From the NCBI RefSeq assembly GCF_001187555.1, contig NZ_LFIJ01000001.1, positions 398,169-462,168 of the forward strand: a stretch of DNA of 64,000 nt, written 5' to 3'. Position numbers and translations under genes: made by a program. Shown in pieces: positions 1 through 64,000 of this stretch. Positions within the stretch are counted from its first letter, which is position 1. Every line of letters begins with the position of its first letter. The notes below the pieces were generated by a model, which had not been told where the DNA came from, searched no databases, and saw nothing but the letters and a program-made list of their open reading frames with translations. Source of the DNA: Gilvimarinus polysaccharolyticus (GTDB lineage: Bacteria > Pseudomonadota > Gammaproteobacteria > Pseudomonadales > Cellvibrionaceae).

Positions 1-1
1 C

Positions 2-1219
2 TACTTACACGCCTTTGGCAGCATTGGCCGCGACCAGGGTTTTGCCAGCTTTCATCACTATTGGCACCGCGCCCGGGCCGAGGGGCTGGCGGAAGATTTT
101 TGGCACTACTCGCTTAACGCCCGCGCTGCTCGGGCCGGCAAGTTTGCGCCGTTATCACATATTGCCAACACGCCCTTGGATGGGCTGCATTACGCCTACC
201 ATTTTGATGCGGGCCGCTATGCCAAATTGCTGCAAGGTTATTGTTTGGCCGCAGGGGTTAGGCATGTTGATCGTGTTATAGAGCAGGTATTACTCGATCC
301 AGACAACGGCCATATACAGGCGTTGCAATTGGCCGATGGCGCAACGTTAACGGGCGATTTTTTTATTGATTGCAGCGGTGCTCGCTCGCTGTTGTTGGGC
401 GATGCGTTAGGGGTGGGGTTTGATGATTATCGCCAGTGGTTGCCGTGCGATCGCGCCATTGCATTGCCCAGTGAACGTTTGGCTAAGGTGCAACCTTTTA
501 CCCGGTCGAGTGCTAATGCTGGCGGTTGGTGTTGGCAAATACCGCTGCAGCACCGCACCGGTAATGGCATTGTTTATAGCGCCGACAGCCTCAGCGATGA
601 TCAAGCCTTAGTGCTATTGCAGCAACAGCTAACCGGCCCTGCGCTGGGCGAGGCTAAACTGATTCGTTTTAAGGTGGGGCGCCGGCGGCAACAGTGGCAT
701 AAAAACTGTGTCGCACTGGGGTTGGCCAGCGGCTTTTTAGAACCGCTAGAATCCACCAGTTTACACTTAGTGCAAAGCGCTATTACCCGCTTGGTTAAGT
801 TGTTTCCGCGGCAGACGATTAACGCGCGCGATGTGCAGGAGTTTAACCGCCAAGCGCAGACGGAGTTTGAATCTGTGCGAGATTTTATTATTTTGCACTA
901 CCACTTAAATGGCCGCAGCGAGCCCTTTTGGCAAGCTTGCCAAACGATGGCGGTGCCCGAGCGGATAACCCAGCGGGTGGCTTTATTTAAAGCCAGTGGC
1001 CGATTGTTTATAGAGCCCAATGAGTTGTTTACCGAGCCGGCTTGGCAACAGGTGATGTTGGGGCAGGGGATAATGCCCGAGAGTTACCATACCCTTGCCG
1101 ATGGTTTAAGCGCGCAACAGTTGGCTGGTTTTATGCGCGATTTAGACACGCTGTATGATCGTGCGTTAAATTCATTGCCCAGCCATGAGGATTACCTGCG
1201 CTCGCAGGCTAAGGTGTAG
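2..1219 (+). CDS. Tryptophan halogenase family flavoprotein, 5'-truncated
   Basis: The reading frame is open from the first bases of the window, so the N-terminus with the FAD-binding GxGxxG lies outside. Visible family hallmarks are a YHFDAGRYAKLL segment, FFIDCSGARS, the WCWQIPL stretch matching the WxWxIP signature of flavin-dependent tryptophan halogenases, and GFLEPLESTSLHL near the end of the FAD-binding fold. The family chlorinates tryptophan or indolic substrates using FADH2. Many copies in polysaccharide-degrading gammaproteobacteria sit next to TonB-dependent receptors and have no proven substrate, so activity here is unknown. It converges on the amylase gene across a strong hairpin. 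The family is secure; the substrate is not. Confidence 0.88.
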   Translation, partial: YLHAFGSIGRDQGFASFHHYWHRARAEGLAEDFWHYSLNARAARAGKFAPLSHIANTPLDGLHYAYHFDAGRYAKLLQGYCLAAGVRHVDRVIEQVLLDPDNGHIQALQLADGATLTGDFFIDCSGARSLLLGDALGVGFDDYRQWLPCDRAIALPSERLAKVQPFTRSSANAGGWCWQIPLQHRTGNGIVYSADSLSDDQALVLLQQQLTGPALGEAKLIRFKVGRRRQQWHKNCVALGLASGFLEPLESTSLHLVQSAITRLVKLFPRQTINARDVQEFNRQAQTEFESVRDFIILHYHLNGRSEPFWQACQTMAVPERITQRVALFKASGRLFIEPNELFTEPAWQQVMLGQGIMPESYHTLADGLSAQQLAGFMRDLDTLYDRALNSLPSHEDYLRSQAKV

Positions 1220-1254
1220 TGGCTTAAGGATTTACGGTTGTCAGTTGGGGCCAT

Positions 1255-1283
1255 AAAAACGGCCGGGGTTGCCGGCCGTTTTT
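1255..1283. terminator. Bidirectional intrinsic terminator
   Basis: A 12-bp perfect stem AAAAACGGCCGG / CCGGCCGTTTTT encloses the 5-nt loop GGTTG. The A-rich and T-rich flanks make it usable in both directions. It lies between the convergent halogenase and amylase genes. Confidence 0.9.
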
Positions 1284-1312
1284 ATGTTAGCGCTACGATT
1301 TACCTTTAAATA

Positions 1313-3859
1313 TTACAGCGCACTGTAGTGCAGATTGTTGTCGTTTACCTCTAGGGTAATGGTGCCGCTGCGAGTATCGCTAATGTCGTTACCGCTGCTG
1401 TCCAATACGCCGTCTGCGTTGTTGTCGCCATAGTTGCTGCTCCAGTCGCACTCGCGGTCAAACTTATAGCGCTGGTTGGCGCTGCCATCTAAGGTTACGG
1501 TGGTGCGCCAGGTGTTGTCGGCGGTAAGTGTCAGGGCGTCGCAGCTCCAATTGTTAAAAGTGCCACGCACGTACAGGGTGCTCCAGTTAGCTGCATAGTT
1601 ATTGGCGCCGTTGCCGCCGCTGACGCTGTAGGCGAGGGTGGCATCGTTGAGGGTGACCGCCACGCTACCGCTGCGGTTGTCGATAATATCGGCGCCGCTC
1701 GGCTCTAAGGTGCCGTTGTTGTCGGTGTCACCATAGTTACTGCTCCAGTCGCACTCGCGGTCAAACTTATAGCGTTGGTTGGCACTGCCGTCTAGGGTGA
1801 TATCTGCGCTCCAGGTGTTGTCGGCGGTTAAGCTTAGGGGCGTACAGGTCCAGTTGTTAAACGTGCCGCGCAGGTACACACGGTTCCAGTTGCTGCTAAA
1901 ACCAGTGGCCAGTGAGCTGATGCTGTAGCTTAAATCGGCATCGTTCACTTGTACTCGGTATTGGCCTATGACATTGGTGGTTATGTCATCACCGCTGCTG
2001 TCCAGCACACCGTCGGGGCTTGTGTTGTCGCCGTAGTTTTGGCTCCAGTCACCGGCTAGGTCAAATTTAAACCGCTGATTCGCTTGGCCATCAAACTGCA
2101 CGTCTAATTGCCAGGTGTGGTTGTCGACTAAGCTCATGGGGCTGGCGGCCCAAGCGTTGGCGGTGCCGCGAAAGTACAGGGCATCAAAGTTGCTCACCAG
2201 CTCGGCTCCGCCCACTTGAATACTGACTTGGCTGCTGTGGCTGGCGCCTTGGTCATCGGTAACGGTTAAGCTAAACGTCGCATTGCCGGGGTTGTTAAGG
2301 GTTGGGCTAATGCTTGAGGTGGTGGCACCGGTGCTCCATAAATAGCTGACAATGCTGCCGTCGCTGTCGTAAGAGTTGCTGCCATCTAAGGTGACTTGGC
2401 TGCCGGTATCTATCGTGTTGGGCGCGCCGTTAATCACCGCAACAGGCGGTTGGTTGCTCACCCCTGCAATGGCACCGCCGTGAATTGCTGAGGCGGCGTG
2501 AGGGCCCACGTTAAACGAGGCAAAGCCATTGCTATCAACGCTAATAATAACGCCGCTGCACTCGTCGTCGGCACGCAAAATATCGCAGTAGTCGCCAGCG
2601 GGCATACCGGTGTACAAGCTTTGGTTAACGCTAGAGCTACCGTTGTTGATTACCACAAAGCCTTTGTCGCCGCGACCAAAAGCAATGGCGTTGTCATTGA
2701 TTACCACTTTGTTGTCGACGCTCCAAGCATCGACGGTGTGGTTTCTAAAACCGACCATGTTGGCGATATTGCCCCAGCGGTGTTGGCATACCCAGCCGTT
2801 GGCATCGCACCCGCCGGGCGCCGGTGGGCCCATGTCGGTGCCGGCAAGGGTGGTGTGATCAAACTCGTAACCGGACATGACTTTGGGGTAGCCGTACGGG
2901 TAGGCGAGCATAAAGACGTTGGCCAAATTGTACTTAGCGCCATCTTTGTAAAATAAATTGCCGCCGCCACCGTGGCCGCGCTCGCGGTCGTGGTTATCGA
3001 CAAACACTAAGGCGTCGGATGAGGCCAGCATGCCCCAGTTGGGGCCAAGGTCTAACAGGTGTTTAATTTGGCCGTTAAAGTTGCCCGCCAGTGCCGGGCC
3101 GTAACCAAACTCGGTAACGGCACCTAAATAAGTGTAGTTGGAAGGCTGAATCTCGGGGGCTTCACCACCGGCGCCAATTACTTCTAAAAATACCCAGGGG
3201 TTTCCGGCCGCTTGTAAAAAGCCGTTAATGTCCGATGGCGGCATGTGTTTCGCGGCATCAATACGAAAACCGTCAACCCCCATATTGCTTAAGCGCGTTA
3301 AGTAGTTGGCAATGGTGTCGCGCACGTAGGCTTGGCTGTGATCTAAATCGGGCATGCCGCTTAGGTCGCAGCTCCACACAGAGTTTGCATCGTTGTAGTT
3401 GGTGGCGCAGCCGGGGTGAAAGTCTTGCGTACTAAATTCGGGATAATCTCGCGGTGCCCACCAAGTACCGCCGACACCGTAGTTGCCCTCGACTAAATGA
3501 TTGGCCATCTGGTTGACAACAATATCAGCATAAATTTTAACGCCGGCGTTGTGGCAGCGGTTGATCATGCTTTGCAGTTCGGCCTCGGTGCCACTGCGGC
3601 TGGTGAGGTTTTGGTAGGTGATAGGTTGGTAGCGTGTCCACCACTGCTGGCCCTTGGCGTGCTCTGTTGGCGGGGATATTTGCACGGCGTCAAAGCCTTT
3701 GGGGCCTAAAAAGGTTTCGCACTCATTGGCGATGTCGTTCCAGCTCCATTCAAATAAATGCACAAATGCGGTGCCTGCGTGGGATGATTGTGCCGCCAGC
3801 AGCAGTGCGGCGCTGCCTATTAACTGCTTTAGGGGGAAGCGTTTTAAACGAGTTTTCAT
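1313..3859 (-). CDS. Secreted animal-type alpha-amylase (GH13) with PKD domain and three C-terminal modules
   Basis: The 848-residue precursor hydrolyses internal alpha-1,4 bonds in starch or glycogen outside the cell. Residues 1-28 are a Sec signal peptide ending SSHA. The GH13 barrel and domain C fill about 30-465. The catalytic triad is visible as D201 in GFRIDAAKH, E226 in FLEVIG and D291 in FVDNHDRERGHGG. R199, N289 and K326 align with the chloride ligands of animal-type amylases, with Lys at the third position as in the Pseudoalteromonas haloplanktis enzyme. A PKD domain spans about 470-550. Three copies of a 90-residue module follow at about 557-648, 658-746 and 758-846; they look starch-binding (CBM20/48/69-like fold by inference). 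Paired Cys (672/703 and 773/804) occur only in copies 2 and 3. No maltose transporter is adjacent in the window. Confidence 0.93.
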   Translation of the reverse strand: MKTRLKRFPLKQLIGSAALLLAAQSSHAGTAFVHLFEWSWNDIANECETFLGPKGFDAVQISPPTEHAKGQQWWTRYQPITYQNLTSRSGTEAELQSMINRCHNAGVKIYADIVVNQMANHLVEGNYGVGGTWWAPRDYPEFSTQDFHPGCATNYNDANSVWSCDLSGMPDLDHSQAYVRDTIANYLTRLSNMGVDGFRIDAAKHMPPSDINGFLQAAGNPWVFLEVIGAGGEAPEIQPSNYTYLGAVTEFGYGPALAGNFNGQIKHLLDLGPNWGMLASSDALVFVDNHDRERGHGGGGNLFYKDGAKYNLANVFMLAYPYGYPKVMSGYEFDHTTLAGTDMGPPAPGGCDANGWVCQHRWGNIANMVGFRNHTVDAWSVDNKVVINDNAIAFGRGDKGFVVINNGSSSVNQSLYTGMPAGDYCDILRADDECSGVIISVDSNGFASFNVGPHAASAIHGGAIAGVSNQPPVAVINGAPNTIDTGSQVTLDGSNSYDSDGSIVSYLWSTGATTSSISPTLNNPGNATFSLTVTDDQGASHSSQVSIQVGGAELVSNFDALYFRGTANAWAASPMSLVDNHTWQLDVQFDGQANQRFKFDLAGDWSQNYGDNTSPDGVLDSSGDDITTNVIGQYRVQVNDADLSYSISSLATGFSSNWNRVYLRGTFNNWTCTPLSLTADNTWSADITLDGSANQRYKFDRECDWSSNYGDTDNNGTLEPSGADIIDNRSGSVAVTLNDATLAYSVSGGNGANNYAANWSTLYVRGTFNNWSCDALTLTADNTWRTTVTLDGSANQRYKFDRECDWSSNYGDNNADGVLDSSGNDISDTRSGTITLEVNDNNLHYSAL
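1428..1798. repeat. Intragenic direct repeat encoding amylase modules 2 and 3
   Basis: The stretches at 1428-1495 and 1731-1798 are 68 bp each and differ at only five positions. They are 303 bp apart, exactly 101 codons. They encode the QRYKFDRECDWSSNYGD core of the last two C-terminal modules. The near-identity suggests recent duplication or gene conversion. Confidence 0.85.
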
Positions 3860-4040
3860 GTGTGACTCCCAGTCTGGTTATTAATATTAGGGTGTTCAGG
3901 AGTTGGACAGGCGAGCCTGCCGGTGCCGGATGCTGGCTGAGTGACTTTGGTGTTAGTCGCAAAAATAAACAGCACCTTGTTATTTTTTAAAGTGGCACTG
4001 TCGACCAACATAGGTAGCTTTAAGAAGGGGGCCAAGATGT

Positions 4041-4073
4041 ATACGTATGCAGTTTTTTTGAATACGTATGCAG
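4041..4073. promoter_or_regulatory. Tandem operator-like repeat ATACGTATGCAG upstream of amylase
   Basis: Identical 12-mers start at 4041 and 4062, exactly 21 bp apart, or about two helical turns. Each contains the palindrome ATACGTAT. They lie about 180 bp upstream of the amylase start. Spacing and palindromic core suit cooperative binding by a dimeric, LacI-type maltose or starch regulator, which is inference. Confidence 0.5.
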
Positions 4074-4166
4074 CGTGGGGTGGTGTTAACAATGGCGCAA
4101 AAAGTCAGTTTATAAGGTGATGTAGGTGGTGCGGGGGAGCCTTAAGGTATTGCGGCTTAGAGTAAA

Positions 4167-4203
4167 AGCTAAGGCCGCCTACCTAGTTATCAGTAGGCGG
4201 CCT
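4167..4203 (-). terminator. Intrinsic terminator after the 4219-4734 gene
   Basis: An 11-bp perfect stem (4172-4182 with 4193-4203, AGGCCGCCTAC arm) has a 10-nt loop. A short T-run follows in minus-strand orientation. It begins about 16 nt past the stop codon at 4219. Confidence 0.75.
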
Positions 4204-4218
4204 GTGTTGCGGCGGGGC

Positions 4219-4734
4219 TTAACGCAGTTCGCCGAGGCGAGCGTTGGGTTTAGGGTCGACCATCCACTTGCTGATATCGGCGGCAAGCGATTTCACGTCG
4301 CGGCCCAAAAATGAGCAGGTGCCTTTAAATGCTCCAAACGCGCCGCCCGAGGTGGTGCGTTGGCCTCTAAAGCTGCCAATTTCTTTACCGTTATCGGTTA
4401 GGGTGCCAGAGGCGCCGACAGATTTACTGCCGCTCCAGGCGCCGCCGCCGGGGGCTTGGACGTTGTCTATCTCGACATTAAGCACTAGGCCTTTGGGCGC
4501 GGCCTCGCCTTGGGTGTAGGTGGTGACGGTATAGCCGCGCTTACCCACGTAGGTTTGTAAAAAGCCTGACATTTTAGTGCCCAGCTGGCACTCGTCACGA
4601 ATTTCTTTGCGCACGTCTAAATCACTAGAAAAGGGTATGTCATCGCTGATAAAGACAGCTTTGTCGGCGGCTAGAGCGCTGGTGACAGGTAGCGCCATAA
4701 GCGCAGCGATACTGATGTATTTTATTGTTTTCAT
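4219..4734 (-). CDS. Exported hypothetical protein, 171 aa
   Basis: I do not recognise a named family. Residues 1-22 form a Sec signal peptide (ALPVTSALA cleavage region) and the mature part is soluble, so a periplasmic location is expected. A Gly-rich middle (APGGGAWSGSKS) precedes GSFRGQRTTSGGAFGAFKGTC. Two Cys, in DECQLG and GTCSFLG, could form a disulfide. The C-terminal half (SLAADISKWMVDPKP) looks helical. The overall pattern, in which conserved beta-rich segments precede a short helix, is reminiscent of small periplasmic DUF4410/YajG-like proteins, but that is only an impression. It is monocistronic with its own terminator. Confidence 0.75.
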   Translation of the reverse strand: MKTIKYISIAALMALPVTSALAADKAVFISDDIPFSSDLDVRKEIRDECQLGTKMSGFLQTYVGKRGYTVTTYTQGEAAPKGLVLNVEIDNVQAPGGGAWSGSKSVGASGTLTDNGKEIGSFRGQRTTSGGAFGAFKGTCSFLGRDVKSLAADISKWMVDPKPNARLGELR

Positions 4735-4887
4735 AAAACGTCCTTGAGTTAATGGCCGCTAAGAATAGGTCAAAAAGTGTGTAAAAGAAACAGTGACGGT
4801 TGGCCTGGGTGGTGTTGAATATCTGGATTTTTACCCCGAGGCCTTTTATGCTGCGCATTTGTAGATTTGGTTAGAGATAAGCGGGAT

Positions 4888-5784
4888 ATGAGTATAAAAA
4901 ACAGGGATTTATCGGATGTCGATGGAATTCAAGACCCGCAGGTTCCCAATTGGGCTGAGCTTGAGCTGGCGCAGACTTGGGCCGACCAAATTAACTTTTC
5001 GCGTCCAAGCGGTTGGTGGCAGCTGTTTCGCGCGATTAAGGGCCCCCCGCAACGGGTGCAGGTTGATAGTGCCGATGCGTTGTTTACGAACATTCCTAAG
5101 TATGCGCTGCAAGAGTTTCATAACCTGCCCAATGGCAATTACTCCAGCCGTATTTCTAGGGGCTACATTAAAGGCTTTGATGTCTCTATGCTGGGGGTGG
5201 TGAGCCGTTTTCGCCAAGCTATGGCGGCGCAGGTGGCTAATTGCCGCGCTGTTTTGGATGTAGGTACCGCAGGTGGTACTCTAGCCTTTGAGGTACAGCG
5301 TGCCGGCGTGGCTGATGTCTGGGGCGTAGATGTATCGCCATATTTGCTAAAACACGCCGCAACCGATTACCCCGAGATTCGTTTTGTTCAGGCGCCGGCC
5401 GAGAACTTGCCTTTTGCCGATCAGCGTTTTGATGCGATTGTGCTGTGTTTTTTACTGCATGAAATGCCGCCTAAATACGTGCGTCAGGCGCTGGCAGAGT
5501 TTCATCGCGTATTGGCTCCGGGGGGCAAGCTATTAATAGCCGAGCCATCACCCGCGCAGTTGTTGCCTATTGCTTGGGGTTCGTTGTTAAGCGCTGCCGG
5601 CTGGCGTCATTTGTACTTTAAGACGCTGGCTCGGTTTGTTTATGAGCCCTTTGTTGCGCCTTGGCATAAAGAAGATAAAACGGCACTGTTTAATGCGGCC
5701 GGTTTTACGATTTGTAAACACGAAGACCGAATACCGATTAATTTTTTTGAGCTGCAAAAAACACCCGCAGATCATACTGATTGA
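4888..5784 (+). CDS. Class I SAM-dependent methyltransferase
   Basis: The 298-residue cytoplasmic protein has a Methyltransf_11-type fold in its C-terminal two thirds. Motif I is VLDVGTAGGTLAFEV, followed by the acidic end of strand 2 (VWGVDVSP), then APAENLPFADQRFDAIV and an FHRVLAPGGKLLIAEP motif. The N-terminal 100 residues carry no recognised motif. An in-frame TTG exists at 4867, but ATG at 4888 with GCGGGA upstream is the better start. The substrate cannot be read from the sequence. Another methyltransferase-like gene follows 28 nt downstream, so the two are probably co-transcribed. Confidence 0.82.
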   Translation: MSIKNRDLSDVDGIQDPQVPNWAELELAQTWADQINFSRPSGWWQLFRAIKGPPQRVQVDSADALFTNIPKYALQEFHNLPNGNYSSRISRGYIKGFDVSMLGVVSRFRQAMAAQVANCRAVLDVGTAGGTLAFEVQRAGVADVWGVDVSPYLLKHAATDYPEIRFVQAPAENLPFADQRFDAIVLCFLLHEMPPKYVRQALAEFHRVLAPGGKLLIAEPSPAQLLPIAWGSLLSAAGWRHLYFKTLARFVYEPFVAPWHKEDKTALFNAAGFTICKHEDRIPINFFELQKTPADHTD

Positions 5785-5812
5785 ACGACAACTAACCCTA
5801 AGAGAGTTGCTT

Positions 5813-6649
5813 ATGTTAATACCAACAAGTGTTCGATGCTTATCGGCATCTGTGTTGCTGGCGCTGAGCGTCGTAGCTGTTGCGCACGATACCGACAACG
5901 AAAAGCTTAACCTCGCACTGCACACCGATTACCGCAGTGATGCGGCTGTGCGCGATGAGCATCGGCATCCGGCTGAGACCTTGACCTTTTTTGGTGTTGA
6001 GCCCGATATGACCGTGGTAGAGATTTGGCCCGGCGGTGGTTGGTACACAGATATTCTAGCCGCCTACTTGCGTGACTCGGGCACCTATTATGCCGCGCAC
6101 TTTGATCCTAACAGTGAGGTGGGCTACTTTAAACGCTCGCGGGAAGCGTTTGGCAAAAAAATGGCCGAGCACCCAGAGCGTTATGATCAAGTAAAGCTGT
6201 CGGTTTTTAACCCTCCCGCGCAATATGATATTGCCCCTGAAGGCAGCGCTGATGTGGTGTTAACCTTTCGTAATGCCCACAACTGGTACATGAATGGCGG
6301 TGGCGAAAAGCGTGTGCTGGCGGCTTTCTCGGCGTTTTACCGCAGCCTTAAACCCGGCGGCGTACTGGGGGTGGTGGATCATCGCCTGCCAGAAGATCGC
6401 GATATTAAAGAGCAAGATGCCAGCGGTTATATGAAGCAAAGTGTGATTGAGAATATAGCCAAACAAGCCGGCTTTGAGCTGGTGGCCAGCAGCGACATTA
6501 ATGCCAACCCAAAAGACACGGCGAATCATGAAAAAGGCGTGTGGACGCTGCCACCGTCTTATCGTTTGGGTGACATTGATCGAGCTAAGTATCAAAAAAT
6601 AGGTGAGAGTGATCGGATGACCTTGAAGTTTGTGAAGCCGAAAAAGTAG
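5813..6649 (+). CDS. Exported methyltransferase-like protein (COG4798 type)
   Basis: The ATG at 5813 with AGAGAG upstream gives 278 residues. The N-terminal segment ending VVAVA is a clear Sec signal peptide before HDTDNEK. The mature part has a degenerate SAM-methyltransferase core: VVEIWPGGGWYTDILAAYL as motif I, ADVVLTFRNAHNW, and FYRSLKPGGVLGVVDH. The family is widespread in proteobacteria and is annotated as predicted methyltransferase, although SAM is not expected in the periplasm, so catalysis is uncertain. It follows the preceding methyltransferase gene by 28 nt and ends at a strong terminator. Confidence 0.82.
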   Translation: MLIPTSVRCLSASVLLALSVVAVAHDTDNEKLNLALHTDYRSDAAVRDEHRHPAETLTFFGVEPDMTVVEIWPGGGWYTDILAAYLRDSGTYYAAHFDPNSEVGYFKRSREAFGKKMAEHPERYDQVKLSVFNPPAQYDIAPEGSADVVLTFRNAHNWYMNGGGEKRVLAAFSAFYRSLKPGGVLGVVDHRLPEDRDIKEQDASGYMKQSVIENIAKQAGFELVASSDINANPKDTANHEKGVWTLPPSYRLGDIDRAKYQKIGESDRMTLKFVKPKK

Positions 6650-6666
6650 GCGGTTACATTCTAAAC

Positions 6667-6702
6667 AAAAACGGAGCTGCAGTTAGGCTCCGTTTTTATT
6701 TT
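6667..6702 (+). terminator. Intrinsic terminator
   Basis: The stem AAAAACGGAGC (6667-6677) pairs perfectly with GCTCCGTTTTT (6687-6697) around a 9-nt loop, followed by ATTTTT. It ends the two-gene methyltransferase unit. Confidence 0.9.
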
Positions 6703-6727
6703 TGGTTACGCTAAACGTGGAGGCAAA

Positions 6728-7726
6728 ATGAAGAGTTTAAAATCGTGTGTGATCTTGGCTGTGACACTTGCAGGTTTGTTTTTTGGCTTTGCTCGGGCCG
6801 AGGACGTTGTAAGTTTTGACGCACGTTTGAGTGAATACGCTTATCCGTATCCTGTGGGTGAGTTTAATTTTAACTCACAGCGCCAAGCGCTCACTATGGC
6901 TTATATGCATTTACCTGCCCAGCCGGGCAAAGCTACGGTACTGTTGCTGCACGGTAAAAACTTTGCATCCGATTACTGGCAAAGCACCGCCGAGTTGCTG
7001 CAACAAAAAGGCTATGGCGTGTTAATGCCCGATCAAATTGGATTTGGCAAATCATCTAAGCCTGCGCACTATCAGTTTTCGTTTGAAGCGTTAGCAGCCA
7101 ATACCCGTGCTCTAGCGGATAAGCTAGGTATTAAGCGCTTGAGCGTTATAGGACACTCTATGGGCGGCATGCTCGCCTCGCGTTATGCGTTGAGCTACCC
7201 CGAGCATGCAGAACAGTTGGTGCTCATTAACCCTGTAGGGTTAGAGGATTATTTGCAGTATGTTGAATATAAAGACCCTGAGTTTTTTTACCAAAGCGAG
7301 TTGCATAAAACCATCTCTGGCGTGATCGCCTATCAACAGAAAAACTACTACGATGGCAAGTGGTCGGATGCTTACGAGGCCTTAACGGTTATTCACAAAG
7401 GTTGGATGAACGGCCCGGATTGGCCTTTGGTGGCTTGGAATAACGCGCTTACCTACGATTTGATTTTTACCGGGGCGGTAGTCAATGAGTTTAAAGATAT
7501 ATCGGTGCCGACCCATTTAATTATTGGTACGCGCGATACCACCGGCCCCGGCCGCGGCTGGAAAAAGCCCGGTGTGGAGCGGGTGTTAGGGCAATACAAC
7601 TTGTTAGGTAAGCAAGCGGCCGAGACAATTCCTAATGCCACCTTGCACGAGCTAGACGGTATTGGCCATATGCCACAGTTTGAGGCGCTTGAGCGGTACA
7701 AAGCGATACTGGACGATATATTTTAA
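6728..7726 (+). CDS. Exported alpha/beta hydrolase
   Basis: The 332-residue protein begins with a signal peptide (about 1-24, ending FARA). The hydrolase fold shows the oxyanion HGKNFASD segment, nucleophile S144 in IGHSMGG, an acid around residue 269 in IGTRDTTGPG, and H314 in GIGHMPQFEAL. It is therefore a periplasmic esterase or lyase-like hydrolase of unknown substrate. A GGAGG sequence sits 5 nt before the ATG. It is followed 23 nt later by the acetyltransferase gene and probably shares its transcript. Related proteins are often annotated as peptidase S33-like or haloalkane dehalogenase-like hydrolases; sequence alone does not decide. Confidence 0.85.
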   Translation: MKSLKSCVILAVTLAGLFFGFARAEDVVSFDARLSEYAYPYPVGEFNFNSQRQALTMAYMHLPAQPGKATVLLLHGKNFASDYWQSTAELLQQKGYGVLMPDQIGFGKSSKPAHYQFSFEALAANTRALADKLGIKRLSVIGHSMGGMLASRYALSYPEHAEQLVLINPVGLEDYLQYVEYKDPEFFYQSELHKTISGVIAYQQKNYYDGKWSDAYEALTVIHKGWMNGPDWPLVAWNNALTYDLIFTGAVVNEFKDISVPTHLIIGTRDTTGPGRGWKKPGVERVLGQYNLLGKQAAETIPNATLHELDGIGHMPQFEALERYKAILDDIF

Positions 7727-7749
7727 TTTAGTTAAAGGCGGGTGTTGTT

Positions 7750-8304
7750 ATGAGTGAGTTAAATAAAATGCTCGCAGGTCAAGAGTACTGGATTAACGAT
7801 CCTGAGCTGACTGAAACTCGGTTTAAAACCCGAGATTTAGTGGATGATTTTAACGCACTAAAAGCTCGTGATAGCGTGGCAAAATCTGAACTTCAGCAGC
7901 AGATATTTGCTGTGGTGGGCGATAACGTACACATCGAAAAGCCGATACGGATTGATTACGGTGTTAACACGCGTATTGGCAGCAATGTGTTTATTAATTT
8001 TAATTTTGTCCTGCTTGATTGCTGCCCAGTGACTATTGGCAACAATGTATTTATTGCGCCTAATGTACAAATCTATACTGCAAGCCATCCGCTGGATTTA
8101 GATAAGCGCAATGCTCATGTTGGTTTTGCTGCGCCTATTACCATTGGCAACGATGTTTGGATCGGCGGCGGTTGTATTATTTTACCCGGTGTAAACATTG
8201 GCGATGGGGTAACGATTGGCGCTGGGAGTGTGGTGACTAAAAGTGTTCCCGCCCACAGTGTTGCTTATGGCAACCCCTGTAAAGTGCAAAAAACTAATCT
8301 GTAA
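7750..8304 (+). CDS. Maltose/galactoside O-acetyltransferase-type protein
   Basis: The 184-residue protein is a left-handed beta-helix acyltransferase of the LbH maltose acetyltransferase group (Maa/LacA/NodL). It has an N-terminal Mac-type helix (MSELNKMLAGQEYWINDPEL), hexapeptide repeats such as VTIGNNVFIAPNV and ITIGNDVWIGGG, the TASHP motif carrying the catalytic His, and the terminal AYGNPCKV signature. Members transfer acetyl from acetyl-CoA to sugar hydroxyls, often to remove unusable sugars, which fits a starch and cellulose user. Full length; an AGGCGGG ribosome site precedes the ATG. Confidence 0.9.
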   Translation: MSELNKMLAGQEYWINDPELTETRFKTRDLVDDFNALKARDSVAKSELQQQIFAVVGDNVHIEKPIRIDYGVNTRIGSNVFINFNFVLLDCCPVTIGNNVFIAPNVQIYTASHPLDLDKRNAHVGFAAPITIGNDVWIGGGCIILPGVNIGDGVTIGAGSVVTKSVPAHSVAYGNPCKVQKTNL

Positions 8305-8320
8305 GTTTCTTGAGCGGCAA

Positions 8321-8343
8321 AAAAAGGGCCTGAAATCAGGCCC
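8321..8343 (-). terminator. Intrinsic terminator of the GH5 cellulase gene
   Basis: An 8-bp stem GGGCCTGA/TCAGGCCC with a 2-nt nominal loop is followed, in minus-strand orientation, by seven T residues. It lies about 75 nt after the stop at 8417. Confidence 0.88.
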
Positions 8344-8416
8344 AATCTAGAGTGCTGGACAGTGATGCTATTGAAAATCTAGAGAGCTGAAGATTTAAAG
8401 TAGCGTGCCAGTCGAG

Positions 8417-10183
8417 TTACCAACTGCCTAACTGCAAGTTAAAGTTACTGGGCGCCTGTTTAACATAGACATAAAGAGTGCAGTGATTATCTGCAGTGGC
8501 TACAATACTAAAACCGTTTTGCATTTGGGCAACATTAGTAATGACTTGGTTGTTGCAATCAATGATGTCGTAAGTTGTCCCAGCCGCGGCGCTCCAGCTG
8601 CCTAAACGCAAATCCCCCCAAGTATGTTGATAGCGAATGCACTGGCCTTGGCTAGTGGCAATGGTGTTGCCGGTCATTGGCGTGGCGTTGGTGGTATCGC
8701 AGCCTGAGGCACTACTGGATGATGAGCTGCTAGATGAGCTGCTGGAGGAAGAGCTGCTGCTAGAACTACTGCTCGAGGAGCCGCTCCCAGCCAGTTCAAT
8801 TTTAAGCCAGTTAAGATTCCAGCCGCCGCTGACTACAGACACGGCTAAATCTTGATCGCCTGCGGGTAAATCTACCTCGTGAGAGATGGTTTGCCAGTTT
8901 TGCCAACCACCGGTAACCGGGGTAGTGATGCTGCCGTAGCTCGGGTACCCTCCCGCGGCCTCTAGTTGTAGCATGCCACTATTGTTAGCACCGGCTACCC
9001 GATAGCTGACTTTGTAGCGAGCCGCCTGGGGGATATTAACGCTATAGCTTAACCAGTCGCCGGCGTCGGTCCAGCCCACATTCATACCGCCGCCGGTGTC
9101 GCTAGTGGCTTGGGTTTGAATACCGTCCATTGTGCAGAAAGATTCAGCTTCGATGCTGCCCGGTAAGTTTATGCGGGTACAGGTTGGGTTTGGATCTACA
9201 GGCCCCGCATCGGACCAATCACGGACAATATCGCGCACAAAAGTTCCAGATGCCGTGTATTGGTTGTTGGCCCAGTTACCGGCACCGCTGGCGCCACTGA
9301 CTAAAGCAGATGCACCCTCAACCTTGTCATTTAATGCCCAGTTGGCATGGCTGATATTGTTGGCCTGTAAAAAATCCATCCAAGTATTGGTTTCGGTATA
9401 GGCTACGCTGCCATCGCCGTTGGCATTTACTGTCCCCCATTCGGTGACAAATAACGGAATCCCCATATCTAGGGCGTACTGGGCTTTATCACGTAAGTAT
9501 TGTGTGTGAGTACCGGCGTAAAAGTGCAAGGTATAGGCGATATTACTGTAGTTGGTGATTGGGTCGTTGGCAGCGGCGTCAACATCTTGTGACCAAGTAG
9601 GGGTGCCCACCACAACTAAGTTGTCAGGGTCGATGGCGCGGATGGCGCTAATAACTTGCTCGGCATAGGGCTTAATCGTACTGCTCCAAGAGACGCTAAG
9701 CGGTTCGTTATAAATTTCGTAAATAACGTTGTCGTGCTGGCCGTATTCAGTGGCCATTTGCTGGAAAAAACTCACGGCGGCCTGAGGGTGATCTTCGGCG
9801 TGGTGGCTGTGCCAATCAATAATTACGTACATGTCGTTGGCTATTGCAGCATCAACAACAGCGCGAACTCGACTGAGATTGGAGGCGGGATCGTCTAAGT
9901 AACCGCCCGGGTCATCGACCCCCATGGCGGCCCGAATAATTTCAGCATTCCAATCTTGGCGAACGGTGGCAATCGCACCGGCGGTGTAGAATTTTTCGCC
10001 GCCCCAGCCGTTATTGCTCCAAAATAGGCTGGGTCCGGCTACGCTGTCGGCTGTGCCGCCAAACAGTAACTGATTGCCGCTTGTCGAAATTGGCGCCACA
10101 TCGGCATTTGCCATGTTGGCTGATAATGATAAGGCGGCAATAGATAGAGGTAATAGTAGCCGTTGAGTTAAGCGTGGTTTCAT
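8417..10183 (-). CDS. Secreted GH5 cellulase with CBM6-like module, polyserine linker and unknown C-terminal module
   Basis: The chosen ATG at 10183 has AAAGGT upstream and begins a normal signal peptide (about 1-27, ending ANMANA); a longer in-frame start at 10255 would bury it. The GH5 domain (about 30-325) resembles subfamily 2 endoglucanases: IIDWHSHH, acid/base E160 in IYEIYNEP, HFYAGTH, and nucleophile E248 in FVTEWGT. A CBM6-like module (PGSIEAESF to LNWLKIEL, about 341-464) follows. Next comes a linker of about 24 serines encoded by mixed codons, and a 90-residue C-terminal module with four Cys that I cannot assign. It should cut beta-1,4-glucan outside the cell. It is transcribed away from a membrane-bound AraC-type regulator. 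Confidence 0.93.
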   Translation of the reverse strand: MKPRLTQRLLLPLSIAALSLSANMANADVAPISTSGNQLLFGGTADSVAGPSLFWSNNGWGGEKFYTAGAIATVRQDWNAEIIRAAMGVDDPGGYLDDPASNLSRVRAVVDAAIANDMYVIIDWHSHHAEDHPQAAVSFFQQMATEYGQHDNVIYEIYNEPLSVSWSSTIKPYAEQVISAIRAIDPDNLVVVGTPTWSQDVDAAANDPITNYSNIAYTLHFYAGTHTQYLRDKAQYALDMGIPLFVTEWGTVNANGDGSVAYTETNTWMDFLQANNISHANWALNDKVEGASALVSGASGAGNWANNQYTASGTFVRDIVRDWSDAGPVDPNPTCTRINLPGSIEAESFCTMDGIQTQATSDTGGGMNVGWTDAGDWLSYSVNIPQAARYKVSYRVAGANNSGMLQLEAAGGYPSYGSITTPVTGGWQNWQTISHEVDLPAGDQDLAVSVVSGGWNLNWLKIELAGSGSSSSSSSSSSSSSSSSSSSSSSSASGCDTTNATPMTGNTIATSQGQCIRYQHTWGDLRLGSWSAAAGTTYDIIDCNNQVITNVAQMQNGFSIVATADNHCTLYVYVKQAPSNFNLQLGSW

Positions 10184-10670
10184 AATGACGTACCTTTGGT
10201 TAAGAGTATTATTATCCATTCCTTGTTTGCCAGTGGGCATTCTGACAAAGCACAAGCCAGTCAGTTGGGCGCTGGCTTATGCGCCAGTTATTTATAAGTA
10301 TTGCTAAGCTACAGGCTACCCACTTTATGAAATGGCTTATTTTGGGTGTTTTTTTTGTGATCTTGTGCCGACATTGTGAAGCGGGGTAACACTTCCTTAC
10401 GCGCTCGGGATTAAAAAGGGCGAGTGAGCTAAGCGTCATTTTTGAGAGCAGCAGGTTACTATTGTTATAAACAGTGTTAACGTTAATGATCCCTTATCTT
10501 AAAATGATAATTTTGCGGTAAAATAAGTCGGCATAAATTGTTTGTCGCTCGCGGGCTTGCCACCGCTGCGGTTTTATCAGTTAAAAATGATCGGCATATA
10601 ATAATCGATAGTGTTGTGGTTAAGCAGAAAGTGATGCCCGGCATTAAGTCGCCTACGGGTTATAAAAATA
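10184..10670. other. Divergent control region between GH5 cellulase and AraC-type regulator
   Basis: No gene with credible composition is present; a 75-codon minus frame here has no ribosome site and overlaps the cellulase leader. A 10-bp palindrome TTAACGTTAA lies at 10477-10486 in an AT-rich stretch, a candidate binding site with no further support. Confidence 0.5.
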
Positions 10671-11831
10671 ATGAGTCAGTTTTTATTTAATATTCACGAA
10701 GTCGTTTTATTTATTACTGCGATGGAGGCGTTGTTTTTAGCTAGTGGTATTTTGCTTATTCCGCGGTACCGGTTACAGTCTCACTGGTTGTTGGCCGGCT
10801 TGCTTGTTCTGGTCGCGATCATTTTAGCCGCGACACTCATTATTTGGCATAGATCACTACAGATTGGTCGTTTTTCTGATTCTATAAGCATACCCGCCTT
10901 GTTGACTTTTAGCCTGCTGCTGCAAGGGCCATTGCTTTACGGGGTCATGGCCTCGTTTACCCAGCCTTTAATGCTGACATCGTGGCGGGTAGCTTTGCAT
11001 CTAGCCCCAGCGCTGTTGGGGGCAAGTTTGATTGGCCTGATGGGCGTTACTGTCGCCGATTGGTTGCCTTGGAATTGGCAGCACTTACCCGAGTCAAAAC
11101 AACAAATTATTTTATTGATTTGGGCCGCGTTTAAATGCTCGCCTTTAATCTATGCGGTGTTGTGTTGTGCCGCCGAGTACCGGTTGCGGTGCCAGCTGCG
11201 TCAGCACTATGCCAGCTTGCCATTATTAGAGTTGCGCTGGGCGGAGTTGCTGCTGGGGGGCTTTACTCTGCATTGGCTGTGGGTCTTTATCGCTTATTGG
11301 TTGTCGGGTTATGTGAGTGGCACAGTCAACGATATGATGGGTCTAATCAGTAACTATGTCACCGTATTGCTGATAAATGCGTTATTTGTTTTTGCGTTGT
11401 TTAGTGGCCGAAAAGCGCTTATGTTATCCGATGCAGGCTCACAGCGTGGCGATGCTATTAATCAAGTCGAAAAAAAGTTAGCGCGCATTGCTCGGGCGAT
11501 TTCAATTGACAAGCTGCATCTGGATCCACACATTAATTTAGAGCGTTTTGCGGAGCTGTGCAACATCAAACCTAGGGAGCTTTCTTCGCTTGTTAACTCA
11601 CATCATCATAAGAATTTTTTTGAGTTTGTTAATTATTATCGCGTTGAGGAAGTAAAGCGCTTACTTGAAACCGATTATGGGATGACAATTTTAGAGACCG
11701 CACTGGCCGCCGGGTTTAATAGTCAATCGGCATTTCAGAGGTTTTTTAAACGCTTGGTGGGAATGACTCCGTCTGAGTACCGTCGTCGGCATCGCGCCGA
11801 TATCGCAAAGCTTGAGCCTAGTATTCAATAA
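10671..11831 (+). CDS. AraC-family regulator with N-terminal membrane domain
   Basis: Residues 1-245 contain about seven hydrophobic segments (for example VVLFITAMEALFLASGILLI and VTVLLINALFVFALF). The last 110 residues form an AraC-type double helix-turn-helix, with INLERFAELCNIKPRELSSLVN and the end motif GFNSQSAFQRFFKRLVGMTPSEYRR. Such 7TM-AraC proteins sense an envelope or external signal and activate neighbouring genes from the membrane. The divergent GH5 cellulase is the obvious candidate target, by context only. Its 3' end overlaps the convergent rlmF gene by 14 bp. Confidence 0.87.
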   Translation: MSQFLFNIHEVVLFITAMEALFLASGILLIPRYRLQSHWLLAGLLVLVAIILAATLIIWHRSLQIGRFSDSISIPALLTFSLLLQGPLLYGVMASFTQPLMLTSWRVALHLAPALLGASLIGLMGVTVADWLPWNWQHLPESKQQIILLIWAAFKCSPLIYAVLCCAAEYRLRCQLRQHYASLPLLELRWAELLLGGFTLHWLWVFIAYWLSGYVSGTVNDMMGLISNYVTVLLINALFVFALFSGRKALMLSDAGSQRGDAINQVEKKLARIARAISIDKLHLDPHINLERFAELCNIKPRELSSLVNSHHHKNFFEFVNYYRVEEVKRLLETDYGMTILETALAAGFNSQSAFQRFFKRLVGMTPSEYRRRHRADIAKLEPSIQ

Positions 11832-12774
11832 ACCGCCAGGCGAGCACACGCGTGATTTTATTGCCCTGCGTCATGGGAATTTCTTTTATCTCCAGCGCCC
11901 CGAGTTTACGCAATAATTTTATTAAAGGTTTTATATTGTCGCTTTTAGATACCAAGCTGCTAAACCAGCGGCACTGATGGGCAAAGGTTTGGCTTTCCTT
12001 GGCCATTTTTTTAAGAAATAAGCGCTCGCCACCTTTGCACCATAGCTCGGCGGCCTGGCCACCAAAGTTCAAGCCACTGGGGTTGCTCGTTTGCTCGCCG
12101 CGGTTGCGCGCTAGGTTTTCTTGCTTGCGCAGGCTGCTTTTTAAGGCCTCTTCGGCCGAGGCATGAAAGGGCGGATTGCAGACGCTGAGATCGTAAAATT
12201 CTCCGGCCAAAATAATATTGGCAAAAATACAGTTTTTATCGCTTTGCGGGCGCAGTGCAATGCGGCGCTTTAGTGTGGGGTTGTGCTCGAGGATGGCGGC
12301 AACATTGTCGAGCGATTGCGTATTAATATCAGTCGCGACACACGTCCAGCCGTACAGCTGGCTGGCCAGCAGTGGGTATATGCCACTGGCCCCAGTGCCT
12401 ATGTCTAAAAGCGTTATGTCGCTCGACTCGGTTGCCGGCACAGAGGTTGGTGGCGCTACATTTAATAGCTCAGCTAGGTAGTGTAAGTAATCGGCTCGCC
12501 CCGGAATCGGCGGGCAAAGGGCTGCGGCAGGAATATCCCAATCTTGGATATGATAATGATGCTTTAGCAGCGCGGCGTTTAGTGCTTTGACGGCGGCGGC
12601 ATCGGCAAAATTAATGGCAGGGTTGCCGTGTTGGTTGGCGGCCACATAAGGTGCCAACGCCGGATGGCTGTTAATTAAGGCGGCAAAGTCGTAGGGTTGG
12701 TTGTGCAGGTTTCTGCGATGCAAACTTTTGGCGTGTTGGCGGTTAGCGTGGGTAGGGGGCCGAGGCGTGCTCAC
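11818..12774 (-). CDS. rlmF: 23S rRNA (adenine-1618-N6)-methyltransferase RlmF
   Basis: The 318-residue protein matches RlmF throughout. It starts with a basic N-terminus, then HYHIQDWDIP, SAM motif DIGTGASGIYPLL (124-136), and the N6-adenine methyltransferase motif CNPPF (about 199-203). It continues with SLRKQENLARNRG and FGGQAAELWCKGGE and ends ITRVLAWRF. It methylates A1618 of 23S rRNA. Length is normal. It overlaps the end of the AraC-type gene by 14 bp, and its upstream neighbour is the RIO kinase gene on the same strand. Confidence 0.94.
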   Translation of the reverse strand: MSTPRPPTHANRQHAKSLHRRNLHNQPYDFAALINSHPALAPYVAANQHGNPAINFADAAAVKALNAALLKHHYHIQDWDIPAAALCPPIPGRADYLHYLAELLNVAPPTSVPATESSDITLLDIGTGASGIYPLLASQLYGWTCVATDINTQSLDNVAAILEHNPTLKRRIALRPQSDKNCIFANIILAGEFYDLSVCNPPFHASAEEALKSSLRKQENLARNRGEQTSNPSGLNFGGQAAELWCKGGERLFLKKMAKESQTFAHQCRWFSSLVSKSDNIKPLIKLLRKLGALEIKEIPMTQGNKITRVLAWRFIEY

Positions 12775-12817
12775 AAAAATATGTCCGATGTTTGGTGTTT
12801 AGGGGGACCCGCTACAG

Positions 12818-12858
12818 GGCGATGCGCTTGTTGTGCAATTAAAAGCAAACGCATCGCC
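12818..12858. other. Long hairpin between RIO kinase and rlmF genes
   Basis: The arms 12818-12830 (GGCGATGCGCTTG) and 12846-12858 (CAAACGCATCGCC) pair over 13 bp with one mismatch around a 15-nt loop. It starts 6 nt after the RIO kinase stop codon. No T-run follows, so it is not a classical intrinsic terminator; it could protect the mRNA 3' end. Confidence 0.6.
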
Positions 12859-12864
12859 TGTGGT

Positions 12865-13734
12865 TTAATCTTCGTTATCATCACCGGTGTCTGCTACGCG
12901 GATGCGCTCTAAGCGCTCCTCTTCCTCTTCTAACGCAGCTTTAATTTCGTCTAGCACTGAGTCGACATCGGCGCTTTCTTCTGGGTCGTCAAACTCGCCG
13001 GTTAATGCGGTGTCGGGGTGCAGCTCGCCCTCTTCATACAGCGCCCATATTTCATCGGCGTAGCGGGTGCTAAGCAGCTCTGGGGCAAATTGGCCGTAGT
13101 ATTCGGTCATATTGCGCACGTCGCGCTCAAGCATGCTTTTAGCGTTGTTGTTGGCGGCGGCATCGACCGCTTGGGGTAGGTCGATAATTACCGGGCCGTA
13201 TTCGTCTACCAGCACGTTAAATTCCGATAAATCGCCGTGAATTAAACCGGCGCAAAGCATTTTAACCACGTCTTGCATAACCACGGCGTGATCTTCTAGC
13301 GCTTGCTCGGCGGACATGCCGACGTCGTTAAGGCGCGGTGCAACATCACCTTCTTCATCGGTGATTAGCTCCATTAGCAATACGCCGTCAAAGCAGCCGT
13401 ACGGTTGCGGCACGCGAACACCTGCTGCCGCGACTTTATACAAGGCATCTACCTCGGCGTTTTGCCAGGTGTCTTCTTGTTGTTGACGGCCAAATTTAGA
13501 GCCCTTTTCCATCGCGCGGGCGCGACGGCTATTGCGTACTTTTCGGCCTTCTTGGTATTGCACGGCTTTTTTGAAACTGCGTTTGGCGGCGTCTTTATAG
13601 ACTTTAGCGCAGCGAATCTCATCGCCACAGCGCACTTTATAAACGGTTGCTTCTTTGCCACTCATTAGCTGACTTATCACTTCGTCAACCAGCCCGTCAT
13701 TTACTAGCGGTTGTATTCTTTTAGGTGTTTTCAT
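12865..13734 (-). CDS. RIO1-type serine/threonine protein kinase
   Basis: The 289-residue soluble protein has the atypical RIO kinase fold. SGKEATVY at 25-32 replaces the usual P-loop, K44 in CAKVYK binds phosphate, HGDLSEFNVLV (166-176) is the catalytic loop with D168, and IDLPQAVD supplies metal-binding D185. An acidic tail (about 240-289) follows the kinase. In archaea and eukaryotes RIO proteins mature the small ribosomal subunit. Bacterial copies are common in gammaproteobacteria, but their targets are poorly known. Its place beside two rRNA methyltransferases fits a ribosome-linked role by inference. Confidence 0.9.
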   Translation of the reverse strand: MKTPKRIQPLVNDGLVDEVISQLMSGKEATVYKVRCGDEIRCAKVYKDAAKRSFKKAVQYQEGRKVRNSRRARAMEKGSKFGRQQQEDTWQNAEVDALYKVAAAGVRVPQPYGCFDGVLLMELITDEEGDVAPRLNDVGMSAEQALEDHAVVMQDVVKMLCAGLIHGDLSEFNVLVDEYGPVIIDLPQAVDAAANNNAKSMLERDVRNMTEYYGQFAPELLSTRYADEIWALYEEGELHPDTALTGEFDDPEESADVDSVLDEIKAALEEEEERLERIRVADTGDDNED

Positions 13735-14113
13735 GGGCCTCTAAATCGTTTTGCAGCTTATAACCTTAAGGTCTTACTTTATCTGGGCGCTATTGTGTTG
13801 TTTTTATGGGCGTAGATGCAAGAGGATCATAGTTTTTGCGTTTGAATTAGGCTTTTTTGAGGTTTTTTACGCGTAACTTGGTCGGTGTTGCGATTAAAAG
13901 AGGCAAAAGTGGGCGTTAACGACAGGTTTTGGGGTTGGTCGTCTCTTTGTGCGGGTGTGGCTTATTTTGCCGCGAGGCTTGAGTGGCCAATGGTGGAGTA
14001 AAGAGGTGTGGGTGTAAAAACCGGTGCAATTTGTGTGGCTCGGGCTGATAATAGCGAGCTGAGATCGTGCTTTAGCAATCGGTCACCTTTAAATTATTAT
14101 ATGAGAGCTGATT
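13735..14113. other. Divergent intergenic region, RIO kinase and rlmJ
   Basis: No gene, repeat or recognisable operator is seen. It presumably holds the promoters of both flanking genes. Confidence 0.5.
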
Positions 14114-14953
14114 TTGTTAAGTTATCGTCATTCGTACCATGCCGGAAACCACGCCGATGTTATTAAGCACATCGTTTTGGTTGAAATTTTAGCCTACCTC
14201 GGTCAAAAGCCTGCGCCGTTTGAGTATATTGATACGCACGCCGGTGCGGGTTTGTATAACCTGCGCTCTGAACACGCCATAAAATTGGGCGAGTATCGCG
14301 GCGGTATTGGCAAACTAATGACTAAGCCTTGGCCTTTGTTGGCGCCGTATTTAGAGCAGGTTAAGTTGGCTAATCGTACCGATAAACTTTATTACTACCC
14401 AGGCTCGCCATTAATTGCCCAGCGGTTTTTACGCAGGCAAGACCGCGCCTGGCTGTTTGAATTACACCCCAGCGACCATAAAAAGCTTAGCGATAACACC
14501 AAAGCGTTTAGCAATGTGCAGGTTGAGCATGCCGATGGCTTGAACGGTTTACTTGCTCGTATTCCGCCTAAGTCGCGCCGCGCCTTGGTGCTGATCGATC
14601 CGTCGTACGAGGTGAAATCTGAGTACGTTAAAGTTATCGATGCGGTGATTAAAGCTCACAAAAAGTTTGCCTCGGGTGTTTACGCTATTTGGTATCCGGT
14701 GGTCGAGCGCGAACAAATTGACTTTATGGCGAAGAAATTAGTTCGCAGCGGCATTAAAAATATTCAGCGTTATGAGCTAGGGCTGGAAGCTGATGCGGAA
14801 GAAAAAGGTCACGGTATGACCGCATCGGGATTGTTTGTGATTAACCCGCCCTGGACGCTACGCGCGACCATGCAAGAGCTGTTGCCGCAGTTGCAAGCTG
14901 CGCTGGCTGAAGACGATGGCTTTTTTAAATGCGATGTTCTGGTGGATGAGTAG
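14114..14953 (+). CDS. rlmJ: 23S rRNA (adenine-2030-N6)-methyltransferase RlmJ
   Basis: The product opens with MLSYRHSYHAGNHADVIKH, the family-typical N-terminus, which fixes the start on a TTG codon at 14114; a nearby ATG at 14101 is out of frame. Other marks are ELHPSDH, a VLIDPSYE catalytic motif at about 158-166 (Ser in place of the second Pro of the common DPPY form), and AIWYPVV. The enzyme methylates A2030 of 23S rRNA. Its length of 279 aa is usual. It converges on glk. Confidence 0.94.
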   Translation: MLSYRHSYHAGNHADVIKHIVLVEILAYLGQKPAPFEYIDTHAGAGLYNLRSEHAIKLGEYRGGIGKLMTKPWPLLAPYLEQVKLANRTDKLYYYPGSPLIAQRFLRRQDRAWLFELHPSDHKKLSDNTKAFSNVQVEHADGLNGLLARIPPKSRRALVLIDPSYEVKSEYVKVIDAVIKAHKKFASGVYAIWYPVVEREQIDFMAKKLVRSGIKNIQRYELGLEADAEEKGHGMTASGLFVINPPWTLRATMQELLPQLQAALAEDDGFFKCDVLVDE

Positions 14954-14986
14954 TTAAGAAGGCGGTGTATCGCTGGGTTGGCAGTT

Positions 14987-15018
14987 GTGGCTCTGAGTCA
15001 ATTTTTACCCAGAGCCAC
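14987..15018. other. Inverted repeat between rlmJ and glk
   Basis: GTGGCTCTG (14987-14995) pairs with CAGAGCCAC (15010-15018) across a 14-nt spacer that contains T5. It sits in the convergent gap and may stop transcription, although no T-run follows either arm. Confidence 0.45.
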
Positions 15019-15024
15019 CGGGGT

Positions 15025-16005
15025 TTAGCTTTGCAGTGCTTGGGTGTTATCTACCAGCCAAGCGGCGGCACCAATTAACGCGGCTTTATCGTTAGTGACC
15101 ATGTGTACCGGAATCTCTTCTACATAACCGCGCATAACGCCCTTGTGCACATAGCGTTTTACAAAATCGGTTTGCGGCAAGTAGCTGGCGATTTTAGGCA
15201 CAATACCACCACCTAAATAAATACCGCCCAAGGCTCCCCAGCTAAGGGCTTTATCGCCCGCTACGCTGCCCAAGATATTGCAAAAAGTCTCTAATGCCTC
15301 GTTGCACAGCGGGTCTTGATGGGCGAGTGCGCGCTTGCTGACATCGGCCGGTGTTAAATTCTCAGACGCTTTGCCACCTACTGCAGCCAGTGCTTGGTAA
15401 ATACGTACTAAGCCCGCGCCCGACAGCAAATGCTCGATAGAGACGTGATCAAATTCGCGGCGCATATGTTGCAGTATCGCGACTTCTTTATCGGTGGTGG
15501 GGGCAAAACTGCAGTGACCGCCTTCGGTGGGGATAATCTTCCAGCCACTGCGTATCGGTGCCAGCATCGCTGCACCAAAACCTGTGCCAGGGCCCATAAC
15601 ACCAATCGGTGCGTGCGGGTTGCCTTTTACGTTGTACAGCGTGGTTTTGTCGGTGCTTTGTAAGTGGGGGGCCGCATAAGCAAGCGCCGAAAAGTCGTTA
15701 AGTACATCTAGCGCCTGCATATTTAGCTCGTCGCGCAGGCGGCTTATAGAGAACTCCCAATTTAGATTGGTGACTTTAACGTGGCCGTCTTGGATGGGGC
15801 CGGCAATCGCCAAGCAGGCAAACTTGGGCATAGTAATACCGGTTTGATCACAATAGGCGCGGATCATATCGGCCAGTGAATCGTGGTCGGCACTGGGTAG
15901 GCTAAGCTGCTGTACGGCGTTGTAGCCGGTATCGTGCTCGCACGCATCGACTAAGCCAAAACGGCCATTGGTTCCACCAATATCGGCGACTAATATTTTA
16001 CTCAT
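15025..16005 (-). CDS. glk: Glucokinase
   Basis: The 326-residue cytosolic enzyme phosphorylates glucose to glucose 6-phosphate with ATP. It belongs to the bacterial Glk family: phosphate loop VADIGGTNGRFG (6-17), catalytic D104 in DVLNDFSALA, glucose-binding PTEGGH, and GPGTGFGAA. AGGAG lies 9 nt before the ATG. It is divergent from the GH3 glucosidase, with a perfect 18-bp palindrome between them. This suggests that glucose release and phosphorylation are co-regulated. Confidence 0.95.
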   Translation of the reverse strand: MSKILVADIGGTNGRFGLVDACEHDTGYNAVQQLSLPSADHDSLADMIRAYCDQTGITMPKFACLAIAGPIQDGHVKVTNLNWEFSISRLRDELNMQALDVLNDFSALAYAAPHLQSTDKTTLYNVKGNPHAPIGVMGPGTGFGAAMLAPIRSGWKIIPTEGGHCSFAPTTDKEVAILQHMRREFDHVSIEHLLSGAGLVRIYQALAAVGGKASENLTPADVSKRALAHQDPLCNEALETFCNILGSVAGDKALSWGALGGIYLGGGIVPKIASYLPQTDFVKRYVHKGVMRGYVEEIPVHMVTNDKAALIGAAAWLVDNTQALQS

Positions 16006-16195
16006 GCGGTTGTGCTCCTGGCGTTTTTGCCTGCGCTGTTTTGGTGTTGCTTAGCGCTATTACTTGCCCCCAGCTTGATAGCTTGCTCTAGAGGTACCTA
16101 GTGTCTTTACGATGGCTGGCCACTTAGGTAAGCGGGCCGATATTGGCGTAAAAATGCCATGTTAACGATACATAAAGACGAGAAGTGTAGGATCG

Positions 16196-16213
16196 ATTGA
16201 CAGCGCTGTCAAT
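16196..16213. promoter_or_regulatory. 18-bp perfect palindrome, candidate LacI-type operator
   Basis: ATTGACAGCGCTGTCAAT is a perfect palindrome centred on GC between the divergent glk and GH3 genes. A 14-bp core with one mismatch, TGACAGCGCTGACA, recurs at 23088-23101 upstream of the CBM2-GH5 cellulase. Central CG or GC dyads flanked by A/T arms are typical of LacI-family sugar regulators, so a cellobiose/glucose-responsive repressor is inferred. No lacI gene lies in the window. Confidence 0.75.
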
Positions 16214-16370
16214 AGTGGTGTAATTTTGCCCGCGTTCCGTTAAGCTAAGGCGCTTTTTTACAGGTTGCGTGCGCCCTTACGCGACCGTAAGAAGAGCAAA
16301 TAGAGCTAAGCGTTGTATAGCTTGCAACACATAACTAAAAGACATACCTGACACTCTTGGAGATTACCCC

Positions 16371-18839
<2,469 letters not shown>

Positions 18840-18849
18840 TTGAGTGCAG

Positions 18850-18892
18850 GCCCGCAAACAGGGGTGATCGTCCTGTGCGGGTCTTTTGCATT
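18850..18892 (+). terminator. Probable intrinsic terminator after the GH3 gene
   Basis: CCCGCA-AA-CAGG (18851-18862) pairs with CCTGTGCGGG (18872-18881), with a 2-nt bulge, and TCTTTTGCATTTT follows. Confidence 0.65.
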
Positions 18893-19069
18893 TTGATCGG
18901 GCAGGCTTTTCGACTACCATAGGCCCGCCCGAGCGCCCGCATATTATAGATATGCAACTTTATGGCGCCTTATACGTCCAATGGCTGTTTCCGGCAATTA
19001 ACATTAAAGCGTCACATGGAATGTGGCTTGCCAAACTCATAACAGCCAGCTGTGTACAGTGAAGTTATT

Positions 19070-21322
19070 ATGGTAAAAGTCCGTCAAGATCACCCCATTG
19101 CCGCCGATGGCAGTGTTGATATCGATGCCTGGTTGCAACGCTTTGCCGGTATTGAGCAACAAAGCCCTTTCCCTTTAGACGAAATGAAACGCGCCTGCGA
19201 GCTGTGTCAGCAAGCCGACGCTGCGGTCACTCGCACTGCGCCTCATAGCTGGGGTGAAGGTGCCAGTTGTTTGCGTATCGGCATGGAAATGGCCGAAATA
19301 CTCGCCGATTTACAACTCGATCACGAAACGTTAGTCGCTGCGGTGCTTTACCGTGCTGTGCGCGAAGAAAAGCTCGCGCTGGCCAATGTCGAGGCGCAAT
19401 TTGGCGAAACCGTTGCCAAGCTTATTAGCGGCGTGCTGCGCATGGCGGCGATCAGCTACCAGCGCAACGAAAGTGAAGAGCGTGTATTTGGTAAGCAGTC
19501 TGACGAACAGGCCGACAATATCCGCAAAATGTTGGTGGCTATGGTCGATGACGTACGGGTTGCGCTGATTAAGCTGGCCGAACGCACCTGTGCGATTCGG
19601 GCAGTTAAAACCGCACCAGCGGCTCGGCGCCGGCAAGTAGCCCGCGAGGTGGCCGATGTTTATGCGCCTTTGGCGCATCGGTTGGCCATTGGCCACTTTA
19701 AGTGGGAGTTAGAGGATTTATCTTTTCGCTACCTAGAACCTACCGATTACAAGCGCATTGCCTCGCTGCTAGATGAGCGGCGTATCGCCCGCCAAGAATT
19801 TATTGACGACATTTTAGCGCGCCTGCGCGGCGAGCTACAAAGTGCCGCCATCGATGCCGAAGTGACCGGCAGAGCGAAACATATCTACAGTATCTGGCGT
19901 AAAATGCAGCGCAAAGGTATTGGCTTTTCACAGGTTTACGATATTCGTGCGGTGCGTATTTTGGTGCCCAGCGTGCGCGATTGTTACTCGGTATTGGGTA
20001 TCGTACACAGCTTGTGGCGCAACATTCCCCACGAGTTTGACGACTATATTGCCTCCCCCAAAGAAAACGGCTATCGCTCGTTGCACACGGCGGTTATTGG
20101 CCCCGAGAACAAAGTGCTCGAGATCCAGATTAGAACCTTTGCCATGCACGAAGAGGCCGAGCTTGGCGTGTGCGCCCACTGGCGTTATAAGGGCACCGAT
20201 ACCGATACCACCGAAGACGGTTACGAGCAAAAAATCTCTTGGTTGCGTCAAGTGCTAGAGTGGCACGATGAGCTGGGCAGCAGCAGTCAGCAACTGCAAG
20301 ATGACTTAAAATCTTTTGAGCAAGATCGTATTTACGTTTTTACGCCCGAGGGGCACGTGGTCGATTTGCCGCAAACTGCCACGCCGCTAGATTTTGCTTA
20401 CCGTATTCATACCGATGTGGGCCACCGTTGCCGGGGGGCCAAAGTTAATGGTCGTATTGTCCCACTCAATTATCATTTAAATACCGCCGATCAAGTCGAG
20501 ATATTAACCGGTAAACTCGAGGCCCCAAGCCGCGATTGGCTTTCGCCCGCTTTGGGTTATGTTAATACCGCCCGCGCTCGTGCCAAGGTACAACACTGGT
20601 TTAAAGTGCAGGCGCGTGACGACAATATATCCGAAGGGCAGGCGCTGCTGGATCGCGAGTTTAAGCGCTTGGCATTGCTCGATTTAGAGTTTGAGGCCTT
20701 AGCCAAAAAGCTCAACATGCAATCGTTGGACGACTTGTACGCGGCGGTAGGTGCCAGCGACATGGGCGTTGGCCAAGTGATTAGTGCCGCGCAGCGTTTA
20801 ATCGATAGCAAGCATCCTAAAGAGCCAGTAATTCCGTTTAAGGCAAAATCATCTAAACGTGTTAAAGACTCCGATGTGTACATCGAAGGTGTGGGTAATT
20901 TACTGACTCAAATTGCCAATTGTTGTACACCGGTTCCGGGCGATGCAATTACCGGCTATATCACCATCGGGCGTGGAGTTTCTATTCATCGTGCCGATTG
21001 CAGCAACGTTTTACAATTGCAGGCCGATGAGCCCGAGCGAATTCTGAAAATTGACTGGGGCGCTACGCCGCAAAGCAGCTATTCGGTTGATTTAATCGTC
21101 GAAGCTTATGATCGTCATGGTTTGTTACGCGATATCACCTCGCTACTCGATCATGAGCGGATTAACATTAGCGCCATTAATATGTTATCGGACAAGTATA
21201 AAAACACCGTAGATATGCAAATCACCGCCGAGATACGCGGTTACGATGAGCTTAGCCGAGTGCTGACACGGTTAAATCAATTGCCCAATGTAGCCTCGGC
21301 GCGACGCAAACGGCCCAGCTAA
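19070..21322 (+). CDS. relA: RelA, (p)ppGpp synthetase (GTP pyrophosphokinase)
   Basis: The ATG at 19070 gives 750 residues, the usual RelA length; a GTG at 19052 is an alternative. The domains run N-terminal pseudo-hydrolase, synthetase, TGS, zinc-finger/helical and ACT. The HD hydrolase signature is lost (YRAVREEKL where HDxxED would be). The synthetase shows YDIRAVRILV, IPHEFDDYIASPKENGYRSLH and the acidic EFDD that marks monofunctional RelA. The TGS domain starts at IYVFTPEGHVVDLP, and CCTPVPGD is the zinc-finger motif. RelA makes (p)ppGpp on stalled ribosomes. mazG follows 96 nt downstream, as in many gammaproteobacteria. Confidence 0.96.
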   Translation: MVKVRQDHPIAADGSVDIDAWLQRFAGIEQQSPFPLDEMKRACELCQQADAAVTRTAPHSWGEGASCLRIGMEMAEILADLQLDHETLVAAVLYRAVREEKLALANVEAQFGETVAKLISGVLRMAAISYQRNESEERVFGKQSDEQADNIRKMLVAMVDDVRVALIKLAERTCAIRAVKTAPAARRRQVAREVADVYAPLAHRLAIGHFKWELEDLSFRYLEPTDYKRIASLLDERRIARQEFIDDILARLRGELQSAAIDAEVTGRAKHIYSIWRKMQRKGIGFSQVYDIRAVRILVPSVRDCYSVLGIVHSLWRNIPHEFDDYIASPKENGYRSLHTAVIGPENKVLEIQIRTFAMHEEAELGVCAHWRYKGTDTDTTEDGYEQKISWLRQVLEWHDELGSSSQQLQDDLKSFEQDRIYVFTPEGHVVDLPQTATPLDFAYRIHTDVGHRCRGAKVNGRIVPLNYHLNTADQVEILTGKLEAPSRDWLSPALGYVNTARARAKVQHWFKVQARDDNISEGQALLDREFKRLALLDLEFEALAKKLNMQSLDDLYAAVGASDMGVGQVISAAQRLIDSKHPKEPVIPFKAKSSKRVKDSDVYIEGVGNLLTQIANCCTPVPGDAITGYITIGRGVSIHRADCSNVLQLQADEPERILKIDWGATPQSSYSVDLIVEAYDRHGLLRDITSLLDHERINISAINMLSDKYKNTVDMQITAEIRGYDELSRVLTRLNQLPNVASARRKRPS

Positions 21323-21342
21323 AATTGGCGTTAATCCTAAAT

Positions 21343-21380
21343 GGCGATACGCTTACACGGTAAGTGTATCGCCCACTTTT
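21343..21380 (+). terminator. Hairpin between relA and mazG
   Basis: GGCGATACGCTTAC (21343-21356) pairs with GTAAGTGTATCGCC (21360-21373) over 14 positions with one G-U pair and a 3-nt loop. CACTTTTGTT follows. It may end or attenuate relA transcription before mazG. Confidence 0.6.
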
Positions 21381-21418
21381 GTTAAAAGTGTTGTGCGCTT
21401 TTTAAAAGAGAACCCCAC

Positions 21419-22225
21419 ATGTCTGGCACGCCCTATACCCTCGATGATTTAATTTACTTAATGCAACGCTTGCGCGACCCGCTAGATGGTTGTCCGTGGG
21501 ATCAGAAGCAAACCTACCAAACCATCGTGCCGTCTACCATAGAGGAAGCCTACGAGGTAGCTGATGCTATTGAGCGGGGCGATCTTGATCACTTGCAAGA
21601 AGAGTTAGGCGATTTGTTATTTCAGGTGATTTTTTACAGTCAACTAGGCGCCGAGCAGCAACGCTTTGATTTTAACGCCGTGATCGACATGCTGGTGGCT
21701 AAACTTGTACGTCGTCACCCGCACGTGTTTCCCAATAACAATTTACAAGGGCGCTTTGGTGATCAACCCGCAGACGAAGCCGCCATTAAACAGCGCTGGG
21801 AAGACATCAAACAAGAAGAGCGCGAGGCCAAAGGCGTGCGTGGCACCTTCGATGATGTACCGCTTAACTTACCCGCCTTAACCCGTGCGGAAAAACTGCA
21901 AAAACGCGCGGCACGCACCGGGTTCGATTGGAAAGATGTCAGTGGCCCCATTGCCAAAGTACGTGAAGAGCTGGCCGAAGTCGAAGAGGCTTTGGCCAGC
22001 GGTGATATGGATGCGGTCGATGCCGAAGTGGGCGATCTAATGTTTGCTGTGACTAATATTAGCCGCACCTTAAAACAAGACCCAGAAGGCTCACTGCGAC
22101 GCGCCAACCAAAAATTTGAACGACGCTTTCGCTTTATCGAGGATAACGCCCACAAACCCATGGAGGATATGAGCTTAGAAGATATGGATGCGTTATGGGA
22201 TAAGGCCAAAGAGCAGGGCTTATAG
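21419..22225 (+). CDS. mazG: Nucleoside triphosphate pyrophosphohydrolase MazG
   Basis: The 268-residue protein has two MazG repeats. The first carries RLRDPLDGCPWDQKQT, EEAYEVADAI and EELGDLLFQV; the second carries KVREELAEVEEAL and EVGDLMFAVTN. The paired ExxE...ExxD motifs bind Mg2+. It hydrolyses NTPs to NMP and PPi, clearing aberrant nucleotides and lowering (p)ppGpp in E. coli. Full length. It is coupled to relA by position, the usual gammaproteobacterial arrangement. Confidence 0.95.
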   Translation: MSGTPYTLDDLIYLMQRLRDPLDGCPWDQKQTYQTIVPSTIEEAYEVADAIERGDLDHLQEELGDLLFQVIFYSQLGAEQQRFDFNAVIDMLVAKLVRRHPHVFPNNNLQGRFGDQPADEAAIKQRWEDIKQEEREAKGVRGTFDDVPLNLPALTRAEKLQKRAARTGFDWKDVSGPIAKVREELAEVEEALASGDMDAVDAEVGDLMFAVTNISRTLKQDPEGSLRRANQKFERRFRFIEDNAHKPMEDMSLEDMDALWDKAKEQGL

Positions 22226-23327
22226 CCATCGCGCCAGCTCGAGGCGTCTCAAGGTTAAGAAGTTACCCCCCTTCCAGCATAATAAGCCGACCTTTGTTGT
22301 CGGTGCACATTTCCCAAGATACACCTTTTTATTTAAAAACATTCTGCGAAGATAAGTATATAAAGCTTTTTTAAGACAAATTTTTCACTTTGTTCTCAAT
22401 AAATTATTCACAGTCGGCGTTGTCGGAAGGCATGACGCCGGTAGCTGGCTAAATGGCAGCGCAAACAACATAGTCGCTTTTCTCCTCTTTCTGTCGTCCT
22501 CTTCGCTATCGTTAAAGCATCCGCTTGATTTGTTCACACTCCTCAATTGTTGCCCATTCGCTTACGGACTAGCGTCTATTGGCACGTATTAATGCACAGC
22601 TAAAATCACCTTGATGTTCAGTTGATCGTGTCGTTTCGCGCGAGGGAAAGTTCGGTAAGAAGTTTCAGGGTAAATAACTTAAAGGTCGGCGCTGTTAAGG
22701 TTTTTAGTGTTTTTTAGTAATAAGAATGGCTCTAGTGGTTTTAAATTTATATCGTAATGTCGCATTGTGTGCCATAAAAAATTTTATTGTATTCATTTTT
22801 TATGGCTGAATATTTTTCAGCTACAGTTATGTTTATTGTGTTTATTGTTTTTATTTTTTATGAATTAATGTTGGAATTTTTTTATTAATGATTAATGCGA
22901 TACGAGGTCATATTTTTTGTGAGGTTAGTCTCGAAGGTGGGCGCATTAATTTGTTTTATCATTTCTTTACATCGTTATACTCGTTATTCGTTTTTCAGAG
23001 TGTATGTGAATATTTTTAATTAAAAATAACGACCTTATATTTTATTTGGTTGGTTGGTCGTTTTGTTATTTTTTCTTGTTAGAAAGTTGACAGCGCTGAC
23101 ATTGTTTTCAATGTTTCTAAAATAATCATTTGGCGCAGAATTTATGGTCACTTAAGGGAGTTTCGTGTTGTCGCATCTATTAACAAGTTAACTTTAGATG
23201 ACGCGTTTTTTACGGATAAAAGTGACGATAAAAACACCGACCTTGGATGTGCCGGTGTGGTTTGTTGGCGTATGGAACGCCATTTATAAGCAGAGAGATA
23301 AGCTTTAATACTAAGGAGAGCAATAAA
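22226..23327. other. 1.1-kb non-coding region upstream of the CBM2-GH5 cellulase
   Basis: No credible gene is seen on either strand. From about 22,680 the DNA becomes strikingly AT-rich with long T-runs. The LacI-like operator lies at 23088-23101. A small hairpin CCGAC/GTCGG occurs near 22287-22303. The length suggests a long regulatory leader or an undetected small RNA. Confidence 0.55.
23088..23101. promoter_or_regulatory. Operator-like palindrome upstream of CBM2-GH5 cellulase
   Basis: TGACAGCGCTGACA has the same core as the perfect palindrome at 16196-16213, with one arm substitution (13 of 14 bases shared). It lies 227 bp before the cellulase start, in an otherwise AT-rich region. Confidence 0.65.
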
Positions 23328-25193
23328 ATGTTTAAAACAAAAAAACGTTATGGTTCGGCTGCAGTTCTGAGCCTTGCGATTGCGGCTATTACACAAGGTG
23401 CTTCTGCCCAAAGTGCCAGCTGTAGCTACATAGTTAGTAATGATTGGGGGTCAGGTTTTACTGGCGCCATCAACATTACTAACAATGGTAATACGCCTAT
23501 TAATGGTTGGGAGGTGAATTGGCAGTACAATAATAATGCCTTGACCAACACATGGAATGCCAACATGAGTGGCAGTAATCCATATACGGCATCTAACTTA
23601 AGTTGGAATAGCACCATCCAGCCGGGTCAAACCGTTACTTTTGGTTTCCAAGGAAATACCAATGGTGGTTCGGCCGAAACTCCGGTTGTAACCGGTGATG
23701 TGTGTGGTGCAACCTCCTCGTCCAGTTCGTCTAGCAGCTCATCGAGTACGAGTTCATCAAGTTCAAGCTCCTCCAGCAGTTCATCGAGCTCTAGCTCATC
23801 GTCGAGTGTTCCCGCAGGAGATGGAACCTTCCGTGTCGATGAGACTGGTAATATCACTAAAAACGGCAGCGTCTTTCCCGTTAAGTGTTCTGCTTGGTTC
23901 GGCTTAGAAGGTCAGCATGAGCCACCAACAGCGGCAGATAATCCCGATGGCGCCCCCATGGAGTTGTACGTCGGCAATATGTGGTGGGTGGATTCCGGCC
24001 GTGACATTCAGCAAACTATGGATGAGATTACCGCTCAAGGCATTAACACTATCCGCCTGCCAATTGCACCGCAAACCTTGGATCCAACTGATCCACAAGG
24101 TATTGGTGATATCCGCCAAGGCGGGGTACTGAAAAATGCAGCATCTGTTCGCCAGCTTAACGCTCGCCAAGCATTAGAAGATTTTATTGTGCAAGCTGAT
24201 CAAAATGACATCGAAGTTATTGTCGACATTCACTCGTGCTCTAATTATGTGGGCTGGCGTGCGGGCCGTTTAGATGCTACGCCACCTTATGCTGATCGCG
24301 ATCGTGAAAATTACGATTATACCCGTGAAGGTTACTCGTGCGGCGTGGTTGATGATAACGGTGTTATCGTCCATGAATATAACGAACAAATGTGGCTGGA
24401 TGACTTGCGTGAAATCGCAGGGTTATCGGCCCAGTTGGGCGTAGATAATATTATGGCCATTGATATCTTTAATGAACCATGGGATTACACTTGGGACGAG
24501 TGGAGTACCTTGGCAGAAAATGCTTACACGGCTATCAACGAAGTTAACCAAGATGTATTGGTCATGGTTGAGGGTATTTCTAACCAGACTAAAGATGGCA
24601 CCCAGGTGCCACATGGCTCTGAAGAAACTAACCCTAACTGGGGCGAAAACCTTTACCCGTTCCAGAATGATCCGCTTAACATTCCTAAAGAGCGTTTGAT
24701 TTTGTCACCACACGCCTATGGCCCATCTGTGTTTGTGCAAAATCATTTCCTAGATCCATCCGACCCTGAGTGTGACGGTTTGGATGGTGATGCGGCCGGA
24801 GATGCAGGTTGTAATATTGTGATTGATCCCGCACGACTTGTACCGGGTTGGGATGAGCACTTTGGCTACCTGCGTGAACAAGGCTATGCCATGATAGTGG
24901 GTGAGTTTGGTGGTCACTTGGATTGGCCGGTCGGCGCACCATTGCGAGATCAAAATCGCTGGGGACATATCCAGCCAGGTGTTGATGAGCAATGGCAAGG
25001 GGCTTTGGTTGATTACATGGCTGAGAAGAGTATTCAAGCTTGTTACTGGTCGACCAACCCAGAGTCAGGTGATACCGGTGGTTTATATAACCATGCCTAT
25101 GATCCAGTCTCTAACACCGCCGCGTGGGGCACCTGGAACGGCTTTGAACAACGAAAGTGGAATTTGTTGTTTGAGCTTTGGGGTGAGAACTAA
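23328..25193 (+). CDS. Secreted cellulase: CBM2, polyserine linker, GH5
   Basis: The ATG at 23328 with AAGGAG upstream gives a 621-residue precursor. Signal peptide about 1-27 (TQGASA). An N-terminal CBM2 (about 29-127) is bounded by C32 and C126 and shows WGSGFTGAINITNNG and INGWEVNW. A linker of about 30 mostly serine residues is encoded by mixed TCN/AGY codons. The GH5 domain (about 165-621) has VIVDIHSC, acid/base E382 in IDIFNEPW, and nucleophile E525 in MIVGEFGGHL. It probably acts on crystalline cellulose surfaces as an endo- or processive glucanase. A LacI-like operator lies 227 bp upstream and a strong terminator follows. Confidence 0.94.
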   Translation: MFKTKKRYGSAAVLSLAIAAITQGASAQSASCSYIVSNDWGSGFTGAINITNNGNTPINGWEVNWQYNNNALTNTWNANMSGSNPYTASNLSWNSTIQPGQTVTFGFQGNTNGGSAETPVVTGDVCGATSSSSSSSSSSSTSSSSSSSSSSSSSSSSSSSVPAGDGTFRVDETGNITKNGSVFPVKCSAWFGLEGQHEPPTAADNPDGAPMELYVGNMWWVDSGRDIQQTMDEITAQGINTIRLPIAPQTLDPTDPQGIGDIRQGGVLKNAASVRQLNARQALEDFIVQADQNDIEVIVDIHSCSNYVGWRAGRLDATPPYADRDRENYDYTREGYSCGVVDDNGVIVHEYNEQMWLDDLREIAGLSAQLGVDNIMAIDIFNEPWDYTWDEWSTLAENAYTAINEVNQDVLVMVEGISNQTKDGTQVPHGSEETNPNWGENLYPFQNDPLNIPKERLILSPHAYGPSVFVQNHFLDPSDPECDGLDGDAAGDAGCNIVIDPARLVPGWDEHFGYLREQGYAMIVGEFGGHLDWPVGAPLRDQNRWGHIQPGVDEQWQGALVDYMAEKSIQACYWSTNPESGDTGGLYNHAYDPVSNTAAWGTWNGFEQRKWNLLFELWGEN

Positions 25194-25210
25194 GCTGTTT
25201 AGTTAGTCTT

Positions 25211-25240
25211 AAAGCCGGGCCTTAGTGCCCGGCTTTTTTA
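25211..25240 (+). terminator. Intrinsic terminator after CBM2-GH5
   Basis: AAAGCCGGGC (25211-25220) pairs perfectly with GCCCGGCTTT after a 6-nt loop, ending in a run of T residues. Confidence 0.92.
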
Positions 25241-25334
25241 TACGCCAATAATTATATGAATCACTTTGGTATTTGGTTTTATATTGTGAGTTTTATAGGC
25301 GAATGAATAGATGAGTTGGTTGATGATTATTATT

Positions 25335-26243
25335 TTATTTGTTCCATAAGGCATGTGCTTGCATTACTACCAATGCATGTCGTTTGGCCAATGCTTTTCG
25401 ATCATCGTCATAGCCCCCGCCGATAACAGTTGCCACTGGAATATTTTTTTCTTTGCACAAGGTAAACACAAGTCTATCGCGCTCACAAATTCCAGCCTCA
25501 CTAATGTTTAGCAATCCCAGCGGGTCGTGGCTAAAAATATCCACCCCTGCGTCGTAAATGACCAGTTCTGGGCGTTCAGTATCAAGGAGTTTTTTTAAGG
25601 TCGTTGCAATAACGGTCAAGTATTCATCGTCGCCGGTGTTAGGGGCTAATGCCACGTCGTAATCACTGTATGCTTTTTGCGTAGGAAAGTTTCTTTCGCA
25701 GTGAATTGAACAAGTAATGGCGCGCGGCTCGTCGCTTAATATCGTCGCTGTGCCGTCACCTTGGTGAACGTCGCAATCGAAAATTAAAACCTTGTTGATT
25801 TTACCTTGGGCTAATAGAGTTTTTGCGGTAACTGCGAGGTCATTAATAATACAAAATCCCGAGGCGAAATCGTAATGCGCATGGTGTGTGCCGCCGGCCA
25901 AATGACACGCGATACCATGATTCAATGCCAAGTGAGCCGTTAATAAAGTCCCGTTGGGTGAAATCAAGGTACGCTTGGCTAATCCCTCGCTCCAAGGCAG
26001 CCCCATTCTACGCAACTCTTGGCTGGATTGTGAATTACGGCAAAATCGTTCGATGTAAGCGGGACAGTGGGCGTTGTGGACAATGGTTAAGTTTGCTTGT
26101 CCCGGCCTAAAAGTATTGCGTGGTGCTAGTATGCCTTGCTCGGTTAAGTATGCGTTTAATAAGCTAAATTTTTCCATCGGAAACCGGTGACGTCCGGGGA
26201 ACGGGAAAGAGTAGGCGGGGTGGGTGACAATAGGTATGAGCAT
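25335..26243 (-). CDS. Histone deacetylase superfamily (HDAC/AcuC-like) protein
   Basis: ATG at 26243 gives 302 residues; a GTG at 26270 would add nine. The arginase/deacetylase fold shows active-site histidines H120/H121 in GGTHHAHYD, zinc ligands D158 and H160 in FDCDVHQGDGT, the third ligand near D235 in YDAGVDIFSHDPLG, and VIGGGYDDD. Such bacterial enzymes deacetylate acetyl-lysine, polyamines or small amides; the substrate is not predictable. It is divergent from a 78-aa gene with only 47 bp between starts. Confidence 0.9.
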   Translation of the reverse strand: MLIPIVTHPAYSFPFPGRHRFPMEKFSLLNAYLTEQGILAPRNTFRPGQANLTIVHNAHCPAYIERFCRNSQSSQELRRMGLPWSEGLAKRTLISPNGTLLTAHLALNHGIACHLAGGTHHAHYDFASGFCIINDLAVTAKTLLAQGKINKVLIFDCDVHQGDGTATILSDEPRAITCSIHCERNFPTQKAYSDYDVALAPNTGDDEYLTVIATTLKKLLDTERPELVIYDAGVDIFSHDPLGLLNISEAGICERDRLVFTLCKEKNIPVATVIGGGYDDDRKALAKRHALVVMQAHALWNK

Positions 26244-26290
26244 TAGCTTATAATAGCGGCGGTGTTTCACCGAGTATACCAGAGGTTAAT

Positions 26291-26527
26291 ATGAGAAATT
26301 CAAAAGATGCCATTGCCCTGATTAGGGCTGGTAACTGGAGCGCTGCGCACCATTTAGTTCAAGATGGCACAGATGAAATCTCGTGTTTATTACATGCTTA
26401 CTTACACCGCGAGGAGGGCGATTTAAGTAATGCCAGCTATTGGTATCATCGCGCTGGTGAATCTCTGCCAGACAATACTTTGGCGGAAGAGCTGGCCCGT
26501 TTAACGAGCTTAGCCAATCAATCGTAA
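26291..26527 (+). CDS. Small conserved hypothetical protein, 78 aa
   Basis: AGAGG precedes the ATG by 5 nt. The protein is predicted all-helical with a single-TPR look: NWSAAHHLVQD, LLHAYLHREEGDLSNASYWYHRAGE. Small proteobacterial proteins with this NW..AH..VQ / HAYLHR.EGD..NA.YWY.RAG pattern are widespread, without known function. It is divergent from the HDAC-like gene, and its end overlaps greB by 10 bp tail to tail. Confidence 0.8.
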   Translation: MRNSKDAIALIRAGNWSAAHHLVQDGTDEISCLLHAYLHREEGDLSNASYWYHRAGESLPDNTLAEELARLTSLANQS

Positions 26528-27024
26528 GGTTTGTATTCGATCGCGCTGATGTAATAGTTTTTTTCGTTGTCGGCGCTGCGCACCATCACTTCATCGTCCA
26601 CTTGTTTTTTTAACATGGCTTGCGCCAACGGCGAGTCCATGCTGATTTTTCCCTCGTTAATATTAAACTCGTCAGGCCCGACAATTTGGTAGCATCGCTC
26701 TACGCCGTCATCATCTTCAAGAGTTACCCAGGCGCCAAACAGGACGCGGCTTTGGTCGCTAGGTAGGCGGTCGACAATGGTAAGAGATTCTAACCGTTTG
26801 GTTAAAAAACGCACCCGAGAGTCGATCTCGCGCAGGCGTTTTTTGCCGTATATATAGTCACCATTTTCTGACCGGTCGCCATTTTTAGCCGCCTCGTGTA
26901 CGACCTCGGTTACTTTGGGGCGCTCGACTTTCCACAGCTCGCGTAGTTCGGCGGTTAACGCGCGGGCACCGGCGGCAGTAATATAGGCCGAACTTTTGGG
27001 TCTAGGTGGTCTCCAGCGCCCCAT
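26518..27024 (-). CDS. greB: Transcription elongation factor GreB
   Basis: The 168-residue protein has the Gre-factor coiled coil with the acidic tip in AAKNGDRSENGDYIYGKKRL and the GreB-type RLREIDSRVRFLTKRLE helix, then an FKBP-like C-terminal domain (ISMDSPLAQAMLKK). It stimulates cleavage of backtracked RNA in the RNA polymerase secondary channel. Its start codon overlaps the stop of the upstream S9 peptidase gene (TAATG), implying translational coupling. Confidence 0.94.
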   Translation of the reverse strand: MGRWRPPRPKSSAYITAAGARALTAELRELWKVERPKVTEVVHEAAKNGDRSENGDYIYGKKRLREIDSRVRFLTKRLESLTIVDRLPSDQSRVLFGAWVTLEDDDGVERCYQIVGPDEFNINEGKISMDSPLAQAMLKKQVDDEVMVRSADNEKNYYISAIEYKPYD

Positions 27025-28988
27025 TATCGTTGGGCCTTATGGAGTTGAAGCGTCTGACAATAAAAGTCTAACTCTTTACTGATGGCCGTTTGAATACTAT
27101 CGGCTGCTCTAAAGCCGTGCCCCTCATTGGCAAAGGTGACGTACTGATTGGCAATGCCTTTATCTGTTAGTGCGGCTACCATGGCTTCGGCCTGGGCGGG
27201 CGGCACCATTTTGTCTTTTAGGCCCTGTAAAAAAATCACTGGGCAGTTGAGTTGCTCGATGTGTTGGATGGGCGAGCGGTCTAGGTAGCGTTGTTTGGTG
27301 GCGGGATACGGCCCCACCAAAGAGTCTAAATAGCGCGATTCAAATTTGTGGGTGTCTTCGGCCAGCGCGGTTAAATCACCAATACCGTACAAGCTAGCAC
27401 CGGCGCTGAAGGTGTCGCTAAAGGTGAGAGCGGCGAGTACGGTGTAACCACCGGCGCTTGAGCCGCGAATAATTAATTGCTCGGGGTGGGTGAGTTTTTG
27501 CGCAACTAAAAAGTTGGCGCCGGCCACCACGTCTTCGACATCTTTAATGCCCCAGTTAAATTTTAAACTGTCGCGATACGCACGGCCGTAACCGGTGCTG
27601 CCACGATAGTTGACATCCAGTACGGCAAAACCACGCGAGCTCCAAAATTGTAATTTGTAATTGAGCGCGCTGCTGGTGGCGCCGGTGGGGCCGCCGTGAC
27701 AGATAATAATAAGCGGCGGCAGAGTATGTGCGGGCGCGCTAAAGTCGCGGTTGCACGGCGGGTAATAAAAACCGTGGCAAACCCCTGAGCCACTAGGGTA
27801 GCTAATAGCCTGTGGCCGAGCTAAATAACCGGGCTCTATTTTGGCCTCTTGCGAGCGTCGTATTAACGTTACAGGCGGTGTGCCTGAGTGTTCAACCGCT
27901 TGGGTTGATACATGAAACAGCGCTGGGGCTTGCTGCGCATTGGCGCCAATAAACAACAGGTGATTAGCACTGCTGGCAATACTGCTAATGTCGCTCATGG
28001 GGTTTTTAAGTGCGCTAAAATGATAAGCGGTGTGGGTGTCATCAATGCTGATTAATCCCAATTGCCACTCGCCGTTTTGGCTAAAGGTACAAAAGATTTT
28101 ACGGTTGCCGCAAAAGCCGTAGGTAGACATACCAAACACCCATTGTGGTGTGGCAAATTCGGCCTCCATTGCAACAACCGGCACGGCACCGGCGTCATCG
28201 TGCCGGTAAAGGTTCCACCAATTAGAGCGGTCGCTAACATAATAAATGTGATCGGTAGGGCTCCACTGCGGCTGAAAAACCGATTCGCCATCACCGCCGG
28301 CAATAACCCGTAGATTTTGCGTTGCGCCTTTGGCGTTTAGCGTGGCTAAGGTTAGCGTGGTGGCATCCCACGGCATGCTCGGGTGTTGCCAGCTGAGCCA
28401 CAACAGCTGCTCACCCGAGTGGCTGAGGCGTGGATTGCTGTAAAAGTCGGCGCCACTTACCAGTACTTGCACATTTAAGTTGCCGCTTAAATCGATAGCC
28501 ACTAGCTCGCACTTAGGTTCGCTATGAGATGTGGCAACACCGCTGTGATCTTCGCGCACCGCGATAAGCCGTGCGCGTTTTGCGTCTAGGCAAAAATCGG
28601 CATAGCGATAGTCGCCTTTAGGGGTTAGGGCGATTGGCGCGGCGGCGTTATCTTGTTTTACAGCTGCCGGCTTTAACGGTATTTGGTAGACGCGTTGGTC
28701 GGCATCAAATACCGCGTATACGGCATCGGTTGTGGCAAGGTATGCGCCGCCGCCATACTCGTTGGCGCGGCTGCGTACACTGGTATTGGCGTCTAGTAGC
28801 TCGCGTGCTGTATCGCCTATCTGTTGGTACATCAAAACATTGCGGCCGCCCTCGTCGGGGCGTGACTCTAGCCAGTAAGCAACATCGTTACACAGTTGCG
28901 CCTCGCCCAACCTTACTGCATTGGCGGTTAGCGTGGCGGGGGTGATGGGGGAGTTCCAGGTGCCGTAGGCGGCGATTGTTGTATTCAT
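27024..28988 (-). CDS. Prolyl oligopeptidase family (S9) serine peptidase
   Basis: The 654-residue protein has an N-terminal beta-propeller (about 1-400) and a C-terminal alpha/beta hydrolase. The catalytic triad is S511 in RGSSAGG, D592 in GLKDKMVPP and H624 in ANEGHGF. The sequence PLIIICHGGPTG forms the oxyanion region. No signal peptide is seen, so it is a cytosolic acylaminoacyl- or dipeptidyl-type peptidase. Its stop overlaps the greB start by one base. Confidence 0.92.
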   Translation of the reverse strand: MNTTIAAYGTWNSPITPATLTANAVRLGEAQLCNDVAYWLESRPDEGGRNVLMYQQIGDTARELLDANTSVRSRANEYGGGAYLATTDAVYAVFDADQRVYQIPLKPAAVKQDNAAAPIALTPKGDYRYADFCLDAKRARLIAVREDHSGVATSHSEPKCELVAIDLSGNLNVQVLVSGADFYSNPRLSHSGEQLLWLSWQHPSMPWDATTLTLATLNAKGATQNLRVIAGGDGESVFQPQWSPTDHIYYVSDRSNWWNLYRHDDAGAVPVVAMEAEFATPQWVFGMSTYGFCGNRKIFCTFSQNGEWQLGLISIDDTHTAYHFSALKNPMSDISSIASSANHLLFIGANAQQAPALFHVSTQAVEHSGTPPVTLIRRSQEAKIEPGYLARPQAISYPSGSGVCHGFYYPPCNRDFSAPAHTLPPLIIICHGGPTGATSSALNYKLQFWSSRGFAVLDVNYRGSTGYGRAYRDSLKFNWGIKDVEDVVAGANFLVAQKLTHPEQLIIRGSSAGGYTVLAALTFSDTFSAGASLYGIGDLTALAEDTHKFESRYLDSLVGPYPATKQRYLDRSPIQHIEQLNCPVIFLQGLKDKMVPPAQAEAMVAALTDKGIANQYVTFANEGHGFRAADSIQTAISKELDFYCQTLQLHKAQR

Positions 28989-29122
28989 AATGCCTTAACT
29001 GTGTTGCTGTGTTTTTTGGGGTGGGCGATAGCCCGCAAACACTAACCATTGTAGCGCCACTGCGCAAGAGACGTTTTGTTACGGTCGCTTTTGCGTTTTA
29101 ATAGACGGCTACGAGGAGCCCC

Positions 29123-30487
29123 ATGACTTTTACACTCAACTCAACGCATCTTAATGCACTGCAACCTAGCGCTGGCGGCCACTGCTGGGTGGCTTACAGT
29201 GGCGGGCTGGACTCTAGTGTGTTGTTGCACTGGCTGGCGCGGCATTGTCCGCAGCTGGCGTTGCGGGCGGTACATGTTAATCACGGCTTGTCGGTTAATG
29301 CCGATGCTTGGCAAAGCCTGTGCGAGCAGCAATGCCGTGCGCTGGGTATCTCCTTAAAAGTGGTGACCGTACAGTTAGACTCGGCGGCGGGCAACCTTGA
29401 AGCCCACGCCCGCGCCGCGCGCTATAAAGCCTTTCGGCAAGTGTTGGGCATCGGCGACACCTTGGCATTGGCGCATCACCTAGATGACCAAGCCGAAACG
29501 TTATTGTATCGGTTGTTGCGCGGCGCCGGTGCTCGCGGTTTAGGTGCCATGGCGCACGAGCGGCGGTTGGGCGCGGCGCGCTTGGTGCGGCCACTGCTTG
29601 ATGTGAGTCGCGCCGAGCTTGAACAGTATGCGAGCGCGCACGGTTTAGCTTGGGTAAATGACGAATCTAATCGCGATGTGCGTTTTGATCGAAACTATTT
29701 GCGCCAGCGGGTGATACCCGTACTGCGTGAGCGTTGGCCGGCGGCGGCGAACTCGTTAGCGGATTCTGCCACCTTAAGCCGGGGTAACGATCAGCTGTTG
29801 GCCGAGTACGCGGCAGAAGATCTGGCGCGATTGGCCGAGCGCGCGGTGCCAATGGGCTTTTGCCTGCCCGCCGATGCACTGGCGGCGATGTCTGTGCCGC
29901 GGCGATACAACCTATTGCGCTATTGGCTAGAGCAGCGCTTTTTACAGTTGCCCAGCCGCAACGCTTTGGCCGAGATAGACACGCAATTGCTGGGGGCTGC
30001 GGCAGTTGGCCACGCCAAGGTGGCTGTGGGGGGCGTTAGCTTGCAGCGCTTTCAGCAAGCGTTGTACGCCTTAAGTGCCAGCCAGCAGTGGCAGCCCAAT
30101 CAGGGGCCCGCGGGGCACATCGAGCCGAGCATTACTTGGCTCGATATAACCCAAGCATTGGCGTTGCCGGGTGGTGATCACTTGGTTTTACAGCCGGCAA
30201 CGGGTTTGGGTATTGCCCAGCGCTGGCTGCAAGGCGAGCTTGAGATTCGCTGGCGCCGTGGCGGTGAGCGCTGTCGGCCGGCGGGCCGTGGGCACTCGCA
30301 GGCGCTTAAAAAGCTGCTGCAAGAATACCAAGTCCCCCCATGGTTGCGCGCACGAGTGCCGCTTTTATATATAGATGGCGAATTAGTTGCGGTAGGCCAT
30401 TATTGGGTGTGTCAGGGCTTTACCGCCGCGGTTGGTGAGCCGAGTTGGGCCTGTTGTTGGCAGTGGCCCGACGTTCAGGGCTCATAG
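29123..30487 (+). CDS. tilS: tRNA(Ile)-lysidine synthase TilS
   Basis: The 454-residue protein begins with the PP-loop ATPase motif AYSGGLDSSVLL (25-36), followed by VHVNHGLS, ALAHHLDDQAET and RPLLDVSRAELE. The TilS substrate-binding and C-terminal domains follow (RWRRGGERCRP, LKKLLQEYQVPPWLRARVPLLY). It converts C34 of tRNA-Ile(CAU) to lysidine and is normally essential. It heads the conserved order tilS-pyrG-kdsA-eno; accA, its usual upstream neighbour, is absent. Confidence 0.95.
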   Translation: MTFTLNSTHLNALQPSAGGHCWVAYSGGLDSSVLLHWLARHCPQLALRAVHVNHGLSVNADAWQSLCEQQCRALGISLKVVTVQLDSAAGNLEAHARAARYKAFRQVLGIGDTLALAHHLDDQAETLLYRLLRGAGARGLGAMAHERRLGAARLVRPLLDVSRAELEQYASAHGLAWVNDESNRDVRFDRNYLRQRVIPVLRERWPAAANSLADSATLSRGNDQLLAEYAAEDLARLAERAVPMGFCLPADALAAMSVPRRYNLLRYWLEQRFLQLPSRNALAEIDTQLLGAAAVGHAKVAVGGVSLQRFQQALYALSASQQWQPNQGPAGHIEPSITWLDITQALALPGGDHLVLQPATGLGIAQRWLQGELEIRWRRGGERCRPAGRGHSQALKKLLQEYQVPPWLRARVPLLYIDGELVAVGHYWVCQGFTAAVGEPSWACCWQWPDVQGS

Positions 30488-30672
30488 GTGCAATATTTCC
30501 CACCTTTTGGAACTTCTTTTGATGCTTAGTAATTGAGCTTAAGTACACTTTCTGGTACTCTGGCGCCCCATCTCTAGGGCGGTTCTATACGGTTTTTCTG
30601 GGCCTTTTTTGGCCGGTTACGTACAGTTTTGGTCCTGCATCGCCGGCTTTTTGCTGGTTAACCGCATACTGA

Positions 30673-32316
<1,644 letters not shown>

Positions 32317-32335
32317 GTAACCCTCAAGATCACAT

Positions 32336-32371
32336 AATCCCGCACGCCATACGCGTTGCGGGATTTTATTT
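32336..32371 (+). terminator. Intrinsic terminator between pyrG and kdsA
   Basis: AATCCCGCA (32336-32344) pairs with TGCGGGATT (32357-32365), followed by TTATTTT. It may uncouple pyrG from kdsA; the kdsA ribosome site overlaps its tail. Confidence 0.75.
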
Positions 32372-32374
32372 TAA

Positions 32375-33250
<876 letters not shown>

Positions 33251-33305
33251 CGCAGCACACACTTTTTTGCGTAACAGTTTTAGTACTTAGTTTATTGATC
33301 GTTAA

Positions 33306-34631
<1,326 letters not shown>

Positions 34632-35203
34632 GTTGCTTTAAATTATAGGTGCGCGCTTTTTACGTGTGCCTTTTTAAAAGCCCCGTGCTGGTGACAGTGC
34701 GGGGCTTTTTGGTTTTTGGGGCTTGCCATTTGTGGGGTATTTATTCTTTAGGTGTAAGCGGCTGGAGCGAGGGTAGCTGACGACCGAGATGCCAGGGTGC
34801 GTTTCTTGGTCGCTTCTTGCTCGGCGACAAAAAGTAATTAATGATGAGGTAGGAGAGGGGGGCTTTATAAAGGTTATTTGGCATCAGTCTCAAACTGCAT
34901 CAAATTCAACGGTGAACATGAGATGGCTTACTTTCAGATTCTGAAACCGCAATAATAAATTTGATATTTGGTAAATATTTCAGGGGCTTAAAGGTCAAAA
35001 TCCACGCTATTTAATAAATATGATACATTGCCGTCTGCTGTTCAAGTTGGCTTCTTTACCTTTCTATAAAAATGCGTCAAAGTTAAGGGAATAATATGAA
35101 TTACAGTGGATTATGGCGAGTTTCTAAAAGTATTCTAGGTGTTATATATTGCCAGGCGCATTTTTCAACTCGCACATTAATAAGCTGTTAGTTGCAAATA
35201 AAC
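34632..35203. other. Intergenic region after eno, left edge of accessory islet
   Basis: No gene is seen after the eno terminator. The DNA becomes AT-rich from about 34,840. Close to the next gene, 35155-35192 resembles the 3' end of an integron site (GCGCATTTTTC, then AAGCTGTTAG), but I find no pairing 5' half. It could be a decayed attC or attI. Confidence 0.4.
34676..34710 (+). terminator. Intrinsic terminator after eno
   Basis: AAAAGCCCCG (34676-34685) pairs with CGGGGCTTTT (34700-34709) around a 14-nt loop, ending in T5. Confidence 0.92.
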
Positions 35204-35797
35204 ATGGATAATCTTTCTGCAATTGAAACAACCCGAAAAAATGGTGATGAACCTTTTGAGTTTAATGGTACATCATTACCAATGGACCTATTGTCGTTTT
35301 GGCAGTGGTCATCTTCCGACATTGTTGGCAATGCTATGAGAGGCATCTTAGCTGAATATATTGTGGCATCTTCTGTCGGCATGAATTCTGGCATTAGAAC
35401 GGAATGGGATGCTTTTGATATAGAAACGCCGGAAGGCATTAAGGTGGAAGTGAAGTCTGGTGCATACGTTCAAAGCTGGGAGCAGAAAAAACACTCAACC
35501 ATTCAATTCAGCATCCGCCCAACTCAGGGTTGGGATTCTGAATCAAACGAACGAAATATCGAAGTCCGTAGACAGGCTGATGTCTACGTTTTCTGTCTTT
35601 TAAAACATAAGGATCAAACCAGTATCAACCCCTTAAATCTAGATCAATGGGTATTCTATGTCTTGCCTACAGGCACACTTAACCAGTCTGTCGGAGCGCA
35701 GAAAAGCATTACATTAAATAGTTTGGAGAGCTTAAATCCAAGCAAGGTGAAATATGGTGAGCTACATGCTTCAATCAAAGCAGCAGCTAACAAGTAG
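35204..35797 (+). CDS. Integron cassette protein, predicted PD-(D/E)XK nuclease fold
   Basis: ATG at 35204 gives 197 residues. A nuclease-like core is visible: helix GILAEYIVASSVG with E51, then EWDAFDIETPEGIKVEVKSGAY, where D72 and the E82-x-K84 pair on adjacent strands form the PD-(D/E)XK pattern, followed by IQFSIRPTQGW. The rest (RRQADVYVFCLLKHKDQ, NLDQWVFYVLPT) looks like the specificity or structural part. This resembles restriction- or repair-type nucleases by motif only. The stop codon lies inside the left end of an attC site, as usual for a gene cassette. Composition is AT-richer than the flanking core genes. Confidence 0.75.
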   Translation: MDNLSAIETTRKNGDEPFEFNGTSLPMDLLSFWQWSSSDIVGNAMRGILAEYIVASSVGMNSGIRTEWDAFDIETPEGIKVEVKSGAYVQSWEQKKHSTIQFSIRPTQGWDSESNERNIEVRRQADVYVFCLLKHKDQTSINPLNLDQWVFYVLPTGTLNQSVGAQKSITLNSLESLNPSKVKYGELHASIKAAANK

Positions 35798-35855
35798 CTC
35801 CACCGGACAAAATACTCGCTGCGCTCGCATTTTTCCGGTGAGCTAGGCGTTATGG
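35786..35855 (+). other. Integron attC recombination site
   Basis: The 70-bp imperfect palindrome has R'' GCTAAC at 35786-35791 and the R' core GGCGTTATG at 35847-35855, R' being degenerate from GTTRRRY. The arms GTAGCTCCACCGGA (35794-35807) and TCCGGTGAGCTAG (35834-35846) pair except for an unpaired base, the extrahelical feature of attC. The loop contains CTCGCTGCGCTCGCA, common in integron cassettes. It overlaps the stop of the nuclease gene and the 5' end of the next cassette. Confidence 0.85.
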
Positions 35856-35872
35856 AAACCCAAGGAGATAGG

Positions 35873-36148
35873 ATGACCAAAGAGAATTTAGCTTGGCTAC
35901 TCATTAGATTTATCGGGGTAGTACTGATAGTTTTTTCCTTATATTTCATTTATCAATTGGCAATATATTTGTTGGTTTATCTTTCAATTGAGCCGTCAGT
36001 TACTGTAGGCACTGATGGAGTTAAAACCATACGCCTTCAAAATATTAACTGGACACCATTGACTAACGGTGCTTTCTGCTTAGCTTCCTCTATGTATTTT
36101 CTCAAGCGTGGTAGTTTTGTCCATAAATTGCTACTAAATAATGTATAG
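35873..36148 (+). CDS. Integron cassette protein with two membrane segments
   Basis: AAGGAG at 35862-35867 points to ATG 35873 (MTKENLAWLL); an upstream ATG at 35852 lies inside the attC core. The 91-residue product has a long hydrophobic segment FIGVVLIVFSLYFIYQLAIYLLVYL and a second weaker one (LTNGAFCLASSMYFL), so it is an inner-membrane protein. I recognise no family. Small membrane proteins are frequent integron cassette products. No promoter of its own is evident. Confidence 0.7.
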   Translation: MTKENLAWLLIRFIGVVLIVFSLYFIYQLAIYLLVYLSIEPSVTVGTDGVKTIRLQNINWTPLTNGAFCLASSMYFLKRGSFVHKLLLNNV

Positions 36149-36817
36149 AAAACGTAATAAGAAATAGTTTTACTGGCTTTTTGAGTGAAACAGTTAAATA
36201 GAAAACACCATAAAAAATCACGCCAGGCTCGCAAACTTCGTTTTCTGGACGCATTGTAAGTCGTGCATTTAGCGAATCGCTGTGCGAAGTTTATCGTACA
36301 TGCGTAACTTACAACGCGCCCCAGCGCTCAACGTTATGTTTCCGTGTTACCCATAATTAGTAGACACTCTGTATAGTTAGATTAATTGATATAGAGCTGA
36401 GAGGCGGCTCTATTCAAATTTTCAGTTAAGAGGTTTTAACCGTTCAGAAATAATCACTTAATAATATAAATCAGTTTTTAAGTATATGGTTTTGATGTTT
36501 TCTGTGTTTCCTTTTTTGTCATTCAATCCCGTTATCGTTACCGGTTGTTATCATTAATGATTTAATGTTGAAACGATTCGGTTGACTTATTTCTGATGGC
36601 TGTGTTTGTCGCAATGTTGTATAATTTAGGCGAGTCACATGAGCCTTGGCATATCTTTCTCGGGCATGGATCTGTCAGAGAATCTTTTTTATTTTTAGTC
36701 AAACACTTCTACCGATTCTTAATCTTATTCTTACTGGAGAATAGGTTGCCGTGCTGTGTTTGAATAAACCATGTTAGCTCGTGGTTAATAACTATATTAA
36801 TAAGGGTACATCCATTC
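36149..36817. other. AT-rich intergenic region within the accessory islet
   Basis: Apart from the attC-like structure at 36208-36337, no gene is convincing. A TATAAT hexamer occurs at 36620-36625 without a good -35. The remainder is unremarkable AT-rich sequence. Confidence 0.5.
36208..36337 (+). other. Long attC-like structure with degenerate left end
   Basis: The right end CGCTCAACGTTATG (36325-36338) is a typical attC R'/L' end. GGACGCATTGTAAGT (36248-36262) pairs with ACTTACAACGCGCC (36307-36320) almost fully. The expected left R'' site is only approximated by CCATAAAA near 36208. A length of about 130 bp would fit the long attC class seen in vibrios. Confidence 0.5.
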
Positions 36818-37267
36818 ATGATTAAAGTAATTTCTGCAGTAGCCATATTGGCATTAGGGTACTTTTTGTTCTTTAATGAGTCGTCGCCTAAGACTATATA
36901 TTTTCATGGAATGGAATATGGCCCAAAACAACTTGATAGATCAAATGATAGCAATAGTAAAATTTTTAAATATTACAGCCAGTCGGTTTCCAATAGGGAC
37001 TATATATCAATACTGCACCCCGATTCGGGTACTGGTAGTTTAAGTGAATGGTCCGATATGTTCTCTACACACTTTGAGCGGCAAGGTTTTAAGTTTTCTA
37101 ATGTGGGTGGAAACAAGGTGGGCGTGAAAAATACAGTAAAAATATTTATGATGAATTCACATAAATATAATGTAGTTTTTATGTATGTTCTGGAAGACAT
37201 TAAAACATCTGACCATCTGGATCAAAGAAATCTCTTTAGGCACTTAGATGCTATTGTTTTAGACTGA
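36818..37267 (+). CDS. Hypothetical exported or membrane-anchored protein, 149 aa
   Basis: The N-terminal segment VISAVAILALGYFLFF (about residues 4-19) is a signal anchor; the rest is soluble and charged. Segments such as DYISILHPDSGTGSLSEWSDMF and FERQGFKFSNVGGNKVG carry no motif I know. Codon use is AT-rich like the two cassette genes to its left, suggesting that it belongs to the same acquired block, but no attC is seen directly after it. A weak AAGGG lies upstream of the ATG. Confidence 0.65.
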   Translation: MIKVISAVAILALGYFLFFNESSPKTIYFHGMEYGPKQLDRSNDSNSKIFKYYSQSVSNRDYISILHPDSGTGSLSEWSDMFSTHFERQGFKFSNVGGNKVGVKNTVKIFMMNSHKYNVVFMYVLEDIKTSDHLDQRNLFRHLDAIVLD

Positions 37268-37738
37268 TAAAGTCATAAAGTCGAGTGTGTGCATCGTGTA
37301 AATAGTGCCACGCTCGGCTTTGCATCTGTCACCGCATTTGTTGTTATAAAAGTTTCCTCAGTAAGTTCAAGTAGCCCTTATTTTAATTCCCCCGCTTTAA
37401 TAAACACTCTAAATCTCTTTTTGGCTGTTGAAACGTTTAGTCTATTATTCATGGTCAGTAGGCTGTCTATCATTGCTTACAATTCTTTATAGTGAGTGGA
37501 CGTTATTGCCAATATTTGGGCTTTGTTGCCGTGCCGGCAATGTTTTGGCAGCGTGTTGCCTGAGTATTAAGGGTGAGCTTTAGCAAGACGCGGTTAGATG
37601 GCGTTGAGATAATGAAGCTGTGCTAGCTAAGGGTAATATTGTCGAGAGTTAAATCTATATCGCCATTAATGGTCTTATTGACTATATGGTGGTTCGGATA
37701 TAAGCTGCTAAAAATTAACTTCATTAGGGGGGCGTGTA
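37268..37738. other. Intergenic region before the GH10 gene
   Basis: A 67-codon frame at 37289-37492 has no ribosome site and low-complexity content, so I do not call it. A GCGGTTAGATGG element near 37589 matches the GTTRRRY core of integron sites, but no pairing half is visible. Confidence 0.4.
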
Positions 37739-38869
37739 ATGAGAATTCAGCTTGCTACAACTAAATTGGTTTTATCGGTACTGCTGCTGGGGGGCTGTGC
37801 GGCTTATGATAATCAATCAACGCAAAACACCACTTTTAAATCTGCCTTTGCAGATGATTTTTTGATTGGCACCGCTGTTAGTGAGCGGCAGGTTATGACT
37901 AATGAGAAAACTCGAGCATTTGTTGCCGAGCAGTTTAGTGCGCTTACTGCCGAGAATTCGATGAAGTGGGAGAGTTTACAGCCGCAAGAAGGGGAGTTTA
38001 ATTGGCGCGTAGCGGATGAGTTGGTGGCGTTTAGCGAGGCTCATGGAATACACGTAACTGGGCACACACTTTTATGGCACCAGCAAGTGCCTGAATGGGT
38101 GTTTGAAGGTGCCGACGGCGAGCCGGCATCGCGTAGCTTGTTATTGAATCGCTTGCGCCAGCACATACACTCTGTTATTGGGCGCTACAAAGGGCGTATA
38201 CCGTCGTGGGATGTGGTTAATGAAGCGCTTAACGAAGATGGGAGTATGCGTGAATCCCAGTGGTACAAGCTTATTGGCCCAGATTATTTAGTCCATGCGT
38301 TTAAATTTGCCCATGAGGCCGATCCTGAGGCAAAGCTTTATTACAATGATTACAACCTGTTTAAACCTGAGAAACGAAACGGAGCCGTTAAGCTTGTGCG
38401 TGACATTCAGCAAGCGGGAGCGCCGGTTCACGGAATTGGCTTGCAGGCGCACTATGGGGTTGGTTACCCAGAAGATCTGACTCAAATAGAAGATTCGATT
38501 ATTGCTTTTGGTGAGCTGGGTGAGGTTCTAATTACCGAGCTGGATGTTTCTGTACTGCCGTTTCCGGATGAGGAGCAGCAAGGCGCTGATATTAGCTTAA
38601 ATATGGCGTTATCGGATCAGCTTAATCCCTATGTGGATGGCGTGCCGGAGCAAGATCTGAAGAAGTTTAACGATCATTACGTGTCTTTGTTTAAAATTTT
38701 TCTGGATCATAAAGACAAAATTAGCCGCGTGACTTTCTGGGGTGTTGATGATGCCCAAAGCTGGCGTAATAATTGGCCTATGTCGGGGCGCACCGATTAT
38801 CCACTGCTGGTAGATCGCAAGCAGGTGCTTAAGCCTGTGACTGAAACAATATTCTCTTTAGCCCAATAA
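37739..38869 (+). CDS. GH10 endo-1,4-beta-xylanase, lipoprotein
   Basis: The 376-residue precursor has a lipoprotein signal ending VLLLGGC (C20), so the enzyme should be anchored in a membrane, probably the outer one. The GH10 barrel covers about 33-370: WHQQVPEW, acid/base E162 in WDVVNEALNED, YNDYNL, QAHYGVG, and nucleophile E267 in VLITELDVSV. It cleaves xylan or xylo-oligosaccharides at or below the surface. No binding module is attached. AGGGGGG precedes the ATG. An exported nucleoside-hydrolase-like gene follows after 18 nt. Confidence 0.94.
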   Translation: MRIQLATTKLVLSVLLLGGCAAYDNQSTQNTTFKSAFADDFLIGTAVSERQVMTNEKTRAFVAEQFSALTAENSMKWESLQPQEGEFNWRVADELVAFSEAHGIHVTGHTLLWHQQVPEWVFEGADGEPASRSLLLNRLRQHIHSVIGRYKGRIPSWDVVNEALNEDGSMRESQWYKLIGPDYLVHAFKFAHEADPEAKLYYNDYNLFKPEKRNGAVKLVRDIQQAGAPVHGIGLQAHYGVGYPEDLTQIEDSIIAFGELGEVLITELDVSVLPFPDEEQQGADISLNMALSDQLNPYVDGVPEQDLKKFNDHYVSLFKIFLDHKDKISRVTFWGVDDAQSWRNNWPMSGRTDYPLLVDRKQVLKPVTETIFSLAQ

Positions 38870-38887
38870 ATTTGACGAGTAGCTCTT

Positions 38888-39718
38888 ATGAAATACGTAT
38901 ATGCTTTTGTTTTATTGTTAATGTCATGCTCTATTTTAGCCGCTGAAAAAAGCGACTTTAATATCGAGAAAGATTTTGTCTTGCTGCAATTTGACAGCAA
39001 AACAGATGTGGATGACCTGCATACGATAGCAGCGGTTGCGACACTTTTTAGTCTGCAACCGTTTGAGTCTATCCGTTATCGTGCCGTAGCAGGTACGTAT
39101 GGCGATCAAGAAGGGCTTTATGTGCCTTCTCCCAAGTTGTTTGATATGGCGTTCTCTGACAATTGGTCTGATTATCACAATCAACCCGATGCGGCGCTAA
39201 GTGATGTTGTTACTGCGGTGGTGAGCCATTTGGACAGTGGTGCGAACATTTGGGTGGTAGAGGCGGGGCAGTCAAACTTTACCGCGCGCTGGGTAAAAGA
39301 GGTTGCTAACGTTCGCTCTGACGTGGATCTTGCCGAGCGTATCCATGTGGTACAACACAGTGATTGGAATGAACAGCAGACTAACCCTAAAGACCTTGCT
39401 TACGTTAAAGCTACCGTAAATTATCAGAGAATTCCCGATGGTAATGCTACAGGTAATGGCTCTCCTGGCTTTAAGACGTTTGATATACTGACACTTAGCC
39501 GTTATGCCTTGGCACCTAATGTGCTCAAGATATGGGAGCGAGCGGTAATACTGGGTGACCATTACAACGGCTTGGATGGGCGTTATGAAAATGATGCGGT
39601 GTTGGCGCAAGGCTTAGATTTCTCGGACACTGTGGAGCTTTGCTGGATACTGGGTTTGAATGACTTGTCGGATGCGAAAGAATTTTTTGAATATGCTCGG
39701 AAGAATACTAAACCTTAA
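38888..39718 (+). CDS. Exported nucleoside-hydrolase-like protein (DUF1593-like)
   Basis: The 276-residue precursor has a signal peptide (about 1-18, ILA). The mature start FVLLQFDSKTDVDDLHTIA resembles the metal-binding DxDxxxDD loop of inosine-uridine nucleoside hydrolases (D36, D40, D42, D43). IWVVEAGQSNFTARWV, RIHVVQHSDWNEQQT and GDHYNGLDGRYENDAVL resemble the ribose-binding parts of the superfamily. The secreted members close to this type occur in polysaccharide utilisation loci with undefined roles. Co-transcription with the GH10 xylanase suggests a role in hemicellulose side-chain or glycoside breakdown, which is inference. Confidence 0.75.
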   Translation: MKYVYAFVLLLMSCSILAAEKSDFNIEKDFVLLQFDSKTDVDDLHTIAAVATLFSLQPFESIRYRAVAGTYGDQEGLYVPSPKLFDMAFSDNWSDYHNQPDAALSDVVTAVVSHLDSGANIWVVEAGQSNFTARWVKEVANVRSDVDLAERIHVVQHSDWNEQQTNPKDLAYVKATVNYQRIPDGNATGNGSPGFKTFDILTLSRYALAPNVLKIWERAVILGDHYNGLDGRYENDAVLAQGLDFSDTVELCWILGLNDLSDAKEFFEYARKNTKP

Positions 39719-39728
39719 AAACGGCTAA

Positions 39729-39770
39729 AGGCTCTGTCGATAAGGACTCTATCGATAGAGCCTGTGCTTT
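39729..39770 (+). terminator. Hairpin after the GH10 unit
   Basis: A 14-position stem (39729-39742 with 39750-39763, arms AGGCTCT..GATA and TATCGATAGAGCCT, one G-U pair) has a 7-nt loop. The following T-run is poor (GTGCTTTG), so termination is likely but not textbook. Confidence 0.65.
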
Positions 39771-39884
39771 GCGTGTCATATAAATGGCTGGTGATTACCA
39801 AAACTAGAGGTGTATAGTTGCAGTGCCGCAATTGAATGAGCATTGATTGCGGCCACTTTAAAAGGACTTGCTCAGGAGGTTTGA

Positions 39885-40994
39885 TTGGTTAGATTGCCGA
39901 AAGCGTTTGGTTGCGTATTAAATAAAACGGCCAGCACGTTAAGCCTAATAAAATCCAGTATCCTCTGTTTGTGGCTGGTGGTGTTATGTCTTCTGGTTGG
40001 TTGTGAACCCTCATCTGCCCGGCAACAGGCGGTCGATAAGTACTCTACAGGAAATCATCCAAGCCAATACGCCGAGCTAGTAACCAAGGATGCAGACACT
40101 CTTGATACTAAGCAGTTATACAATCGCGCCCTGACACTTTGGGGCGAAGATTATACCGAGCTTGGTATTCCCACATCGTACGGTGTGGCGCAGGTGGTTG
40201 TGTCTGGCCCCGCCGATGGCTACCCACTTGTGCTACTGCATGGTATGAATACCAACTCCACCATGTGGTACCCCAATGCTGCTGGGCTTGCTCGTCATTA
40301 CCAAATTTACGCTATTGATTACCTCTTAGGGCCTGGAAAATCTGAGCCTAACGAGACGGTTGATGATGTTGCTCAAGTGTTGGCTTGGTACAGTGAGGTG
40401 TTCGACCAGCTTGAGCTGAATCAATTTGCCTTGGCGGGAGCCTCGCAAGGTGGGTGGTTTGCAACACAAATTGCACTTGATCAGCCATCTAGAGTGAGCC
40501 ACTTAGTGTTGCTTAGTGCGGCGCAGACTTTTAGTTGGATCGACCCCAGTGTGGATCTGCTAAAAAACATGTACTTTGCGCTTAACCCGGAACGAAGTGG
40601 GCTTAGAGAAATGCTGCAAACCATGTCGGTGAATGTCGACAATATTGACCAGCTGTATATCGATCAGTTTTATCGCTATTCATCCAGTAATACGTCGTTA
40701 CCAAAACTACTGATAGAGATGAAACCGTTTGATGATGAAACGCTGGCTAAGTTGAATATGCCAACCTTAGTGCTGATTGGCGATCAGGATATTATTAATT
40801 CACCGGACAGTCTTGAGCGAGCAAGGCAGCTTTTGCCCTGTGTTAAAACCGCTATTGTTGCCGATGCAGGTCACTTTGTGAATGTCGATAATGCTGAGAG
40901 GGTCAATAAAGAGATTCATCGTTTTATTGGTTCTAACGGGGGCGAGAGCGATGGTTGTAACCTCCCAAGTATTAAAAGAAATCAGAGCCATTAA
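39885..40994 (+). CDS. Alpha/beta hydrolase lipoprotein
   Basis: The TTG start at 39885 is supported by a perfect AGGAGGT at 39874-39880. The long leader contains a hydrophobic stretch ending LVVLCLLVGC (lipobox C40). The hydrolase fold shows LVLLHGMNTNS, nucleophile S187 in GASQGGWF, an acid in LIGDQDII and His in DAGHFVNVDN. The substrate is unknown; the family includes esterases and peptidases. It could serve deacetylation of plant polymers, given the xylanase upstream, but nothing in the sequence shows this. Confidence 0.82.
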   Translation: MVRLPKAFGCVLNKTASTLSLIKSSILCLWLVVLCLLVGCEPSSARQQAVDKYSTGNHPSQYAELVTKDADTLDTKQLYNRALTLWGEDYTELGIPTSYGVAQVVVSGPADGYPLVLLHGMNTNSTMWYPNAAGLARHYQIYAIDYLLGPGKSEPNETVDDVAQVLAWYSEVFDQLELNQFALAGASQGGWFATQIALDQPSRVSHLVLLSAAQTFSWIDPSVDLLKNMYFALNPERSGLREMLQTMSVNVDNIDQLYIDQFYRYSSSNTSLPKLLIEMKPFDDETLAKLNMPTLVLIGDQDIINSPDSLERARQLLPCVKTAIVADAGHFVNVDNAERVNKEIHRFIGSNGGESDGCNLPSIKRNQSH

Positions 40995-41070
40995 TCTTTC
41001 ACTCTTCACTACAACTTCTAAAAAATTAACGGTTCAAAGCCTGGAAAGTCCAGCCTGACAGTTAAGGCCT

Positions 41071-42141
41071 TTACGGATTCATATGGGCGCGATACTCACC
41101 TTGTCTTTCGATCATCCAGCCAGGGTACTCGGCCGCTAACCGACTGACCTTATCCAGCGCGATTAGCTCATCTTCAGTTAGACGAATACGCGCGGCGTTA
41201 ATATTATCCAGCAGTTGTTCTGGCCGTTTGGCGCCGATGATCACGCTGCTGACGGCGCGTTGTTGTAGCAACCAGGCTAAGGCCACTTGGGCGACGCTTA
41301 CGGGTTTGCCGTCGAGCGTTTTACCCGTGGCTATCTCGCGCATGGTGGCGATGACTTGACTGCCGCGTGCGCGATTTACCGGAGGAAAGTCAAACTGGGT
41401 ACGGCGGTTTTCTGCCGAGGCATCGGGGCCTTCGTATTTGCCGGATAAATACCCTCCCGCCAGCGGGCTCCAAACCATTAAGCCGATATCTTCGGACTGC
41501 AGCATAGGAATAACCTCGCGCTCTAGATCGCGCCCTACTAATGTGTAATAAGCTTGCAGCGATACGATAGGGCAAAGCCGGCGAACCGCTGCAATGCCTA
41601 CCGCTTTAACCACTTGCCAAGCGGCCCAGTTGGAGAGGCCAATATGGTGGATGTGGCCTTGTTGCACCAAGGTGTTCAGCGCTTCGAGTGTTTCGGTTAT
41701 GGGGGTTGCAGGGTCAAACCCGTGTATTTGATAAAGATCGATATAGTCGGTTTGCAATCGTTTAAGGCTAGCTTTGCACTGGTTAATAATATGTCCGCGC
41801 GATGCTCCGCGATGATTTGGCCCTGGGCCCATTGGGGCTAACACTTTGGTGGCGAGCACGATGTCCTCGCGCGGGATATTAAGATTTTTTAGGGTTTGGC
41901 CGAGAATTTTCTCGCTGTTGCCACCGCCATACACATTAGCGGTGTCGATAAAGTTAATACCGTGTGCCAAGGCTAACTCGACCAGCTCGTCGGCATCGCG
42001 CTGTTGCAACTTGCCGATTTTTCCCCACATGTCATCGCCACCGCCAAAGGTCATAGTGCCAAGGCAAAATTCGGATACAAACAAGCCCGAGCCACCTAAG
42101 GTGCGCATAGTGAGTAGAGCGTTTTGTGATGCTGTTGCCAT
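41071..42141 (-). CDS. Aldo/keto reductase
   Basis: The 356-residue cytosolic NADPH-dependent oxidoreductase belongs to the AKR superfamily. Catalytic residues are D66 and Y71 in FIDTANVYGGG and K99 in VLATKV, with His in the DLYQIHGFDP segment. The phosphate-binding end VIIGAKRPEQLLDN marks cofactor binding. Substrates of this subgroup are mixed aldehydes and sugars. It is divergent from an AraC regulator that probably controls it. Confidence 0.92.
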   Translation of the reverse strand: MATASQNALLTMRTLGGSGLFVSEFCLGTMTFGGGDDMWGKIGKLQQRDADELVELALAHGINFIDTANVYGGGNSEKILGQTLKNLNIPREDIVLATKVLAPMGPGPNHRGASRGHIINQCKASLKRLQTDYIDLYQIHGFDPATPITETLEALNTLVQQGHIHHIGLSNWAAWQVVKAVGIAAVRRLCPIVSLQAYYTLVGRDLEREVIPMLQSEDIGLMVWSPLAGGYLSGKYEGPDASAENRRTQFDFPPVNRARGSQVIATMREIATGKTLDGKPVSVAQVALAWLLQQRAVSSVIIGAKRPEQLLDNINAARIRLTEDELIALDKVSRLAAEYPGWMIERQGEYRAHMNP

Positions 42142-42358
42142 TGGGGCTACCTCGCAATAGTGATGAATACCGTTTTGGGTGTGACACCGTTATATTAAGA
42201 GCGGCGCGCGATAAGCGGTAGCCAGAAGCTCTCGCATTTATGCACAATCCTATCAAATCGTGTTTTGATGGCTCCTGTGCCCGAGTCATCGGCGTACACT
42301 GTATGACGGTTAGTTGGGCCTTATAGCGCCGTGTATTTATAAGAGGTAGAGCGAATTA

Positions 42359-43267
42359 ATGAGAAACGACGAGCGCTTGGAATTGGCAACGTTGCAAACA
42401 TTGGTAGAGCAGCAATGGTTGAGCGGTGGCCATGAGTGCGCTATTGATGGATTGCGCCTGACGCGGGCAAGTGAGCCCAGTGGCACTATTCGCGCCGTCT
42501 ACCAAAGCTCTTTTTGTTTGGTGTTGCAGGGCGGTAAATCCAGTGCCATTGGCCAGACCGCGCTGGAGTATTATGCCGGACAGTGCTTAGTCGCTTCGGT
42601 TAATGTGCCGGTTAACTCACGTATTGTTCAAGCCAGTGCCAAGCGACCTTATGTGGCGCTGAGCTTATCGATTGATCCGGTGATGCTGTCGGAGTTGCTG
42701 TTGGCGCACCCCGAGGTGCCGCATAATCGTGTAAGGCAAGTGGCTTTGGTAAAAGGTGCGGCTCCGCCTGAGGTGCTCGATCCTCTCATACGCTTGTTGG
42801 AGCTTTGTCAGCGGCCGCAAGATCAAGCTGTACTTGAGCCGCTTATCCGCCGTGAAATCTGCTGGCGTCTGTTGTGTTCGCCGATGGGCGCGGCATTGCA
42901 GCAGGTGGGGTTGCAGGACAGCGAAACTGCTCGTATCGGCAAAGTTACCGCTTGGATGCGGGCCAATTACTCTCAAGCGTTTAAAGTGGCTGATTTGGCC
43001 GATATGACGTCTATGAGTCCGGCATCATTTTACCGTCATTTTAAAGCTATTACGCAAATGACACCGGTTCAGTTTCAAAAGCAAGTACGGCTACAAGAGG
43101 CTCGGCGATTGTTGTTAAGCGAGTATGAGGTGGCGGGTGTTGGCTATAAAGTCGGTTACGAAAGTCCATCGCAGTTTAGCCGCGATTACCGCAAGTTTTT
43201 TGGTGCGCCGCCGGGCAAAGACGCGGCTATTATGCGCTCTAGTGTGGCGATAGAAAGTAGGGCCTGA
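42359..43267 (+). CDS. AraC-family transcriptional regulator
   Basis: The 302-residue protein has the AraC_N (PF06719-type) ligand domain at about 20-190, with SSFCLVLQGGKSS, LVASVNVPVNSRI and CWRLLCSPMG. The C-terminal double HTH has FKVADLADMTSMSPASFYRHFK and GYESPSQFSRDYRKFFGAPP. The 217-bp gap to the divergent aldo/keto reductase is the likely control region. This pairing is frequent in proteobacteria. Confidence 0.92.
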   Translation: MRNDERLELATLQTLVEQQWLSGGHECAIDGLRLTRASEPSGTIRAVYQSSFCLVLQGGKSSAIGQTALEYYAGQCLVASVNVPVNSRIVQASAKRPYVALSLSIDPVMLSELLLAHPEVPHNRVRQVALVKGAAPPEVLDPLIRLLELCQRPQDQAVLEPLIRREICWRLLCSPMGAALQQVGLQDSETARIGKVTAWMRANYSQAFKVADLADMTSMSPASFYRHFKAITQMTPVQFQKQVRLQEARRLLLSEYEVAGVGYKVGYESPSQFSRDYRKFFGAPPGKDAAIMRSSVAIESRA

Positions 43268-43316
43268 CAATGAGTCAGTTTGAAGACTGTTTAGCGTATA
43301 AAAAGCTGGAGTAAAT

Positions 43317-43724
43317 ATGCCGTATCCCATCAACGGGTCATGTCAGTGTGGCGGCGTTACTTATCAATTATTATTCGAGCCGTTGATGATTATGGCGTGT
43401 CATTGCAACGCGTGCCAAAAACTCTCGACCAGTGCCTTTAGCATTACAGCTGTGGTCGCGGCGGAGTCGGTTGAGTTTAACGGGGTAATGACTGAGTGGC
43501 GTAGAACCGCCGATAGCGGCAAGATCAATGGCGCGATGTTTTGCCCCACCTGCGGTAACCGAATTTATCATTTTAATCCGCAAGAGTCCGATAAAATTAA
43601 ACTTAAGCCCGCTAATTTGTCGGATACCAGTATTATTAAGCCGACGGCACATGTATGGGTGAGTGAAAAGCAAGATTGGTATGATATTCCCGAAGGCGTT
43701 GCGGTATACGATAAGCAGCCTTGA
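43317..43724 (+). CDS. GFA-family (glutathione-dependent formaldehyde-activating-like) zinc protein
   Basis: The 135-residue protein has the GFA/CENP-V fold with zinc-binding Cys pairs: GSCQCGG at the N-terminus, CHCNACQK near residue 24, and FCPTCGNRIY near residue 76. GFA was named for accelerating glutathione-formaldehyde adduct formation, but most members lack tested activity. It lies 46 nt ahead of the metallo-beta-lactamase gene. Confidence 0.9.
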   Translation: MPYPINGSCQCGGVTYQLLFEPLMIMACHCNACQKLSTSAFSITAVVAAESVEFNGVMTEWRRTADSGKINGAMFCPTCGNRIYHFNPQESDKIKLKPANLSDTSIIKPTAHVWVSEKQDWYDIPEGVAVYDKQP

Positions 43725-43770
43725 GTCGGCATACACTACCGTATCTGTTAGCGTTACATTACGAGTTACT

Positions 43771-44490
43771 ATGAAAAAGACATTTGTATTTTTATTGATT
43801 GTTATTGTGTTGCCCGCGTTTGCCCAAAGCGAAAAGTCACTTGAGATTCGTCCGTTAACGCCGAACGTTTACTTACATACCTCTTTCAAACAGATTGAAG
43901 GCTATGGTTTGGTTGACTCCAACGGACTCATCGTCATCGATGGGGAGGATGCTTATCTGATAGACACCCCCTGGTCTGAGGCAGATACTCAGCAGCTTCT
44001 CTCTTGGCTTGCGGATAGAGGCTATAAGCTTATGGCAAGTGTTTCGACGCATTCTCATGAAGATCGCACCGCAGGTATTAAGATGCTTAACGCCATGTCG
44101 GTGCCCACCTATACATCGCAGTTAACTCAAACACTGCTTGAGCGTGACGACCGGTCGTTACCCACCCATGCTTTTGCGGGCGATGAATTTACTCTGGGCG
44201 GTGGGCTTATCGAACTCTATTATCCGGGGGCGGGGCATACCCAGGATAATATCGTTGCCTGGCTGCCCAACAGCAATCTATTGTTTGGTGGCTGCCTAGT
44301 AAGAGCCCACGAATGGGAAGGACTAGGTTACGTGGGAGAGGCTTCCATTAGCGTATGGGCCGACTCGATTCGAAATATTAAAGCGAGGGAGTATGCGATT
44401 GATCTACTTGTTCCCGGACATGGAAAAGTAGGTGGCGCCGGGATTCTCGATCACACCATTAAACTTGCCGAGGCTGCACATAAAAAATAG
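43771..44490 (+). CDS. Subclass B1 metallo-beta-lactamase
   Basis: ATG at 43771 gives a 239-residue precursor with a signal peptide (about 1-18, PAFA). The full B1 zinc set is present: H94, H96 and D98 in STHSHEDRTAG, H156 in GAGHTQDN, C175 in FGGCLV and H217 in VPGHGKVG. These equal His116, His118, Asp120, His196, Cys221 and His263 in standard numbering. B1 enzymes hydrolyse penicillins, cephalosporins and carbapenems in the periplasm. Neighbours are ordinary chromosomal genes with no transposase or integron site adjacent, so it appears to be resident. Substrate range cannot be read from the sequence. Confidence 0.9.
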   Translation: MKKTFVFLLIVIVLPAFAQSEKSLEIRPLTPNVYLHTSFKQIEGYGLVDSNGLIVIDGEDAYLIDTPWSEADTQQLLSWLADRGYKLMASVSTHSHEDRTAGIKMLNAMSVPTYTSQLTQTLLERDDRSLPTHAFAGDEFTLGGGLIELYYPGAGHTQDNIVAWLPNSNLLFGGCLVRAHEWEGLGYVGEASISVWADSIRNIKAREYAIDLLVPGHGKVGGAGILDHTIKLAEAAHKK

Positions 44491-44511
44491 CGTGGTTTAG
44501 CATTGGTTAAG

Positions 44512-45414
44512 CTAGCTTATCGGGATGGCATTTAAACGTTGTTGCAGTGGCCCCACGACAGCATCTAAAAACTGTCGCACTCGCGGTGATAACAAGTGGC
44601 TATGGGGAAACACAAACTGTACCGGCAGTGCTGGGGCATTATATTCGGTTAGCAGCGCGACTAAGGTGCCGTTTTCTAGATCTTGTTGCGCTTGGTAGCC
44701 CAGTACTCGGCAAATCCCTAGTCCGTCGCGGGCCGCTGCTAGCCCAGTATCGATTTGATTAGCGCTGACCACAGGGTGAATGCGCTGCTGCCAAACTTCA
44801 CCTTCAACCTGAAACTGCCATACCTCTCCATTAGGTGCGAAGCACACGGTTGGCCATTCTGATAACTGCTTCGGGTGGCTGGGTTTACCGCGTTGCGCTA
44901 TCAGGGCTGGGCTTGCACAGAGTAAGTAGGGCGTGCTGCCTATGGATCGGGCCACCAGAGAAGAGTCGGCTAGCTGGCCTATACGCAGTGCGAGGTCAAA
45001 GCCTTCTTCAAGCACATTCACGACGGTATCGGTCAAGCTCAGCTCTGCATTCATGCTGGGGTTTTCTTTTAGCCACTGGTTAAGCAGTGGTGCGATATAC
45101 AAACGGCCAAACATCACCGGCGCGGTAATGGACAGCTTGCCCGTCGGAGCTGTTCGGCGGTTGTCGAGTTGTAGCTCTGTGGTTTGTATATCCGCCAGGA
45201 TACGGCGACACAGTTGCAAATACTCGTGCCCTTCATCGGTGAGGGCGATACGTCGAGTACTGCGGTTAAGTAGGCGAACACCAAGGTGCTGCTCTAAGGC
45301 GGCGAGGGTTCGCACGATAGCCGCTGGAGATCGGTCTAGCTTATCGGCGGCGGCAGACAGGCTACCTTGGTCCACGATTGCGACAAAGACACTCATGGCT
45401 TTGAGTTTGTCCAT
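44512..45414 (-). CDS. LysR-family transcriptional regulator
   Basis: The 300-residue protein starts with the LysR winged HTH (MSVFVAIVDQGSLSAAADKL, LEQHLGVRLLNRSTRR), followed by a two-lobed ligand domain. The N-terminus resembles the CrgA/AaeR-like group. It is divergent from the VOC-GST gene pair, which it probably controls, with an inverted repeat in the 131-bp gap. Confidence 0.93.
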   Translation of the reverse strand: MDKLKAMSVFVAIVDQGSLSAAADKLDRSPAAIVRTLAALEQHLGVRLLNRSTRRIALTDEGHEYLQLCRRILADIQTTELQLDNRRTAPTGKLSITAPVMFGRLYIAPLLNQWLKENPSMNAELSLTDTVVNVLEEGFDLALRIGQLADSSLVARSIGSTPYLLCASPALIAQRGKPSHPKQLSEWPTVCFAPNGEVWQFQVEGEVWQQRIHPVVSANQIDTGLAAARDGLGICRVLGYQAQQDLENGTLVALLTEYNAPALPVQFVFPHSHLLSPRVRQFLDAVVGPLQQRLNAIPIS

Positions 45415-45456
45415 AACAGGCCCTGTTACAGCGTGTGAGATTGGATTTGTGTAAAA

Positions 45457-45477
45457 AGCTGAATAAAGATATCAGCT
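45457..45477. promoter_or_regulatory. Inverted repeat, candidate LysR binding site
   Basis: AGCTGA (45457-45462) and TCAGCT (45472-45477) are separated by 9 bp and lie between the divergent lysR and VOC genes. LysR sites are typically interrupted dyads of this size. Confidence 0.5.
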
Positions 45478-45545
45478 AACCAGTATTTATTGAATCCTTT
45501 TAAGCGTGTCTACTTGCTATACACATCAGACATTCGGAGTCGGTA

Positions 45546-45980
45546 ATGAGACAACCCCAAGTTATTCGTCAATTTGATCATGTGGGTATTCGGGTCAGTG
45601 ACCGACAACAAGCGGTGGCTTTCTATGAGCGGCTTGGGTTTCGGGAGGTGCGTCGCTTTGAGCAATACGAAGCTAATGAGATGGAGACCGCAGACGGTGT
45701 GCGTATTAATTTGATTTTTAATGCGGCACGTTTAGCCCATGGCCGAAACGTATTGCTGGACGAACCCATTAAGCTGCCCGGTGTGACCCACGCGGCATTT
45801 GTTGTCGATGACCTGTACGAATTAAAGGACTGGCTTGATCGGGCGGGCATTATCGTTACCGAAGGTATTCATCGTTTGGGGGCGCGCCGAATCACTCTGT
45901 TTATTCGCGACCCCGACCGCAATGTACTGGAGTTTAATCAGTTAATGCCTGAGTCGGTGAGTGCCGCCCAAAGCCAATAA
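45546..45980 (+). CDS. VOC-family (glyoxalase/bleomycin resistance-like) protein
   Basis: The 144-residue protein has the vicinal-oxygen-chelate fold: QFDHVGIRVSDRQQAVAFYERLGF at the N-terminus, THAAFVVDDL in the middle and LFIRDPDRNVLEFNQ at the end, giving the usual His/Glu metal positions. The chemistry may be a dioxygenase, a glutathione transfer or a lyase. The GST gene follows after 24 nt, so a role in detoxifying an aldehyde or aromatic compound is plausible. Confidence 0.88.
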   Translation: MRQPQVIRQFDHVGIRVSDRQQAVAFYERLGFREVRRFEQYEANEMETADGVRINLIFNAARLAHGRNVLLDEPIKLPGVTHAAFVVDDLYELKDWLDRAGIIVTEGIHRLGARRITLFIRDPDRNVLEFNQLMPESVSAAQSQ

Positions 45981-46004
45981 ACGATCACTTGAGGAAATGT
46001 TTTT

Positions 46005-46613
46005 ATGAGGCTATATGATTTGGAATTGTCCGGTAACTGCTACAAGGTTCGTTTGTTTGCCGCTTTAGCCGGTATTGAGTTGCAGCGAGTTCTGGTAGAC
46101 GTACCGAGCGGCGCGCACAAACAGCCACCGTTTATTGATCTTAATCCTTGGGGGCAGGTTCCGGTGCTCACAGACGGTGAGGTTGTTTTACGTGATTCTC
46201 AGGCGATTTTGCTTTACTTGGCTCGTCAATATGGCGGCAACCAATGGTGGCCAGATGGCGCGGCTCAGCAAGCAGAGGTGATGCAATGGCTGTCGACGGC
46301 CGCGGGTGAGGTTCACAGTGGCCCAAATGCTGCCCGCTTGATTGATAAATTTGGCGTCCCGCTAAATAAAGAGCGTGCGTTGGAGATCAGCGCACAGCTG
46401 CTGCCACTGATCGAGCAACACTTGAATAAGCAGAGCTGGTTGGCACTCGGTCGCCCAACTATTGCCGACTGCGCGGTGTACCCATATATAGCATTAGGGT
46501 GGGAGGGCGGTGTAACGCTTGAGCAATACCCTGCGATTCAAGCATGGATAGAGCGGCTGATGGCTCTGCCTGGGTATATGGGTATGCCAGGGGTCGATCA
46601 TTACCATGGGTGA
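46005..46613 (+). CDS. Glutathione S-transferase
   Basis: The 202-residue protein has an N-terminal thioredoxin-like domain (MRLYDLELSGNCYKVRLFAAL, PWGQVPVLTDGEVVLRDSQAIL with the cis-Pro and SQ/DSQA glutathione site) and a helical C-terminal domain (RPTIADCAVYPYI with the conserved N-capping Asp). GAGG precedes the ATG. It forms a unit with the upstream VOC gene. Confidence 0.92.
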   Translation: MRLYDLELSGNCYKVRLFAALAGIELQRVLVDVPSGAHKQPPFIDLNPWGQVPVLTDGEVVLRDSQAILLYLARQYGGNQWWPDGAAQQAEVMQWLSTAAGEVHSGPNAARLIDKFGVPLNKERALEISAQLLPLIEQHLNKQSWLALGRPTIADCAVYPYIALGWEGGVTLEQYPAIQAWIERLMALPGYMGMPGVDHYHG

Positions 46614-46695
46614 TTATAAGCTAACAAAATAAGAATTGTGTTGGCCGTGGAAGAGCGGCCGAGTATATGGCGGGTGATAAGCGCAACGTCAATAA

Positions 46696-47184
46696 CTACC
46701 CGTTAGATGATGTAACGCGGTTTTGGTAGATTTTTAGCGCTGCGACAATGGCCATAAAAAACAGTAGATGTAATACAAATTTAGCGTCTACATTAAAATT
46801 TAAATCGGGTAGTTGATCGGTGTGAATCTTTTGCCAAGAAACAAGCTGGACAATAATGGCATTGGCCGGCGGCGCTATAATGGTTGTTAGCCATGAAAAT
46901 ATTAAGGTAAGCATTGCAATGTATCGCAAGCGCGTTGTAGCCAACATAACGATGCCGATCAATAAGCCGTAAAAAACAGAAATAGCCATGTGTGCAATCC
47001 AAGCTATGGTTATCGCTGCGCTGCTATTCCAGTTGCCAAGTTTTTGATACGCCGCTGCATGTCGGCTTGTTAGGGTGTCCATGCCAAACAATGGTTGCAC
47101 CATGATAAACACAATGCCTACCAGGGCGCCTATAATACAAGCGGCCAGTAACACGTGTGCTCGCTGAATATTTTTATTTGGCAT
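46696..47184 (-). CDS. Integral membrane hypothetical protein, four TM segments
   Basis: ATG at 47184 (MPNKNIQR) with AAGAGAA upstream gives 162 residues; an in-frame start at 47232 would add 16. Four hydrophobic segments are seen: HVLLAACIIGALVGIVFIMV, AITIAWIAHMAISVFYGLLIGIV, YIAMLTLIFSWLTTIIAPP and FVLHLLFFMAIVAALKIY. I recognise no family. It may sit in the same transcript as the neighbouring GST-family gene yghU. Confidence 0.72.
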   Translation of the reverse strand: MPNKNIQRAHVLLAACIIGALVGIVFIMVQPLFGMDTLTSRHAAAYQKLGNWNSSAAITIAWIAHMAISVFYGLLIGIVMLATTRLRYIAMLTLIFSWLTTIIAPPANAIIVQLVSWQKIHTDQLPDLNFNVDAKFVLHLLFFMAIVAALKIYQNRVTSSNG

Positions 47185-47329
47185 AGGTTCTCTTAATAGT
47201 ATTGTTTGTGCGTTAACTTGTAAGGTGCGCAAAGCACCGATGCCGACTGAAGGATTAAGTAATAAGGCTGGTCGCTTTGGTATAAGTGGGCCGTGGCGGC
47301 CCCCTTATTAATCATTCACGTTAAGGCGG

Positions 47330-48187
47330 TTAAACTGGCTTTAATGCTAACACCTTATCAATATCTTCTGCGCTGTGACGATTTTCAAGCTGCTCCCAAG
47401 GTTCGCCCCAACTGCGATTGACAATGCTGCCGCGTTGTACCGCAGTACGCGCTAACATTGCTTTAGCCCAACATTGTACGTGACTGTATTCGTGTACTTG
47501 GAGGAAGTCTTTGGCATCGTATAGGTTACCAAGTGCTAAGTTTCCATACCAAGGCCAAATGGCGATGTCGGCAATACTAAGTTCATTGCCGGCTACAAAT
47601 TCATGATTGGCCAATTGTTTATCCAAAACATCTAGCTGACGTTTGGTTTCCATGGTGAAGCGGTTAATGGCATATTCAAATTTTTCTGGGGCATAGGCAT
47701 AAAAATGACCAAAACCGCCGCCTAAATAAGGCGCAGAGCCGTGCAGCCAAAAAAGCCAATTAAAAACGTGTATCCGTTTCGCGCCGTCTTTTGGGAGTAG
47801 GGCGTCAAATTTCTCGGCAAGATAAACCAAAATTGAGGCCGATTCAAAAATAGGTTCGGCTGTTTCGCTTGCGTGATCGACCAGTGCTGGAATCTTAGAG
47901 TTTGGGTTTAATGCCACAAACCCAGATGAAAATTGGTCACCGTTTCCAATGTTAATCATGTGGGCATCGTATTCGGCATTTTTCCCCAATGCTAATAGCT
48001 CTTCTAGCATGATGGTGATTTTCTGGCCGTTTGGTGTGCCCATTGAATACAGCTGTAAAGCATGTTTGCCAATAGGTAACGTTTTTTCATGGGTTGCCCC
48101 AGAAATCGGACGATTTACGCTGGCCCAGGCGCCACCATTGTCATCATTGTGAGTCCAGATTTTGGGTGGGGTGTATTGATTTTCCAT
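47330..48187 (-). CDS. yghU: YghU-type glutathione S-transferase / disulfide-bond oxidoreductase
   Basis: ATG at 48187 (MENQYTPPKIW) is 6 nt after GGAGG; an earlier ATG at 48193 lies directly against the same site. The 285-residue protein follows E. coli YghU closely, with VNRPISGATHEKTLPIGKH, QLYSMGTPNGQKITIMLEE, NPNSKIPALVDH and FNWLFWLHGSAPYLGGGFGHFY. YghU binds two glutathiones and reduces disulfides. Physiological targets are unknown. Confidence 0.93.
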   Translation of the reverse strand: MENQYTPPKIWTHNDDNGGAWASVNRPISGATHEKTLPIGKHALQLYSMGTPNGQKITIMLEELLALGKNAEYDAHMINIGNGDQFSSGFVALNPNSKIPALVDHASETAEPIFESASILVYLAEKFDALLPKDGAKRIHVFNWLFWLHGSAPYLGGGFGHFYAYAPEKFEYAINRFTMETKRQLDVLDKQLANHEFVAGNELSIADIAIWPWYGNLALGNLYDAKDFLQVHEYSHVQCWAKAMLARTAVQRGSIVNRSWGEPWEQLENRHSAEDIDKVLALKPV

Positions 48188-48382
48188 TCTCATCCTCCAG
48201 TTGGGTGTATGAATTCACAAGACTTAAAGCATCTAGTGGCAAAAATATAACGGCAAAATAGTTACGCGTTAAAAACCGCCAAGGGTGCTCAGCGTTATGT
48301 TTTTGCCACAGAACTTTGTGACTAAAAGTCCTGTGGCAGGGCAGCGCATTATTAGTGTGCTGTTTTGTCGAATGGTTAGATA

Positions 48383-48934
48383 TTACTTTTTATCCCAAGC
48401 AAATGCTTTAAATGCATCGTCTATAGGTGTTTTGGCAATGTGGTTGGTGTAGTTGCTCATTACTTTTTGGCTGAGACCTAAAATAACGTCCAAAACATTT
48501 TGCTGGGTATAACCCGCTGCATAAAAATCATCTAATTGCTTAGTTTCAAGCTCGCCACGTTGACGCACCATCGCCAGTGTGAAATCGCGTAAGGCTTCTA
48601 GCTTGGCGCTCGGTAATTTTGTCTCATCGCGCAAGGCATTACTGATCTCGTCCGATACTTTCATGGATTTAGCGATACCGGTGTGTGCGGGTACGCAGTA
48701 ATGGCACGCATGCTCAACATTAATGGTTTGCCATACTACGGTTTTCTCGTCTGCATTAAAGCTGCTATTAACAAATAAGTTATGCAGTACTTGATAACCT
48801 TCAAGCAGACCGGGAGATTCGGCCATTACGGCATGCAAGCCAGGAATCATGCCAAAGGCTTTTTGTGATCCTGCGAGCAGAGGTTTGGCGGCATCGGGTG
48901 CGCTGTTTTGATCGTGCAGAGTAAAAGTGGTCAT
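48383..48934 (-). CDS. Carboxymuconolactone decarboxylase / AhpD-like protein
   Basis: ATG at 48934 with AAAGGAT upstream gives 183 residues; the frame also opens at 48964. The AhpD-like helical fold carries the redox motif EHACHYCVPAHTG with C77, C80 and H84. Such proteins act as alkylhydroperoxidase-type reductants or decarboxylases. It is divergent from a TetR-type gene, with two near-identical palindromes between them, so repression by that TetR is very likely. Confidence 0.9.
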   Translation of the reverse strand: MTTFTLHDQNSAPDAAKPLLAGSQKAFGMIPGLHAVMAESPGLLEGYQVLHNLFVNSSFNADEKTVVWQTINVEHACHYCVPAHTGIAKSMKVSDEISNALRDETKLPSAKLEALRDFTLAMVRQRGELETKQLDDFYAAGYTQQNVLDVILGLSQKVMSNYTNHIAKTPIDDAFKAFAWDKK

Positions 48935-48948
48935 GGGGTTATCCTTTT

Positions 48949-48964
48949 TTGAGTGATCGTTCAA
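48949..48964. promoter_or_regulatory. TetR operator copy 1
   Basis: TTGAGTGATCGTTCAA is an imperfect palindrome centred on GATC. Its reverse complement differs from the copy at 49010-49025 by one base. It lies 15 bp before the AhpD-like start codon, overlapping its expected promoter. Confidence 0.75.
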
Positions 48965-49009
48965 TAATGGTGGATGTTAGTTGCATCTAAGGTCATCGTC
49001 AAGTTAAAA

Positions 49010-49025
49010 TTGAGCGATCACTCAA
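49010..49025. promoter_or_regulatory. TetR operator copy 2
   Basis: TTGAGCGATCACTCAA lies 49 bp before the tetR start and 61 bp from copy 1. Two matching sites in a divergent gap suit autoregulation plus control of the AhpD-like gene. Confidence 0.75.
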
Positions 49026-49073
49026 ATTAAGTTTTGGCCGGCGTTACTAAGGCCTTTCATTCGAGAACTTACA

Positions 49074-49673
49074 ATGGCACGCACAGCTCGTTTTGATCGC
49101 CAGGTCGCCTTAAATAAAGCGGTTGAATTATTTTGGTCGCGAGGTTATTACGCCTCATCTATGAAGCATATTGAGAAAGCGCTGGATATGCGCCCCGGCA
49201 GTCTCTACGCCACGTTTGGCAGTAAGGGCGGGTTGTTTGCTGAGGCGTTAGAGGCTTACGCTGCGCGCGCGGGTGACGAGTTTGATCAAATTATTGCGCA
49301 AGCTCCAAGCATTGTCGATGGCTTAAAGTGCTATTTGCGCTCATTTGCCAAGCCTTGCGAGAGCGATGAAGAGCCACCGGCGCAAGCCTGTATGCTCATT
49401 AAGACCTTGCTTGAAGTGAATGGCGAAGATGCCGAGCTTCGCAGTCAAGTTGACACGATACTGGCAAGCATCGAGCAAAGATTGTGCGAAGCATTGCAGC
49501 AGGCTCAAGCCGTAGGGGAGTTAAGTGGCGATGTGGAATGCTCTCGGCTTGCCCGCTTACTACAAACACAAGTGATTGGCTTGCGGGCTTTTGCCGAGCG
49601 GCGGGTACCTAATGAGCAGATTGTGGCGCTGGCCGAGGACATGACCGATATGCTGGATGCTTATCGAATCTGA
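49074..49673 (+). CDS. TetR-family transcriptional regulator
   Basis: The 199-residue protein has an N-terminal HTH (ALNKAVELFWSRGYYASSMKHIEKALDMRPGSLYATFGSKGGLF) and a helical ligand domain of the TetR_C_16/YcdC-like kind. It contains CMLIKTLLEV with a Cys that could be redox-sensitive. It is divergent from the AhpD-like gene and should bind the two GATC-centred palindromes. Confidence 0.92.
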   Translation: MARTARFDRQVALNKAVELFWSRGYYASSMKHIEKALDMRPGSLYATFGSKGGLFAEALEAYAARAGDEFDQIIAQAPSIVDGLKCYLRSFAKPCESDEEPPAQACMLIKTLLEVNGEDAELRSQVDTILASIEQRLCEALQQAQAVGELSGDVECSRLARLLQTQVIGLRAFAERRVPNEQIVALAEDMTDMLDAYRI

Positions 49674-50135
49674 TCATTATCGATGATACGTTAGTTCTTA
49701 TGCGGCGTTAAACTTACAGCGTGGGAGTTTTGTTGATAGGCTACTCCACGATAGCGTAGCCTGATCTGGCTGACTTAATTACCTAATACATTGATTTCTG
49801 CTTTCTTAGATGATTTTGCCGCTTTCTTTTCTTTTGCCGTTAAAAGGGGCTTCTTTTTAATATTTTTTTTGCTGTCTTGTCCTTTGCTGATTATATTCAC
49901 CTATCGTCATAAAAAAATTAACCTAAGATCGGTGTAAACTCATCGAAGGACAGTTTCTAGGTATTGGCAATAGTGTCATCTGTGGTGTCGATGCATAGGT
50001 ATAGCAGTATGGGCCTAATGATGGGCAACTGAAGACGATTCTTTTTAGTTACAGTGAAGTGTTATAACGCCATGATGCAAGGCTTTAAGTATTAGCTGCG
50101 AGATGCTTTTTTGCGATATAGGCTTAAGCTAAAAA
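49674..50135. other. Region between tetR and the CsrB-like RNA
   Basis: Besides the small Lys-rich reading frame at 49775-49900, no gene or repeat stands out. Confidence 0.5.
49775..49900 (-). CDS. Possible small Lys-rich protein, 41 aa
   Basis: A minus-strand frame with a GTG start at 49900 encodes 41 residues: NIISKGQDSKKNIKKKP, then LLTAKEKKAAKSSKKAEI and an INVLGN end. About 14 of 41 residues are Lys. Short basic proteins with a KKPLLT.KEKKAAK pattern are, from memory, a recurring uncharacterised group in gammaproteobacteria. No clear ribosome site is seen, and an in-frame stop directly precedes the GTG, so the start is uncertain. Confidence 0.45.
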   Translation of the reverse strand: MNIISKGQDSKKNIKKKPLLTAKEKKAAKSSKKAEINVLGN

Positions 50136-50136
50136 G

Positions 50137-50467
50137 GCAAAAAAAAGACCCACTTAACGTGAGCCTCTTATGCGATTAATACCTGTGTCATCCATGTAGG
50201 CTTGGGTACGTCCTTTACTGCTTATTGTTCCCGTGGCATCCGGCCTGGTTACCCTTTAGCTGCTGTTGGAGATTCTATGCTGTTCGGCGTCCTTGTGCCG
50301 AGCGACAAATCCTTGTCTCATCCAGATTGTTATCGTTATGTTCTTCCTTGGCCATTCCGTGGCATGACATCCATGTGCTTTGTCCTTAGCCTGCCGCTAG
50401 GCTAATGTTTTGTACGTGTGCATCCTGCGAACCTTCCTGGCCCTTGGTCATCCTTGTGGCGTCCCTG
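50137..50467 (-). ncRNA. CsrB/RsmZ-type CsrA-sequestering small RNA
   Basis: On the minus strand about 330 nt contain 15 GGA trinucleotides, where roughly five are expected by chance. Several match the CsrA/RsmA consensus: ACAAGGAUGA (GGA opposite 50451-50453), ACAUGGAUGU (50370) and ACAUGGAUGA (50191). Many are displayed in hairpin loops: CGGC-ACAAGGAC-GCCG (50285-50300), GACAA-GGAT-TTGTC (50304-50317), GCCA-CGGAA-TGGC (50351-50363) and GGC-CGGAT-GCC (50235-50245). A perfect TTAGCC/GGCTAA stem lies at 50386-50405. A U8 terminator ends the RNA and a GacA-like site lies upstream. Such RNAs titrate CsrA/RsmA and switch lifestyle and secreted-enzyme genes. The 5' end is estimated from a GATACT -10-like element. 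Confidence 0.85.
50139..50169 (-). terminator. Intrinsic terminator of the CsrB-like RNA
   Basis: In minus orientation AAGAGGCTCAC (50159-50169) pairs with GTGGGTCTTTT (50143-50153) over 11 positions, three of them G-U, around loop GTTAA. The U-run is eight residues (50139-50146). Confidence 0.85.
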
Positions 50468-50474
50468 TATTGCT

Positions 50475-50542
50475 AGTATCCCTAAAGTCGATATGTAGAG
50501 ATAGTCGCTATTAACGTTAGTTTTTGTGCGACATCTCTTACA
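50475..50542 (-). promoter_or_regulatory. GacA-type upstream activating sequence and promoter of the CsrB-like RNA
   Basis: In minus orientation TGTAAG-N6-CGCACA (50525-50542) matches the GacA/UvrY box TGTAAGN6CTTACA at 10 of 12 fixed positions. A GATACT -10-like hexamer lies at 50475-50480 with no good -35. The box centre is about 66 bp before the inferred start, close to the position known for Pseudomonas rsmY/rsmZ. Confidence 0.65.
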
Positions 50543-50591
50543 CGGAGTGTGACTTGTTTGTTACAAAATCAAGTATAAATGTGCATGTGGT

Positions 50592-52022
50592 CTATTTTAT
50601 TATCTTATAGCAGGGTTTATAGGTACTGCCGGGCAGCTTCATACGCCCTTGATCTTGAAAAGCCTGCAGCAGCTCATCAACCGGCTGCATAATGCTTGAT
50701 TCACCACAAATCTCAAATAAACCGTGCCTTTCAATGGCGCGAATCCCTTCGTCTTTAACGTTGCCCGCGACAATGCCCGAAAACGCTCGGCGCAAGTTTG
50801 CCGCTAAGGTGTGAGTCTCTTGATTTTTATGCAGGGCAAGTTTGCTCATGTTGGCGTGGGTGGGGGCAAACGGCTGCTGAAACAGCGGGGCGATTTTAAG
50901 CTGCCAATTAAAGTAGTAAGCGTCGTCGGTGTTTTTACGGAATGTGCGTACCTCGGCGATGCCCTGTTGCATAGTGCGGGCGACAGTTTCGGGGTCATCG
51001 ATAATAATTTGATAGCGTGACTGTGCCTCGGCCCCTAGGGTGCTGCTGATAAACTCATCAATTTGGGTAAAGTACGCAGCGCTAGAGGCCGGTCCGGTAA
51101 ATACCAACGGGAAGGGCAGGTTGGCATTATCGGGGTGCAGTAAAATCCCCAATAGATACAAAATCTCTTCGGCGGTACCAGCGCCACCTGGAAATACCAC
51201 AATACCGTGGCCGGCGCGAACAAACGCTTCTAGGCGTTTTTCGATATCGGGCATGATCGCCAGCTCGTTCACGATGGGGTTGGGAGCTTCGGCGGCAATA
51301 ATACCGGGTTCGGTAATGCCAATATAACGCCCTTGGCCGAGACGTTGTTTGGCGTGACCAATGGTCGCGCCCTTCATTGGTCCTTTCATGGCGCCAGGGC
51401 CACAGCCAGTGCATATGTCTAGGCCGCGCAAGCCCAGCTCGTAACCCACCTTTTTACTGTAGTCGTACTCGCCCACGCTGATCGAGTGACCACCCCAGCA
51501 GACGATAATGTTGGGATCGATATTGGGGCGAATAATGCGCGCGTTGCGCAGCATATGAAACACCGCATCGGTGCAGGCCTCGGCTGATAATTGGTTGTCT
51601 TGGTTGGCCAATTCACGAGTGTCAGCCATGCGGCGGTCACCGCTGGCAAAAATCACATCGCGTAACACGGCAAACAAGTGTTCGCTCACCCCGCGTATCA
51701 TTTTGCCATCGACAAACACGCTGGCCGGCGCCCCTTTAATATCAAGCTTAATGCCGCGCTCTTCTTGAATGACTTTAATATCAAAATTGGGATAACGCTC
51801 GAGCAGTTCTTTACCGTCATCGAGTGAGTTGCCACAGTTAAGCACGGCTAATGAGCAGCTACGAAACAGCTTATAAAGGCCGCTCTGGCTAATATCCAGT
51901 AACTTGGCAGCCTCGGTTTTAGACAAGATATTGAGCTGTTCTTGCGGAGCGATAATTGCATCGATGGTTTCGTGGTGATCGGTATGCTGGTCTGCGTGTT
52001 GATAGGGTTGATTGTGCTGCAT
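50592..52022 (-). CDS. ppnN: Pyrimidine/purine nucleotide 5'-monophosphate nucleosidase PpnN (LOG family)
   Basis: The 476-residue protein matches E. coli PpnN/YgdH over its length: an N-terminal regulatory domain, then a Rossmann LOG domain with CWGGHSISVGEY, ICTGCGPGAMKGPMKGA (203-219) and PGGAGTAEE (278-286), and a C-terminal domain with AFSGIVAGNVKDEGIRAIE. PpnN cleaves NMPs to base and ribose 5-phosphate and is activated by (p)ppGpp in E. coli, which links it to relA. A His-rich N-terminal tail (about 1-18) is unlike E. coli. Confidence 0.95.
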   Translation of the reverse strand: MQHNQPYQHADQHTDHHETIDAIIAPQEQLNILSKTEAAKLLDISQSGLYKLFRSCSLAVLNCGNSLDDGKELLERYPNFDIKVIQEERGIKLDIKGAPASVFVDGKMIRGVSEHLFAVLRDVIFASGDRRMADTRELANQDNQLSAEACTDAVFHMLRNARIIRPNIDPNIIVCWGGHSISVGEYDYSKKVGYELGLRGLDICTGCGPGAMKGPMKGATIGHAKQRLGQGRYIGITEPGIIAAEAPNPIVNELAIMPDIEKRLEAFVRAGHGIVVFPGGAGTAEEILYLLGILLHPDNANLPFPLVFTGPASSAAYFTQIDEFISSTLGAEAQSRYQIIIDDPETVARTMQQGIAEVRTFRKNTDDAYYFNWQLKIAPLFQQPFAPTHANMSKLALHKNQETHTLAANLRRAFSGIVAGNVKDEGIRAIERHGLFEICGESSIMQPVDELLQAFQDQGRMKLPGSTYKPCYKIIK

Positions 52023-52379
52023 TGAATCTTGTTCCTTCCTACTGGCGCCAATGTATGGCGGTGACTACAGCCGTGGGTTATGGGCCCGTGCTCTATACTG
52101 AAAATTGTTTAAGTGGTCAGTGTACCCCAGATTGGCTCGATTCGGATGGGGTTTGCGGTGGCCCGGTCTTGGTGCACTACTGTTGGCAGCCAACTCTTGC
52201 ACAAAATCGGTGCGCGATTCTGATGCAAAACACGCAATGATTCATTTTGGTGCGCGCCTGTGGGCAAGCTCTTGTGGTATGGGGCTTTAACGTCTAGTGC
52301 GGTTGGCATAGATCTTGATCGTTTGATTGCAATAATAGGTTAAGCCAATTCGCTTAGCCGCCAACCAGAGCGAGAACTT
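52023..52379. other. Intergenic region between ppnN and the urease operon
   Basis: No gene, repeat or known operator is visible. It should contain the ppnN and urease promoters; I see no clear NtrC- or sigma-54-type element. Confidence 0.45.
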
Positions 52380-53297
52380 GTGCCCCAGCCCACCTGTGCT
52401 GTCGCCATAACCGACACCGATCACGCCTCGCTAGTCGCTGGCCCCCAAGTGGTGCGGCAATGGCGTGCTGCTATCGATATCGAGTTGGCCGAGCGAGCCG
52501 GTCGCACCGCTTTAATGCGCGCACGGCACCAAGGTCCGCTGCGTATTCAGCGTGTTTTTTACCCCGAGACTAACGGTTGTGCTCATGTCTACCTGCTGCA
52601 TCCACCCGGTGGTTTGGTGGTGGGCGATGAACTGCTGATCTCGTTGCACGCAGCAACCGCTGCGCACGGGTTGTTGACGACGCCATCGGCAGGAAAAATT
52701 TATACCGTACATGGCTTGCGGCACAGTGATGCGGCGACCACGCAAACCCAGAGTGTTAGCTTAACCCTTGATGCCGGTTCTATCTGTGAGTGGTTGCCGC
52801 AAGAAACCATCGTTTTTAATGGCGCTAATGCGCGTCTTAATACCCACGTTAAGGCCGCCGCTGGGGCATTATTTTGTGTCTGGGATATAGTTTGCTTGGG
52901 GCGTCCGGCGAGTGATGAGACTTTTGATGATGGCGTGGTGGAGCAAGTGCTACAGATCCACATCGATGATCGGCCGGTGTTAATTGAGCGCAACCGAATC
53001 GCCGGTGGTGAGCCGTTTATGCAAGCGCCGTGGGGCTTACAGGGGGCGGGTAGTTTTGGCACCTTGGTGGCCAGTGTCAGTTTGAGTCGCGACCAAGTCG
53101 ATGCTTTGCTGGAAGATTTAAATCATCGTTGGCCCAATGCTAAATGGGGGCTAACACAAAAAAAGCAGTTGTTTATCGCCCGCTATTTAGGCCCAAGTGC
53201 GGCTGAGTGTCGCTACGGTTTTATTGTGATCTGGACATTATTGCGTCCGCTTATGCTCGATTGTGAAGCAGTAGAGCCACGAATTTGGAACACATAA
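52380..53297 (+). CDS. ureD: Urease accessory protein UreD
   Basis: The 305-residue protein starts at a GTG and shows UreD/UreH features: MRARHQGPLRIQRVFYPE, HVYLLHPPGGLVVGDEL, LLTTPSAGKIYT and EWLPQETIVFNGA. It scaffolds the UreD-UreF-UreG complex that inserts nickel into apo-urease. It opens the operon ureDABCEFG, with 52 nt before ureA. Confidence 0.94.
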   Translation: MPQPTCAVAITDTDHASLVAGPQVVRQWRAAIDIELAERAGRTALMRARHQGPLRIQRVFYPETNGCAHVYLLHPPGGLVVGDELLISLHAATAAHGLLTTPSAGKIYTVHGLRHSDAATTQTQSVSLTLDAGSICEWLPQETIVFNGANARLNTHVKAAAGALFCVWDIVCLGRPASDETFDDGVVEQVLQIHIDDRPVLIERNRIAGGEPFMQAPWGLQGAGSFGTLVASVSLSRDQVDALLEDLNHRWPNAKWGLTQKKQLFIARYLGPSAAECRYGFIVIWTLLRPLMLDCEAVEPRIWNT

Positions 53298-53349
53298 AGA
53301 TGGCGCGTTTTGCGTATCTTTATGATCGACCTATTGATAGGAGAGAACT

Positions 53350-53652
53350 GTGGAATTAACACCCAGAGACAAAGACAAATTATTGTTGTTTACCGCTGCA
53401 CTGTTGGCCGAGCGGCGTAAAAACCGTGGGGTTAAGCTCAACTACCCAGAATCGATTGCTTATATTAGCGCTGAGATTATGGAGGGCGCACGCGATGGTA
53501 AAACTGTGGCTGAGCTGATGGATCACGGCCGTCAAATTTTGCGTCGAGAAGACGTTATGGACGGTATTGCCGAGATGGTGCACGAGGTGCAAGTCGAGGC
53601 GACTTTCCCCGATGGTACTAAGCTTGTCACTGTTCACAATCCCATTGTTTAG
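53350..53652 (+). CDS. ureA: Urease gamma subunit
   Basis: The 100-residue protein is the standard gamma subunit, [23 protein letters not shown] through VHNPIV. Its GTG start has AGGAGAG upstream. It is the smallest structural subunit of the (alpha-beta-gamma)3 urease, and ureB begins 9 nt after its stop. Confidence 0.97.
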
Positions 53653-53661
53653 GAGGCGCTT

Positions 53662-53967
53662 ATGATTCCCGGAGAGTACGATATTTTGCCTGGCGAGATC
53701 GAATTAAACCCCGGTCGCGAAACCGTAACCCTCAGTATTTCTAACAGTGGTGACCGCCCAGTACAGGTGGGCTCGCACTATCATTTTTACGAGGTAAACG
53801 CCGCGCTTAATTTTGAGCGCGACCAAGCCCGCGGGTTTCGTTTAAACATAGCCGCCGGCACCGCCGTGCGTTTTGAGCCTGGTCAAACTCGCGATGTTGA
53901 GCTGGTAGCACTGGAAGGCGCGCGCACAGTGTATGGGTTTCGCGGCGACATAATGGGGGAGCTATAA
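53662..53967 (+). CDS. ureB: Urease beta subunit
   Basis: The 101-residue protein has the beta-subunit signature [38 protein letters not shown] and the C-terminal [15 protein letters not shown] precedes the ATG. The ureC start lies 1 nt after its stop. Confidence 0.97.
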
Positions 53968-53968
53968 C

Positions 53969-55672
53969 ATGGCGACAATAAACCGGCGAGCTTACGCTGA
54001 TATGTATGGCCCCACCACTGGGGATAAAGTTCGCTTAGGTGATACCGAGCTGTGGCTAGAGGTTGAGCGCGATTACACTCGTTACGGTGAAGAAGTAAAA
54101 TTTGGTGGCGGCAAGGTAATCCGCGACGGTATGGGGCAATCTCAAGCCAGCTGTTTTGATACCCCGGACACGGTGATTACCAACGCCCTTATTTTGGATC
54201 ACTGGGGCGTGGTAAAGGCCGATGTGGCGATTACCGCTGGCCGCATTAGCGCTATTGGTAAAGCAGGCAACCCAGATATTCAATCCGAAGTGGACATTGT
54301 GATTGGCCCCGGCACCGAAATTATTGCCGGTGAAGGCCAGATATTAACCGCCGGCGGTATTGATGCGCACATCCACTTTATTTGCCCACAGCAAATAGAG
54401 GAGGCATTAATGAGCGGCATCACCACCATGATTGGTGGTGGCACGGGTCCCGCTACCGGCACTAATGCCACCACTTGCACTCCTGGCCCCTGGCACATTA
54501 GCAAAATGTTGCAAGCGGTAGAAAGCTTTCCCATGAACATCGGTTTGTTAGGCAAGGGCAACGCCAGCCTACCGATCGCCCTAGAGGAGCAATTAGAGGC
54601 GGGCGCACTCGGATTAAAGCTGCACGAAGATTGGGGCACGACGCCGGCGAGTATTGATAACTGTTTAAGTGTTGCCGAAAGGTATGATGTACAAGTGGCG
54701 ATTCATACCGACACCTTGAATGAGTCGGGCTTTGTTGAAGACACTATCGCCGCGTTTGCCGGCCGCACCATTCACACCTACCACACCGAGGGTGCCGGCG
54801 GCGGTCATGCGCCCGATATTATTAAAGCCTGCGGCTTGGATAACGTTTTGCCGTCGTCCACCAATCCGACTCGGCCCTATACAGTAAACACCATCGACGA
54901 GCACTTGGATATGTTGATGGTGTGCCATCACCTTGACCCCAATATTCCAGAGGACGTCGCCTTTGCCGATTCGCGTATTCGCAAAGAAACCATTGCCGCC
55001 GAAGATATTTTGCACGACTTAGGCGCGTTCTCGATGATCAGCTCAGACTCGCAAGCTATGGGGCGGGTGGGTGAGGTGGTGTGCCGCACTTGGCAAACAG
55101 CACATAAAATGCGAGTGCAGCGCGGCGCACTGCCGGGCGAGACCAGCAGTGTCGATAATTTCAGGGCCAAACGTTACATTGCCAAATACACCATAAACCC
55201 TGCAGTGGCTCATGGTATTTCTCACGAGGTTGGCTCTATTGAAGTGGGGAAGCTGGCCGATATCGTACTTTGGAAACCGGCGTTTTTTGGTATTAAACCT
55301 TCGTTAATTATTAAAGGTGGAGCTATTGCCGCCGCGCCTATGGGCGATCCTAATGCGTCTATCCCAACACCGCAGCCGGTACACTACCGGCCGATGTTTG
55401 GTGCCTACGGCCGCGCCTGTACTGGCACCAGCGTTAGCTTTGTCAGTCAAGCGGCGCTGGATGCTGGTATCGCAGGGTCGCTTGAATTAGAGCGACGTTT
55501 AGTGGCGGTGAAAAACTGCCGCTCGGTGACCAAAGCCGATATGCGCCTAAACGACTACCAGCCCCATATGGAAGTCGATCCGCAAACCTATGAGGTGCGC
55601 GCCGATGGCCAGCTGTTGACTTGCGAGCCGGCCAGCGAGCTACCTTTAGCACAGCGTTACAGTCTATTTTAA
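53969..55672 (+). CDS. ureC: Urease alpha (catalytic) subunit
   Basis: The 567-residue catalytic subunit keeps every nickel-site residue at the classical Klebsiella numbering: H134 and H136 (GIDAHIHF), carbamylated K217 (LGLKLHEDW), H246 (VAIHTDTL), H272 ([10 protein letters not shown]) and D360 ([12 protein letters not shown]). The flap His H320 is in VCHHLDP. It hydrolyses urea to ammonia and carbamate in the cytoplasm. Confidence 0.98.
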
Positions 55673-55681
55673 GTGGTGATT

Positions 55682-56176
55682 ATGTTAGAAGCTTATAGTG
55701 TGAAACAACAGGCAAGTGCTGCTGCGCTACTGGAAGTAGAAGCCAGTTTTGAGCAGCGACAAAAGAGTCGCTACCGCACTAGCACCCGCTGCGGGCAGCC
55801 ACTGGGGTGGTTTCTAGAGCGTGGTCATGTGCTGCTCGATGGCGAGGTGCTAGAGTGTAGTGATGGTCAGCAAGTTCGTGTGGTCGCGGCATTGGAGCCT
55901 GTGAGTCAGGTGAGCAGTGATGATGCTTTGGCGCTCACTCGGGCGGCCTATCATTTGGGCAATCGCCATATGCCGTTACAGATTGGTGCTGGTTTTTTAC
56001 GTTACCAACACGATCACGTGTTAGACCTTATGGTGGAAGGCTTAGGCCTTAAAGTCAGCTTCGAGCAGCAGCCTTTTCAGCCCGAAAACGGTGCTTACCA
56101 CGGTAAGAGCCACGGTCATGCACATTCTCACACTCACTCTCATGAACATAGCCACGGCGCGGAGCACGGCCACTAA
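55682..56176 (+). CDS. ureE: Urease nickel chaperone UreE
   Basis: ATG at 55682 gives 164 residues; in-frame GTG codons lie 6 and 9 nt upstream. It has the UreE peptide-binding and metal-binding domains ([49 protein letters not shown]). A C-terminal tail holds about 11 His in 25 residues (for example [16 protein letters not shown]), which should bind several nickel ions. Its stop overlaps the ureF start (TAATG). Confidence 0.94.
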
Positions 56177-56844
56177 TGTCCGGCTCGTTATTGCATCTGC
56201 TGCACTTGGTTAGCCCCGCTTTGCCGGTGGGCGCTTACGCGTACTCGCAAGGCTTGGAGTACGCCATCGACAGCGGTTGGGCCGGTGATGAAGCCGCGCT
56301 GCAAGATTGGATCGCGCAGGTGATGAGTCACAGCTTAGGCCAATTAGATGTCCCGGTATTGCGCCGTGTGTATAGCGCGTGGCAAGCGGGAGATTTAGCC
56401 GAGGTAAATCACTGGAATGATTTTGTTCTGGCTTGCCGTGAAACCCAAGAGTTGTTGCTTGAAGATGAACAGCTGGGCATTGCCTTGGGGCGCTTGTTGG
56501 AATCGTTACAAATCGAGCAAGCCCGGCGCGTTAATTTTTTTGCCCCACCCAGTTATCTAACTTTGTTTGCGTTAGCCGGTAGCCACTGGCAGGTGAGTGT
56601 TGATGAGTTGGCTCGAGGTTTTGTCTGGAGCTGGCTGGAAAATCAAGTGGCAGCAGCGACCAAAATTGTGCCGCTTGGGCAAACCCGAGCGCAACAGTTA
56701 TTAGTGGCGTTAATGCCTGCTGTCGATGACGTGTGCGAGCGAGCAAAAACACTCACAGATGATGAGCTGGGTCTGAGTTTACCAGGCTTAGCGATGGCCT
56801 CGTGCTTGCACGAGCGTCAGTACACGCGTCTGTTTCGATCATAA
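56176..56844 (+). CDS. ureF: Urease accessory protein UreF
   Basis: The 222-residue all-helical protein has [21 protein letters not shown] at the N-terminus and [21 protein letters not shown] plus [21 protein letters not shown] at the C-terminus. It gates GTP hydrolysis by UreG. Start coupled to ureE by overlap. Confidence 0.95.
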
Positions 56845-56859
56845 TGAAGGACAAATAGT

Positions 56860-57477
56860 ATGAACAAGCCAGCCTTGCGTTTAGGTATTGGGGGCCCTGT
56901 TGGGTCGGGTAAAACGGCGTTGGTAAAGAGCCTTTGTGCGCATTTAAAAGATGTTTACAACATTGCGGTGATTACTAACGATATTTATACCCGCGAAGAC
57001 GCCGAGTTTTTACAGCGTCACGAGGCGTTAGCCGATGATCGTATTATCGGGGTTGAGACGGGTGGTTGCCCGCACACGGCAATTCGTGAAGATGCCTCTA
57101 TGAACTTGTCGGCGGTAGCTGAGCTGCAAGAGCGCCATCCGGGGCTCGATGTAATTTTAATTGAAAGTGGTGGTGATAACTTGGCCGCCACCTTTAGTCC
57201 TGAGCTTTCGGACTTAACCCTGTATGTGATCGATGTCTCAGCCGGCGATAAAATTCCACGTAAAGGTGGGCCCGGTATCACTAAATCTGATTTGCTGATT
57301 ATCAATAAAATCGATTTAGCCCCAATGGTTGGTGCCGACCTTGGGGTGATGGATCGCGACGCAAAAAAAATGCGCGGTGATAAACCTTTTTTGTTTACCA
57401 ATTTAAAAGATGAAACAGGTGTGGCTGAGGTCATTGCCTTTATAGAAAGCGCGGGCATGTTGACTCGCTCCGCTTAA
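56860..57477 (+). CDS. ureG: Urease accessory GTPase UreG
   Basis: The 205-residue SIMIBI GTPase shows the P-loop [41 protein letters not shown] with the CPH nickel motif, [13 protein letters not shown] and the base-specificity NKIDLA. It delivers nickel to urease on GTP hydrolysis. Confidence 0.97.
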
Positions 57478-57520
57478 GCTCACTGAACAATATGGTTGTT
57501 ATAAATAGATGGAGATGTTT

Positions 57521-57742
57521 ATGAAGTTGATAAAACAAAGTTTGGCTTTTTGTGCCGCTTTAATGGTTTCGTCGTTGGCATTGGCTCACCCGCATCACGA
57601 TGCGCACGTGTCCGATCACATTCATTTTTCGGTGATTAGTCTTGTGTTGGTTGGCATTGCATTGGTCGGTTACTTTGTGTTCTTTCGCAAAGGGCGAGAT
57701 CAGTCCGAAGTGCGTCACGAGCAACCACGCAATCGTGATTAA
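57521..57742 (+). CDS. Small His-rich single-pass membrane protein at end of urease operon
   Basis: ATG at 57521 with GGAG 6 nt upstream gives 73 residues; an in-frame ATG at 57509 is less likely. It has a signal peptide (about 1-22, SSLALA), then HPHHDAHVSDHIHF with seven His in 14 residues, one TM segment (ISLVLVGIALVGYFVFF) and a short charged tail. I know no named family. Its position after ureG, before the operon terminator, and the exposed His cluster suggest metal (nickel or zinc) binding in the periplasm by inference. Confidence 0.75.
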   Translation: MKLIKQSLAFCAALMVSSLALAHPHHDAHVSDHIHFSVISLVLVGIALVGYFVFFRKGRDQSEVRHEQPRNRD

Positions 57743-58163
57743 TAACTGCTGGGCCTAAATGACTTATAGGCCGTGCTTTTTGCGAGCTAGCGCAGGTTAT
57801 AGATGTGCTAGCTCGCCTTTTTTTACGACTTAATGGCAAAGCCGTATAAGAGGCTTTGTTGTATGCTCTAGAGCTAACGGCTTTAAACTCCCTGGTAAGC
57901 AACAATTTGGCAATGCCCAACAAATGTTAGCTGTACCTTGTTAACCCTCGTGTTGACCACTTTAGATCAAATAATCACCGTCGAACCACGATACGCTGAG
58001 CATGGTTAAAGCCAGGCTGATTATTGCCTATGCGCTATTTGTTAAATTATGTGTAAATGTTTACCAGCACCTGCGAGTTTTGGGTAACTTCGTTATACTC
58101 TGCGACCATTGCCGCCGTGTAATGGCGCAACGTGACTTTTTACAAATATATAAGGGAGCTGGT
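57743..58163. other. Intergenic region after the urease operon
   Basis: It contains the operon terminator. The remaining 340 nt show no gene; an upstream in-frame extension of the FG-GAP gene to 58002 is open but lacks a ribosome site. Confidence 0.5.
57782..57824 (+). terminator. Intrinsic terminator of the urease operon
   Basis: GCGAGCTAGC (57782-57791) pairs with GCTAGCTCGC (57807-57816), extendable to 12 bp with a G-U pair, and is followed by seven T residues. Confidence 0.92.
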
Positions 58164-60107
58164 ATGACGTATCGCGTGTTAACAAGGCCTATGGGCTGGA
58201 CGCTGTTATGTTTAAGTATTGCCGTGGCCACAGGTTGTGGTGGTGACAATAACACCGAGGGATTGGAAACCATAAAAGTCACCGCTAGTAGTGGCGAGGG
58301 CGGCACCGTTACGCCGCTTGAATCGGATGTACCGCGTGGCGCTGTATTGCACGTCACTGCTCAGCCAGAGTTAGGTTATCGTTTGCTGAGCATGTCGGGC
58401 TGCGACGGCGCCATCACTGGCGAGAACAACTATAAAAGTGCCGAAATTGAAGCGCCATGCCATATAGAAGCGACGTTTGAAACAGGTCCAGTAGAAGAAC
58501 TGGGCAATTTACAGTTTAGCAACACCTCCATCGCCCGCAGTATTGGTTTTAAGTGGGATGAGGTGACTTACGCGCTGCGCTACAAGCTGTATAAAAATAT
58601 TGATGGGCAGTCGGGCTTTACTCAGATTGGCCCCGAGTTTGCCGGTGATGAGCTGAGCTATCAAAGCGTCGAGACCCTGTACGATAACCTTAATGCGGAA
58701 TATAAACTCGAGGCCTGTAACGATGAGAGTTGCACCGATTCCGAGCTGCTAGTAACCGACAGTGCGATTAACCAAGCCATTGGTTACGTCAAACGCCCTA
58801 ATGGCGACAACAGTTTGCGTTTAGGTTATGCCCTGGCCTTTAGTAGTGATGGCAAAACCCTAGTGGCGAGCGCGCCGGAAAATTGCAGCGCCGACAATGA
58901 CGGTCTTTGCAGCGGGGTGGTGTATGTTTACCGATTGGGCGATACGAGTTGGCAATTTGAGGCCGCGATTGAGTTAGACGATATTCGTGCCGACTCGCGT
59001 TTTGGTGAGCGGTTGAGCTTGAGCCGTGACGGCAATATGCTGGCCATTAGCGCGCCTTTGGTGTCGGCCTCATTTAGTGATACCAATAATACACGTGTCG
59101 GTGCGGTGTATATCTACGAGTTTAGTGATGACAGCTGGACTCAGATGCAAGCGCTTAGCGGCGATGATCAAGGCGAAGATGACACCCGTCTGCTGGGCTT
59201 TGGCGCCGATATCGCGTTAAGTGGTGATGGCGATACGCTAGCCGTAGTGGCACAAGAGTTAATCGACGAAGACGGCCAAGCACTGCTGTACCGTTTAACC
59301 TTGGATGAAGATGACGAGCGCGTGTGGGAACTAGAACAGCGTTTTGATACTGCCAGCGCGGTGAGCTTAGATAACAGCGGTGATTACTTGGCACTGGGTG
59401 TACGTAACGCAGCGGGTCTGGAGGACGAAGAAGCAAACGTTGGTGTTACCGAGCTGTATCACTATGGTGTCGATGCCGACGATGAGGATGAAGGCGAGGT
59501 GTGGCAGCTCGACGCCGAGCTGAATGCCCCTGAGGTTTTTGTGGGCCAGCATTTTGGTCATCGGGTATTGCTCAGTAGCAATGGCCAAAAATTATTGGTG
59601 GGCGTGAACTACGACAGCACCGTGGTTGAGACGGCAGAGCTGGAGAGGCCAGAAGTGTATATGTATCAACGTAACTCTGATCAATGGAGCTTAGCTCACA
59701 CTTTTGCCCAGCTTGAGCAACAAGGCGCGAGCAACACCGAGGATGACGGTTGGTCGCGGTACGGCAGCGCATTGGCTATGAATAGTGATGGCACACGAGT
59801 GTTGATTGGCGACCCGGCCGAAGATGGCGACGGCAATGGTTTTTTTGCTAACGACAGTATCAATAGCGCGCAATTGGCCGGCGCAGCCTACCTGTATAAC
59901 TACGTCGATGGTGCGTGGCAAGACGAGGTGTATATAAAGGCGAAAAATACGGATGCTGGTGACCGCTTTGGTGCCGCGGTGAGTATTAGCGGCGACGGTA
60001 AAATTATTGCAGTAGGTGCGCCAGAGGAAGACGGCTCAGCGGTTGGAGTCGATACTGTGGTGGCAGCTGATAATGCTGATGGCAGTGGTGCGGTGTATTT
60101 GTATTAA
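58164..60107 (+). CDS. FG-GAP (integrin alpha-like) repeat lipoprotein
   Basis: ATG at 58164 with AAGGGAG upstream gives 647 residues. The lipobox AVATGC places the lipid at C25. A Gly/Thr-rich repeat domain (ASSGEGGTVTPL to HIEATFE, InlB B-repeat-like) is followed by a fibronectin III-like domain (IGFKWDEVTYALRYKLYK). Then come about seven propeller blades of the FG-GAP type, such as LRLGYALAFSSDGKTLVASAP, SRFGERLSLSRDGNMLAISAP and DRFGAAVSISGDGKIIAVGAP, with acidic Ca2+-like loops. It is probably a surface-exposed binding or adhesion protein; the ligand is unknown. Confidence 0.85.
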   Translation: MTYRVLTRPMGWTLLCLSIAVATGCGGDNNTEGLETIKVTASSGEGGTVTPLESDVPRGAVLHVTAQPELGYRLLSMSGCDGAITGENNYKSAEIEAPCHIEATFETGPVEELGNLQFSNTSIARSIGFKWDEVTYALRYKLYKNIDGQSGFTQIGPEFAGDELSYQSVETLYDNLNAEYKLEACNDESCTDSELLVTDSAINQAIGYVKRPNGDNSLRLGYALAFSSDGKTLVASAPENCSADNDGLCSGVVYVYRLGDTSWQFEAAIELDDIRADSRFGERLSLSRDGNMLAISAPLVSASFSDTNNTRVGAVYIYEFSDDSWTQMQALSGDDQGEDDTRLLGFGADIALSGDGDTLAVVAQELIDEDGQALLYRLTLDEDDERVWELEQRFDTASAVSLDNSGDYLALGVRNAAGLEDEEANVGVTELYHYGVDADDEDEGEVWQLDAELNAPEVFVGQHFGHRVLLSSNGQKLLVGVNYDSTVVETAELERPEVYMYQRNSDQWSLAHTFAQLEQQGASNTEDDGWSRYGSALAMNSDGTRVLIGDPAEDGDGNGFFANDSINSAQLAGAAYLYNYVDGAWQDEVYIKAKNTDAGDRFGAAVSISGDGKIIAVGAPEEDGSAVGVDTVVAADNADGSGAVYLY

Positions 60108-60130
60108 CTCGGTAAGGTAACGCTAATAAA

Positions 60131-60160
60131 AAAAAGGCGCTGAAATCTCAGCGCCTTTTT
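60131..60160. terminator. Bidirectional intrinsic terminator
   Basis: AAAAAGGCGCTGA (60131-60143) pairs perfectly with TCAGCGCCTTTTT (60148-60160) around AATC, between convergent genes. Confidence 0.93.
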
Positions 60161-60179
60161 TATTGTTGCTGGTTTAATA

Positions 60180-61193
60180 TTAAGCGAGAATTTTATTGAT
60201 ACTTGCGAGCTCGGCATCGCTAAAGTTTAAGTTGTTAAGGGCTGCCACCGAATCTTCAATTTGTGCCACTCGGCTAGCACCAATAATGGCGCTAGTTACC
60301 GTCTTGTTATTTAGCACCCAAGCCAATGCCATTTGCGCAAGCGATTGACCACGCGCCTCGGCAATTTGGTTCAATGCATTGATTTTAGTTAGTGTCGCCT
60401 CGTCAAGATCATTTTCGCTGAGGTAAATTTGCTCGCCACGTGCGGCACGCGAATCTTTAGGGATTCCGCCTAGGTATTTGTTGGTGAGCCGGCCTTGCGA
60501 CAGCGGTGAAAACACAATGGCACCTGCGCCCTCGTCATCTAACACATCGGTTAGGCCATCTTCGATCCAACGGTCGAGCATGTTGTAACGTGGCTGATGA
60601 ATCAACAGCGGGGTGCCTAGACTTTTTAAAATGGCAGCGGCCTCACGGGTTTGTGCCGGATCGTAGTTAGAGACACCCACGTACAAGGCGCGGCCTGAGC
60701 GAACGATATAATCGAGCGCCTGCATGGTTTCTTCTAATGGGGTTTCTGGATCAAAGCAGTGCGAGTAAAAAATATCAAAGTAATCGACACCACAGCGTTT
60801 TAAACTTTGGTCGCAGCTGGCCACTAAGTATTTACGTGAGCCGCCAATACCGTAAGGCCCGGGCCACATGTCGTAGCCGGCTTTGCTGGAGATGATTAGC
60901 TCGTCGCGGTAGTGCGATAAGCCCTCGGCCATCACCTGGCCAAAGGTAGATTCAGCGGAGCCGAAGTTGGGGCCGTAGTTGTTGGCTAAATCGAAGTGGT
61001 TAATGCCTAAATCAAATGCGCGGTGAATCATATCGCGGGCGTTTGATAACGAGTCGACCGCGCCAAAGTTCTGCCAAAGCCCTAGGGATAATTGCGGTAA
61101 CCGTAAACCGCTGTTACCGCAACGCGGGTAAGCCATAGATTGGTAGCGATTGGTGTCTGCAACGTAGCGTGGATTTGGCTCGTGGGTAATCAT
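60180..61193 (-). CDS. L-glyceraldehyde 3-phosphate reductase-type aldo/keto reductase (YghZ-like)
   Basis: ATG at 61193 (MITHEPNPRY) gives 337 residues; a further ATG-equivalent start at 61214 is unlikely. It has the AKR14/YghZ pattern YQSMAYPRCGNSGLRLPQLSLGLW, D68 and Y73 in FDLANNYGPNFGSAE, K104 in IISSKAGYDMWPGPYG, and HQPRYNMLDRW. YghZ reduces L-glyceraldehyde 3-phosphate and methylglyoxal with NADPH. AGAGG lies upstream. Confidence 0.92.
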   Translation of the reverse strand: MITHEPNPRYVADTNRYQSMAYPRCGNSGLRLPQLSLGLWQNFGAVDSLSNARDMIHRAFDLGINHFDLANNYGPNFGSAESTFGQVMAEGLSHYRDELIISSKAGYDMWPGPYGIGGSRKYLVASCDQSLKRCGVDYFDIFYSHCFDPETPLEETMQALDYIVRSGRALYVGVSNYDPAQTREAAAILKSLGTPLLIHQPRYNMLDRWIEDGLTDVLDDEGAGAIVFSPLSQGRLTNKYLGGIPKDSRAARGEQIYLSENDLDEATLTKINALNQIAEARGQSLAQMALAWVLNNKTVTSAIIGASRVAQIEDSVAALNNLNFSDAELASINKILA

Positions 61194-61332
61194 GGTGTGG
61201 CCTCTTGGTGGCAATCTCAGATCTAGTGCTGTGACTTATTATGAATGTGTGTCAGTTAATGGCCTTATTCTACGCAAAAGCCGACCGCAAGCGGTCGGCC
61301 ATGACGATTCTTAACTAAGTTTTATGTCGTGC

Positions 61333-62250
61333 TTAGGCGCTAAACAAGTCGTCAACCGATAGGTAACGTTCACCGGTATCGTAGCTGAAGGTCAGTATCC
61401 GGCTGCCTGGGGCAAATTCAGCTTCACGTTGTTTGATGGCGGCCAAGCTCGCGCCCGATGAGATGCCGACAAAAATGGCTTCTTTGCGGGCGCATTCACG
61501 GGCCATTTCAAAGCTATCGGCTTCGCTGACAGCAATCGTGCCATCGAGGCTGTTGGTGTTGAGAATCTCGGGTATAAAGCCTGCGCCAATGCCTTGTAAA
61601 CGGTGTGGACCTTTGTCTTTGCCGGCAATAACTTGCGAGTTTTCGGGCTCGACGGCAAAGGTTTGCAGCTTGGGAAAGGCCGCCTTAAGCTCTTCTGAGC
61701 AGGCGGTAATATGGCCGCCAGTGCCGACGCCGGTGATTAAGTAATCAAGACCTTCGGGGAAATCGGCCACAATCTCTTTGGCCGTCGTGTTGCGGTGCGC
61801 TTCGACGTTGATTGGGTTGTTGAACTGTTGTGGTACCCAGCTGTTGGGGTAATCGTCGTGCAGCTCGTTGGCCTTAGAGATAGCCCCGCCCATCCCTAAC
61901 TCTTTGGGGGTGAGTACTAGCTCGGCGCCCAGCGCCTTCATCACTTTGCGGCGTTCGATAGACATGGATTCGGGCATGGCTAAGATCAGGCGGTAGCCAC
62001 GGGCTGCGGCCACCATAGCAAGGCCAATACCGGTGTTGCCGCTGGTGGGCTCGATAATGACAGTGCCGGGCTTCAGTAAGCCTTTTTGTTCGGCTTCGTT
62101 GATCATCGCCAGCGCAATACGATCCTTAATACTACTGCCAGGATTAAAACGTTCGACCTTCATCCACACTTCGATGTCGTCGCGAAACAGGTTGTTGATT
62201 CTGACGTGGGGGGTGTTGCCGATGGTATCGAGGATACTGTTGACTTTCAT
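61333..62250 (-). CDS. cysK: Cysteine synthase (O-acetylserine sulfhydrylase)
   Basis: ATG at 62250 ([18 protein letters not shown]) with GGGAG upstream gives 305 residues. PLP enzyme of fold type II: K42 in [12 protein letters not shown] is the Schiff-base lysine, [11 protein letters not shown] binds the substrate carboxylate, and [14 protein letters not shown] binds phosphate. It makes cysteine from O-acetylserine and sulfide. The sequence resembles CysK more than CysM, but the isoform is not proven. The frame continues upstream to 62409, overlapping the next gene without a start signal. Confidence 0.9.
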
Positions 62251-62398
62251 AGTGGCGCTCCCAAAATAAGTGAGGCAATAACTTAACAGAAACAAGGCGT
62301 TTTGGGCAGTGTGTGCGGGCTCTGAATTAGCGCTTAGGCCTTGGCCGCCACACGGATGGGTATGGCAGTCAAGCAAGCAAGGCCCGCATACCATAGGC

Positions 62399-63661
62399 TT
62401 AGCCATCAAGCAGGGCGCTGGCTAACACCTCAGACGGCTTGCCGGTTAACTCTTGAGCAATGTCGCGCAGTTGCTCCAAGCTGACTTTGCCCAGTTGCAT
62501 CATGGCGCGGGTGGCGTTGTCTAAACTTTTTTCACCGTTGGTGCGTGAGCGTATCTCGGCGTCGAGCTCGCCAAACAGCAGTGCGGCGCGGGCGGTACGC
62601 TCGCCGCTAGAGGCGCCGCCACGCAGAGTTTTGATGTCTTTACTCCAGTTACTCAGCCAGTTTTCAACACGCGCTAGACGGTCGTCTGTGAGACCACCGG
62701 CACGGTGTAAAACGGTATAAGAGTAATATTCAGCCAAACCTTCGGCAATCCAATCATCGCCTTTGGCGCCTCTGATACGCGTGAGTGTGTGTATTAACTC
62801 ATGCAATAAAGTACTGGTGCCGTTCTCGCTGACCATAGGCCGGGCGGTGTGAACAAACAGCGAGTTTGGCCCTGACAAACCGCCGCGCCACATGGGGTCA
62901 CCGGCCATTACTAGAATGATTTTGGGCGGTGTTTTACCTACAATTTGGCTCAGTGTTGGCCAGTTGAGCATTACAAAACTCATTAAATCCATGCGCCGGA
63001 TATCTTCACCGGCCGGGCCACTAATGGCGATATGTGTTGTAGGTAAGCGCTCGCGGCGGGGGCCCAGTTTGCCGGCAATAAACCAACCAGTGGGGCGATC
63101 AAAGCGGCGCTCGAGGTTGTCGATAATAAAATTGCCCTCAGCGGTCTTCTCCCAGCCGCTGTTTACGCTGGGCCAGTCGCTCGGCAGGGTAAAGTGCAAA
63201 GTGGCCTGACTCTCAATGCCTTTGCGGCCACGGACTATGGCCGGCGGAATTAAATCATCACCGCGAAAAATTGCAAAATCGGTCGCGCGCAATGAATCGT
63301 AACCCCCGTTGCGGCGTTTGTGGTTGAGGCTGACCTCAAGGCTAAACCACGGATTGTCAGTGGGCGGTTGCCAGAGGGCTCGGCCATTTTTTAGTGTTAA
63401 CTCGCCATTGGCTTTGATGTTGTGGTGTAGATGCTCGTCGAGGTTAAAGTCAATTTCACTAAGGCCACTGTCATCTCCCAGCTCAATGCGTACGAAAGCG
63501 TGGGTGTCGCTTTGACTGAGATCTACGCGGTAGTTAATAAGGTAGCTTTGTTTGTCACTGGCATGGCTGTTGAGCACTCCTAGCATGGTAAGAATTAGAC
63601 TGAAGCTAAGAATTAAAAGTGACGATTTTGGTGCTAACCGTGGAGCAAGAGCAATTGACAT
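62399..63661 (-). CDS. Exported M61-like zinc metallopeptidase
   Basis: ATG at 63661 gives 420 residues with a strong signal peptide (hydrophobic [16 protein letters not shown], cleavage near NSHA). An N-terminal beta domain (about 35-220) precedes the gluzincin domain. H287-E288-L-I-H291 ([10 protein letters not shown]) and downstream E307 in [11 protein letters not shown] form the HExxH...E zinc site. The family is near M61 glycyl aminopeptidases, which have similar N-terminal beta domains. It is probably periplasmic. It is co-directional with cysK, but 148 nt apart. Confidence 0.8.
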
Positions 63662-63924
63662 AAGACGGTGGTTCCTAAAAGTACTATTTGTAGCGAGTGA
63701 TTTAAGCTTGGAGCCAAAAGCCCTTGGCAGGTTCATTAATATGAGCGGCGAAACGGCTTTTTGTGATGCGCGTTGGATAAATCTTGCCCCAGTTGTTTGT
63801 GATCACTATGATTGCCCCTTTTTTTGTTGCCGCCAATGGATAGCGGCCAGTCAGTGCCAGCGCTTGATTATAAGAGTGGCGCAAGTATGAGCTAAAAAGC
63901 ACAGCCAAACGAGGGGGTAAGCGT

Positions 63925-64000
63925 TGAAAAGCAGGTTACAAGCTTGGTGGGGGTTACTGGGGTTCGAGCCTAACACGACCAGTCATCATGAAAAATTAAT
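63925..64000 (+). CDS. 5' end of a gene cut by the window edge, possibly HPP-family membrane protein
   Basis: A TTG at 63925 preceded by GAGGGGG opens a frame running to the window end (25 codons): KSRLQAWWGLLGFEP followed by NTTSHHEKL. The EKL after a Trp/Pro-rich start resembles the N-terminus of HPP-family membrane proteins. This is a weak call from very short sequence. Confidence 0.35.

Follow-up and report, generated by a model that had tools for sequence, protein, structure and literature searches.

CsrB of Escherichia coli (RF00018) is an RNA of 369 nt with 22 GGA motifs, and the RNA described here, predicted in Gilvimarinus polysaccharolyticus, is likewise long. The likeness extends to a UvrY-type palindrome upstream, an intrinsic terminator and a CAGGGA near the 5′ end; GGA motifs in predicted hairpin loops exceed chance in the Gilvimarinus orthologues taken together. 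However the Gilvimarinus RNA stays below the Rfam cut-off, and its hairpins are less regular than those of CsrB. The genomic settings also differ: csrB of E. coli K-12 is found 1.8 kb from ppnN, on its other side and with syd and queF in between, whereas the Gilvimarinus RNA immediately follows ppnN and shares its strand. According to an excerpt of PMC4682653, the UvrY palindrome of E. coli csrB is centered at -183, with a second crosslinked site near -35; the palindrome of the Gilvimarinus RNA is centered near -66.

With RsmY, RsmZ and RsmX of Pseudomonas (RF00195 and relatives) the predicted RNA has the GacA palindrome and the repeated GGA in common, and one orthologue is weakly RsmY-like. 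Rsm RNAs are given as 110-124 nt long (excerpt of PMC7911923), compared with 330 nt for the predicted RNA; a second RNA of ~180 nt from the same genome is nearer in size. By description, the RNA can also be likened to the intergenic GGA-repeat RNAs CsrB1 and CsrB2 of Shewanella, ~420 nt long and with UvrY boxes (PMC3171408, in part), and to Pf1-Pf3 of Pseudoalteromonas, which have 25, 21 and 9 GGA (PMC11882849, in part). They too are several per genome; as described they occupy other genomic places. Genomes of Pseudomonas, Vibrio and Pseudoalteromonas are known to carry several Csr RNAs each (excerpts of PMC11882849 and PMC7911923). In the excerpted part of a Teredinibacter genome paper GacS, GacA and CsrA are reported, and no RNA is named. 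In the open-access literature searched no paper was found on Csr RNAs in Cellvibrionaceae, and none that combines Cellvibrionaceae with CsrA. A 2006 NAR paper is said to deal with the prediction of CsrA-regulating RNAs and may list a relative.

The minus strand at 50468-50139 of the window, i.e., of the whole 64,000 nt of G. polysaccharolyticus DNA analysed, very probably (probability about 0.92, judged from sequence) encodes a small RNA of the CsrB/RsmZ type that would sequester CsrA. An earlier note on this DNA had arrived at a CsrB/RsmZ-type reading, which is supported by the recurrence of the unit behind ppnN, by compensatory changes, by the GacA/UvrY-type box and by weak Rfam matches of three orthologues.

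The GGA-rich unit and its predicted promoter

Between positions 50137 and 50542 there are 16 GGA motifs on the minus strand and 1 on the plus strand. When GGA density is scored per 330 nt over the whole window on either strand this region ranks at the top; the minus-strand mean is 1.9, and the next best non-overlapping stretch has 11. The predicted transcript contains 15 GGA, exactly the number that the earlier note had given for ~330 nt, and 10 ANGGA. The sixteenth minus-strand GGA overlaps the -10 element and is outside the transcript. Letter shuffles of the predicted RNA have a mean of 8.1 GGA (p 0.003). The three sites that had been called near-perfect, at 50453, 50372 and 50193, agree in 9-10 of 12 positions, by hand count, with what we take to be the CsrA SELEX consensus. 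The claimed U8 terminator is also present, directly behind an 11-pair stem. In the list of open reading frames the minus strand of 50137-50542 has no ORF of at least 60 aa, and the opposite strand has one 67-aa TTG frame. The coordinates of all features are in Table 1.

Table 1. Features of the predicted small RNA unit and the adjacent gene (window positions)
Feature	Position	Strand	Remarks
GacA/UvrY-type upstream palindrome TGTAAGAGATGTCGCACA, 18 bp	50525..50542	-	0-mismatch to TGTARGN6CNYACA; kept in Gilvimarinus and Cellvibrio
Promoter box GCGACTAT	50501..50508	-	16 nt after palindrome; about -40 to -33
-10 element GATACT	50475..50480	-	20 nt after box GCGACTAT
Predicted CsrB/Rsm-type sRNA, 330 nt, 15 GGA	50139..50468	-	start inferred from -10 element; end is U8
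Conserved 5′ hairpin GGGCC-AGGAA-GGUUC, loop GGA	50429..50443	-	one orthologue with compensatory changes: 2 of 5 helix-1 pairs changed on both sides
Intrinsic terminator hairpin, 11 pairs	50143..50169	-	runs into U8 ending at 50139; 7 inner pairs (helix 5) kept in 8 of 8 orthologues
ppnN, nucleotide 5′-monophosphate nucleosidase	50592..52022	-	same-strand upstream neighbor of sRNA; NF038390 747 bits, cut-off 450

The upstream neighbor had been named as ppnN and the source as a Cellvibrionaceae-type genome; the NCBIfam match of the gene (Table 1) and the genus Gilvimarinus agree with both. The predicted sRNA gene beside ppnN is unannotated in this Gilvimarinus genome.

The palindrome resembles TGTAAGN6CTTACA as well as the E. 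coli csrB site TGTGAGAGATCTCTTACA (site from an excerpt of PMC4682653). A sigma-70 consensus scan did not pick up the sRNA promoter of the window, in which the place of the -35 element is occupied by GCGACTAT. The layout that the family would share is palindrome, 16 nt, GCGACTAT, 20 nt, GATAAT. Among 45 promoters, a set that includes some upstream of protein genes, a strict regex placed the box 16 nt after the palindrome in 29; in 7 others the regex halted at an earlier look-alike and the box is visible at 16, 3 gave a different spacing, and the regex failed on 6. Of 39 promoters, 14 have a -10 element at a distance of 20 nt downstream of the box.

Taken by itself the palindrome pattern lacks specificity: when one mismatch is allowed it has 142 matches in the genome, and a control pattern has 97. 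Without mismatch it occurs in 8 distinct places, two of them before GGA-rich RNAs. Five of these boxes (L218, L220, L221, L223 and L225) were rejected as sRNA promoters, neither flank having more than 7 GGA per 300 nt; the box at L222 was rejected as well, as it precedes a small protein gene and is without a GCGACTAT box. This L222 palindrome (~1501; G000:C1:936283-936300) is a 0-mismatch GacA box, and the small ORF that begins ~95 nt downstream is ComEA-like by eye (helix-hairpin-helix).

Conservation and structure behind ppnN

A comparison of the stretch with 58 relatives gave strong matches within the genus Gilvimarinus. Orthologous gaps were obtained by a PpnN search over 144 Cellvibrionaceae genomes, and the sRNA unit follows ppnN in 8/8 gaps of Gilvimarinus, 19/20 of Cellvibrio (the exception is L039), 3/3 of genus g20 and 2/2 of genus g25. 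A promoter model, R1, was trained on 25 sequences covering the palindrome, the promoter and the 5′ end of the RNA. It matches 32 of 70 ppnN gaps, 7 of these 32 being outside the R1 training set, and leaves 38 without a match (L039 and 37 others). The 37 belong to a group of 40 gaps in which L061-L063 match R1. A density of 10-12 GGA per 300 nt on the ppnN strand is seen in six of the 37, and two of these six, L075 and L085, look coding by eye.

The ppnN strand of the eight Gilvimarinus gaps has 14-18 GGA per 300 nt. Their alignment displays conservation of the palindrome, the -10 element, the 5′ segment and the terminator, and a variable middle; across Gilvimarinus and Cellvibrio the GGA motifs, promoter and terminator are retained while the sequence drifts. 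Four of the 15 GGA sites of the window are in the same column in all 7 other Gilvimarinus sequences, and 10 of 15 have a GGA no more than two columns away in six or all seven of them. All eight RNAs have more GGA than letter shuffles, each at p 0.003 or lower. The earlier note had named loss of GGA motifs and hairpins in close relatives as evidence against an RNA; in the alignment of orthologous ppnN gaps that it had suggested, the GGA motifs are kept and the hairpins show compensatory changes. Its placing of the size nearer enterobacterial CsrB than the Rsm RNAs of Pseudomonas holds in part: the predicted Gilvimarinus transcripts range from 244 to 430 nt (14-22 GGA). A further element of the alignment, at A2 columns 313-326, is the non-GGA sequence CGACAGGGG, which is invariant in 7/8 Gilvimarinus and degenerate in the window.

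The structural evidence is comparative and not drawn from the window alone, because in the window the loop count is not significant and the fold is no better than that of shuffles. GGA motifs do occur in hairpin loops, as the earlier note had stated, but its figure of at least five was slightly generous: 4 of the 15 (50437, 50358, 50312 and 50292) are in loops with at least 4 uninterrupted closing pairs, which is not above chance (p 0.15-0.18). Summed over the eight Gilvimarinus RNAs, 51 GGA are in loops, compared with 23.5 +/- 4.3 in shuffles with the GGA fixed (maximum 37 in 1000); taken singly, four RNAs are significant and four, the window included, are not. Against dinucleotide shuffles the window RNA fold has a z of -0.37 (-0.21 in a second run), the E. 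coli CsrB fold a z of -3.85, and three of the eight Gilvimarinus folds a z of -1.9 or lower. Global fold stability was discarded as support, being negative for the window and for 5/8 Gilvimarinus RNAs.

In a five-helix consensus structure 99.4% of the alignment cells are paired, a figure biased in favor of this structure, which itself derives from the consensus. Changes on both sides of a pair are found in 5 of 20 pairs; none of 500 shuffles reaches 5, and slid controls give 0-2. For further pair types the same structure gives a count that does not exceed that of shuffles (339 of 500). Compensatory changes are seen in the GGA hairpins of the Gilvimarinus alignment.

In the Rfam search that the earlier note had proposed, the window has no match to any Csr/Rsm family at E 10 and gives only three unrelated matches at chance level. 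Three of the seven other Gilvimarinus orthologues have matches below gathering score, all at the correct place and strand: L032 and L036 to CsrB over the full model (34.6 bits, E 7.1e-6, and 23.2 bits, E 0.02) and L038 to RsmY (29 bits, E 0.0041). Only the L032 match is clearly above noise, because an unrelated family, BjrC68, reaches E 0.013 on orthologue L041 in the same scan, and GGA-rich composition may add to the L032 score. The scan took in 15 loci with an orthologue, 7 from Gilvimarinus and 8 from elsewhere, and 12 of them are without a Csr-clan match. The gathering scores are 71 bits for CsrB (RF00018) and 57 bits for RsmY (RF00195), and the best orthologues reach 34.6 and 29 bits. By the families' own criterion the window RNA is outside both CsrB and RsmY; the kind of RNA is itself already known. 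The Rfam CsrB model over 274 genomes of the class gives no match above cut-off and one weak match. Elsewhere in the window, the urease ORF 53969-55672 has an antisense match to Rfam 5_ureB_sRNA (106.7 bits) at 54121-54404 on the minus strand; this match may reflect no more than conserved coding sequence.

A shared ancestral synteny with E. coli csrB was considered and rejected. R1 matches 6 Gilvimarinus and Cellvibrio loci and none of 74 and 29 other ppnN loci, in a survey of 80 named and 29 new loci (94 genomes with ppnN there) with flanks of just 1.5-3 kb. It should be noted that R1 also misses E. coli csrB (L102), hence its zero is no proof of absence. A regex scan around ppnN flagged 9 loci outside Gilvimarinus and Cellvibrio and missed the true Cellvibrio boxes L112 and L113; 7 of the 9, of the type TGTA(A/G)GT(C/T)GG(T/C)TCCCACA, were rejected, as by eye they read as tRNA T-arms. 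An evolutionary link to E. coli csrB is unproven.

Proposed function and alternatives

The genome has one CsrA, which scores above the cut-offs of two CsrA families and is close to solved CsrA/RsmA proteins. A GacA/UvrY homologue with 48% identity to E. coli UvrY has D54 and adjoins uvrC, as in E. coli. The alignment of a kinase with BarA spans residues 4-906, at 36%. The GacA protein (256 bits, cut-off 280) and the kinase (707 bits, cut-off 890) are below the family cut-offs; GacA/UvrY and BarA are still their best-matching families. Going by sequence features, the locus and genome have what marks the class, i.e., the number of GGA, a putative GacA/UvrY palindrome upstream, the predicted terminator, and genes for CsrA and BarA/UvrY.

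In the proposed mechanism, the BarA/GacS-type kinase would phosphorylate the GacA/UvrY regulator, which would bind the palindrome and, together with GCGACTAT and GATACT, lead to a transcription start near 50468. The RNA would then offer up to 15 GGA sites, several of them in hairpin loops, and could capture several CsrA dimers, so that mRNAs repressed or protected by CsrA would be freed. Transcription, its start, the dependence on GacA, CsrA binding and the targets are steps that we infer.

The position of the unit, on the same strand and ~120 nt behind the ppnN stop codon, would also suit a 3′ UTR of the ppnN mRNA that serves as a CsrA-binding tail and not as an independent RNA, and RsmA-binding RNAs derived from 3′ UTRs are predicted in Vibrio fischeri (excerpt of PMC5568370). 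However a conserved promoter with a GacA box is placed between ppnN and the RNA, the same promoter type is found before GGA-rich RNAs elsewhere, away from ppnN, and in Cellvibrio G071, whose ppnN gap is without the unit, the best R1 match is elsewhere; a 3′ UTR is considered very improbable. A small RNA of another sort, e.g., a base-pairing sRNA in which GGA is incidental, would be in keeping with the conserved non-GGA CGACAGGGG in 7/8 Gilvimarinus, itself degenerate in the window, and with a global fold that is not unusually stable. But it is the GGA that persists across orthologues, the GacA box is as in csrB/csrC, and the weak covariance matches are to CsrB and RsmY, so an RNA of this other sort is extremely unlikely.

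An intergenic stretch that is purine-rich by chance, or a decayed gene, has to be weighed since 10 or more GGA per 300 nt are common around ppnN in unrelated genomes. The conservation, compensatory changes, promoter and terminator in 8/8 congeners stand against it, as does a minus strand that is free of ORFs of at least 60 aa here, and the probability of this reading is close to negligible. An independent CsrA-sequestering RNA is the preferred reading.

Gilvimarinus and Cellvibrio are known as polysaccharide degraders, and the earlier note expected Csr/Gac to turn on secreted hydrolases in such a genome, a putative role. The sRNA would make the Gac/Csr switch of these organisms accessible to study and would extend Rfam, and the regular promoter can be used to search the family for GacA targets.

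Further predicted GGA-rich RNAs in the family

A second RNA, of ~180 nt and with 7 GGA, is predicted on contig C2 of the same genome (L224/L245/L346; L224 1501-1770, plus strand, G000:C2:1041926 onward). It has a palindrome, the box ACGACTAT, a -10 element and a terminator, and is found behind a gene that is of OmpA type by eye. Its GGA number has p 0.04 against shuffles, and 4 of the 7 are in loops (p 0.08). By BLAST the second RNA is present in 7/8 Gilvimarinus genomes; against the Csr families of Rfam it gave no match.

At E 0.05, R1 has two matches in the genome of the window, both before GGA-rich RNAs, the first being an R1 training sequence. At the same threshold it matches in 129 of 144 genomes of the family and 28 of 32 genera, training genomes included. 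Ten genomes were checked match by match: 31 of 39 R1 matches stand before a total of 30 GGA-rich RNAs, and no such RNA follows the other 8, some of which are at protein genes. This split is our own classification from counts, with some matches also read directly. Three Gilvimarinus genomes have 2 GGA-rich RNAs each; for four complete Cellvibrio genomes the numbers are 4, 4, 4 and 5, and in other genera there are 2 (g23), 4 (g29) and 1 (g4). Tandem triples occur in two g29 genomes (L315, L318) and a duplicated pair in g19 (L319). This family-wide set of RNAs merits description.

The short form is present in all ten genomes examined. Near its terminator 13 of 17 short RNAs have CATCCTGT (L346, L345, L344, L249, L251, L302, L325, L327, L337, L355 and L357-L359), and variants, read by eye, are AATCCTGT in L343, TATCCTGT in L356 and CATCCTGC in L247 and L248. 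The element is complementary to the CsrA-site core ACAGGATG: the conserved CAUCCUG(U) just before the terminator is the complement of (A)CAGGAUG, a CsrA-site core that 5 of the 8 long Gilvimarinus RNAs have as ACAGGAUG and the window has as GCAGGAUG. The element is predicted to be unpaired at 0.22-0.76, not consistently; the L337 position in this result seems to be a later match, past its terminator.

Cellvibrionaceae might be pictured with a Csr RNA set of their own, driven by GacA, with widespread short and variable longer forms under one promoter, in which the short RNA would mask CsrA sites by pairing through the CAUCCUGU element. As a whole this sequence-based picture is unlikely; if true, an RNA-RNA layer would be added to the CsrA sponge, and the masked sites would belong to the long RNA or to mRNAs. 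Against it stands the inconsistent prediction of the element as unpaired; moreover, a sequence complementary to the CsrA consensus may exist for other causes.

In four Cellvibrio genomes (L299, L350, L362, L363) the same promoter type is found before genes for small proteins that are related to one another and by eye resemble MTILNIG-EAFNSTEVAEKVQ; these genes are a possible direct GacA target.
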